NCBI GenBank assembly: GCA_018818405.1
Contig: JAHIRY010000038.1
Coordinates: 1 to 35,448, forward strand
DNA: 35,448 nt
From: Patescibacteria group bacterium
Lineage (GTDB): Bacteria; Patescibacteriota; Patescibacteriia; UBA11705; JABHMO01
Direction: 5' to 3'
Positions 1 through 35,448 of the stretch are shown piece after piece. The translations under genes were made by a program, and so were the position numbers. How positions within the stretch are numbered: the first letter of the stretch is position 1; each line of letters begins with the position of its first letter. Under the pieces are notes generated by a model that saw only the letters and a program-made list of their open reading frames with translations, was not told the DNA's origin and did no database searches.

Positions 1-151
1 AAAATATGCATAATTAATTTTATTTTATCTAAGACCGCTAATCGCACGCTCCGAGCAATTCATTCGTTGATCTAATAGAATAATGGGAAATAAACAAATA
101 TGCAAATAAAAACAACAGTTTGCGAAATATCAAATTAACTCTTTTTCATAA

Positions 152-1210
152 TCAAACTTCGGGTGTTGTTTCTATTTTCTCCACGGTTTCCTTTGTTTTC
201 CAGAATTCCTTCACAATGACGCTGATCGCCGTTGCAACCGGAATAGCCAAGATGATTCCCACAATTCCGCCTATTCGCGCGCCGATCAGCAACGCCGTGA
301 TGCTGACAATCGGATTCAACCCGACGGCTTTTTGCATTACTTTCGGAACCAAAAGATTATTTTCCAATTGCTGAATGATAATGAAAAGCAGTAAAACCAA
401 CAATGCTTTTACCGGCGACTGAGTGAACGCCAGGAAAATAGCCGGCACTGCGGCCGCAATCGGTCCGACATACGGAATAAATTCTCCGAGCGCGGCGACA
501 ACTCCCAGAATCAACGCGTAATTTACTCCGAGAATCAAAAGTCCGATATAGGCCATAAGTCCGACAATCAAACATAAAATCAATTGCCCCTTTAACCACG
601 AACCGATTTTCACCTGAATTTTATTGATCAATTGCATGGCAAATTCATTGTATTTCTCAGGCAAAATAAAAGTAATCGTTCTCTTGATGGAACTCTCCTC
701 CACTGTCAGATAAAACGTGACAACCAAAATTATTACCAAGGAAACCATTCCTCCGAAAATGGCGAATATTGTGCCTAAAATCGATTGAAGTGATTTGGCC
801 AAATTATTTCTGAGCGCATCAACGCCATTCGAAAGATCCAGCATCAATCCATGCTCAGCCGAATAAGTCTTCAAACTGCTCAACATATCAGCTGTTTTCT
901 CATAATATTCAGGGAAATTGACTGACAACTGTCCGATCTGAGTGACAAACGGCGGAATTAAAAAGTACACAACGGAAACAAGAAAAACAAACACAACAAA
1001 ATAAATCAGAAGAATTCCCAATCCGCGCGGAATTTTTATTTTTTCCAATTTGTCTACCCACGGATCAACCGATGAAGCGAATATTAATGATACGAAAAGG
1101 ATGGCGATCACTTCTTTGATCAGGAAAAGAAAATACAAACAAATAACCACTAAAAAAAATTTGAGGATGGATAAAATTGAAATATCCAAAAGTTGACGCG
1201 TTTTTGCCAT
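152..1210 (-). CDS. AI-2E family transporter (PerM-like permease)
   Basis: Polytopic inner-membrane protein of the AI-2E/PerM family (352 residues from the chosen start). Family members are exporters or antiporters with poorly defined substrates. The sequence begins MAKTRQLLDIS and has two hydrophobic hairpins near the N-terminus, a soluble middle segment rich in charged residues, then a long hydrophobic half containing the family-typical stretches GEFIPYVGPIAAAVPA and NNLLVPKVMQKAVGLNP, which identify the family well. I chose the ATG at 1210 because upstream in-frame codons encode an AT-rich tail unlike the family and a good promoter lies at 1257-1285. Divergent from smpB. The substrate cannot be inferred. 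Confidence 0.88.
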   Translation of the reverse strand: MAKTRQLLDISILSILKFFLVVICLYFLFLIKEVIAILFVSLIFASSVDPWVDKLEKIKIPRGLGILLIYFVVFVFLVSVVYFLIPPFVTQIGQLSVNFPEYYEKTADMLSSLKTYSAEHGLMLDLSNGVDALRNNLAKSLQSILGTIFAIFGGMVSLVIILVVTFYLTVEESSIKRTITFILPEKYNEFAMQLINKIQVKIGSWLKGQLILCLIVGLMAYIGLLILGVNYALILGVVAALGEFIPYVGPIAAAVPAIFLAFTQSPVKALLVLLLFIIIQQLENNLLVPKVMQKAVGLNPIVSITALLIGARIGGIVGIILAIPVATAISVIVKEFWKTKETVEKIETTPEV

Positions 1211-1256
1211 AAAATTTGTTAAATTTAATAATAATGATGCTACCGCATTTGCTTTT

Positions 1257-1285
1257 ATTATAAAATAAAATCCGCACAATGGCAA
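1257..1285 (-). promoter_or_regulatory. Sigma-70-type promoter of the AI-2E gene
   Basis: On the minus strand TTGCCA (1285-1280) and TATAAT (1262-1257) are separated by 17 bases. The leader to the ATG at 1210 is roughly 40 bases and has no Shine-Dalgarno sequence. Confidence 0.65.
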
Positions 1286-1323
1286 CGGCAAGATAGTTGT
1301 TTCAATTTATTCGGGAAAATCAG

Positions 1324-1352
1324 TGGACTTTCACTCATTTCCATATTATAAT
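1324..1352 (+). promoter_or_regulatory. Candidate promoter of smpB giving a leaderless transcript
   Basis: TGGACT (1324-1329), a 17-base spacer and TATAAT (1347-1352). Transcription would start about seven bases after the -10 box, which falls on the ATG at 1359. The -35 match is imperfect (4 of 6). Confidence 0.5.
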
Positions 1353-1358
1353 AATCAA

Positions 1359-1817
1359 ATGAAATCCGTTTTCAACAAACACGCAACCTTCGATTACGAA
1401 ATTCTGGACAAATTCCAGGCCGGTTTGGTTTTGACCGGACATGAAGTGAAATCAGTCAAGCAAGGACAAATAAACCTCAAAGGCGCATTTATTACCATGC
1501 GACATTCTCCAAAACCGGAACTCTTTCTGACCAATGCTCATATTTCTCCATATTTTCTGGCCGGCCGGCTGGCTGATTATGATCCGACAAGATCGAGGAA
1601 GCTCCTGGTCAAAAAAGAAGAGATAAAATCATTGCTGGGAAAATTGGAACAAAAAGGCTTGACATTAGTGCCCTTAAAGGTTTATACTATACGAAATCTT
1701 GTGAAGATCGAATTCGGACTGGCTCGAGGCAAGAAAAAATTTGAAAAAAAGGAATCGAAGAAAAAAAAGGATGTGGAACAAGAAATCAAACGAACATTAA
1801 AAACTCAGCGTTTTTAG
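1359..1817 (+). CDS. smpB: SsrA-binding protein SmpB
   Basis: Partner of tmRNA in trans-translation: binds the tRNA-like domain and delivers it to stalled ribosomes. The 152-residue protein is of normal family length. It shows the OB-fold landmarks FDYEILDKFQAGLVLTGHEVKSV, interrupted here only by description, then the NAHISPY and DPTRSRKLLV stretches, and a Lys-rich C-terminal tail that in the family enters the ribosomal decoding centre. A GTG start at 1323 is possible but the ATG at 1359 (MKSVFNKHATF) matches family N-termini and sits right after a -10 box. The tmRNA gene begins 19 bases after the stop codon, so the two partners are adjacent and may be cotranscribed. Confidence 0.96.
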   Translation: MKSVFNKHATFDYEILDKFQAGLVLTGHEVKSVKQGQINLKGAFITMRHSPKPELFLTNAHISPYFLAGRLADYDPTRSRKLLVKKEEIKSLLGKLEQKGLTLVPLKVYTIRNLVKIEFGLARGKKKFEKKESKKKKDVEQEIKRTLKTQRF

Positions 1818-1836
1818 TCCCATGTTCCCCTGTCGC

Positions 1837-2219
1837 GGGGATGCCGGGCTTTGACAGGAAATATTGTAATATTGTGCGGAATGAGCCGGCGCTACTCACA
1901 AAACAGCGCTAAAACTACAAGTGCAAACACATTTGTTAGCAAGGTGAAGTCATTTTTCCAAATGCCCAACTTTGCGCCTGTTGCTGTCTAAGTACATGCA
2001 ACCATCGGTCCGTCTATACTCGCTAGTCGGAGCTCCGGTGTCATAATGCGAGTTCGGCTCGGGAAGCGCCTTGGTCCCCCGCTTAAACTTCAAGGATCGA
2101 ATTTTCAATATTCTGTTTTCTCTTAAGTTGAAAATTTTAAATATTTAGAGTAAACTATTTCTGTAGATGCAATTTTGCAAATTTTCTGGACGCGGGTTCG
2201 ACTCCCGCCATCTCCACCA
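1837..2219 (+). ncRNA. ssrA: Transfer-messenger RNA (tmRNA, SsrA)
   Basis: The 5' end GGGGATG pairs with CATCTCC at 2209-2215 to form a 7-bp acceptor stem (one G-U pair), followed by A and an encoded CCA (2217-2219). The T arm GCGGG-TTCGACT-CCCGC is intact. The 5' side has GGGCTTTGACAGG, resembling the conserved tmRNA start. A resume codon GCA at 1923 opens a 22-codon reading frame that begins ANTFVSKV, ends NFAPVAV and stops at TAA 1989-1991. Downstream sequence up to the acceptor stem has the G/C-rich pairings expected for pseudoknots. Works with SmpB encoded just upstream. The tag end, APVAV, departs from the usual ALAA type. Confidence 0.95.
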
Positions 2220-2267
2220 TTCTTCGCGCAGCGAAGAATGCCCTTCGTAGCCTTGGCGAAGAAGGGC
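2219..2267. repeat. Two consecutive hairpins directly after tmRNA
   Basis: ATTCTTCGC-GCA-GCGAAGAAT (2219-2239) is a perfect 9-bp hairpin starting at the last base of the tmRNA CCA end. It is followed by GCCCTTCG (2240-2247) pairing with the CGAAGAAGGGC region (2257-2267). There is no T-run, so it may be a 3' processing or stability structure, not an intrinsic terminator. Confidence 0.6.
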
Positions 2268-2373
2268 TGAAGTTTTCACTGGTTAGTTATTTTAAAATGG
2301 CTGCGCTACGAATGGCAAGCCATCAAAGCAAAATTCAATTAAAAGCATTCGCGCAGAGAAGAATTATATATTA

Positions 2374-2430
2374 GCGATTGAGAGACTAAGAGATTCAGAC
2401 ACAAACTCAATCTCTTAATCTCTCAGTCGC
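2374..2430. repeat. Imperfect palindrome, AGAGATTGAG family, copy 1
   Basis: Left arm 2374-2395 and right arm 2409-2430 are 22-base inverted copies with two mismatches, made of words such as GATTGAGAGACTAAGAG. The 1818-2602 gap is filled by the tmRNA, its trailing hairpins and these palindromes; I see no other gene in it. Confidence 0.8.
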
Positions 2431-2475
2431 TCAATCTCTCTATACTAGAAACGTATCGTTTATAACTTTATCTAA

Positions 2476-2536
2476 AAGAGATTCAGAGATTTAGAGATTC
2501 AGCAACTTACTTAATCTCTAAATCTCTCAATCTCTT
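2476..2536. repeat. Imperfect palindrome, AGAGATTGAG family, copy 2
   Basis: Left arm 2476-2499 and right arm 2513-2536 are 24-base inverted copies with a single mismatch, separated by 13 bases. It lies about 65 bases upstream of infC and would form a strong RNA hairpin in a leader transcript. Confidence 0.82.
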
Positions 2537-2602
2537 AGTCTCTACATCGTCTAGTCTCTCCGTCCAAAAAAAACTCGAGTAAATTTATAACCCTATCTAA
2601 AG

Positions 2603-3157
2603 ATGAGAAAATCATACAAATTCAAAAGAAAGATCAGAGTGGAAAAAAAATATTTTTCCAATTATCAAATTCGGGCGCGCGAATTGAATGTTATTGATGA
2701 AATGGGATCACCGCTGGGGATCATGCCGACTCCGGCAGCCGTTGAATTGGCGCAAGAAAAAGGACTGGATTTGGTGGAAGTTGCTCCCAGAGCAAATCCG
2801 CCGGTCGCGAAAATCATGGATTTCGGCAGTTTTCAATATCAACGTGAAAAACAATTGAAAAAGCAAAAAAAGCTGACAAAAACGACTGAAGTGAAAAACA
2901 TTCGCCTCTCCATAAAAATCAGCGACCATGACAAAGAAACAAAAGCAAAGCAAGCGGAAAAATTTCTGGCCAAAGACAACAAGATAAAGATTGAATTGAT
3001 ATTGAGAGGAAGAGAAATGCAATACATGGGAATTGCCAGAAAAGTTATAAATGATTTTGTTGCTCAGCTCACCACTCCCACTATAGTGGAACAAGATATC
3101 TCAAAACAAGGAAATAAGCTTTTTATTATATTAATGCCTGCAAAAACAGCGAATTAG
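2603..3157 (+). CDS. infC: Translation initiation factor IF-3
   Basis: IF-3 binds the 30S subunit, prevents premature 50S joining and checks the initiator tRNA and start codon. The 184-residue product has the N-terminal domain (NYQIRARELNVIDEMGSPLG, about residues 20-40; LDLVEVAPRANPPVAKIMDFG about 55-75), a basic linker (QREKQLKKQKK) and the C-terminal domain (VKNIRLSIKISDHD, LILRGREMQYMGIA). It heads the classical infC-rpmI-rplT order. There is no SD upstream of the ATG (context CTAAAGATG), like most genes here. In other bacteria this operon is regulated by L20 at leader structures; the palindromes just upstream are a place to look but I recognise no L20 site. Confidence 0.96.
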   Translation: MRKSYKFKRKIRVEKKYFSNYQIRARELNVIDEMGSPLGIMPTPAAVELAQEKGLDLVEVAPRANPPVAKIMDFGSFQYQREKQLKKQKKLTKTTEVKNIRLSIKISDHDKETKAKQAEKFLAKDNKIKIELILRGREMQYMGIARKVINDFVAQLTTPTIVEQDISKQGNKLFIILMPAKTAN

Positions 3158-3210
3158 CCAATAGCGAGCGCTCTTGCCGGCTATCCTCTAATACGCCTCT
3201 AAAACCATAT

Positions 3211-3414
3211 ATGCCAAAGTTAAAAACAATCCAATGCGTAGCGAAAAGAATCAGAATAACCAAGAACAAAAAACTCCAAAAAAAGAAATGCGGACAAGAC
3301 CATTTTAATTCCAAAGAAACCGGTAATGTGACACGAGCCAAAAGATCGCTTACCACTGTAGCCGGCAAAAAATTAGCGAAAAATATTAAAAGATTCATAC
3401 CTTATTCAAATTAA
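3211..3414 (+). CDS. rpmI: 50S ribosomal protein L35 (bL35)
   Basis: Small basic large-subunit protein, 67 residues, near the usual family length of about 65. It starts MPKLKTIQCVAKRI, close to the family N-terminus MPKMKT, and ends in the LAKNIKRFIPY motif typical of bL35. It sits 53 bases after infC and 94 bases before rplT, the normal order. No SD is visible before the ATG (CCATATATG). Confidence 0.93.
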   Translation: MPKLKTIQCVAKRIRITKNKKLQKKKCGQDHFNSKETGNVTRAKRSLTTVAGKKLAKNIKRFIPYSN

Positions 3415-3508
3415 TTAATGTTTTAGATATATAGCTCTTGATAGTTTTTAACAAAGCTTAGCACTTGAATCAAACAGCTAATCACCGGAGCTAACTAGAA
3501 AATTTCAT

Positions 3509-3853
3509 ATGCCAAGGGTAAAACGCGGGACAATGCATGTCAAAAAACGAAAAAACATATTAAAAACAACTAAGGGCTATCGCCATGGCCGAAAGAAATT
3601 GATCAAGCTGGCCAGAGTTGCCGCGCTAAAAGCGGGCCGCTATGCGTACAGAGACAGAAAAGTAAAAAAACGCGATTTCCGACGATTGTGGCAGATCAAA
3701 ATCAATGCCGCTGTTCGAGCTTTTGAGATGAGCTACAGTCAATTCATTGACAAGCTGATCAAAAAGAATATCGAATTGGATAGAAAAATATTGGCTGATC
3801 TGGCTGAACACAATCCGGCAATATTCGCCAAAATAGTTGAAACAATAAAATAA
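3509..3853 (+). CDS. rplT: 50S ribosomal protein L20 (bL20)
   Basis: Early-assembly large-subunit protein and, in many bacteria, the autoregulator of the infC-rpmI-rplT operon. The 114-residue protein matches family length. It begins MPRVKRGTMHVKKRKNILK, has the long basic helix GYRHGRKKLIKLARVAALKAGRYAYRDRK (described, not quoted in one run), and the globular C-terminal half with RRLWQIKINAAVRAFEMSY, a strong bL20 signature. An intrinsic terminator follows immediately, ending the operon. Confidence 0.96.
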   Translation: MPRVKRGTMHVKKRKNILKTTKGYRHGRKKLIKLARVAALKAGRYAYRDRKVKKRDFRRLWQIKINAAVRAFEMSYSQFIDKLIKKNIELDRKILADLAEHNPAIFAKIVETIK

Positions 3854-3854
3854 A

Positions 3855-3879
3855 AAAAAGGACCGGTTCGGTCCTTTTT
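3855..3879 (+). terminator. Intrinsic terminator after rplT
   Basis: AAAAAGGACCG-GTT-CGGTCCTTTTT: a perfect stem with a 3-base loop and T-run, starting directly after the rplT stop. Confidence 0.88.
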
Positions 3880-3932
3880 GAATATTGAAACAGTGAACAA
3901 TCATTCAAAATTGAAATTGTGAACAAAGACTG

Positions 3933-3961
3933 TTGACTTCTGCAATGGGTTTTATTATACT
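3933..3961 (+). promoter_or_regulatory. Promoter of tRNA-Asp
   Basis: TTGACT (3933-3938), a 17-base spacer and TATACT (3956-3961), 22 bases before the mature tRNA 5' end. Near-consensus sigma-70 type. Confidence 0.8.
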
Positions 3962-3983
3962 TTTATCACAAGTTCGTAATCAT

Positions 3984-4060
3984 GGATCGGTGGTGTAGCT
4001 GGTTAACACATCGCCCTGTCACGGCGAAGATCGCGGGTTCGAGTCCCGTCCGATCCGCCA
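3984..4060 (+). tRNA. tRNA-Asp (anticodon GTC)
   Basis: Acceptor stem GGATCGG/CCGATCC, D arm around GTAGCTGGTTAAC, anticodon loop CTGTCAC with anticodon GTC, T arm CGGG-TTCGAGT-CCCG, discriminator G and an encoded CCA at 4058-4060. Length 77 bases. It has its own near-consensus promoter. Confidence 0.96.
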
Positions 4061-4142
4061 TGAAGTACATGCGCGGCATGACTTCATGGCAAGCCATTAA
4101 CTAAATGAGAATCATTATTTTTTATGGAAAGCCATTAACTAA
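4057..4142. repeat. Hairpin and duplicated GCCATTAACTAAA after tRNA-Asp
   Basis: GCCATGAAGT (4057-4066) and ACTTCATGGC (4081-4090) form a 10-bp stem that overlaps the tRNA CCA end. ATGGCAAGCCATTAA follows at 4086-4100, and GCCATTAACTAAA occurs twice (about 4092 and 4131). The same ATGGCAAGCCAT word lies downstream of tmRNA at 2312-2323. Confidence 0.6.
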
Positions 4143-4170
4143 AAAAAATACCTCTTCGAGGTCTTTTTTT
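4141..4170 (+). terminator. Intrinsic terminator downstream of tRNA-Asp
   Basis: A-run, ACCTC-TTC-GAGGT stem (4150-4162), then CTTTTTTT. Confidence 0.8.
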
Positions 4171-4233
4171 GACTTTAATTTCTTCAAACAATTAAGTTTA
4201 ACTCATCTTTTTTATTCACAATTATCAAAATCA

Positions 4234-4262
4234 TTGACGCCGGCGCGAAATTTCTTTATAAT
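4234..4262 (+). promoter_or_regulatory. Near-consensus promoter of the 30-residue basic protein gene
   Basis: TTGACG (4234-4239), 17-base spacer, TATAAT (4257-4262). One of the best promoter matches in the window; the leader would be about 24 bases with no SD. Confidence 0.82.
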
Positions 4263-4292
4263 ATTCATGTTTAATTAATATTCCAAAATCTT

Positions 4293-4385
4293 ATGCCTAA
4301 AAAAATAAAACGAGGAATCGGAGTAAAAGTACCGAAGATCGCCAGATTGATAAAGGGCGGAAAAACAAGAAAAGGACGAGCGTAA
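4293..4385 (+). CDS. Small highly basic protein (30 residues), function unknown
   Basis: Reads MPKKIKRGIGVKV then PKIARLIKGGKTRKGRA: 12 of 30 residues are Lys or Arg and none is acidic. It forms a complete free-standing unit: a consensus promoter 31 bases upstream of the ATG and a perfect-palindrome terminator (4412-4427) 26 bases after the stop. That packaging argues for a real, strongly expressed gene in spite of its length. The composition suggests RNA or ribosome binding (compare small ribosomal proteins such as bTHX), but I recognise no family, and it lacks the Cys/His of bL36. A basic peptide with membrane activity is a less likely alternative. Confidence 0.6.
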   Translation: MPKKIKRGIGVKVPKIARLIKGGKTRKGRA

Positions 4386-4411
4386 TCTAAATTTACAAAA
4401 AACAACAATCA

Positions 4412-4437
4412 GCCTGCAATTGCAGGCGATTTTGTTT
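4412..4437 (+). terminator. Intrinsic terminator after the 30-residue gene
   Basis: GCCTGCAATTGCAGGC (4412-4427) is a perfect palindrome followed by GATTTTGTTTTT. Confidence 0.82.
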
Positions 4438-4576
4438 TTCGTAATTTTACTAAAAATTCATACTTCAACTCAGTGCGACAATAAACCTCACGAAAACCAT
4501 ATCCCAATAACGAAAGAGAGGGGGCTCCCCTGAGTCGCACCGAAGGTGCAAGTTTCAAAAAAACAACACGCAGCCA

Positions 4577-4605
4577 TTGACAAATCAACATTTTTATGCT
4601 ATACT
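4577..4605 (+). promoter_or_regulatory. Consensus promoter of the GC-rich orphan gene
   Basis: TTGACA (4577-4582), 17-base spacer, TATACT (4600-4605). Confidence 0.85.
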
Positions 4606-4638
4606 ATTATTAGTTTGAAAATTCACAAGGAGGTCGAA

Positions 4639-5043
4639 ATGGACGCAAGCATGATCACGCTGGCAAGAGAGTTCAAGGGCAGCTTTTCTCAAGACTTGGC
4701 TGACGCGGCCAACGCGCAGCCGAGGGAAGGAGGACGGTTCGTGGCCATGGACATCGGTCGGCTGGCCACCGACAACGACGAGCCTCTGGCTCGATTCAGG
4801 GGCTTCATCCCCATCAACGAGCTCGGAGAGCAGGAGAGCCTGCTCTTCGAGGAGAACTACGAGGAGGACGAGTTCGAGGACGGCGAGGCTGAGTGGGAGC
4901 TGGAGCCTCGGCTCCGGCACCTGCTCTCCCCCCGCCCCGACCGGAGCATCTCGGTCTTCCACGCGGAAGGCCGGGTTCTCCCCGACACGCCGGAGCGCAA
5001 GCGCCGGCGGCGCCAGCGGAAGAACCGCCGCCGCGCCAGCTAG
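4639..5043 (+). CDS. GC-rich orphan protein, acidic centre and Arg-rich tail, unknown
   Basis: I do not recognise this 134-residue protein. The start is fixed by a perfect SD, AAGGAGGT (4628-4635), with normal spacing to the ATG, and a consensus promoter lies upstream. It begins MDASMITLAREFKGSF; residues about 80-100 are strongly acidic (EENYEEDEFEDGEAEWELE) and the last 20 residues are almost all Arg, Lys or Gln (ERKRRRRQRKNRRRAS). Codon use is dominated by GAG, GAC, CTG, CTC, CGG and AAC, and base composition is roughly two-thirds G+C, whereas neighbours use GAA, GAT, TTG and AAT. Both the composition and the SD set it apart and suggest recent acquisition or special expression. Flanked by terminators. 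No disulfides, membrane segment or known motif seen. Confidence 0.7.
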   Translation: MDASMITLAREFKGSFSQDLADAANAQPREGGRFVAMDIGRLATDNDEPLARFRGFIPINELGEQESLLFEENYEEDEFEDGEAEWELEPRLRHLLSPRPDRSISVFHAEGRVLPDTPERKRRRRQRKNRRRAS

Positions 5044-5156
5044 CGTTCTCGCCGTTTTTCGCCCGCCCCAAATCTTCGACTACGGAGCACTCAGCCACGC
5101 TGATTCGCTCCCCTACCAGTAAATATAATCAACCAAGATTGTAGTTAGTGGTTAGG

Positions 5157-5188
5157 AAAAAAGAGCTGCAAGCTTGCGGCTCTTTTTT
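5157..5188. terminator. Bidirectional intrinsic terminator between convergent units
   Basis: AAAAAAGAGC, an inner GCAAGCTTGC palindrome and GCTCTTTTTT form one long stem with A and T tails on both sides. It can end both the plus-strand GC-rich gene and the minus-strand surface-protein operon. Confidence 0.82.
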
Positions 5189-5215
5189 CGTTGCTCGAAT
5201 ATTCCCTCCTTATAC

Positions 5216-5338
5216 TTATAACGACATAATTATCAATTGATCTGTCACCGCATGATACGCCAGCCAGACTCCGACTATCAGAAAAAACACTAAACAATAA
5301 ATCATTAAAAAACTTTCATAATGTTTCCTCCTTTTCAT
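5216..5338 (-). CDS. Small single-span membrane protein (40 residues), unknown
   Basis: Reads MKRRKHYESFLM then a hydrophobic segment IYCLVFFLIVGVWLAYHAV and a short tail TDQLIIMSL: a basic N-terminus followed by one transmembrane helix. Its ATG is only six bases after the stop of the 1767-residue surface protein gene, so it is the second gene of that operon. A perfect SD, AAGGAGG, lies inside its own first codons and points to a second ATG (MKVF then TAA) whose stop overlaps the ATG of residue 12 (TAATG). So translation could start at residue 1, be coupled at residue 12, or slip back one base on the T-run to yield MKVFLMIYC. Function unknown; an accessory subunit of the large protein is possible. 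Confidence 0.55.
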   Translation of the reverse strand: MKRRKHYESFLMIYCLVFFLIVGVWLAYHAVTDQLIIMSL

Positions 5339-5344
5339 ATTTGT

Positions 5345-8300
5345 TTATGTTTTTTTCAATGTATCAACATCGTAAAAATCTTCATGCAGTTCATCCAGAT
5401 TCACATCCTCCAATTTTCCGGTAAATTTCTCGCCTTCCTTGCGCACCACTTTTTTCATTCCCATCACTTCAGCCTCAGTCTGCCGGCCGATATCCGTTCG
5501 AATCGTCGCATTCTCTCCTTCCGATTGAGCTTTGACAACATCTTCGCCGAGATTATGTTTCTTTAAAAATAAATCCTGCGCCAAATATCCTGATTCTTTT
5601 CCGGCCAGATTGTACAGAGGAGAACGCTTTGAAAAATATCCCGGTTTGTCAGCTGTCAAATAATAAATTTGGTTTCCCACGAGGAACGCGTAGCGGCCAT
5701 TTGAATCAGCCACTTGAGTGTCCAAGAGCTTGTTGAATTTGGAATCAAATACGCGCACGATTGATCGGCCGATTTTTTTCTTTTCGTCAACATCTTTAAT
5801 TTCGCCGAAACTCTTCGCTTTTTCACCGATTCCCAATTTTTTGAATATTCCATACATGGCGAGCTGAGAGACGACAATCGCGCCCACCCACCACTGCGGA
5901 TTGATTACAAATGAAGCGATCGCCAATGTCGGACCGATCATTGTCAATGCCGACTGCCCTTTTCTCATGAAATATTTTCGCAAAATTCCCTTTGGACTTT
6001 CCAACTTTTGAGACGGATCAAGCGCGATCGGCGGAGAAATCGTTTCTTTCTCAGTCACTTCGAAAATCGAACCGTAATACACATTCTGAAAATTTCCATC
6101 AACGCCGGCATTATTCAACAATCCGCTCGGAAATTTAAATCCTTTTTTCTCAACTGACATGAAATATTTTCCGGGCTTCAAAATGAATTGATAGCGTCCT
6201 TGTTTATCAGTCACCAGCGTTCGAACCAGCTGACTTGAATCAGCCGTATAAATACGCACAACCGCCAAATCAACCGGACGTTTTGTCACCGAGTTGTACA
6301 CAACGCCCCAGCGCTCTTTCTTCCTTCTCACAAACATGAGAAATGCCTGGCTCACGACAAATTGAATATAAGTGATCGCCGTCGCGCCGGTGACGCCGGT
6401 TACTCCGACAGTTGCCACGGACGCAACTGAAGTCGCGGTGACAGTCGCAATCACAGGCGCTTTGGCAACATCATTGGCTTGCTCTGCCACCGGATTGTCA
6501 ACTGTCGCTTGCTGTACTTGCTTTGTTGTTCTGATCGCCGATTTTGCCGTGCGATCAACTCCGGCTTTTACTTGTTCGTAGTCAACTCCAGAAATCGCAC
6601 TGATAACATTCGAAATCGCTTTTGTCGTATTTTGCACAGCATCGGACTGAAAAATGCTTTCAGTCTCAAATTCCAATTCTTGCGCTCGTTCATCAGCTGA
6701 TTTTTCCCATTCATTTTTTTCCTTTATGTCAGCCACTTGCTGCATTTTTTCCGGATCTTGCAAAATATTTATCGGGGGCGCGACCGCTATCGGTTTTTCC
6801 GGAATCGACTCTCCGCCGCCCGCTGCAGGCGGTGGAACCGGAGCAATCGGAGGTTCGACCGGAGGAGCTTCCGGTTTTATTTCCGGAATAATCGCAATCG
6901 GTTTTGGCACCGGTTTCGGTTCGACTATTTCTCTGACTTTCCGAATAGTCATTATTATTTGATTGGCGGAAACTGCTTTCGTCAGTTTTATTTCCAAATC
7001 ATTTTTTCCGTTTCGATCAACATCAAACTGCTTGGCCGCTTCTTTTATTATTCTGGCTTTGATCGGATCGCTTTCAATGATAATTCCGGAATCGCTTGCC
7101 GCCAAATTAACATTTTCAATTTTGAAAGTATGACGTATGTTGGCGATTTTAAATCCGAGAGTTCCGCCTTTTTGAATATTCACCAATGTGCCGGATTCCA
7201 CCAATTCAATATCTCTGGTTTCACCGCTGAGAACTGTAAATTCGGAATTCTCACTGTCATCAGTCAGACTGGAACAACCCGGATCATCCGGAAAATCAAT
7301 CAAACTATCCTTGTCATCATCTATTTTATTGTTGCACTGGCTGACAACTATTTTCTTGATTTCCAGATCGCTCGCCGCGGAAAATACGGAAATATTATTG
7401 GCCGCGTCCATTGATTTGACCGCAACCTTGTGAATGCCCGGAGTTAAAACCCTTGTCACGCTATATTTCCAGGCGGAAGCAACAACTCCCACATTGTCAA
7501 TCAATTGATTGTCCACATACAAAGCCACATATTTCGTATCAGCCGTTGTTGTGCCGGAAAATTCCATTTCAACCGAAACATTTTCACCTGATAATTTTTG
7601 CGATTTTATTTTAATGGAACTGATTGCCGGAACAAGCGGCGCAACAGTATCAACGGTAATTGTTTTGACCGCGGAATTCAATCCGCCTGATTTTATATAA
7701 ATTTTGTGCTCCCCATCAGTCAGGGCGGTTTCAACCGTCCATTCAAAACTTTTATCAATGCCGGAAGTCAAACTTTTTACTTTCACTTCATCAATATAAA
7801 TATCAAGAGGAAGCGACGCCTCTATTGTTGTTCCTTTGATTGTCGGTTTGCTGTTATTTGTCAGCAATCCATCGGCCGGAGATCCGATAACCGCAGGACC
7901 CGCATATTCGTGTTCTTCGTTGTCATCGTTTATGTCAACGCAATCAGGATCAGCCGGAAAATCTATTTTTCCATCCAGATCATTATCAATGCCGTCCTTA
8001 CATTGAGGAATGGTTGATTCATTATCATCTTCCAAGGTAGCGCAATCAGGATCAGCCGGAAAATCTATTTTCCCGTCAAGATCATTATCAATTCCGTCAC
8101 CGCATTGATACGGTCCGGCTTCATCATTATCAGTTGAACCGGAACAGCCGAGATCAGCCGGAAAATCAACCTTTCCGTCGCCGTCATTATCTGTTCCGTC
8201 ACTGCAAGCATAAGGTCCGCTTTCATCATTATCCGTCGAACCGGAACAACCGAGATCAAACGGATAATCAGTCAATCCGTCGTTATCATTGTCAATTCCA

Positions 8301-10648
8301 TCATTGCACAAATAAACCGGAGGCGGCGGAGCAGGAGGACTGCCTCCCAAAGTATAGTTATAGCTGATTCCTATATTTGTAATCTCCGGCGTCATTGTCG
8401 CCATGGCTGTTGAAAGATCAGCTCTCCAACGCAAATCGCTGCCCGCGTTCACAAAGGTATATTCCACTCCGGAAGTGACAGCCTCCCAATTTACTCCGCC
8501 ATTGGCCGATAAATAATAATCAATCGTTTGCCCGTTTAATACATCAGTCGCTGTCAATGTAGCGGCAGTGATATTCTGAGAAACCGTATCAACCGTAAGC
8601 GACTGAACCGTCTGAGCTGCGGCATAACCGGAATATATTTCGATCAAACTCCCGGCCTGATTGGCATAAATTACATCGCCGACAGCCATTGCTCTCACTC
8701 CGGTGATAAAATCCAAACCATGCATTTGTTTTGGCATACTATCATCTGAAATCGCTGTCCAGCTGGAACCTCCATTGATTGTATATTGAATCGTGCTGTA
8801 GCCGGAAACCATCATGACATTTTGATCCAATCCTTTTATTCGATAAAAAGCGGTGTCTGTTGCCGCGAATGTTCCGGTCAACCAATTCGTGCCTCCATCC
8901 ACTGTATAAAGATATGTATCAGTGCTGGCCTCTTTTGTCACAAAACAATTATCAGCATCATAACAATAAATCGTGCTCAAATTCGCTCCGGTTCCGCTGG
9001 CCTGCAATGACCAAACAGCTCCGCCGTCCGTTGTCTTCAAAATTCTTCCAAGATCTCCCAAGGCATAACCGACATTGCTGTTCAAGAAAAAAATATCATT
9101 GAATCCGCCCGCATAACCTGTTATTTGCTCAGTCCACAAAGTACCGCCATTAATCGTCTTGTAAATTCTCGTGTTTGAATCTTCGCCACTACCGACAACC
9201 CATCCCACATTTTCATCCAGAAAAAACACGCCCCACAAAAAACAGTTTACATCAATTCCCGTATTTTCATTTGTCCAGCCAACTCCGCCGTTCGTAGTCT
9301 TGTACGCGGTGCTGGGATATCCGACGCGCCAACCATTATTATCATCAACAAAAAAGACTTCATAGTTATCCTGCGCATTAGTGCTCGGTGTCCATGTACT
9401 GCCGCTGTTAATACTTTTCGCCACTGAATACTGCCCGGTAATATAAACTGTGTTTTCATTGGGAGCTTGAATACTTTCAAATGTTCTGGCAGTCAACGGA
9501 GTGTCAAATGCGGTCCAAGTAACGCCCGCGTCAGCTGTCTTAAAAATCATTCCGCTGTCTCCGACAGCCAAACCATTATTGCTGTCAATAAAATCAATCG
9601 CTAAAACATCAAAATTAAATCCTTCCGCCGCAAAAGTCTGAACAGTATTCCAATTTGTTCCGCCATCAAGAGTGCGATGAAGCTTTCCGCTATAATCTCC
9701 CGCAACATACATATCCTCCGCTGTCTTCACCGATTCCGCCGCGTAAGCCGGTGCTGACACCGGATCAACTGCAGGCACAACCCAATTCACACCGCCGTCA
9801 GTTGTTATCAATGTGCCATCCGTTCCCACCAACACGCCTTTTGCCGCATTGTACAAGGAAATATCATACATTGGATTTGTAAACGGATATGTCGCATTAT
9901 TCCAACCAAGTCCATCATAATAAACGACCGCATGCTGAGTATTCAATCTTCCACCGACAGCGATTACATTTCCTCCGACCGCTCCATCAATGGCATTCAA
10001 ATCACGAACCGTTCCGGTCGCTTCCATATTCCAATTCGTGCAACCATCCACGGTTGAAGCGATCTTTCCGCTCTCGCCAACGACCCAGCCGGTAGAAGCT
10101 GTCACAAAATAAAGATCATTCGGCTGAGAAATCGTAAAACCCGTATTTCCGCAAACAGCCCAATTCAACCCTCCGTCAATTGATTTTAAAACAGTTCCAT
10201 CCCATGCGCTGACATACACCATCATTGGCGGCATGGGAACGCTAATGCCTGTCAACTTTGTCAATCCGCCGCCGTAATTCGTCACTGTCCATGTCGTTCC
10301 GGTATCAGTGGTTCGCAGAATTACGCCATTATCTCCGACAGCCAGAGCGGTTGTGGCGTCAAGCCAAGCAACATCATTGATTCGCAACCCCTGAGGCAAT
10401 GGTTTTACCCAACCCCAAGAAAAACTTCCGTCAGTATGCAAAGTCGCTTGATTGTCGCGAACATTCCAATATGCGTCGGTGTTTGTCGTATCCTCATATG
10501 TTCTAGTCGTAAAATCTTCGGTAAATGTTTCAGTCGCGGCAATGGAATCTGATACCAAATAATGCCAACCAAAACCAAGACTGCCGCTCATGAGCATAAG
10601 CGCAATTATTGCATAAATTCCAAATCTCTTAAAAAACAATTTGATCAC
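5345..10648 (-). CDS. Giant modular surface protein (propeller, Asp/Cys repeats, Ig-like, carboxypeptidase-regulatory-like domains)
   Basis: A 1767-residue secreted or membrane-anchored protein. Start is a GTG (MIKLFFKRFG) giving a signal peptide with basic n-region and hydrophobic core (residues about 8-38). Residues about 85-680 hold roughly a dozen repeats of the form AVGDNGVILRTTDTGTTW, typical of Ycf48/BNR-like beta-propellers. Residues about 778-912 carry four tandem repeats C-x-DGxDNDxDGxxDFPxDxxC-x6-DxxE, with a fifth near 1103; the Asp spacing resembles thrombospondin-type calcium loops and the Cys are paired. Ig-like segments lie between. A Pro-rich linker (about 1239-1290), hydrophobic stretches (about 1405-1440 and 1560-1605) and two CarboxypepD_reg-like beta domains (about 1447-1530 and 1620-1685; both with DKQGRYQF or DSNGRYAF type cores) complete it. 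Probably cell-surface adhesion or attachment; ligand unknown. Confidence 0.85.
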   Translation of the reverse strand: MIKLFFKRFGIYAIIALMLMSGSLGFGWHYLVSDSIAATETFTEDFTTRTYEDTTNTDAYWNVRDNQATLHTDGSFSWGWVKPLPQGLRINDVAWLDATTALAVGDNGVILRTTDTGTTWTVTNYGGGLTKLTGISVPMPPMMVYVSAWDGTVLKSIDGGLNWAVCGNTGFTISQPNDLYFVTASTGWVVGESGKIASTVDGCTNWNMEATGTVRDLNAIDGAVGGNVIAVGGRLNTQHAVVYYDGLGWNNATYPFTNPMYDISLYNAAKGVLVGTDGTLITTDGGVNWVVPAVDPVSAPAYAAESVKTAEDMYVAGDYSGKLHRTLDGGTNWNTVQTFAAEGFNFDVLAIDFIDSNNGLAVGDSGMIFKTADAGVTWTAFDTPLTARTFESIQAPNENTVYITGQYSVAKSINSGSTWTPSTNAQDNYEVFFVDDNNGWRVGYPSTAYKTTNGGVGWTNENTGIDVNCFLWGVFFLDENVGWVVGSGEDSNTRIYKTINGGTLWTEQITGYAGGFNDIFFLNSNVGYALGDLGRILKTTDGGAVWSLQASGTGANLSTIYCYDADNCFVTKEASTDTYLYTVDGGTNWLTGTFAATDTAFYRIKGLDQNVMMVSGYSTIQYTINGGSSWTAISDDSMPKQMHGLDFITGVRAMAVGDVIYANQAGSLIEIYSGYAAAQTVQSLTVDTVSQNITAATLTATDVLNGQTIDYYLSANGGVNWEAVTSGVEYTFVNAGSDLRWRADLSTAMATMTPEITNIGISYNYTLGGSPPAPPPPVYLCNDGIDNDNDGLTDYPFDLGCSGSTDNDESGPYACSDGTDNDGDGKVDFPADLGCSGSTDNDEAGPYQCGDGIDNDLDGKIDFPADPDCATLEDDNESTIPQCKDGIDNDLDGKIDFPADPDCVDINDDNEEHEYAGPAVIGSPADGLLTNNSKPTIKGTTIEASLPLDIYIDEVKVKSLTSGIDKSFEWTVETALTDGEHKIYIKSGGLNSAVKTITVDTVAPLVPAISSIKIKSQKLSGENVSVEMEFSGTTTADTKYVALYVDNQLIDNVGVVASAWKYSVTRVLTPGIHKVAVKSMDAANNISVFSAASDLEIKKIVVSQCNNKIDDDKDSLIDFPDDPGCSSLTDDSENSEFTVLSGETRDIELVESGTLVNIQKGGTLGFKIANIRHTFKIENVNLAASDSGIIIESDPIKARIIKEAAKQFDVDRNGKNDLEIKLTKAVSANQIIMTIRKVREIVEPKPVPKPIAIIPEIKPEAPPVEPPIAPVPPPAAGGGESIPEKPIAVAPPINILQDPEKMQQVADIKEKNEWEKSADERAQELEFETESIFQSDAVQNTTKAISNVISAISGVDYEQVKAGVDRTAKSAIRTTKQVQQATVDNPVAEQANDVAKAPVIATVTATSVASVATVGVTGVTGATAITYIQFVVSQAFLMFVRRKKERWGVVYNSVTKRPVDLAVVRIYTADSSQLVRTLVTDKQGRYQFILKPGKYFMSVEKKGFKFPSGLLNNAGVDGNFQNVYYGSIFEVTEKETISPPIALDPSQKLESPKGILRKYFMRKGQSALTMIGPTLAIASFVINPQWWVGAIVVSQLAMYGIFKKLGIGEKAKSFGEIKDVDEKKKIGRSIVRVFDSKFNKLLDTQVADSNGRYAFLVGNQIYYLTADKPGYFSKRSPLYNLAGKESGYLAQDLFLKKHNLGEDVVKAQSEGENATIRTDIGRQTEAEVMGMKKVVRKEGEKFTGKLEDVNLDELHEDFYDVDTLKKT

Positions 10649-10762
10649 AATATAAATTTCGACAATTTAAAACATTAAATATTGCATCCTGCGAATACAT
10701 TCAAAGATATCCAATTTTTGTTTGGACATTCTCACAAAAATTTATAATTATTTTCCAATACT

Positions 10763-10771
10763 ATTATATCA
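10763..10771 (-). promoter_or_regulatory. Extended -10 element upstream of the giant surface protein gene
   Basis: On the minus strand TGATATAAT is an extended -10 (TGN plus TATAAT); the -35 position is only a T-run. It would give a leader of about 110 bases before the GTG at 10648. Confidence 0.4.
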
Positions 10772-10792
10772 TTTCAACGCCATAAAAAAAAC

Positions 10793-10825
10793 AAAAAACA
10801 ATGTGGATAAGACGCATTGTTTTGA
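10793..10825 (-). terminator. Intrinsic terminator downstream of lgt
   Basis: On the minus strand AAAACAATG, an 11-base loop and CATTGTTTT are followed by TTGTTTTTTTT. It separates lgt from the surface-protein operon. Confidence 0.7.
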
Positions 10826-10843
10826 AAACATTTTTTAGCGGTT

Positions 10844-10994
10844 GAGAGATTGAGAGACTAAGCGATTGAGTATTTTTTTGTAATTAAGTAATTTAGTAAT
10901 AAAGGAATTGAGCGTTTAAGATATTTAGTCGTTCCCTTAATTACTTAATTACTCGTTTGCTAAATTACTGAGTCGCTTAGTCTCTCAATCTCTC
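10844..10994. repeat. Long nested palindrome, AGAGATTGAG family, copy 3
   Basis: Left arm 10844-10865 and right arm 10973-10994 are perfect 22-base inverted copies. Inside are weaker inverted arms made of GTAATTAAGTAATTTAG and TTAATTACTTAATTACT words with a central TCGTTCCC. With the terminator and the -10 element this accounts for the 10649-11000 gap; I see no gene there. Confidence 0.85.
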
Positions 10995-11000
10995 CCCGTT

Positions 11001-11807
11001 TCATCTCCCCGCCCGCTTCCTCCGATAAACAAACACAACCGCAACAACAGCCGCAATCAAAATACTAAAAATCTGCGCCCAACGCAGTCCGCACAAATGA
11101 GGACTGTAATCAATCCGAACAAACTCCAAGAAAAATCTTTGGATTGAATACAAAATCAAATAAATGAAAAAAATATTTCCGGAAATCCAATTCCCTGTTT
11201 TTCTCCTGCGCCGATGAACTAAGAGTAAAATTGACGCGATCAATATATTTCCCAGAACTTCATACAAAAAAACCGGATGAAAATATTCAAATTGCATAAA
11301 TTCAAAAGGACGATTGACAATATCAATGGGAATTCCCCACGAAGATTCCGTCGGCCGGCCGAAAATTTCCTGATTGAAATAATTTCCGATGCGGCCGATC
11401 GCCTGCGCTGACACCAAGCCGGTTGCAGACAAATCAGCGGTCAGCCAAAAATCAACGCGCTTTTTTTTGCAATAAATTATCGTGGCGATAAAACCGCCGA
11501 TCATTATTCCATGGACAGCCAGTCCGCCCTGCCAAATTTTGAAAATATCAATCCAGTTTTCACGATATAATTCCCAAGCGTAAATCACATAATAAATTCT
11601 CGCGCCCAAAATCGCGCCGATCACCCAATACAAAACCAAATCATAAAAAAAGTTTTTTTCGTATTTGTAAAATCTTGCCAGCCGCACCGCAATAAACAAT
11701 CCCAACGCTCCGCCGGCAATCATAAGCAAACTGTACCAATGAATTTCCAACGGACCGATCTTCAAAAAAATCGAATTCGGATGAAATGTATGAAGAAAAT
11801 TAAACAT
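11001..11807 (-). CDS. lgt: Prolipoprotein diacylglyceryl transferase
   Basis: Inner-membrane enzyme that moves diacylglyceryl from phosphatidylglycerol to the lipobox Cys of prolipoproteins, the first step of lipoprotein maturation. The 268-residue protein has seven or so hydrophobic segments, the HWYSLLMIAGG start of helix 1, the conserved GLAVHGIMIGG and the family signature GRIGNYFNQEIFGRP (an Arg and Asn of this signature bind lipid). The C-terminus has the REFFR-like QRFFLEFVRID segment. I chose the ATG at 11807 (MFNFLHTFHPN); the longer frame adds a basic tail overlapping the upstream terminator. It shows that the organism makes lipoproteins. Confidence 0.95.
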   Translation of the reverse strand: MFNFLHTFHPNSIFLKIGPLEIHWYSLLMIAGGALGLFIAVRLARFYKYEKNFFYDLVLYWVIGAILGARIYYVIYAWELYRENWIDIFKIWQGGLAVHGIMIGGFIATIIYCKKKRVDFWLTADLSATGLVSAQAIGRIGNYFNQEIFGRPTESSWGIPIDIVNRPFEFMQFEYFHPVFLYEVLGNILIASILLLVHRRRRKTGNWISGNIFFIYLILYSIQRFFLEFVRIDYSPHLCGLRWAQIFSILIAAVVAVVFVYRRKRAGR

Positions 11808-11857
11808 AAACTTTTTTAAAACTCTATTTCTTCCAAATTGTACCAAACTTTGCAAAA

Positions 11858-11889
11858 AAAAATAAGGCTCGGAGTCATGGCTCCGAGCC
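11858..11889 (-). terminator. Intrinsic terminator after the 73-residue orphan
   Basis: On the minus strand GGCTCGGAG, loop CCATGA, CTCCGAGCC, then TTATTTTTTTT: a perfect 9-bp GC-rich stem with T-run. Confidence 0.9.
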
Positions 11890-11917
11890 GGATCGATTCA
11901 ACAACTTCGGTTCACTA

Positions 11918-12139
11918 CTACTGGTTCATCACTTCCGCCAGCACTTCGCGCGCTTTGCGCACGAGTACCGTCGGATTCTTGTGCCGCACCGCAGAAAGCG
12001 GAATGTCCTTGCCGAAAACCCGCTGAGACGGAATGTGAACCTGGAGGCCATGCCCCACCGGCTGCACCATCACGTCAACCTGGGAAAACTGTCCCTGGCA
12101 AATCTGCTTCTGCACGTTTTCACAAAGTTCCTGCCGCAT
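11918..12139 (-). CDS. Small orphan protein (73 residues) with strong promoter and SD
   Basis: I do not recognise it. It begins MRQELCENVQKQICQGQ and ends VRKAREVLAEVMNQ, with two Cys in the first 15 residues, a beta-like middle (VDVMVQPVGHGLQVHIP) and a helical C-terminus, so it could be a small alpha/beta domain. The ATG at 12139 is set by SD AGGAGGT five bases upstream; the track of codons before it (GTG CTG) is within the SD region. A consensus promoter (12178-12205) and a perfect terminator make it monocistronic. Codons such as GTG, CTG, CGC and AAC and higher G+C than lgt next door put it in the same odd class as the genes at 4639 and 27577. Confidence 0.65.
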   Translation of the reverse strand: MRQELCENVQKQICQGQFSQVDVMVQPVGHGLQVHIPSQRVFGKDIPLSAVRHKNPTVLVRKAREVLAEVMNQ

Positions 12140-12177
12140 CAGCACCTCCTACGATGAGGAAAAAAAGTTGTATTTCC

Positions 12178-12205
12178 ATTATACGGACTTTTATGATTTT
12201 GTCAA
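12178..12205 (-). promoter_or_regulatory. Consensus promoter of the 73-residue orphan
   Basis: On the minus strand TTGACA (12205-12200), a 16-base spacer and TATAAT (12183-12178), about 39 bases before the ATG. Confidence 0.85.
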
Positions 12206-12212
12206 TTGTTAA

Positions 12213-12247
12213 TAAAAAAAAGAGCCCGATAACAGGCTCATTTTTTT
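12213..12247. terminator. Bidirectional terminator downstream of the YtxH-like gene
   Basis: A-run, GAGCC (12222-12226), GGCTC (12235-12239), T-run. It would end the minus-strand YtxH-like transcript before the next promoter. Confidence 0.75.
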
Positions 12248-12336
12248 CTCTTTAGGTTTTTGCGTTGCTAATTGCAACCGTCCGCCAATGACGGACAATA
12301 TATTAAACCCTGACGAAACGCCCGGGCCTAATTGCC

Positions 12337-12714
12337 TTATTTTTTCTTTGCGGTTTTCGCTTTTGCGATTTTCGCTCTTGCCGGTTTCTTTTTCACCGCA
12401 TCTTTTTTCAATTCAGATTGAATATCTTTCCAGCGCATTTTTAATTCCTTTTTAATATCAGCCCAAGCATCCTCGCTGATCAATTTTGTCTTGGAATACT
12501 TTTTCACGATTTTCTCCACAACAGCGTCATAATCTTTTTTCTTCATTCCGCTCACTTTTGCCGCTTCTTTTATCAATGCCTCGCTGACCGTTTTTGTTAT
12601 TTTTTTAAATTGCTCTCTGTTTTTGCGGCCCTTGTCCGGGCTGTAAAACAATCCCAAAGCTGATCCGACCAGAGCGCCCAAAGCCAGCCCCGCTAGAAAT
12701 TTTTTTGTTTTCAT
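12337..12714 (-). CDS. YtxH-like membrane-associated protein
   Basis: 125 residues. The N-terminal part MKTKKFLAGLALGALVGSA followed by LGLFYSPDKGRKNRE is the classic YtxH pattern: a glycine-rich membrane helix ended by a short P-x-x-G-R-x-x-R segment. The middle is an amphipathic, charged helical region (about residues 30-100) and the end is a Lys/Ala/Pro-rich tail (ARAKIAKAKTAKKK). YtxH-domain proteins are associated with stress in some Gram-positive bacteria, but their role is not defined. Monocistronic; TATACT on the minus strand at about 12780 is a plausible -10 with a weak -35. Confidence 0.8.
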   Translation of the reverse strand: MKTKKFLAGLALGALVGSALGLFYSPDKGRKNREQFKKITKTVSEALIKEAAKVSGMKKKDYDAVVEKIVKKYSKTKLISEDAWADIKKELKMRWKDIQSELKKDAVKKKPARAKIAKAKTAKKK

Positions 12715-12840
12715 ACTATTATTTTTTCTAATTTAAGCAAACCAGCTACAAACTGTAAATAAATTACTTTATCAGTATACCATAAAATTATGCGGAATTC
12801 CAGCTTTATCCACACATTTTTGCGGCAAATCATCGCACCC

Positions 12841-12869
12841 TTGCAAAAATTTTATTTCCATGATATCAT
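12841..12869 (+). promoter_or_regulatory. Promoter of rpmE
   Basis: TTGCAA (12841-12846), 17-base spacer, TATCAT (12864-12869), 51 bases before the ATG. Confidence 0.6.
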
Positions 12870-12919
12870 TCTGTCAGACAAATTCACTTCAAAATCAAAT
12901 TGAAATTAATAAACTCTAT

Positions 12920-13195
12920 ATGAAAAAAATTATTCATCCCAAATATTACGAAGCAAAAGTAAGCTGCGTCTGCGGAAATGAATTTACCACCGGCGCAACC
13001 ATGGAAAACATCAAAGTCGAAATTTGCTCGCTCTGCCATCCTTTTTATACCGGCAAACAAAAGCTGGTTGACACAGCCAGACGCGTGGAAAAATTCGAAA
13101 CCAGAATGGCGAAAAAAGCTAAAATAAAATTGGGCAAAGGCAAAAAAGCCAAGCAAGAGCTCAAAGCTCAAAAAAAAGAAGCTGCCAAACAGTAA
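12920..13195 (+). CDS. rpmE: 50S ribosomal protein L31 (bL31, zinc-binding type)
   Basis: Large-subunit protein at the subunit interface. From the ATG at 12920 it reads [19 protein letters not shown], with C16, C18, C36 and C39 (CVCG and CSLCHP) forming the zinc site of the C-plus type, and the conserved HPFYTGKQK motif. Total length is 91 residues, longer than the usual 66-70 because of a Lys-rich tail ([19 protein letters not shown]). An upstream in-frame codon at 12860 is overlapped by the promoter, so I reject it. Followed by a terminator and then prfA, an order seen in many bacteria (rpmE-prfA-prmC). Confidence 0.94.
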
Positions 13196-13202
13196 CTATT
13201 CC

Positions 13203-13248
13203 AAACCGTTATCATTTCCTTTTATTTTCAGGAAAAAATAGCGGTTTT
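13203..13248 (+). terminator. Two-part intrinsic terminator after rpmE
   Basis: AACCGTTAT (13203-13211) pairs with ATAGCGGTT (about 13239-13247); an inner TTTCCT/AGGAAA stem extends it, and TTTT follows. Confidence 0.6.
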
Positions 13249-13305
13249 TTGTTATAATGAAAAAAAGTATAATTAACTATCTGCTTTGCTGATTAAAAAT
13301 ATTTT

Positions 13306-14361
13306 ATGCAAGACAAAATTCAACAAATAAAAAACAGATTTGCCGAGCTGTCCGAACAGCTTCAGGATCCTTTGATTTTAAACGATCAACAGAAGCTCAA
13401 AGAATTTTCGTCCGAACATTCTGAACTTCAAGAAATAATTCATCTCATCAATAACTTCGAACAAACAAAAGCGAATCTGGCTGACGCCGAAGAAATGCTG
13501 AACAATGAAGATTCCGACCTTCAAGCGTTCGCGCAGGATGAAATCAATCGGCTCGCGCCAAAATCGGAAGAAGCGGAAAACGAATTGAAAGCCGCGCTCG
13601 CGCCGAAGAACCCGAACGACAAAAAAAATATTATCATGGAAATTCGCGCCGGCACCGGCGGGGATGAATCAGCTCTTTTTTCCGCCACGCTTTTTCGCAT
13701 GTATTCCAGATACGCGGAAAACAAAGGCTGGAAAATAAATATTTTATCAGCCAATCGAACTGAACTCGGAGGATTCAAAGAAATAATTTTTGAAATAAAC
13801 GGCAAAAATGTTTTCGGCGATTTAAAATACGAGAGCGGAACTCATCGAGTGCAGAGAGTGCCGGAAACAGAGAAAAGCGGACGCGTCCACACTTCAGCCG
13901 CCACAGTGGCAGTGCTCCCGCAAGCGGAAGAAATCGATCTGCGCATTGATCCGAAAGATTTGAAAATCGATACTTTTTGCGCCGGCGGACATGGCGGACA
14001 GAGCGTTAATACGACTTATTCGGCTGTTCGCATCACTCACTTGCCTACAAATACGGTTGTTTCCTGCCAAGACGAACGCTCGCAAGCGCAAAACAGAGAA
14101 AAAGCCATGCGCGTCCTGCGAGCCAGAGTCGCTGAGCAAGAACAAGAAAAAAGAGAAAAAGAATTGGGAGCGGAAAGAAAATCGCAGGTTGGAACCGGCG
14201 ACCGAAGCGAAAAAATCAGAACCTACAATTTTCCGCAAGACAGAATCACGGATCATCGCATCAAACAAAGCTGGCACAATATTCAAATCATCTTCGACGG
14301 AAATCTGGAACCGATAATTTCCGCGTTAAAAGAAGCTGAGCTTAAAATTCATACCGCATGA
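13306..14361 (+). CDS. prfA: Peptide chain release factor 1
   Basis: RF1 reads UAA and UAG and triggers peptide release. The 351-residue protein has an N-terminal coiled-coil domain, the [16 protein letters not shown] core segment, the codon-recognition PxT tripeptide as P186-E187-T188 (PAT in E. coli; E. coli residues from memory) in [18 protein letters not shown], and the catalytic GGQ at 230-232 within [17 protein letters not shown]. That the tripeptide is PxT and not SPF identifies RF1, not RF2. It overlaps prmC by four bases (ATGA), the enzyme that methylates this GGQ glutamine, so the two are translationally coupled. It ends in TGA, so an RF2 must exist elsewhere. Confidence 0.96.
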
Positions 14362-15218
14362 CCATAAAACAAGCGCTCAACCGCGGAACAATTCTCCTGA
14401 AAAATAAAAAAATATTTCCCGCCGGACTGGACGCGGAAATTATATTGAGTTTTGTATTGAAAAAACCGCGGGAATTTTTGTTCGCTCATCCGGAAAAACT
14501 CTTAACTCCGGCTCAATATCGCTGGTTTGAAAGATTGATCGGAAAAAGAAGCGAGTTCGTTCCCCTCGCCTATATCACGGGAAAAAAAGAATTTTTCGGA
14601 TTAACATTTTTTGTCAACAAAAATGTTTTGATTCCCCGGCCGGAAACCGAATTGCTGGTAGAAGAATCAATCCGATTGATTCAAAAAAAAGAAATAAAAA
14701 ACATCGCTGAAATCGGAACCGGCTCCGGCTGCGTTATCATCAGCCTGGCAAAAAATTTAAAAGAAAAAGCGCTTGACTTTTTTGCCGTTGACATTTCAAA
14801 AGACGCTCTGCAAATCGCGAAAAAAAATTCCGAGCATCACACAGTAAAATCGCAAATAAACTTTTTGCGAGGAAATCTGGCTCTGCCCGTCCGAAAGAAA
14901 AAAATAGATTTGCTGCTCGCCAATCTCCCATATCTGGATCCGGCAAAAAAAACCGATTTTGAATCCGCTGATGTAAAAAGTTTGAAACACGAACCGAAAA
15001 TTGCGCTTTACGGCGGGACGGACGGATTGGAATCGTACGAAGAACTTTTCCGGCAAATTAAAAAATTCGAATATTCGCCTTCTCATATTTTGATCGAAAT
15101 CGGAGACAATCAAGCAATCCCGATAAAAAAAATAATCGGCTGTCATTTGCCGAAAGCGAAAATTGAAATACTAAAAGATTTGGCCGGCCGCGATCGCGTT
15201 GTGAAAATTATCATTTGA
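14358..15218 (+). CDS. prmC: Release factor glutamine methyltransferase
   Basis: SAM-dependent N5-glutamine methyltransferase that modifies the GGQ motif of release factors. The 286-residue protein has the N-terminal helical substrate-recognition domain (about 1-85), IPRPETE at 92-98, the SAM-binding loop EIGTGSGC at 118-125, an acidic VDIS at the end of the next strand, and the catalytic motif as NLPY at 189-192 where many homologues have NPPY. NLPY variants exist in the family, so activity is expected. Start codon overlaps the prfA stop (ATGA), which supports the assignment. Confidence 0.94.
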
Positions 15219-15266
15219 TTAAACAATGGAAATTTATGAAAAGCATCATTTGATGAAATGACGGAA

Positions 15267-15309
15267 ATTTTCGGTACGGGGAACAAAGATTTTTGTTCCG
15301 TACCGAAAA
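15267..15309. repeat. Long hairpin after prmC
   Basis: TTTTCGGTACGG and an adjoining GGAACAAA pair with TTTGTTCC and CCGTACCGAAAA, giving about 20 bp around a short loop. It is followed by an A-run, so it does not itself look like a plus-strand terminator. Confidence 0.7.
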
Positions 15310-15337
15310 AAAAAATTCGCCGATGGCGATTTTTTTT
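15306..15337. terminator. Bidirectional terminator between convergent prmC and the 227-residue gene
   Basis: A-run, TCGCC (15317-15321), loop GAT, GGCGA (15325-15329), T-run. Confidence 0.8.
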
Positions 15338-15341
15338 ATTT

Positions 15342-16025
15342 TTAATCGACGAAAACAATGTCGCTGTAATCGGCTTTTAACTTTTCCAAAAATGTTTCAA
15401 TGCCGGAAATTCCCGAATAATCCAATTTCGCGACATATTCTTCGTTCTTCGGAAAATCGCAGGCCAACTTTACCGATTTTCTTCCGGTGAGAAAAGCGAA
15501 AACTTCATTCTCGTATTTCGGCTCCTTAAATTCAATCTGCCATTTTCCGTCTTCGACATTTATCACGGAAACAACATCTTCGTCCGCCTGCAGATCAGCC
15601 ACGGTTTGTTCCATGTTTTTCAAAAAAATTTCCACTTCGATTTTATTTTTCGCTTGCAAATTTTCAATCGACAAATTCTCCGATTCCGGAAATTCCAACA
15701 AAAATTTTCTAATCAACTCATCCGTCTCAACCGCAGTGTTCATGCGAAATGAATTCTTGAAATAAATCGCGCCCGAGCCGTAATTATTTTCCGCAATTAC
15801 CTCGGGAGCGCTTTCCGTCGGTTTGTCCGGAACTGCATCCAGCTTGCTTACATTCTGAAAAACTTCATTGAATTTGGCGAAAGCCATATCATAAGCGGAC
15901 AAATCAACCTGCGGAGGATCAGCCAAATTTTTTCCCTGAGCCAAATTGAAAAAATAAATTCCCAAACCGGAAACAAAAACCGCGATTATCAAACTTCCGA
16001 AAAAAATTGGTCCGAATTCTTTCAT
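15342..16025 (-). CDS. Membrane-anchored protein of unknown function (227 residues)
   Basis: I do not recognise a family. It begins MKEFGPIFFGSLIIAVFVSG, giving one N-terminal transmembrane helix (about residues 5-27), followed by an acidic extracytoplasmic domain of alternating helices and strands. A helical part (AYDMAFAKFNEVFQNVSKL) is followed by a region with GSGAIYFKNSF and DGKWQIEFKEP that looks like beta strands. There is no lipobox. It lies 43 bases downstream of the DUF3048 gene on the same strand and shares the start MKEF with it, so the two are probably co-expressed and act at the same surface. Confidence 0.7.
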   Translation of the reverse strand: MKEFGPIFFGSLIIAVFVSGLGIYFFNLAQGKNLADPPQVDLSAYDMAFAKFNEVFQNVSKLDAVPDKPTESAPEVIAENNYGSGAIYFKNSFRMNTAVETDELIRKFLLEFPESENLSIENLQAKNKIEVEIFLKNMEQTVADLQADEDVVSVINVEDGKWQIEFKEPKYENEVFAFLTGRKSVKLACDFPKNEEYVAKLDYSGISGIETFLEKLKADYSDIVFVD

Positions 16026-16068
16026 ACCATATTAAAATTACTTGCATGATTATTATCGCACAAATTTT

Positions 16069-17127
16069 CTAATTTGAATATTCCACTTCATCCGTATAAG
16101 TCGGAACAGCTTCAATCCAAGTAATTCCGGCATTAAACTTTATTTCATTGTGTTCCGAGTCAAAGAATCTTGTTCGAGAATCAAGTCCGGTTCTTTTCCA
16201 ATTTCCCTCAACCGCCGCGCCATCGCGAAAAACAATCGCCTTGCCTGATCCGATTGTCGTCACTTTTCTCCGGCCGTAATCATCGATCACAATACTCTCA
16301 ACATACATGACCGCAATATTGTTCGCTCGTATTTCCGAACCGTCGGCATCCAAATGTTTTTTCCCAGCCTGAAGTCGCAAATAATTATTATTCTCTCTGT
16401 CATATTCCCACTTAACGCCGGACAGATCTCCGCCAAAATCAATTTTTATTGCCTGGATTTGCGGACGATTGTCAAAATTCTCATCCAATTTGTATTGCCA
16501 CGATTCAAAATCATTTTTCAATTCCCATTCTCTATTTTCAACCAATTTATTGATCAACTCATTGGAAATAAAAACATTGTGGGGCTGAGGCCGAGCATTG
16601 TCCCGCCAAAAATATTGGCCGAAAGAAAATTCATTGACATCATAGTCATAAGACTTTGCCAAAATATCCAGCGCTTCATTACTGCCTCCCACATGAATAT
16701 ACGGAACATCGAATTCACTCGCCCAATCAACGAAAAACGGACGAGCGGAACGAATCGGTCCGATATTTTTCAATTCTTCATCCATATAAAATACAGCCAA
16801 AAATCTGGTAATCGGCGCTTCGACTATTGATTCGAAAACCAAATTCGCGCGGCTGAGTCCGGCCTGCGGACGAGCTCCGCTATGATTGTCGATCATGGCG
16901 GCAAACAAAACAGGTTCTTGCGAATCAAAAAGACAAAGTCCGTCCAACTTTCTTTTTGCGCAAGAGTCGTCGTCAATTTGTTTTTTTCCGATTGCTTGTT
17001 GTTCCTGCGCCGGATCGGCTGCCTCTGTTTTGTCCCGCGACAAATAGATAAAACTGACTGCGAGCAAAACAATCAACAAGTAAACAAATCCCGAGCTGTA
17101 AAAATATTTGAAACTAAATTCTTTCAT
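16069..17127 (-). CDS. DUF3048 (YerB-like) membrane-anchored protein
   Basis: 352 residues with an N-terminal membrane anchor (about residues 15-30), no lipobox Cys, then the two-part DUF3048 domain. Diagnostic stretches are VLFAAMIDNHSGARPQAGLS, FESIVEAPITRFLAVFY, GPIRSARPFFVDWASEFD and, in the C-terminal part, the region ending NAGITWIEAVP. The family (Bacillus YerB) is exported and tied to the cell envelope, but no biochemical activity is established to my knowledge. Upstream is a terminator after bL25; downstream, 43 bases away, is another anchored protein, making a two-gene envelope operon. Confidence 0.85.
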   Translation of the reverse strand: MKEFSFKYFYSSGFVYLLIVLLAVSFIYLSRDKTEAADPAQEQQAIGKKQIDDDSCAKRKLDGLCLFDSQEPVLFAAMIDNHSGARPQAGLSRANLVFESIVEAPITRFLAVFYMDEELKNIGPIRSARPFFVDWASEFDVPYIHVGGSNEALDILAKSYDYDVNEFSFGQYFWRDNARPQPHNVFISNELINKLVENREWELKNDFESWQYKLDENFDNRPQIQAIKIDFGGDLSGVKWEYDRENNNYLRLQAGKKHLDADGSEIRANNIAVMYVESIVIDDYGRRKVTTIGSGKAIVFRDGAAVEGNWKRTGLDSRTRFFDSEHNEIKFNAGITWIEAVPTYTDEVEYSN

Positions 17128-17143
17128 AAATTATTTTTCAAAA

Positions 17144-17181
17144 GAAAAAGTGCTCCTAAAATAAATATAAAGCACTTTTTC
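17144..17181 (-). terminator. Intrinsic terminator after bL25
   Basis: GAAAAAGTGCT (17144-17154) and AGCACTTTTTC (17171-17181) form an 11-bp stem on either strand; the minus-strand copy is followed by a T-rich stretch. Confidence 0.65.
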
Positions 17182-17198
17182 AGTATTATCAACTCAGC

Positions 17199-17864
17199 TT
17201 ATTTTTTTGTCTTTTCATTTCCATTATCTTCCGCCGCTTTCTTGTTGTTTTCCGCCGGAGCGGCAGTTGTCTCCTCCGCGGCGGGCGCGGCAACAACTTC
17301 TTCAGCTTCGGGCGCCGCCACCAAAGCGATCACTTCTTCCGGTTCATCCAGCACTTCAATGTTTTCCGGTATTACCAAATCTTTGATTTTAATTTTGTCG
17401 TCAAATTTTTTCAAGACCGACAAATCAACATTAAATTCGGAAACAATATCCTGAGGCAAACACTTGATGCTAAGCATGTCCATTGCTTTGATCAAAACGC
17501 CGCCCAATTCTTTTACCGCCGGAGCTTCGCCGACAAAGTTCAACTCAGCTTCCAGCTCCAACTTTTGTCCGCGTCGAATCTGATAAAAGTCAACATGCGT
17601 CGGATTGCTCTTTACCACATCGAAATCAATATCTTTGATCAATGTTTCCCGTTGTTTTTCTTCTCCTTCGATAATTAAATTTATCAATGCGCTGCTGCCG
17701 GCTTTTTCGTAAATTTTTTCAAAATCCACTGAATTCAGATACACCGGCACATTTTCTTCCACTTCAGAACCGTAAATAATGGCCGGAATAAATCCTTTGG
17801 CGCGCAATTCCTTTACTTTTTTTCCGAAAACATCCCGTTTTTTCGCTTTCAATTCGTACAACAT
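17199..17864 (-). CDS. rplY: 50S ribosomal protein L25 (bL25, Ctc/TL5 type)
   Basis: 5S rRNA-binding large-subunit protein. The 221 residues comprise the N-terminal 5S-binding domain (MLYELKAKKRDVFGKKVKELR, IPAIIYGS, HVDFYQI) and the C-terminal TL5 beta domain (VGEAPAVKELGGVL to about residue 185), as in the long Ctc form and unlike the short E. coli L25. The last 40 residues are a low-complexity Glu/Ala/Pro tail (EAEEVVAAPAAEETTAAP) ending in Lys. It follows the zinc-ribbon gene by six bases, so both share the promoter at 18226-18254. Confidence 0.93.
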   Translation of the reverse strand: MLYELKAKKRDVFGKKVKELRAKGFIPAIIYGSEVEENVPVYLNSVDFEKIYEKAGSSALINLIIEGEEKQRETLIKDIDFDVVKSNPTHVDFYQIRRGQKLELEAELNFVGEAPAVKELGGVLIKAMDMLSIKCLPQDIVSEFNVDLSVLKKFDDKIKIKDLVIPENIEVLDEPEEVIALVAAPEAEEVVAAPAAEETTAAPAENNKKAAEDNGNEKTKK

Positions 17865-17870
17865 ATGAAA

Positions 17871-18200
17871 TTATTTAACATTTGTTAATTCTTCAATAAA
17901 TTTATTTTTCTTGATTAATTGATGCAATTCAATGAGTTCATCCGAATCGATCGATCCGCGGCCGGAAAATTTCCCCACTTCCTCGCTCCCCAGATCGGTC
18001 AACACTCCGAGCAAATTGACTCCATGCTCGCCCAACATTACATAAACAAGCAGACAACTGCGGCAATTCTTGCAGCGAATATGCAGCAAATGGCCGTCTT
18101 CCCTTTCCTCAATCAATTTTATTTCCGCCGGAAAATGCTTGCGCCGGCAAACCGGACAATCTGACAACAATTTTAAAGAATTATATTGAGGAGAGATCAT
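17871..18200 (-). CDS. Zinc-ribbon protein, function unknown (109 residues)
   Basis: Two CxxC knuckles, CPVC (about residue 15) and CKNC (about residue 43), frame a small beta ribbon with HIRCKNCRSCLLVYV, indicating one structural zinc. The C-terminal half is a polar region with DSDELIELHQLIKKNKF, probably helical. It is the promoter-proximal gene of an operon with bL25, with only six bases between them, so a link with translation or ribosome assembly is plausible but not shown. I do not recognise a named family. Translation start is the ATG at 18200; GAGGAGAG just upstream (minus-strand view differs) gives no clear SD. Confidence 0.7.
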   Translation of the reverse strand: MISPQYNSLKLLSDCPVCRRKHFPAEIKLIEEREDGHLLHIRCKNCRSCLLVYVMLGEHGVNLLGVLTDLGSEEVGKFSGRGSIDSDELIELHQLIKKNKFIEELTNVK

Positions 18201-18225
18201 AATTCAAAATATTTTTTACGCGAAA

Positions 18226-18254
18226 AGTATAACAAATATGTTAAAATTAGTCAA
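18226..18254 (-). promoter_or_regulatory. Promoter of the zinc-ribbon/bL25 operon
   Basis: On the minus strand TTGACT (18254-18249), 17-base spacer, TATACT (18231-18226), 26 bases before the ATG. Confidence 0.78.
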
Positions 18255-18307
18255 ATTTACTTAACATCAGATTATTTTAGCTGTAAGTTTAAGGAATTTA
18301 CAAAATG

Positions 18308-19408
18308 TCATCCTTGTCGTCGCACTGCCACACTCTCCGCTATTCCCACCAAAATCAAACAAATAATCAAAAAGCTGCCGCCATAACTCAGAAAAGGCAA
18401 TGAAATTCCGGTGACCGGCATTATTCCCATATTCATGCCGATATTGATAAATAAATGAAGGAAAAACAAAGACGCGATTCCCAAAACCAGAAACAATCCG
18501 AAATCATCACTCGCGCTTTTCGCGATCGCAATCAAACGATAAAAAATTATTATCCACAGGAATAATGTCAAAGAAACGCCGAACAAACCCAATTCCTCGG
18601 CAATGACCGCGAACAAAAAATCGGTTTGGCTCTCCGGAACAAATCGCAATTGGCTCTGAGAACCGAATCCCAATCCGCGACCCCACCAATTGCCCGAGCC
18701 AATGGCAATGATTGATTGCGTCACATTGTAGCCGCTGCCCAGCGGATCAGCTGTCGGCTGGAGAAAAACTTTTATTCTTTCCCGCTGATAATCAAGAAAA
18801 AGAAAATTCCAGGCGATCAATGAAACAATTACAAAAACAACCGCGAGAATAATCAAATACTTTTTCGGAATGCCGGTAATCAACAACAAAATAAACCAAA
18901 CTCCGAGAAAAATCAGCGCTGATCCGAAATCAGGCTGAAGCAAAATCAGAATAACAAACGAAAGCGTGATGCCTAGACTGACAATAATATGTTTTGCGGC
19001 GCGAAATTGCTGCAAACGATTGCTGAAAAATTTCGCCAATAAAATAATGAGAACAATCTTTGCCAATTCCGCCGGCTGAATTCCCAAACCGCCGATCAAA
19101 AACCAGCCTGTTGTTCCTCTAATACTGCTTCCCAAAAAAAGAACCAACACTAAAACAAACAATGACAATGCATAAAATGTCCGGCTGTAAACGCGCAATC
19201 CGGAATAATTGCTGACGCCGACTGCGAACAAACAACAAAAACCGATTACACTGAAAATCACTTGTTTCTTGAAATTATCCACCGCATCATCGCCCTGGCT
19301 CAATCCGACGCTGTAAATGGCGGCCAGTCCGAGACAAAACAACAAAAAAACCGCGACCAATAAAATCCAGTCAAACTTGCGAAAATTGTCGAGAGCGTTG
19401 CGCCACAT
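18308..19408 (-). CDS. rodA: Rod shape-determining SEDS glycosyltransferase RodA
   Basis: SEDS-family peptidoglycan glycosyltransferase, the polymerase partner of a class B penicillin-binding protein in cell elongation. The 366-residue protein has about ten hydrophobic helices. Key features are IRGTTGWFLIGGLGIQPAELAK, LLQPDFGSALIFL, the periplasmic loop with VFLQPTADPLGSGYNVTQS and GGGWWGRGLGF-like GSGNWWGRGLGFGSQSQ, FVPESQTDFLFAVIAEELG, and MPVTGISLPFLSYGGS near the end. The Gln/Pro pattern in IQPAEL and the loop sequence favour RodA over FtsW. No pbp2 or mreBCD genes are next to it in this window. A palindrome region separates it from the upstream anchored protein. Confidence 0.92.
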   Translation of the reverse strand: MWRNALDNFRKFDWILLVAVFLLFCLGLAAIYSVGLSQGDDAVDNFKKQVIFSVIGFCCLFAVGVSNYSGLRVYSRTFYALSLFVLVLVLFLGSSIRGTTGWFLIGGLGIQPAELAKIVLIILLAKFFSNRLQQFRAAKHIIVSLGITLSFVILILLQPDFGSALIFLGVWFILLLITGIPKKYLIILAVVFVIVSLIAWNFLFLDYQRERIKVFLQPTADPLGSGYNVTQSIIAIGSGNWWGRGLGFGSQSQLRFVPESQTDFLFAVIAEELGLFGVSLTLFLWIIIFYRLIAIAKSASDDFGLFLVLGIASLFFLHLFINIGMNMGIMPVTGISLPFLSYGGSFLIICLILVGIAESVAVRRQG

Positions 19409-19430
19409 AGTTTTTTTGAGAGATTGAGTA

Positions 19431-19552
19431 ATTGAGTAATTGAGTAAATTGAAAACTACATCGTTCCCTTAATTACTTTATTACTCAATTACTTCACGAT
19501 CAACCGAGTTTAAATTGAGTAATTGAGTAAATTGAAAACTACATCGTTCCCT
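19431..19552. repeat. 39-base direct repeat plus inverted arms, AGAGATTGAG family, copy 4
   Basis: A 39-base sequence beginning ATTGAGTAATTGAGTAAATT and ending ACATCGTTCCCT occurs at 19431-19469 and again, identical, at 19514-19552. Between and after the copies lie TTAATTACTTTATTACT arms that pair with the GAGTAATTGAGTAA parts, and the word TTCACGATCAACCGA shared with copies 5 and 6. Confidence 0.85.
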
Positions 19553-19643
19553 CTATTACTTTATTACTCTATTTAAAAATAAAAAAACACTTGCCTCCAT
19601 CTTAAAATAAGAAAAAACAAATGTCGAATTATTTCCAATGAAA

Positions 19644-20528
19644 CTATTTCAATTCTCCCGGCTCATAACCGAATCCTTTGAAAACGCTCGGATCGAGAAT
19701 ATTCATATCGGGGGAAATTTCAATTCGATTGACGCCGGAAAGAGATTGAAACAAATTTATTGTCTCGGTTTTTCTCTCGCCCGGAGCCAATCCGTTCAAA
19801 TTGGTCTGAGCGATTCCCGCCAAATTATTTTGCCGATACATTAAAATAACAAATCGCGGCTCCCAAAAGTTATATGTACTTTCATTGAGAACATCAAAAC
19901 TGACGCGCGATACATCAGCCTGCTCGCTCAGTCCGCTGGTCGATGCGGGCAAAATACGTTCATTTTGAAAATCAAACAGCAATATTTTTTCCGCCAAACT
20001 TTGGTAATCGGCGACTTTCTTCCATTTGATATTTTCCAAAATCAAATCATCCGAGCCCAGCCGTGAGGCTGTCTCCAAACCGAGATAGAGAACATACTTC
20101 TGCTGTCCCGGCAAAATAAAATCCGTTTTTAGCGGCGTTTTTTCTTCGCCGTAAATAAAATAATAATCAAATGATTCCACCATCCACTGCGCATTCGGAT
20201 TTGAAACTTCCGACACAATATCATATATTCCTTCTCCGCTATTCAAAACTTTTGTCGATAATATCGCGAGGTCGGACGGCCGATTCAATTCCGAGAGCAA
20301 GGTGTAATCCAATTTGCTTTGGCTGATTTCCGTTTCCAGCGCCAAATTCCGGCCTCTGTCCAAAACATAATATTTCAAAATTCCGGCAATACCGAAAAGC
20401 AACAAACCTCCGGCAACAATCGCCATTGACAACAAAATGATTTTTCTGATGAGAACGCGATGCGTCACATACCAGTAACTCATCTTAAGATCATCCTCGC
20501 TAAAATTGTTATAAATGACATTTTGCAT
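19644..20528 (-). CDS. Membrane-anchored protein of unknown function (294 residues)
   Basis: Not recognised. A cytoplasmic N-terminal segment (MQNVIYNNFSEDDLKMSYWYVTHRV) precedes one transmembrane helix (IILLSMAIVAGGLLLFGIAGILKYYV, about residues 30-55), followed by an extracytoplasmic domain of about 240 residues rich in beta-like segments. Two similar stretches, STKVLNSGEGIYDIVSEVSNPNAQW and SFDVLNESTYNFWEPRFVI, suggest two Ig-like or FxLYD-like beta-sandwich halves. Upstream of rodA on the same strand but 235 bases away. Divergent from gyrB. An envelope role is likely from topology alone. Confidence 0.7.
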   Translation of the reverse strand: MQNVIYNNFSEDDLKMSYWYVTHRVLIRKIILLSMAIVAGGLLLFGIAGILKYYVLDRGRNLALETEISQSKLDYTLLSELNRPSDLAILSTKVLNSGEGIYDIVSEVSNPNAQWMVESFDYYFIYGEEKTPLKTDFILPGQQKYVLYLGLETASRLGSDDLILENIKWKKVADYQSLAEKILLFDFQNERILPASTSGLSEQADVSRVSFDVLNESTYNFWEPRFVILMYRQNNLAGIAQTNLNGLAPGERKTETINLFQSLSGVNRIEISPDMNILDPSVFKGFGYEPGELK

Positions 20529-20628
20529 ACCAATACCAAACTTCAGCTCAATAAAAGCTTTTTATTTTTATTTTCAAATTTATTATAACACAAATATTCG
20601 ATTCGCCCAAAATATTTTTCCTCTCCTC

Positions 20629-20657
20629 TTCACAACCGGGAAAATTTGTGCTAAAAT
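20629..20657 (+). promoter_or_regulatory. Promoter of gyrB
   Basis: TTCACA (20629-20634), 17-base spacer, TAAAAT (20652-20657), 36 bases before the ATG. Confidence 0.65.
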
Positions 20658-20665
20658 TTAGTTGA

Positions 20666-22774
<2,109 letters not shown>

Positions 22775-22779
22775 AAAAG

Positions 22780-22815
22780 AAGAGAGCTTCTCGCACAGCG
22801 AGGGCTCTTTTTTTG
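22780..22815 (+). terminator. Intrinsic terminator after gyrB
   Basis: AGAGC-TTCTCGC-ACA-GCGAG-GGCTCT with a T-run: a two-part stem closed by a 3-base loop, starting about 8 bases after the stop codon. Confidence 0.88.
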
Positions 22816-22861
22816 CTATTATGCCGCTAAAATTGTCAAATATTCAATTTTTTTCCGCCGC

Positions 22862-22890
22862 TTGCCATTTTTTTTAATTTATTCTATAAT
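22862..22890 (+). promoter_or_regulatory. Promoter of the secE-nusG region
   Basis: TTGCCA (22862-22867), 17-base spacer, TATAAT (22885-22890). The predicted transcript start is near 22897. Confidence 0.75.
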
Positions 22891-22901
22891 ACGCTTGTTC
22901 G

Positions 22902-22919
22902 GGCCTCAAAGGCCTTTTT
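22902..22919 (+). promoter_or_regulatory. Promoter-proximal hairpin with T-run (possible attenuator) before secE
   Basis: GGCCT-CAA-AGGCC-TTTTT lies within the first 25 bases of the predicted transcript. The stem is only 5 bp, so termination strength is uncertain. Confidence 0.45.
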
Positions 22920-23005
22920 AAGATAAGAAAAATTTAAAAAGCCAGGTTTAATCTTAATTTAGCATCTTGCTTATTACTTAACCTCGCTTGTCTCTCATTT
23001 AATAT

Positions 23006-23197
23006 ATGAATGTACAAGAAAATCGTTTGGTCTCCTATGTACTCGCCTCAAAGGCGGAATTAAAAAAAGTCAATTGGCCGACAAAAAAAGAAACAACCAA
23101 ACACACGTTAATTGTTATCGGCATCAGCCTGTTTGTCGCGCTGTTCCTCGGAGTGCTTGATTACGCATTTACAAAAATCTTAGCTTTATTTTTATAG
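23006..23197 (+). CDS. secE: Preprotein translocase subunit SecE
   Basis: Essential small subunit of the SecYEG channel. At 63 residues it is the short single-span form: an amphipathic cytoplasmic helix with the family motif ELKKVNWPTKKETTKHT (about residues 18-34) followed by one transmembrane helix (LIVIGISLFVALFLGVLDYAF). It is followed by nusG as in most bacteria, although here a 280-base gap filled with palindromes separates the two. No SD before the ATG. Confidence 0.95.
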   Translation: MNVQENRLVSYVLASKAELKKVNWPTKKETTKHTLIVIGISLFVALFLGVLDYAFTKILALFL

Positions 23198-23220
23198 GTG
23201 GGGGGTAAGGGACGAATGAT

Positions 23221-23411
23221 GAGAGATTAAGAGACTGAGAGACTGGGGAGCGACGTAATTTTATTTCCCTTAATTACTTAATTACAACTCGTTTTATCGT
23301 GAAGTAATTAAGGAATAAAGGAACTAAGGGAACGACGCGATCTTAAAATTTCTTTAATCCCTCAATTACTTTATTACTCAATCTCTAAATCTCTTAGTCT
23401 CTAAATCTCTT
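23221..23411. repeat. Long nested palindrome, AGAGATTGAG family, copy 5
   Basis: The left arm GAGAGATTAAGAGACTGAGA (from 23221) pairs imperfectly with AATCTCTAAATCTCTTAG and AGTCTCTAAATCTCTT (to 23411). Inner arms are TTTCCCTTAATTACTTAATT and GAAGTAATTAAGGAATAAAG. The words GGGAACGACGC and ATCGTGAAGTAATTAAG recur in copy 6. It fills most of the secE-nusG gap. Confidence 0.8.
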
Positions 23412-23477
23412 TATAAAATCATAAGGGAAAAAAGTTTTACAAATTTATGTTAAGCTTTCAATCCCCTCTTTATTCAT

Positions 23478-24023
23478 ATGCCAAAACAATCAGATTCTCA
23501 GGGCAGACGCTGGTATGTCATTCATACTTATTCCGGGTATGAAGAAAATGTCGCGGAAAACCTGAAACAAAGAATCGAATCCATGGACATGGAAGAAAAA
23601 ATCTTCAATATCATGATTCCAACGGAAAAGAAAATAAAAATTAAAAACGGAAAAAGAAAAGTCATCACCGAAAAAATTTTTCCCGGCTATGTGTTCGTGG
23701 AAATGATCGTGTCCGATGATTCATGGTATGTCGTGAGAAATACTCCGAGTGTTACGGGATTTATCGGCACAGGAACAATTCCCACTCCGGTCTCTCCGAA
23801 AGAAATCGCAGAATTGCAAAAGAGAATGGGAATTGACGAACCCAAATACACCATTGACGTGGCAGTTGACGCGCCGGTAAAAATCGTGGACGGACCGTTC
23901 AAAAACTTTGAAGGAAAAATCGCCTCCGTTGATGATGAAAGAGGAAAAGTCAAAGTTCTTGTTTCCATGTTCGGCCGAGAAACTCCGATTGAACTGGACT
24001 ATTTGCAAGTTCAAAAGATTTAA
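23478..24023 (+). CDS. nusG: Transcription termination/antitermination factor NusG
   Basis: Binds RNA polymerase and links transcription with translation or Rho. The 181-residue protein has the NGN domain (GRRWYVIHTYSGYEENVAENL, KIFPGYVFVEM, WYVVRNTPSVTGFIG) and a C-terminal KOW domain (VKIVDGPFKNFEGKIASVD to VQKI). Length and domain order are standard. Lies between secE and rplK. No SD before the ATG (TTATTCATATG). Confidence 0.97.
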   Translation: MPKQSDSQGRRWYVIHTYSGYEENVAENLKQRIESMDMEEKIFNIMIPTEKKIKIKNGKRKVITEKIFPGYVFVEMIVSDDSWYVVRNTPSVTGFIGTGTIPTPVSPKEIAELQKRMGIDEPKYTIDVAVDAPVKIVDGPFKNFEGKIASVDDERGKVKVLVSMFGRETPIELDYLQVQKI

Positions 24024-24025
24024 AT

Positions 24026-24086
24026 AAGCAAGACTAGCGAGACGAGCTAGACGAGTTTAGCACTTAACTTAATCCTAGTCTCGCTT
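24026..24086. repeat. Palindrome, GCGAGAC family, after nusG
   Basis: AAGCAAGACTAG (24026-24037) pairs with CTAGTCTCGCTT (24075-24086); in between are more copies of GCGAGACGAG-like words and TTAGCACTTAACTTAA. Confidence 0.65.
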
Positions 24087-24126
24087 TAAAAAATAATTGT
24101 TGCTCGGATTTTTGATCATTTATCCT

Positions 24127-24168
24127 GTTCCATGCTATGTGTTCCATGCTATGTGTTCCATGTTATGT
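24127..24168. repeat. Three tandem 14-base repeats upstream of rplK
   Basis: GTTCCATGCTATGT occurs twice in a row (24127-24140, 24141-24154) followed by GTTCCATGTTATGT (24155-24168), one base different. Confidence 0.9.
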
Positions 24169-24196
24169 GACCAAGATACCCTTGCGCTAAAAATTT

Positions 24197-24622
24197 ATGG
24201 CAAAAAAAGAATTAACGAAAATCAAATTGCAAATTCCGGCGGGAAGAGCTACACCGGCGCCTCCGATCGGTCCGGCGCTCGGCCAGCATGGAGTGGCGAT
24301 TCAGGATTTTTGCACTCAGTTCAATGATGCGAGCAAAGATCGAATGGGCGACATTGTTCCTGTCATTATCACGGTTTACGCTGACAGAACTTTCAGCTTT
24401 ATAATGAAAACGCCTCCGGCAGCGGAATTGGTAAAAAAAGCGGCCGGAATAAAATCCGGAGCGAAAAATCCATTGCTTGACAAAGCGGGAAAAATCACAA
24501 AAGCCCAATTGGAAGAAATCGCAAAATTAAAAATGACTGATTTGAACACCACTGACCTGGAAGCTGCCAAAAGAACAATCGCCGGAACAGCCAAACAAAT
24601 GGGCGTTTCGATCGAAGGATAA
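24197..24622 (+). CDS. rplK: 50S ribosomal protein L11 (uL11)
   Basis: Large-subunit stalk-base protein at the GTPase centre. The 141-residue protein has the family N-terminal domain with [20 protein letters not shown] and [12 protein letters not shown], and the C-terminal rRNA-binding domain with [17 protein letters not shown] and [26 protein letters not shown] (described in pieces), ending MGVSIEG. Followed by rplA after 120 bases that carry a likely L1 binding hairpin. No SD before the ATG. Confidence 0.97.
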
Positions 24623-24641
24623 TTCATTTATTAAATAATTT

Positions 24642-24674
24642 GTGGGAGTCTGCCTCAGGCGGACGAATTACCAC
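24642..24674 (+). promoter_or_regulatory. Probable ribosomal protein L1 binding site (autoregulatory operator)
   Basis: The RNA would fold as GUGG/CCAC, an asymmetric internal loop (GAG on the 5' side, CGAAUUA on the 3' side), UCUGCC/GGCGGA and a UCA loop. The two strands of the lower part, GUGGGAG and GAAUUACCAC, match the L1-binding helix of 23S rRNA (E. coli: GUGGGAG and GAAAUACCAC, from memory) with one base change. It lies 68 bases before the rplA ATG, so L1 could repress its own synthesis. Confidence 0.68.
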
Positions 24675-24742
24675 GCGCCAATTATTGAAATTGCGATCTA
24701 ACGAAAAGTTATACGCATTTTTCCAATCATTGGCTGATTAAT

Positions 24743-25429
24743 ATGCCGAAACATTCAACACGGTTCTCTGACCTGAAACAATCAGTTGATAAAACAACTG
24801 TTTTTCCGGCCAATGAAGCCATTGAAACAATCAAAAATTTAAAATCAGCGAAATTCGATGAAACAGTGGAAGTTCATTTTCGCCTGGGAATCAATCCGAA
24901 AAAAGGAGATCAGCAAGTTCGAGGCACTGTTGTCCTGCCGATCAGTTTCGGAGAAACGAAAAAAATAGCGGCTTTCGTTCCGGAAAATAAAGAAAAAGAA
25001 GCCAAGGAAGCCGGCGCTGACATTGTCTATACCGAATCAACCATCGGCGCTCTGCAAAAATCCGGAAAAATTGATTTTGACATTGCGATCGCAGTGCCGG
25101 AAATCATGAAACTGCTCGCTCCATTGGCCCGATTTCTCGGACCGAAAGGATTGATGCCTTCTCCGAAAAATGAAACCATTACAACAAATTTGAAAAAGAC
25201 GATCGAAGAATTGAAAAAAGGAAAAGTCGCATTTAAAAATGATGACACTGCCAATGTTCACCTCTCGATCGGCAAAAAAAGCATGGCAACCGAACAATTA
25301 ATGAAAAACTATGAATCAGTGTTCGATGCTCTGACCAAAGCAAAACCCGAAGGATCAAAAGGCGTTTACATAAAAAACATTACAATCTGCTCGACAATGA
25401 GCCCCGGCATAAAAGTAGCCGTAAAATAA
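24743..25429 (+). CDS. rplA: 50S ribosomal protein L1 (uL1)
   Basis: L1-stalk protein and, in many bacteria and archaea, a translational repressor of its own operon. The 228-residue protein shows FDETVEVHFRLGINPKKGDQQVRG (in parts), VVLPISFGETKKIAAF, the hinge region, FLGPKGLMPSPKNETIT, and the C-terminal VHLSIGKKSM and GVYIKNITICSTMSPGIKV. Preceded by a hairpin that mimics the rRNA L1 site and followed directly by a strong terminator, so rplJ and rplL, which usually come next, are not part of this operon. Confidence 0.97.
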   Translation: MPKHSTRFSDLKQSVDKTTVFPANEAIETIKNLKSAKFDETVEVHFRLGINPKKGDQQVRGTVVLPISFGETKKIAAFVPENKEKEAKEAGADIVYTESTIGALQKSGKIDFDIAIAVPEIMKLLAPLARFLGPKGLMPSPKNETITTNLKKTIEELKKGKVAFKNDDTANVHLSIGKKSMATEQLMKNYESVFDALTKAKPEGSKGVYIKNITICSTMSPGIKVAVK

Positions 25430-25437
25430 ATTCAATT

Positions 25438-25472
25438 TGAAAAATGTTCCGCTTATGCGGGACATTTTTTTT
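25438..25472 (+). terminator. Intrinsic terminator after rplA
   Basis: AAAAATGTTCCGC, loop TTAT, GCGGGACATTTTTTTT: a 13-bp stem (one G-U pair) with a T-run. Confidence 0.9.
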
Positions 25473-25487
25473 CTGTGAACAACCGCT

Positions 25488-25516
25488 TTGCGCCGCCGGG
25501 ATTTATTTGTTAAAAT
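25488..25516 (+). promoter_or_regulatory. Candidate promoter of the deoxynucleotide cluster
   Basis: TTGCGC (25488-25493), 17-base spacer, TAAAAT (25511-25516). The -35 is weak. It is followed by the palindrome at 25564-25749 before the ThyA-family gene, so the leader would be about 255 bases. Confidence 0.4.
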
Positions 25517-25563
25517 GGTTTCGATAAAGAGAAAGACCGGTAAGGTGACGAGAAAGAGATTGC

Positions 25564-25749
25564 GAGATTGAGAGATTTAGAGATTAAGTGAACGGGGAAC
25601 TACATAATTTTCAATTACCCCAATTACTTTATTACTCAATCTTAAATCGGTTGATCGTGAAGTAATTAAGTAATAAAGTAATAAAGGGAACGACGCAGTT
25701 TTATTTCCCTTAATTACTCAATCGCTTAATCTCCTAATCTCTCAATCTC
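25564..25749. repeat. Long nested palindrome, AGAGATTGAG family, copy 6
   Basis: Left arm 25564-25588 and right arm 25725-25749 are 25-base inverted copies with two mismatches. Inner arms are CAATTACTTTATTACTCAAT and GAAGTAATTAAGTAATAAAG around a centre with CGGTTGATCGTGAAG. With the promoter and terminator this accounts for the 25430-25779 gap; no gene is visible there. Confidence 0.85.
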
Positions 25750-25779
25750 TTTTAACTCCAAATCTAACTTCCAACAAAA

Positions 25780-26610
25780 ATGACTCAATTCGACGAACTC
25801 TACAAAGCCGGCGTTCTGAAAATAATGAACGAGGGCTATGATGAATACAATGAACGAACCGGACATACTTGCAAGGTTATTCCGGGAATGACTTTTGAAT
25901 TGGATCTGGGATTTCCCCTGCTCACCCTGCGAAAAATTCCGCTGAAAATATTTGCGGCCGAACAAATCTGGTATATCATGGGCAGTGAAAAACCGGAAGA
26001 TTTCGTCAATAAATTCACCGGAATTTGGAAAGATTTCACTGAGGAAGACGGCACGGTTCCGGCTGCTTACGGCCACCGCTGGCGGCAAGCTTTCGGCAGA
26101 GATCAACTGGGAATGCTGGTAAAACATTTAAAAGATCAACCCGGCTCGCGCCACGGTGTTGTTATCACTTGGGATCCGCGAGAAGACGGACTGGGCGGAG
26201 AAAAATCGAAAAAGAATGTTCCCTGCCCTTACACTTGGACAGCTAATATAATCGGCAACAAATTGCATATTCACAGCATTGTCCGTTCGAATGACATGAT
26301 GCTCGGCTGTCCGCACGATGTCGCCGGATTTGCGCTCCTGCTCGCCATTCTGGCTGCTAAAATCGGAGTAAAGCCGGGAAAATTAACGCACAGCATTTCC
26401 AATGCGCACATTTACGATACTCATTATCAGCAAGCATGGGAATTGGTGGAACGGGAAAACAATCATCCGCCGATATATTTCGAAGCTCAGGGAAATTATT
26501 ATGATCGCGCGGAAAAAGGCGATGAATCGCTGGTAATGGAAATAGTGAATTTATTGGAAAGACAATATAATCCGCTCGGTTCGATTGGCGGAATGCGAAT
26601 AGTTCTTTAG
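25780..26610 (+). CDS. ThyA-family enzyme with a dCMP-type Asp at the base-reading position (thymidylate synthase or dCMP (hydroxy)methylase)
   Basis: Folate-dependent pyrimidine C5 (hydroxy)methylase fold, 276 residues. Conserved: R26 in ERTG, E61 and W64 (AAEQIWYIMG), YGHRWRQ, R124 of the phosphate-binding pair, catalytic C149 in VPCPYTW, R169-S170-x-D172 (VRSNDMMLG), H210 and Y212 (AHIYDTHYQQ). Not conserved: the second phosphate Arg is H125, the His after the catalytic Cys is P150, and the Asn that reads dUMP (N177 in E. coli, in PFN) is D180 in PHD. T4 dCMP hydroxymethylase also has RSND and Asp at this place, and an Asn-to-Asp change shifts ThyA towards dCMP (family knowledge from memory). 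DHFR follows, as for ThyA. It could still be the organism's only thymidylate synthase; substrate is uncertain, fold is not. Confidence 0.85.
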   Translation: MTQFDELYKAGVLKIMNEGYDEYNERTGHTCKVIPGMTFELDLGFPLLTLRKIPLKIFAAEQIWYIMGSEKPEDFVNKFTGIWKDFTEEDGTVPAAYGHRWRQAFGRDQLGMLVKHLKDQPGSRHGVVITWDPREDGLGGEKSKKNVPCPYTWTANIIGNKLHIHSIVRSNDMMLGCPHDVAGFALLLAILAAKIGVKPGKLTHSISNAHIYDTHYQQAWELVERENNHPPIYFEAQGNYYDRAEKGDESLVMEIVNLLERQYNPLGSIGGMRIVL

Positions 26611-26684
26611 AAGCTAGACTAGCGAGACTAGCAAGACAAGAAGTAAGATAAGCAATAAGCTCTCACTAAACTCGTCTCGCTTAT
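26611..26684. repeat. Palindromic GCGAGAC-family spacer after the ThyA-family gene
   Basis: AGCGAGAC (26621-26628) pairs with GTCTCGCT (26674-26681); GCTAGACTAGCGAGACTAGC-type words and AAGATAAGCAATAAGC fill the loop. Same word family as 24026-24086. Confidence 0.6.
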
Positions 26685-26693
26685 AAAAAAAAT

Positions 26694-27227
26694 ATGAAAA
26701 CTCGTCTAATAATGGTCATGTCTCTCGACGGCGTGATCGCCAAAAATTCAACGCACAATCCAATGGAATGGTCTTCGGCTGAAGATAAAAAACTTTATAG
26801 AGAAACCACAAAAGAAATCAGCGTTGTCATAATGGGACAAAAAACCTACGATGCTATCGGAATGCCGTTGCCCGGAAGACTGAATATTGTTCTAACCAGA
26901 GAAACAAGGGAAGATCAGCCGAATCTGCTGGAACACAAAAGCGGCGATGTGAAAGAAATTTTGAATGAATTGGAAAAACGCGGATACGCGCAAGCCGCGA
27001 TCTGCGGAGGAACTTTTGTCAATTCACTGTTTCTCAAAGAAAATCTGATCGATGAAATACAAATAACAATCGAACCGAAAATTTTCGGTTCCGGACTGCG
27101 ATTGTTCGATCAGATTGATGTTAATATTGATCTTGAACTCATTGAACTGAAAAATTTGAACGACAATACGATCAATGTTCTTTATAAAATAAAAAAAGCG
27201 GGAACTGATTTCAGTCCCCGACAATGA
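26694..27227 (+). CDS. Dihydrofolate reductase family protein
   Basis: 177 residues with the DHFR/RibD-C fold. MSLDGVIAKN at the start, EDKKLYRETT, the VVIMGQKTYDAIGMPLPGR segment (NADPH site and family signature), NIVLTRE, and the second glycine pair in ICGGTFVNSLF followed by EIQITIEPKIFG. Reduces dihydrofolate to tetrahydrofolate in the usual case, which ThyA-type reactions require; its position 83 bases after the ThyA-family gene fits this. RibD-like reductase activity is an alternative, since small CPR DHFR-like proteins are hard to tell apart by eye. No SD. Confidence 0.82.
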   Translation: MKTRLIMVMSLDGVIAKNSTHNPMEWSSAEDKKLYRETTKEISVVIMGQKTYDAIGMPLPGRLNIVLTRETREDQPNLLEHKSGDVKEILNELEKRGYAQAAICGGTFVNSLFLKENLIDEIQITIEPKIFGSGLRLFDQIDVNIDLELIELKNLNDNTINVLYKIKKAGTDFSPRQ

Positions 27228-27235
27228 GTTCTATC

Positions 27236-27577
27236 CTACGCTGATTCCAAATAATCGTCTTCATCCGCAGGATAAGTTGATTTGATTTCAGCTGCCGGAA
27301 AAAATTCTTCCAGCCGACTCACAACCCAGTCTTCCGGCTCTCGCACAACCAGAGCCTTGTATCCTTTCCACGGAAGACTCGGCTGCCAGTTCATCTTGAG
27401 AGCTATTTTCTCCATCAAGCAACTGTTGGTGAAAAATGCGTATGCCTGCCAATCATCCTCCGTTGGATCCTGCTTTGTCGGGAAATAATGGATGTAGATA
27501 TCCACTTCCCGCTGAGCCAGGACGCGTTTCACCTCGATGAAGGGAGTTTCATCTGAATCAGAAATGAAAACTTTCAT
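27236..27577 (-). CDS. Orphan protein (113 residues) with strong promoter and SD, unknown
   Basis: Not recognised. It starts MKVFISDSDETPFIEVKRVL and ends STYPADEDDYLESA; a beta-alpha opening, many aromatic residues in the middle (DDWQAYAFFTNSC, MNWQPSLPWKGYKALVV) and an acidic end. The ATG at 27577 is set by SD GGAGGT seven bases upstream; the TTG two codons earlier lies too close. It has its own consensus promoter and is the only minus-strand gene inside the plus-strand deoxynucleotide cluster, so it is probably an insertion into it. Codon use (CTG, GTG, ATC, TAC, CAG) differs from both neighbours. The start resembles receiver or small alpha/beta domains, but nothing decisive is seen. Confidence 0.68.
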   Translation of the reverse strand: MKVFISDSDETPFIEVKRVLAQREVDIYIHYFPTKQDPTEDDWQAYAFFTNSCLMEKIALKMNWQPSLPWKGYKALVVREPEDWVVSRLEEFFPAAEIKSTYPADEDDYLESA

Positions 27578-27654
27578 TTTCAACCTCCGCTACTTAAAGT
27601 CGGCAATAAACTGCCCTGAAAAAGGCGCTGAATTCGCCGATCCTTGTAAAAATC

Positions 27655-27683
27655 ATAATAAACCGAAATAACAATTTTGTCAA
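27655..27683 (-). promoter_or_regulatory. Consensus promoter of the 113-residue orphan
   Basis: On the minus strand TTGACA (27683-27678), 17-base spacer, TATTAT (27660-27655). It overlaps the leader of the divergent Dcd/Dut-like gene. Confidence 0.83.
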
Positions 27684-27688
27684 CATTT

Positions 27689-28354
27689 ATGTCAGTACTA
27701 AGCAAAAAAGAAATTTTGGAAAGAATAAAAAACAAACAAATCGTTTTCACGCCAGACCTCGACGAATATCAACTTCAGCCGGCTTCCATTGACCTGCGCA
27801 TCGGCTGGAGTTTTTACATTCCGCATACTTGGCATTATAATGAAAAAGGCCGAGTGGCGATCAATGCCGATTATCTTGATTATCAAAACACGGAAGAATA
27901 TTTCAAATTGATAAAATTAAAACCCGGACAATTTTTTGAAATTTTGCCGGAAGAATTCATTTTGATTTCCACTCTGGAAAAAATAACTTTGAATTGCGGA
28001 GATCTCACCGGAAATTTGTATCCGCGCAGTTCCGCTCTCCGGCGCGGATTGCAAGTCGCCACCGGACTGGTCGATTGCCGATACAACGGACAGCTCACGA
28101 TTCCGCTGGTGAATTACAGCCGCCACATAATCAAACTTTTTCCCGGAGAAAGAATCTGCCAACTGCAACTAATGAAAATGGAAACCGAATTGAGCGAAGA
28201 AGAAGCAAAACAACACGGCGCGCAATCAGCCAAATATGTCGGCTCAACTCCCTACGGACTCGAAGCGAAAGCCGATTCCACCGCTGAAATCGATTTCATC
28301 AAATCGGGAAAAATATCGGAATTAAAAGAACAACACGGAATAAAAGCCGAATAA
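27689..28354 (+). CDS. dUTPase/dCTP deaminase superfamily protein lacking the deaminase Glu
   Basis: 221 residues from the ATG at 27689. The Dcd-type N-terminus (LSKKEILERI, LQPASIDLRIG) and C-terminal lid (AKYVGSTPYG) are present, with R113-S114-S115 in GNLYPRSSALRRGL. Motif III reads GLVDCRYNGQLTIPLVN: D129 and Y132 match the water-activating Asp and uracil-site Tyr of dUTPase (E. coli GLIDSDYQGQLMISVWN, from memory), and P139 stands where dCTP deaminase has its catalytic Glu (E138 in LEF). So deamination of dCTP looks unlikely and hydrolysis of a dNTP, most simply dUTP to dUMP, more likely. Hydrolysis of dCTP to dCMP is an alternative. Start of a tight block with the deaminase-like gene 12 bases later. 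Confidence 0.82.
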   Translation: MSVLSKKEILERIKNKQIVFTPDLDEYQLQPASIDLRIGWSFYIPHTWHYNEKGRVAINADYLDYQNTEEYFKLIKLKPGQFFEILPEEFILISTLEKITLNCGDLTGNLYPRSSALRRGLQVATGLVDCRYNGQLTIPLVNYSRHIIKLFPGERICQLQLMKMETELSEEEAKQHGAQSAKYVGSTPYGLEAKADSTAEIDFIKSGKISELKEQHGIKAE

Positions 28355-28366
28355 ATCGGAGGCGCT

Positions 28367-28915
28367 ATGGACATAAATAAAACAATCGATTATCCGTATC
28401 TTCCGGAAGGCAAGAAAATTTTATTCGTTCCGCCGGAAAATGTTTGGATGAACGAAGCGAAAAAAATGGCGGATGCAAATTCCGCGTGTTCTTGGTGGCC
28501 GACCGGAGCCGTTGTCGTAAAAAATAATGAAATCATCGGACGCGGCGCGAATTCCGGAAATTTCCAGCCGCTATGTCCGCGGGTTGAACACAATTGTCCG
28601 ACAGGCGAAGGCTATCATTTTTGCAATGCTCTGTGTTCTCAAGACGGACATTCGGAAGTCACCAGCATCATGTACGCGATCAAAAATGGAAATGATCCGA
28701 CCGGCGCTGATTTGTATTTATTCGGACACTGGTGGTGTTGTAAAAATTGCTGGGACGCAATCATTAAAAATGGAATTGCCAATGTTTATCTGCTCGAAAA
28801 CGCGCATTTATTTTTTGTCAGAGAAAAAAGACTGGCTCTCATGGATGAAGTAAAAAATAAAATACAACAAGGCAAATCCGTTTCTCGAGAAGAAATCATT
28901 TGGATTATCGAATAA
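28367..28915 (+). CDS. dCMP/CDA-family zinc deaminase
   Basis: 182 residues with the cytidine-deaminase-like zinc site: H95-S96-E97 (GHSEVTSI; HxE motif with the proton-shuttle Glu) and C125-x-x-C128 in WCCKNCW, where the usual Pro before the first Cys is Cys. Four further Cys (70, 77, 86, 90) between the strands could bind a second zinc, as in some dCMP deaminases. It most likely deaminates a deoxycytidine nucleotide, giving dUMP from dCMP or dTMP from 5-methyl-dCMP. GGAGG six bases before the ATG is a rare SD for this cluster. It lies 12 bases after the Dcd/Dut-like gene. Substrate is inference from family and neighbours. Confidence 0.82.
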   Translation: MDINKTIDYPYLPEGKKILFVPPENVWMNEAKKMADANSACSWWPTGAVVVKNNEIIGRGANSGNFQPLCPRVEHNCPTGEGYHFCNALCSQDGHSEVTSIMYAIKNGNDPTGADLYLFGHWWCCKNCWDAIIKNGIANVYLLENAHLFFVREKRLALMDEVKNKIQQGKSVSREEIIWIIE

Positions 28916-28969
28916 TCCGAGGCAAACGCGCAATCGCGTTTGCCGATTCATAAATAATTGAAATTCAAT

Positions 28970-29551
28970 ATGAACAAAATAATCGCTTTGGTCGGCATGA
29001 CCGGCGCGGGAAAAAGTCTGGTTGCCGATTATCTGGTCAATAATGGCTGGGGCTTTTCCAGATTCGGCCAAATTGTTCTCGACATTGTAAAAGAACGCGG
29101 ACTCGAACCGAAAGAAGAAGCGGAAAAACCGATTCGCGAAGAATTGCGGCGCGAACATGGAATGGCGGCAATGGCGCTTTTAAATATTCCGAAATTCGAC
29201 AAAATATTGGAAGAAAATAATTTGGTGGCCGACGGATTGTACAGCTGGTCCGAATACAAAGTTTTAAAAGATTATTATCAAGACAGACTTTCGATCATCG
29301 CGGTTTACGCTCCTCCGCGAATGCGCTATGAACGGCTGGAAAAACGGCAACTCATGGCGGAAGACAAAGATCTGCGCCATCGCCCGGCGACAAAAGAACA
29401 AGCCAAATCGCGCGATTTCGCGGAAATAGAAAACATTGAAAAAGGCGGACCGATCGCCATGGCCGATTACACATTGCTCAACATTTCCAGCAAAGAAAAC
29501 TTATTCGTCCAAATAGAAAATATTTTGGCGGAAATAAATTCAAACGATTAA
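28970..29551 (+). CDS. P-loop nucleotide kinase-like protein (UPF0200/dephospho-CoA kinase-like)
   Basis: 193 residues. Walker A GMTGAGKS at 9-16, then an NMP-kinase-like body: GQIVLDIVKERGLEP, a helical segment with REELRREHGMAAMALLN, the strand NNLVADGLYSW in the Walker B position, IIAVYAPPRMRYERLEKR, and a C-terminal DRDE-like SRDFAEIENIEKGGPIAMADYTLLN. This order matches the archaeal UPF0200 family and resembles dephospho-CoA and T4 dNMP kinases. Presumably phosphorylates a nucleotide or related metabolite; the position between the deaminase and thymidylate kinase suggests a deoxynucleotide. ATG at 28970 chosen over TTG at 28958. Confidence 0.78.
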   Translation: MNKIIALVGMTGAGKSLVADYLVNNGWGFSRFGQIVLDIVKERGLEPKEEAEKPIREELRREHGMAAMALLNIPKFDKILEENNLVADGLYSWSEYKVLKDYYQDRLSIIAVYAPPRMRYERLEKRQLMAEDKDLRHRPATKEQAKSRDFAEIENIEKGGPIAMADYTLLNISSKENLFVQIENILAEINSND

Positions 29552-29567
29552 AAATAAAACAAAACCA

Positions 29568-30098
29568 ATGGCGGAAAAAGAAGTTCGAATAAAAATAAAC
29601 AATGTCAAAGCTTTTAAAAAAAAGATAAAAGCTCTCGGCGCGGAATGCACAATGAAATATTCTTTCATGGATTATGTCTGCGAGCCGAAACAAAAAAATT
29701 GGAATCCGCATTTCATCAATCTGAAAATAAGACATCAATTGACCGGAGACAAGAGCGGAATAATTGAATTGTCTTTTCATCAGGTGCGCTGGAACAAAAA
29801 AGTGAAAGTGACAAAACTGGGATTCAAATCCAAATTGGAAATTCCGAAATCAAACATCAACTCTTTCATTGATTTGATGGGCTGGAAAAAACTGGTCGCA
29901 TATTCGAGAACCGGCGAACATTACAAATTGAAAAACCATCAATTCACGCTGGAAAAAATAAATCATCTCGGATATTTGGTTGAAGTGGAAAATTCAACAG
30001 TCGCGGAATTGAACGAAACAATCAAACTATTGGGAGAAGAAAAAAATATTGTAAAAAAAACAATTCCGGAAATGGTGCTGGAAGAATTGAACAAATAA
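29568..30098 (+). CDS. CYTH-domain protein
   Basis: 176 residues with the features of CYTH tunnel-fold proteins (class IV adenylyl cyclases, thiamine triphosphatases, triphosphate tunnel enzymes). The N-terminal strand is EKEVRIKI, the ExExK motif with Arg in place of Lys (E3, E5, R7), followed by alternating charged strands: NLKIRHQ, GIIELSFHQVRW, GFKSKLEI, and ENSTVAELNE near the end, where LVEVE repeats the Glu pattern. CYTH enzymes act on triphosphates using Mg or Mn. Located 16 bases after the kinase-like gene and before tmk, it is part of the cluster. The substrate is unknown; a nucleoside triphosphate is a reasonable guess. Confidence 0.72.
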   Translation: MAEKEVRIKINNVKAFKKKIKALGAECTMKYSFMDYVCEPKQKNWNPHFINLKIRHQLTGDKSGIIELSFHQVRWNKKVKVTKLGFKSKLEIPKSNINSFIDLMGWKKLVAYSRTGEHYKLKNHQFTLEKINHLGYLVEVENSTVAELNETIKLLGEEKNIVKKTIPEMVLEELNK

Positions 30099-30125
30099 AC
30101 AATCTCTGAAATAAAATTAAAGAAT

Positions 30126-30764
30126 ATGAACACTCAGGGCAGATTCATTGTTTTCGAAGGAGGCGAAGGCACTGGAAAAACGACTCAACTCAAACTCTTG
30201 GAACAAAAGCTGAGGGAAAAAGGATTTTTGGTTTTCGTCACGCGCGAACCGGGCGGCAATGGAAGTGAAATCGCGGAAAAAATCAGAACAATAATAAAAG
30301 ATCCGGATCACAAAAACATGGCGCCCGAAACCGAACTTTTTCTTTTTTTGGCTGCGCGCGCCCAGCATGTGCAAAAACATATTCGCCCCCATCTCGAGCT
30401 GAGCTACATTGTAATTTGCGACCGATTTTTCGGTTCCACTCTCGCCTATCAGCATTTCGGCCGAGGACTTTTCAATTTGGAAGAAGTGAAAAGAATAAAT
30501 GATTTTGCCACCGGCGGACTCCAGCCTGATCTCACAATTTTGCTCGACATTGATCCGGAAATCGGTCTGGCGCGAAAAAAAGATCAGCAAGTGCAATGCA
30601 GGCTGGACAATGAAAAACTTGAATTCCACGAAAAAGTGCGGAAAGGATATCTGAATTTATCGGAAACAAACAAAGACTGGCAAATTATTTCAGCGGAAAA
30701 CGAAATTGATTCCATTCACGAAAACATTTGGTCTCATGTGTCCCGGCTTTTGGAAATTGTATAA
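30126..30764 (+). CDS. tmk: Thymidylate kinase
   Basis: Phosphorylates dTMP to dTDP. The 212-residue protein has the P-loop EGGEGTGKTT (residues 11-20), TREPGGNGSEIAEKIR (the EPGG dTMP-binding motif), ELFLFLAARAQHV, the DRx motif in VICDRFFGSTLAYQ, and GLQPDLTILLDIDPEIGLAR, all standard for Tmk. The lid region RKKDQQVQCRLDNEKLEFHEKV has the Arg/Glu pattern of the family. Directly before thymidine kinase with 22 bases between. No SD. Assignment is secure. Confidence 0.95.
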   Translation: MNTQGRFIVFEGGEGTGKTTQLKLLEQKLREKGFLVFVTREPGGNGSEIAEKIRTIIKDPDHKNMAPETELFLFLAARAQHVQKHIRPHLELSYIVICDRFFGSTLAYQHFGRGLFNLEEVKRINDFATGGLQPDLTILLDIDPEIGLARKKDQQVQCRLDNEKLEFHEKVRKGYLNLSETNKDWQIISAENEIDSIHENIWSHVSRLLEIV

Positions 30765-30786
30765 AAAATAAATAACAAAATAAAAT

Positions 30787-31452
30787 ATGCAAGAGGATGC
30801 AATGCAAAAATCCGGCTTGATTCAAGACGGCTGGATTGAAGTAATCTGCGGATGTATGTTTTCGGGCAAGAGCGAAGAAGGCGGGAAACGAGTCACCAAG
30901 GAAAAACTTTCAAAAAGCAGAATTCCCATCATTTTTGTTCCGCGAAAATCACAACGAAAACTTACTTTAACATTCAAACAAGAACAAGTTGACGCCACCG
31001 GAAAAATGGTCAGCCGCAACGGCAAAAGTTTTGACGGCATTGAATTTTCAACATCCAATCCCGATGAAATAATTGATTTCATCAGAGAAATGACTGATCC
31101 GCCGACAACTGTCGTGATCGAAGAAGCTCATTTCTGTTCGGATGAATTGGTCGAAGTCTGCAAAAAACTGGCGGAAGAATTTCGCTTGCGCGTAATCGTC
31201 ATCGGACTGGATCAGAAATTCAACGGCGAAGGATTCGGTCCCATTCCCCGGCTGATGGTCGAAGCGGAAATGGTGACAAAAGAACTCGCCGTCTGCACCG
31301 AATGCGGCAGTCAGAACGCCAGCAAAAGCTGGCTCGATTCCAGAGAACGAAAGTCGCTGGAAAACGGATCAATTCTCGTCGGCGACACGCAATACGTCGC
31401 GCTCTGCCGGCATTGCTACCGAGAATTTGAAAAAAATTTCGGCAAGCAATAA
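30787..31452 (+). CDS. tdk: Thymidine kinase (TK1 type)
   Basis: Phosphorylates thymidine (and deoxyuridine) for salvage. The 221-residue protein has the TK1-type P-loop GCMFSGKS at 22-29 (GPMFSGKT/S in most, so Pro is Cys here), the catalytic region EEAHF with E112-E113, and GLDQKFNGEGF in place of GLDxDFxGxPF, and the lasso with a zinc ribbon C170-x-x-C173 and C207-x-x-C210. The central part (KSQRKLTLTFKQEQVDATGK) aligns less well with TK1, so substrate range could differ. Two possible starts: the ATG at 30787 or residue 6 (MQKSGLIQDGWIEV), which fits TK1 N-termini better. Next to tmk. Confidence 0.9.
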   Translation: MQEDAMQKSGLIQDGWIEVICGCMFSGKSEEGGKRVTKEKLSKSRIPIIFVPRKSQRKLTLTFKQEQVDATGKMVSRNGKSFDGIEFSTSNPDEIIDFIREMTDPPTTVVIEEAHFCSDELVEVCKKLAEEFRLRVIVIGLDQKFNGEGFGPIPRLMVEAEMVTKELAVCTECGSQNASKSWLDSRERKSLENGSILVGDTQYVALCRHCYREFEKNFGKQ

Positions 31453-31496
31453 ATTGAAATGATTTTTCCTTCAGACAACTAAACCATTACTCAATT

Positions 31497-32501
31497 ATGA
31501 ATAATCAAACGATTGTCAACGAAAAACAATGCAGATTGATTGCCGAAAAATTAATGCCGCTGGAACTCAGGCAAAATCATTTTCAACGTCTGTTTCTCAA
31601 TTTTCCCGCTGACACTGAAACAAAACTCCGCGCCTGGCTCTTCGCGACCGCGATCTGCCATCAGACGCATATATTGATCAACAAAAAGAAAAATCTCGTC
31701 GGCTGGGATTTTCTGGAATATGTTTACTCTGATTTGGGAAAAGAAAATTCGCCATTGCTTGATCCTCATTATTTGGCGCGATTGACAGCGCCGGAATTGG
31801 CGGAAAAACTCAAACCGCTTTTCGCGGATGACGGCAATCATGAGAATTGCACGCTCGACCGGCTGGAAGAACGCGCGCGTTTTATCATTGAAATTTCAAA
31901 ACAGCTAAATGAAAAATATGAGGGCAAAGTCGAAAACATTCTGCAGAAAAGCAATGGATTTTTGTTCAACAATGGCAACGGACTTTATGAATTGCTGGAA
32001 CAATTACCGCCGTTCGCCGATCCCCTGCGAAAAAAAAGCACCATCTTTATAAAATGGATCGTTGACGGGAAATTGATGCAAATCAAAGATCCGCAAAATT
32101 TTGTTCCGATTATGGATTATCACATGCAAAGAGTTCTTCTCCGCACCGGCTGTGTTGAAGTGCTCGATGCTGAATTGAGAGAATCGCTCCGCAAAAAAAA
32201 ACCGCTCGCTTCCGATGAACCGATCAGAAACGCGGCAGTCGAAGCCATTCGAAAAATTTCACAATTTTCAAACAAAGACATATCGGAAATTCATGATTTC
32301 TTCTACCCCCTTGGTCGAAGCTGCTGCAAAGAAAAAACGCTTTGCATTGACAAAACTTGCGACAAAAATCCCTGCACTTTTTTTCTCTTTGTAAACATAC
32401 CGGAACACGAAAAATGTATTTTCGAAGGAGTCTGCAAAGGAAACGCCGATGAAACTTACCGAAACTTTTGGCAGCCGATCGTTGGAACTCATTATTATTA
32501 A
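31497..32501 (+). CDS. Possible HhH-type N-glycosylase (queuosine-glycosylase-like) with C-terminal Cys cluster
   Basis: 334 residues. The N-terminal half is helical (FPADTETKLRAWLFATAICHQT, LVGWDFLEYVY). The centre reads PPFADPLRKKSTIFIKWI then PIMDYHMQRVLLRTGCVEV: an Asp (D207) followed by xHxxRVxxRxG, which resembles the catalytic Asp region of HhH-GPD base-excision glycosylases (VDTHVxRxxxRLG) and the DYRVPQ region of queuosine salvage N-glycosylases. The segment DEPIRNAAVEAIRKIS and IHDFFYPLGR also recalls the latter. Seven Cys (276, 277, 283, 288, 293, 307, 313) close to the end suggest a metal or Fe-S site, but not with the MutY spacing. Sits downstream of tdk, so a nucleoside or base N-glycosidic bond is a sensible target. 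Family call is tentative. Confidence 0.5.
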   Translation: MNNQTIVNEKQCRLIAEKLMPLELRQNHFQRLFLNFPADTETKLRAWLFATAICHQTHILINKKKNLVGWDFLEYVYSDLGKENSPLLDPHYLARLTAPELAEKLKPLFADDGNHENCTLDRLEERARFIIEISKQLNEKYEGKVENILQKSNGFLFNNGNGLYELLEQLPPFADPLRKKSTIFIKWIVDGKLMQIKDPQNFVPIMDYHMQRVLLRTGCVEVLDAELRESLRKKKPLASDEPIRNAAVEAIRKISQFSNKDISEIHDFFYPLGRSCCKEKTLCIDKTCDKNPCTFFLFVNIPEHEKCIFEGVCKGNADETYRNFWQPIVGTHYY

Positions 32502-32532
32502 TTTTTTGTAAACAAAATAAGCGGAATAATTT

Positions 32533-33246
32533 ATGGGCAAAATAACCGTCACAATGGATCCTGAACAAAGGCAAAAATATATTGACATGCTTTTGGAATT
32601 GGATGGCTTGTCGCACGTACAAGAAAATCCAAACTCAGCTTACTGCCCCATTTCCCTCACCTCAACTCCGGATGAACTGAAAAAAACACTCAAATCGCAT
32701 CAAGAACTATTGATGGAAAATGTTTTGCAATCTGCCGGAATAACAGCGTATGATCCCGGCTCAGCGCCGTTTTCGCCTGACACGAATCTGACGTCCCTGC
32801 CGAATGAAGTTTATCTGCTTGATTCGGGAAAAATCGTTGGCTCGAGATTCTTTGTCGGACACAATCTGCTGGCTTCCACCGGACAGGGCATTGAAGCGGA
32901 AAAAGCGAAAATTTACAATCGCATTTCCGTAATTTTAATGAACAAAAACATCAGAGTTTCCAGAATGCAGCCGCATCGCGCGATTTATTTGCAATACTCG
33001 AATTTTGAAAACGAAGTTCATCTATTCGCGCCGATATTTAAAATGCTGCTGGAATATGAACCGGGCATGGGATTCAACGGACATGTTCCCGTATTGCTCG
33101 GATTTGAAAAAAAAGGAAATAAAATAATTGATTTGGAAGAAAGTGTTTATCGGGAATTTCCCGCATTGCAGTATAAATACGATGGAACCGTTCCCATTCT
33201 CAGGCTGAGATCTGAAAATCCCGAATTATTTTATTCAAATAAATAA
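32533..33246 (+). CDS. Nucleoside 2-deoxyribosyltransferase-like protein, long form
   Basis: 237 residues. The part from about 70 to 140 resembles the deoxyribosyltransferase fold: AGITAYDPGSAPFSPD, then a strand with EVYLLDSGKIVGSRFFVG, and HNLLASTGQGIEAEKA, where STGxGIE matches the S-x-G-x-G-x-E motif that supplies the nucleophilic Glu (here E121). Such enzymes exchange or hydrolyse the base on 2'-deoxynucleosides or deoxynucleotides. The extra N-terminal helix region and the C-terminal 95 residues (FKMLLEYEPGMGFNGHVPV to the end) are unfamiliar. Seven bases before a second, shorter homologue. Fold assignment moderate, activity unknown. Confidence 0.55.
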   Translation: MGKITVTMDPEQRQKYIDMLLELDGLSHVQENPNSAYCPISLTSTPDELKKTLKSHQELLMENVLQSAGITAYDPGSAPFSPDTNLTSLPNEVYLLDSGKIVGSRFFVGHNLLASTGQGIEAEKAKIYNRISVILMNKNIRVSRMQPHRAIYLQYSNFENEVHLFAPIFKMLLEYEPGMGFNGHVPVLLGFEKKGNKIIDLEESVYREFPALQYKYDGTVPILRLRSENPELFYSNK

Positions 33247-33253
33247 AATCAAA

Positions 33254-33625
33254 ATGAAAATTCATATTGCGCATTCGCGAGAATTTGATTTCAAAAAAAA
33301 TCTGTACGAACCGATCAGCCGGAGTTGTTTGAATAAAAAACATAATTCTATTTTTCCGAACGAAACAGAAACCGAAACATTCAGTTCAATCAATTTATTT
33401 CAAACCAAAATTAATTTAATTATCGCGGAAATTTCTTTTCCGTCCACCGGCAAGGGAATCGAATTGGGAATGGCGCATCAATTGAATATTCCGATAATCG
33501 GCATCTACAAAAAAGGAACAAAACCATCCGGCTCCGTAAAAAACGTCAATGACAAATTCATTGAATACGAAAATTCCGCGGAATTGATTTCCGAAATTGC
33601 AAAAACACCGGAAAAGATAATTTGA
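33254..33625 (+). CDS. Nucleoside 2-deoxyribosyltransferase-like protein, short form
   Basis: 123 residues, the normal size for this fold. It begins MKIHIAHSREFDFKKNLYEP (first strand and helix), continues SSINLFQTKINLIIAEI and then SFPSTGKGIELGMAHQLNIP with the S-x-G-x-G-x-E motif; E70 is the likely nucleophile, followed by ELG-A typical of the family, and IIGIYKKGTKPSG. Function is probably cleavage or transfer of the base of a deoxynucleoside or deoxynucleotide 5'-phosphate. It follows the long form by seven bases and ends the cluster; a 240-base palindromic spacer separates it from gatB. Confidence 0.72.
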   Translation: MKIHIAHSREFDFKKNLYEPISRSCLNKKHNSIFPNETETETFSSINLFQTKINLIIAEISFPSTGKGIELGMAHQLNIPIIGIYKKGTKPSGSVKNVNDKFIEYENSAELISEIAKTPEKII

Positions 33626-33694
33626 AAATAAAATTCCGGCACGCCGGATCAGCTTGTTAAAACGCACAATTTTTGATACGATTTTATCTGATGA

Positions 33695-33851
33695 ATAAGC
33701 GTTAAAGCGAGTTAAGCAAGAAAGCGAGTTAAGCTTATCTCGCTTATTTATAATCAGGCGCAAGATTTTGCGCCGCTACATTTCGTCTCGGCGAATGCAA
33801 TCCGCCATTACATTTTATTGCTTAACTCGCATAACTTGCTTATCTCGCTTA
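33695..33851. repeat. Long palindrome, GCGAGTTAAG family, with central perfect hairpin
   Basis: GCGAGTTAAG (33707-33716) pairs perfectly with CTTAACTCGC (33821-33830), with flanking TAAGC and CAAG/CTTGCTTATCTCGC words in the same nested order. A perfect 7-bp hairpin GGCGCAA-GATT-TTGCGCC lies at 33757-33774. It occupies the gap before gatB. Confidence 0.75.
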
Positions 33852-33866
33852 CTAGCTTTAAAAACT

Positions 33867-35399
33867 ATGAAACTGCAAACAATAATCGGCCTGGAATTTC
33901 ACATTCAGCTGAAAACAAAATCGAAAATGTTTTGTTCTTGCGCCAATGAACCGGAAGAAAAAAAACCGAATGTAAATATTTGTCCGATCTGCATGGCGCA
34001 TCCCGGCACTCTGCCGATGGTAAATCGGGAAGCTGTTGAAATGGGAATAAAAGCGGCGCTGGCGATCAATTGCGAAGTCAAAGAATTTACAAAATTCGAT
34101 CGCAAAAATTATTTTTATCCTGATCTGCCGAAAGGTTATCAGATTTCTCAATTCGACAAACCGCTGGCTGAAGACGGCTGGCTGGCGATCAATAATACTT
34201 CCGCCGACGGACTGGCCGGGCGGCTGGATGATGAAAAACAATTGAACCGCATCGGAATAATTCGTCTGCACATGGAAGAAGATTCGGCAAAATCAACGCA
34301 CTCAAAAAAAGATTCGATAATTGATTTCAATCGAGGCGGACTGCCGTTGATTGAAATAGTCACCGCGCCTCATTTCAATTCCGGAGCCGAAGCGAAAACA
34401 TTCGCGCAGGAATTGCGTCTCATAATGCGTTATCTTGATATTTCCAACGCGGAAATGGAAAAAGGACAAATGCGCGTTGACGCGAATATTTCTCTCCGAC
34501 CCGAAGGCGATCACAATTTTTATCCGAAAACGGAAATAAAAAATATAAATTCTTTTCGCGCTCTGGAACGGGCGCTGGAATTTGAAATCAAACGGCAAAC
34601 CATTCTCTGGGAAAAAGGCGACGCGCCGAAAGAACAATCCACTCGCGGTTGGGATGAAAAAAAACAGGAGACAGTGGCGCAAAGAATAAAAGAAGAAGCG
34701 CATGATTATCGATATTTTCCCGAGCCTGATCTTCCGCCGCTCACTTTCACAGCGGAAAAAATCCAAGGAATAAAATCTTTACTTCCAGAATTACCGCAGG
34801 CCAAACGCCGCCGATTCATGGAAATGTATGAATTTCCCGGCGAAGCCGCAAAAATTTTGTGTGAAACAAAAGAATTGGCGAATTACGCGGAAAAAATAAT
34901 TTCAGAAATGAAAGATTGGCTGAAAGCTCTGGAAAATGTTGAAGGTTCGGAAGAAGAAATCTGGGAAAACAATAAAAAGAAATTGCTCAAACTCGTTTCC
35001 GGCTGGCTGGTAAACAAATTTCTGCCGAGTTTGCAATCCAATGATATTGAATTGAAAAATAATAAAGTGACGCCGGAAAATTTCGCTGAATTTCTCACGC
35101 TGATTCATCAAAACAAAATAAACAGTTCAACCGCGCAGATCATTCTGGAAAAAATGGTAAAAACCGGCGCTGATCCTTCACACATAATCGAAGAAGAAGA
35201 TTTAACTCAGATGACTGATTCAAAAGATTTGACAGCGGTCATAGAAAAAATAATCGCGTCCAATCCGGAACAAGCCGAAGAATTCAAAAACGGAAAAGAA
35301 CCGATCATTCAATATTTTGTCGGACTGGCAATGAAAGAAACGCGCGGAAAAGCTGAGCCGAAAACATTGGAACAAATATTCAGAGACAAACTGAAATAA
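33867..35399 (+). CDS. gatB: Aspartyl/glutamyl-tRNA amidotransferase subunit B
   Basis: Kinase-like subunit of GatCAB, which converts Glu-tRNA(Gln) and Asp-tRNA(Asn) to the amides, so the organism probably lacks a full set of GlnRS/AsnRS. The 510-residue protein starts MKLQTIIGLEFHIQLKTKSK, has the zinc site CSCANEPEEKKPNVNICPIC (C-x-C and C-x-x-C), FDRKNYFYPDLPKGYQISQ, LHMEEDSAKSTH, DFNRGGLPLIEIVT and MRVDANIS, then GWDEKKQETVAQR and DYRYFPEPDLPP, and the C-terminal YqeY-like tail. I chose the ATG at 33867; the longer frame translates a palindrome. Ends in a strong terminator. Confidence 0.97.
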   Translation: MKLQTIIGLEFHIQLKTKSKMFCSCANEPEEKKPNVNICPICMAHPGTLPMVNREAVEMGIKAALAINCEVKEFTKFDRKNYFYPDLPKGYQISQFDKPLAEDGWLAINNTSADGLAGRLDDEKQLNRIGIIRLHMEEDSAKSTHSKKDSIIDFNRGGLPLIEIVTAPHFNSGAEAKTFAQELRLIMRYLDISNAEMEKGQMRVDANISLRPEGDHNFYPKTEIKNINSFRALERALEFEIKRQTILWEKGDAPKEQSTRGWDEKKQETVAQRIKEEAHDYRYFPEPDLPPLTFTAEKIQGIKSLLPELPQAKRRRFMEMYEFPGEAAKILCETKELANYAEKIISEMKDWLKALENVEGSEEEIWENNKKKLLKLVSGWLVNKFLPSLQSNDIELKNNKVTPENFAEFLTLIHQNKINSSTAQIILEKMVKTGADPSHIIEEEDLTQMTDSKDLTAVIEKIIASNPEQAEEFKNGKEPIIQYFVGLAMKETRGKAEPKTLEQIFRDKLK

Positions 35400-35404
35400 T
35401 AAAC

Positions 35405-35433
35405 AAAAGAGTCGACGAAATGTCGACTCTTTT
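35405..35433 (+). terminator. Intrinsic terminator after gatB
   Basis: AAAAGAGTCGAC, loop GAAAT, GTCGACTCTTTT: a perfect 12-bp stem ending in T's. Confidence 0.88.
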
Positions 35434-35448
35434 GTTATCCGCGCAAAG

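Follow-up and report, generated by a model that had tools for sequence, protein, structure and literature searches.

A putative L1 operator between rplK and rplA in Patescibacteria, and its possible readouts

In the DNA that we analysed (the window, a stretch of 35,448 nucleotides from a Patescibacteria group bacterium), a short irregular hairpin lies between rplK and rplA. Does this hairpin copy the site on 23S rRNA that ribosomal protein L1 binds, and if so, which gene would it control, and how? A sequence-only reading of the window had proposed that the hairpin mimics the L1 site and had pointed to its placement before rplA. Conservation, covariation, and comparison with rRNA support both points. 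Given these results, the sequence pattern, and the match to the 23S rRNA of other members of the order, the hairpin is very probably a uL1 operator, a mimic of the 23S L1 site within the rplK-rplA mRNA that lowers rplA expression. We infer both the binding and the repression.

The hairpin and its likeness to the 23S rRNA site

Read directly from the plus strand, the hairpin is GTGGGAGTCTGCCTCAGGCGGACGAATTACCAC, with the parts GTGG-GA-GTCTGCC-TCA-GGCGGAC-GAATTA-CCAC (Table 1). The basal stem has 4 bp, the strands of the internal loop have 2 and 6 nt, and the apical stem has 7 bp. The hairpin sits 19 nt past the rplK stop codon and 68 nt ahead of the rplA start. The folded 33-mer is more stable than expected (z = -3.12; 1 of 200 shuffles was equally stable), as is a 45-mer that includes the flanks (z = -2.16; 8 of 200 shuffles). 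The pattern GTGGGAG-N4..34-GAAWTACCAC matches the window once and 100 shuffles of it not at all; it also has a single match in the bacterium's own genome (1,059,643 bases), where the reversed pattern has none. Sequence, uniqueness of the pattern, and fold thus confirm the hairpin where it had been claimed.

Table 1. Features around the putative L1 operator (window coordinates)
Feature	Position	Strand	Basis or remark
nusG	23478..24023	+	TIGR00922; upstream gene of the cluster
rplK (ribosomal protein L11)	24197..24622	+	TIGR01632, 196 bits, E 2.4e-58
L1-operator hairpin (putative)	24642..24674	+	Read directly, pattern search, fold; matched by models R1 and R2
Basal stem	GUGG 24642-24645 / CCAC 24671-24674	+	
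Internal loop	GA 24646-24647 / GAAUUA 24665-24670	+	
Apical stem	24648-24654 / 24658-24664	+	Terminal loop UCA 24655-24657
Possible fifth basal pair, U24641-G24675	24641..24675	+	Fold
Weak terminator-like hairpin	24692..24722	+	Hairpin 24692-24717, -5.1 kcal/mol, then UUUUU; between operator and rplA
rplA (ribosomal protein L1)	24743..25429	+	TIGR01169, 270.7 bits, E 8.2e-81; presumed repressor and target

The product of rplA matches the L1 chains of PDB over nearly its full length, and with the match to TIGR01169, this indicates that the window encodes a standard L1 protein. A 23S-like irregular stem-loop, a place between rplK and rplA, conservation with covariation, and a standard L1 protein are what we looked for in an L1 operator, and all of them are found here.

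This genome's assembly does not contain a 23S gene that we could find. We compared the hairpin to other members of the order. We found 23S matches in 6 of 10 genomes of the order, and five loci contain the region of the L1 site, which reads GGTGGGAG ... GTGAGATACCACC. The window shares GTGGGAG and ACCAC with this site, and on the 3' side there are two base differences (GAATTACCAC in the window, GAGATACCAC in the 23S rRNA of the order-mates). The hairpin had been described as the rRNA L1 site with one change. This holds against the E. coli 23S letters, but not against the order-mates, for which the number is two.

The window's internal loop is a little unusual compared to the consensus of its relatives. 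Its 3' strand has 6 nt, versus 7 nt in 97 of 139 distinct sites, and the base three before CCAC is U, as in 31 of the 139 (it is a purine in 104 and C in 4).

The sequence-only reading had suggested an Rfam covariance search as a check. We ran this search with the curated covariance models, and no family matched the hairpin: no match overlapped it at E up to 10, and across the window only a tmRNA (1837-2219) and one tRNA (3984-4057) reached the gathering score.

Conservation and covariation ahead of rplA

We collected 254 rplA loci, of which 252 are distinct upstream of rplA (the sequence before rplA is identical in L008 and L194 and in L011 and L202; L013 and L038 have identical operators). 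The loci came from named GTDB contigs (17 loci), from the order (9 loci, including the genome under study), from a draw of 211 genomes across the phylum (177 L1-positive; 149 further loci taken), and from a draw of 144 genomes across the class (138 L1-positive; 79 further loci taken). Among the relatives that have names, the majority are Falkowbacteria, Magasanikbacteria, Buchananbacteria, Peregrinibacteria, and other Patescibacteria.

The pattern GTGGRA...ACCAC, with no requirement for a stem, is present ahead of rplA in 96 of 175 loci. Reversed and reverse-complemented sequences gave 0 matches each, and shuffled sequences averaged 1.9. The stem was not used for selection, yet 65 of the 95 distinct sites have an apical stem of at least 4 pairs (shuffles: mean 20.5, largest 36). 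The strict pattern is absent from the other 79 loci, some of which have variant sites. In the class set (101 loci), 76 loci have the pattern, and in 67 there are at least 3 apical pairs. As regular expressions, our search patterns miss variants (L021, L044, L047, L082, and forms with GAGG/CCUC) and let in weak false sites (L080, L159, L209, and L224). One member of the window's family, L028, has only a degenerate version of the operator.

We also built covariance models, from alignments A3 and A4; the first alignment, A1 (13 sites), and A2 were left out. Two models that were built without the window's site match the hairpin: R1 (22.0 bits, E = 0.0062) and R2 (17.9 bits, E = 0.39). A whole-genome search of five genomes of the family with R1 gave no match, the window's site included. 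R2, which was built from six relatives' sites of equal length, was run on all 254 loci and has a match near the rplA start in 149 of them (by set: 55 of 100, 39 of 55 with the window included, 52 of 79, and 3 of 20). In total there are 56 matches in the set of 100, 40 in the set of 55 (window included), 54 in the set of 79, and 3 in the 20 sources. All 153 matches are on the sense strand of rplA and none are antisense; the strand of the three from the 20-source set was assigned by comparison. Four matches are not near the rplA start: one in L134, one in L023, and those at the additional sites of L228 and L248. The match in L023, which is from the Bacillales, lies upstream of rplK. This is the arrangement that was published for Firmicutes, so L023 serves as a positive control.

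The covariation score of the stems was 0.523 in the first alignment (shuffled, 0.109), 0.543 in the second (shuffled, 0.103), and 0.568 in the third (shuffled, 0.111), and in each case none of the 500 shuffles reached the observed value. It was also above every slid version in all three. The third alignment is a replicate, as none of its loci were used to build the model. The shuffles ignore relatedness. Coarser measures gave less: for further pair types in the first alignment, 187 of 500 shuffles were as high, and for pairs with a two-sided change in the third, 114 of 500. All four Watson-Crick combinations occur among the apical pairs, and C-G or A-U can replace U-A at the second basal position (the A-U pairs of the third alignment are from two genomes of one family). 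Across relatives, the internal loop and basal stem are constant and the apical stem changes freely. The sequence-only reading had staked its case on covariation and on conserved internal-loop bases in relatives. The former is strong in three alignments; the latter is present, and it is flattered, as is conservation of the basal stem, because the alignments were fitted to the model and some loop bases are fixed by the search patterns.

We considered whether the hairpin could be an ordinary palindrome, a repeat, or a processing hairpin of the rplK-rplA gap, with no role for L1. Its apical stem is strong, and the gap holds other hairpins in relatives, as this explanation would have it. However, the apical stem occurs at just 5 places in the genome with up to 2 mismatches (itself included), so we rejected the idea of an abundant repeat; no U-run follows the hairpin; and neither the constant loop and basal stem around a free apical stem nor the likeness to the order-mates' 23S site would be expected. 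We consider this explanation very improbable, and we prefer the L1 operator.

Some relatives have additional structure near the site. In L007 (1671-1989), L196, L263, and L272, the operator arms span 110-319 nt, with a long sequence in the apical loop. This is what one would predict if the basal part is the one that chiefly counts. The insert in L196 resembles a dispersed repeat, by eye. In L056, L062, L068, L124, L178, and L201, the operator is followed, ahead of the start codon, by a further hairpin with a similar loop (TACGC...AAAGC or variants).

The sequence-only reading had also proposed that the main target of L1 would be its own gene, and our data support this indirectly. Pattern and model searches found no second operator site in the window. 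Some relatives lack rplK upstream or have it separated from rplA, and there the site still accompanies rplA. In L013, L017, L037, L040, L041, and L042, the 1.5-2 kb upstream contains no rplK, and the site is found with rplA; in these loci, a promoter-like sequence is followed by the hairpin at the presumed start of the message. More broadly, we considered 40 sites whose collected upstream DNA contains no rplK; a promoter-like sequence precedes 17 of them by at most 90 nt, against a mean of 6.0 and a maximum of 12 in shuffles. In L007 and L020, open reading frames of 72 and 130 codons separate rplK from rplA, and the site adjoins rplA. On the other hand, two members of the class from one family, L228 and L248, each have a second site before rplK as well as the one before rplA, which is a counter-case to control of rplA only. 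All four of these sites have the basal stem GAGG/CCUC instead of GUGG/CCAC, as if both sites followed one partner. Among 92 loci with at least 100 nt before rplK, two others were flagged as having rplK-side sites (L014 and L019), and we rejected these: they lie about 120-255 nt upstream, have stems of 3-4 pairs, and are probably inside nusG. Entries of that scan in which the start of rplK is negative are just the rplA site listed again.

Possible routes from binding to repression

We propose that free L1 would fill 23S rRNA first and that surplus L1 would bind the operator hairpin and lower the expression of rplA. The route from binding to repression probably differs between genomes. We measured the gap from operator to start at 108 sites for which a start codon is listed, including a few weak sites. 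The median is 14 nt (quartiles 11.25 and 16.75). A gap of about 14 nt in most relatives fits with bound L1 covering the ribosome entry region, so in these bacteria L1 would block ribosome loading. The 68-nt gap of the window is atypical and speaks against the simplest ribosome block.

In a minority of relatives, including three in the window's family, a terminator may compete with pairing of the hairpin's 3' arm. Among 26 leaders with a gap of at least 35 nt, an intrinsic terminator precedes rplA in 7; in shuffles the mean count is 0.6 and the highest is 3. The seven are L025 and L026 (the window's family), L099 and L118 (family f31), L214 and L250 (family f115), and L240. We added L027 (the window's family) by hand, as its stem of -6.5 kcal/mol was missed by the automatic rule; its terminator forms only if the operator is read in the register with a 7-nt loop, which is the register that we used. 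In L231 there are only four U.

The 5' part of the terminator can pair with the 3' arm of the operator and the bases that follow it (in L025, ACCACGACC with GGUCGUGGU). With L025, L026, and L027, 3 of the 4 other genomes of the window's family have a long gap and an arm-pairing terminator, as do four relatives from two other families (L099 and L118; L214 and L250). Few arms out of 140 others form an equally good pairing (L025, 3; L026, 5; L099, 2; L118, 1; L214, 2; L240, 4; L250, 1; L027, 11). When we shuffled the bases after ACCAC, the pairing was seldom as good in 500 shuffles for most leaders (L214 and L250, 0; L026, 1; L118, 2; L025, 3; L240, 7), with higher counts for L099 (27) and L027 (52).

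These leaders can fold into two mutually exclusive states. In L025, L099, and L027, the fold without the terminator is the more stable one, and imposing the operator on these three leaders makes the terminator form in the predicted fold. The two states are nearly balanced in L118, L214, and L250; in L026 and L240 the terminator-free state is the less favourable one, by 5 and 10 kcal/mol. We dropped L240 as a switch because its terminator is 10 kcal/mol too stable. Compared to 200 spacer shuffles, the energy balance is notable in L099 and L025 (0 and 9 shuffles as low), borderline in L214, L250, and L240 (14, 21, and 24), and not notable in L118, L027, and L026 (40, 54, and 80). L214 and L250 share one arm and belong to one family.

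L1-controlled attenuation in these relatives is thus a plausible candidate with uneven support. In such a scheme, for several lineages of the phylum including the window's family, the L1-bound operator would lock up the 3' arm of an antiterminator, so that a terminator would stop transcription between rplK and rplA. One site would then have two readouts, ribosome block and termination, which would be exchanged between close relatives. We see the case for this scheme as evenly balanced.

Alternatively, the terminators of the long-gap leaders might simply end the rplK message, with rplA transcribed from a promoter of its own. That several relatives have rplA behind a promoter-like sequence with no rplK upstream is in keeping with this. 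However, a scan with a simple sigma-70 consensus found no promoter between the operator and rplA in L025, L026, L027, L099, L118, L214, or L250, and in L027, L118, L099, and L026 just 2 to 17 nt separate the U-run from the start codon. Also, terminators of this kind would not need to pair with the operator arm. We judge this alternative to be improbable.

Could the window's own leader be an L1-controlled attenuator, in which bound L1 stops the 3' arm from forming an antiterminator and the terminator forms before rplA? The terminators, arm pairing, and favourable folds of the relatives argue for this, as does the window's weak terminator-like hairpin, which was matched in quality by only 6 of 300 spacer shuffles. 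The automatic terminator scan did not list this hairpin. Its pairing with the window's own arm is not special (31 of 140 other arms are as good), and breaking the operator leaves the predicted downstream hairpin unchanged, both of which argue against a switch here. The weaker results among the relatives (the shuffles for L099 and L027, the energy balances of L118, L027, and L026, the excessive stability in L240, and the arm and family that L214 and L250 have in common) also count against it. Overall, an attenuator in the window seems doubtful. As an operator, the window's hairpin might act by disturbing the re-initiation of ribosomes that arrive from rplK, or through a leader that terminates weakly.

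Relation to known systems and other features

A 2024 review places L1 sites upstream of rplK in Proteobacteria, of rplA in Actinobacteria and Cyanobacteria, and of both genes in Firmicutes, Thermus, and Thermotoga, and describes L1 control as acting at translation (PMC10931766). Sites next to rplA are therefore already in print, and neither the position of the window's hairpin nor the contrast with E. coli is new. As described there, the known sites of the rplK-rplA operon have the same irregular stem-loop with a 23S-like internal loop, and those of Actinobacteria and Cyanobacteria have the same position before rplA (PMC10931766). What differs is the lineage, which is mostly uncultured, the 68-nt gap of the window, and the terminator between operator and rplA in some relatives. 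The review also mentions archaeal L1 operators (PMC10931766). These are likewise mRNA mimics of the 23S L1 site. In Methanococcus, the L1 operator is inside the L1 coding region, whereas the window's site is between genes.

The leaders of L20 and L10(L12)4 in Bacillus subtilis are described as working by transcription attenuation (PMC4538822, PMC10931766). By that description, a terminator there is under the control of a ribosomal protein that binds the leader, as we propose for relatives such as L025 and L099; the protein and the RNA motif are different, and L1 attenuation is a prediction for relatives and doubtful for the window. Among the literature matches listed (titles and abstract openings, with many journals outside the coverage), none dealt with L1 operators in Patescibacteria or with L1-controlled attenuation.

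These results extend feedback by ribosomal proteins through rRNA mimicry to a large and mostly uncultured group of bacteria, and the element is common among relatives of a bacterium with a small genome. A covariance model is now available for an element that has no Rfam match. If the attenuators are real, then L1 would be added to a short list of ribosomal proteins that end transcription, and relatives that keep the same site but read it out differently would offer a testable case of regulatory evolution.

We also noted some features that are not part of the operator. In many relatives (L050, L057, and others), the open reading frame of L1 is far longer than 228 residues, up to about 370, which suggests N-terminal extensions of L1. 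In the window, a 14-nt unit (TGTTCCATGCTATG) is repeated in tandem about three times just upstream of rplK (24126-24169). A terminator-like hairpin followed by TTTTT lies within the start of rplA (24783-24800) and may be due to chance. Directly after rplA (25440-25472) there is a strong hairpin with T8, seen by eye and absent from the list of the terminator scan. Farther downstream (25780-27227) are frames that resemble thymidylate synthase and dihydrofolate reductase, with scores under the curated cut-offs, and the minus strand at 5345-10648 contains an open frame of 1767 residues.

Follow-up and report, generated by a model that had tools for sequence, protein, structure and literature searches.

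The gene at 25780–26610 of the plus strand encodes a ThyA-family enzyme of 276 amino acids, in which the Asn that is typical of thymidylate synthases is replaced by Asp (D-type or Asp enzyme). It lies within a window of 35,448 nucleotides, that is, the whole stretch of Patescibacterial DNA that was analyzed. Together with a zinc deaminase encoded at 28367–28915, this enzyme probably (with a probability of roughly 0.7) provides the sole de novo route to thymidylate of its cell, by which dCMP would be methylated to 5-methyl-dCMP and then deaminated to dTMP. Thymidylate synthesis as taught proceeds through the methylation of dUMP by ThyA or ThyX.

In the proposed route, Asp180 of a dCMP methylase with the ThyA fold would hold cytosine rather than uracil, and the carbon of methylene-THF would be transferred and reduced, yielding 5-methyl-dCMP and DHF. 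The latter would be recycled by the adjoining dihydrofolate-reductase-like protein (DHFR; 26694–27227, plus strand; Pfam DHFR_1 61 bits, RibD_C 62 bits). The deaminase would convert 5-methyl-dCMP to dTMP, which the thymidylate kinase at 30126–30764 (plus strand; TIGR00041 186.7 bits, cut-off 83) would take onward to dTDP. dCMP may be supplied through the hydrolysis of dCTP by a protein similar to dCTP deaminase (Dcd-like), located at 27689–28354. A thymidine kinase, identified by profile matches at 30787–31452 (plus strand), leaves salvage open, which is a point against the route.

The assignment of the enzyme to the ThyA fold is clear. The ORF matches Pfam Thymidylat_synt (PF00303) with 163.5 bits (cut-off 24.3), its AlphaFold model has a pLDDT of 91.9, and all 50 PDB fold matches listed for the model are thymidylate synthases. 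In the alignment with E. coli ThyA, Cys149 (C146), the first phosphate Arg, Arg124 (R126), Arg169 (R166), Asp172 (D169), and His210/Tyr212 of the HxY ribose motif (H207/Y209) are kept, so that the catalytic Cys and the four residues R166, D169, H207, and Y209 are all present. The enzyme thus resembles the ThyAs of E. coli and L. casei in fold, catalytic Cys, phosphate Arg, C-terminal tail, and DHFR partner, but Asn177, His147, and Arg127 of these enzymes are replaced by Asp180 (codon at 26317–26319), Pro150 (Cys149 and Pro150 codons at 26224–26229), and His125, respectively. Consequently, it lacks the Asn177 and His147 pair of canonical ThyAs. The residues listed in the initial annotation (C149, R169/D172, H210/Y212, D180, P150, and H125) all proved correct in this alignment. 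None of the NCBIfam cut-offs for thymidylate synthase was reached, the best score being 132 bits against a cut-off of 327; for TIGR03284, the score was 106.2 against 108.35.

Published work describes the replacement of Asn177 by Asp as what switches methylation from dUMP to dCMP, and phage enzymes of modified cytosine are best told apart from ordinary ones by positions 177 and 147 (PMC8670742); the position of Asp180 as the selector between cytosine and uracil is also supported by PMC5175136. According to work cited in PMC8670742, the same replacement shifts the preference of the E. coli and L. casei enzymes to dCMP. The enzyme carries the combination of Asp177 with a residue other than His at 147 that characterizes the dCMP methylases of the Xp12 type, as well as the Asp179 and RSND of the T4 gp42 type. 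The latter likeness had been pointed out in the initial annotation, and both features were found in the T4-type gp42 of T6. As in the CMP hydroxymethylases MilA and BcmA, Asp occupies the position of Asn177. However, MilA has Ala176 and Lys133 at the positions of Ser170 and Arg124, which are the determinants of deoxyribose versus ribose in the work on MilA (PMC5175136). Since Ser170 and Arg124 are kept in the Patescibacterial enzyme, its substrate would be dCMP and not CMP, and CMP was rejected on these residues.

When a single genome was scanned for each species, 40 relatives with 53–81% identity to the enzyme were retrieved, nearly all of them from Patescibacteria (groups including Falkow-, Magasanik-, Moran-, Uhr-, Nomura-, Kerfeld-, and Harrison-) and one from a Chloroflexota MAG. 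Asp was found at position 177 in all 52 distinct clade members examined, again nearly all Patescibacterial, with no Asn among them, nor did any proven thymidylate synthase with Asp come to light. The catalytic Cys and the RS.D motif are equally invariant, and Pro150 nearly so (Leu in two and Val in two members), whereas position 127 is either His or Gln. In the tree, the Asp clade is set apart from every Asn enzyme (support 100/100), and a quick tree agrees. This separation and the clade-wide invariance of Asp, Cys, and RS.D show that Asp180 is not due to chance; a one-off mutation or an assembly error is ruled out by the clade of relatives.

The canonical or divergent short ThyAs retrieved all have Asn177 with His (rarely Val) at position 147. 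A separate set, mostly of proteins of about 500 residues, has mostly Asn177 with Leu at 147; its weak thymidylate synthase domain, with Asn177 and Leu after the Cys, occurs for instance in L118, L119, L131, L133, and L134 (genomes G197, G012, G038, G001, and G146). One divergent protein (G238) has Asp at 177 but is located outside the Asp clade and groups with the long set. Near two of the D-type genes (L021:6745-7872 and L112:7893-8939), there are thymidylate-synthase-like proteins of about 350–376 amino acids with RSLD and Asp at the 177 position, in which Tyr replaces the catalytic Cys (PPYQ); the PF00303 match is 30.5 bits for the former and none was obtained for the latter.

Among 380 sampled Patescibacteria genomes, 211 have a PF00303 gene and 123 a ThyX match, and the Asp enzyme was detected in 15 (G000, G006, G008, G040, G046, G098, G233, G239, G267, G294, G302, G314, G325, G344, and G369). 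PF00303 matched a single gene of the source genome (1.06 Mb, estimated as 100% complete), and a search for ThyX there gave none. This search for another thyA or thyX had been proposed in the initial annotation, and its outcome rules out a second thymidylate synthase elsewhere in the source genome. Similarly, the genome search found no second PF00303 protein and no ThyX in any of the 15 D-type genomes. The Asp enzyme is therefore the only thymidylate synthase of a known kind there.

The protein at 28367–28915 (plus strand) belongs to the dCMP-deaminase family both by profile and by fold, with folds that match the dCMP deaminases of T4 and S. mutans, and it is the candidate 5-methyl-dCMP deaminase. 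dCMP deaminases often accept 5-methyl-dCMP (PMC12088426). The Pro that precedes the first zinc Cys in PCxxC is absent, and the zinc site reads GHWW[C/A]CxxCW instead (GHWW-x-C-xx-CW; GHWW deaminase). The deaminases linked to the Asp enzyme share this site and an N-terminal YPYLPEGR-like stretch, whereas those linked to Asn enzymes have an ordinary PCxxCA-type site. H95, E97, C125, and C128, which form the HxE and CxxC zinc site, are invariant among GHWW deaminases. With its zinc ligands and proton-shuttling Glu retained, the enzyme should be active.

The Dcd-like protein (27689–28354, plus strand; ORF open from TTG at 27677) has Pro aligned to the catalytic Glu of solved dCTP deaminases (Glu138 of E. 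coli), and the same replacement is found in every D-linked copy. The protein is therefore probably unable to deaminate. Hydrolysis of dCTP to dCMP fits, and dUTP hydrolysis is also possible.

Both genes follow the Asp enzyme closely. The profile of the GHWW subfamily matched in 13 of the 15 Asp genomes and in one of the 365 others (E < 1e-39), and the Dcd-like protein was found in 14 and two, respectively; the Fisher p values (3e-21 and 2e-22) are optimistic, since the genomes are phylogenetically non-independent and the few independent within-family contrasts mean that these values overstate independence. In families f5, f61, and f94, both proteins are present in the Asp genome and missing from its Asn relatives. 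Within genus g150, the whole set differs between two genomes: the Asp version is found in G325, and an Asn ThyA with a more ordinary Dcd in G138. The GHWW deaminase is present even where it is far from the thymidylate synthase gene or on another contig (G006, G046, G239, and G344).

There are exceptions, and together with additional short genes of the ordinary dCMP-deaminase-like type in several Nomurabacteria loci, three genomes (G314, G358, and G360) weigh against the proposed route. In G314 (99% complete), the Asp enzyme is accompanied by a cytidine-deaminase-like protein as the sole PF00383 protein, which could act on 5-methyl-deoxycytidine, with thymidine kinase then following. G358 has no ThyA, and its GHWW deaminase adjoins a ThyX-like protein of about 480 residues with two Thy1 domains (C21:48507-50484; L146, L172), a kind of protein that is common in Patescibacteria. 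Either this ThyX could methylate dCMP or the deaminase could have its plain dCMP role there; the arrangement suggests that the GHWW deaminase may act on plain dCMP in some cells. In G360, a Dcd-like protein of the D-linked family (C7:8234-8887) lies near an Asn-type ThyA (C7:10569-11384), a neighbor with which a dCTPase role is less expected, and this favors caution on the function of the Dcd-like protein. Apart from these three genomes, G008 (84% complete) has the Asp enzyme without GHWW deaminase and Dcd-like protein.

An alternative is that the enzyme is a thymidylate synthase still acting on dUMP, with Asp tolerated by an altered pocket and the deaminase supplying dUMP from dCMP. The arrangement in G358 would suit such a role, as would the fact that the enzyme is the sole member of its family in its genomes. 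Divergent Asn-type ThyAs of the same phylum are also found near a dCMP deaminase, so the neighborhood alone does not discriminate. However, the effect of the same replacement in the E. coli and L. casei enzymes, the concurrent change of position 147, a deaminase whose distinct subfamily is missing from genomes of the Asn type, and closest phage kin from a group with 5-methylcytosine render action on dUMP unlikely.

The nearest phage relatives are enzymes of the Pamexvirus group, with 34% (phiH2) and 37% (AXL1) identity. The enzymes of phiH2, AXL1, and Donnerlittchen, which here represent the Xp12 group, form one clade with the Patescibacterial Asp enzymes (support 100/100, with the long branch as a caveat). 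In Xp12, 5-methylcytosine takes the place of all cytosine (PMC9206674), a deaminase converts 5-methyl-dCTP to dTTP (PMC12088426), and a dCMP methylase is cited in PMC5175136. The Patescibacterial set resembles this pathway in the ThyA fold with Asp177 and Pro147, in the adjoining DHFR and dCMP-deaminase-family genes, and in the presence of a nucleotide pyrophosphohydrolase; in AXL1 and Donnerlittchen, the gene order is pyrophosphohydrolase, thymidylate synthase, dCMP deaminase, and DHFR. On the contrary, Xp12 replaces all its cytosine and deaminates at the triphosphate level, the deaminase of its relatives has an ordinary PCxxC site, and their pyrophosphohydrolase belongs to another protein family. 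The Patescibacterial set is chromosomal, has distinct deaminase and Dcd-like subfamilies, and includes the sole thymidylate synthase.

Distant matches only were obtained when the GHWW deaminase was searched in phages, and the search of viral_contigs with the D-type protein gave no relatives. A profile search of IMG/VR contigs revealed two D-type genes, nested in the tree among the Patescibacterial D-type sequences. Their contigs, L186 and L187, are classed as viral, and each may stem from a CPR phage or be a piece of host DNA; a deaminase of the ordinary PCxxC type is encoded on L187 as well.

Alternatively, 5-methyl-dCMP (or 5-hydroxymethyl-dCMP) might be made mainly to enter DNA as a modified cytosine, in the manner of Xp12 and T4. 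The kinship with the Xp12 group, in whose type phage all cytosine is 5-methylated, and the Dcd-like protein as a possible dCTP-removing enzyme would agree with such a use. This is rather improbable given the chromosomal housekeeping setting, with ribosomal protein L11/L1 genes beside the enzyme, a dedicated deaminase that would drain the pool to dTMP, and the lack of any other thymidylate synthase in these genomes. As to modified cytosine in DNA as such, which the initial annotation had mentioned, the data speak neither for nor against it.

A slightly more doubtful reading gives the enzyme the function of T4 gp42, a dCMP hydroxymethylase. The fold, Asp at the 177 position, and RSND are shared with T4/T6 gp42, and some of the D-linked deaminases carry a fused domain similar to nucleoside deoxyribosyltransferases. 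The nucleoside-deoxyribosyltransferase family includes hydrolases of hydroxymethyl nucleotides. However, identity to T6 gp42 is 23%, against 37% to the AXL1 enzyme, and gp42 has a hydroxymethyl product and a context of glucosylated DNA. D-type enzymes retain a C-terminal tail of the thymidylate synthase type (e.g., IKGMKIVL, cf. IKAPVAI), which T6 gp42 lacks. DHFR is located within 2.5 kb of the thymidylate synthase gene in 42 of the 54 D-type stretches, with two distinct types in different lineages, and it would be needed only if DHF is produced. Hydroxymethylation would also leave these genomes with no second enzyme for thymidylate. The tail and the DHFR neighbors point to reductive methylation, which yields DHF, and methylation is thus favored over hydroxymethylation. 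It is very improbable that the Dcd-like enzyme removes dCTP so that all chromosomal cytosine is 5-methylcytosine, as in Xp12, with thymine drawn from the same nucleotide pool; if true, a cell would have one of its bases replaced throughout the genome.

The route from dCMP through 5-methyl-dCMP to dTMP is the best fit to the sole thymidylate synthase, the clade-wide Asp, the co-occurrence of the deaminase even when unlinked, the DHFR neighbors, and the kinship with the Xp12 group. It had been suggested in the initial annotation, together with possible action on dCMP, and the same five lines of evidence argue for it. Literature searches, limited to open-access papers, did not find the route described for Patescibacteria. 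The formation of a thymine nucleotide from a methylated cytosine nucleotide has phage precedent only, and its use as the sole cellular route would be new. If true, a cell lineage in which methylation precedes deamination would represent a third de novo logic for T and would have no need of dUMP for T, which bears on keeping uracil out of DNA. A connection would also emerge between the metabolism of CPR bacteria and a pathway of base modification in phages. The routine annotation of D-type genes as thymidylate synthase would then be corrected.

Several additional features were observed. In Uhrbacteria loci including L016:6381-7292 and L013:6369-7280, a nucleoside 2-deoxyribosyltransferase-like domain, possibly a nucleotide hydrolase, forms one protein with the GHWW deaminase; in genome G098 (L109:4707-5720), the fusion partner of the deaminase is an AAA_18 kinase-like domain. 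An AAA_18 nucleotide-kinase-like protein, identified by Pfam match, is encoded at 28958–29551 (plus strand) of the window. Next to the thymidine kinase gene, a weak match to a queuosine salvage protein (Q_salvage, 35.5 bits) is located at 31497–32501. On the minus strand, 5345–10648 encodes a large protein of 1767 residues, which carries BNR/sortilin-type repeats as well as a weakly matching bacterial Ig-like domain. A tmRNA gene at 1837–2219 has a long predicted tag of 22 residues, ANTFVSKVKSFFQMPNFAPVAV.
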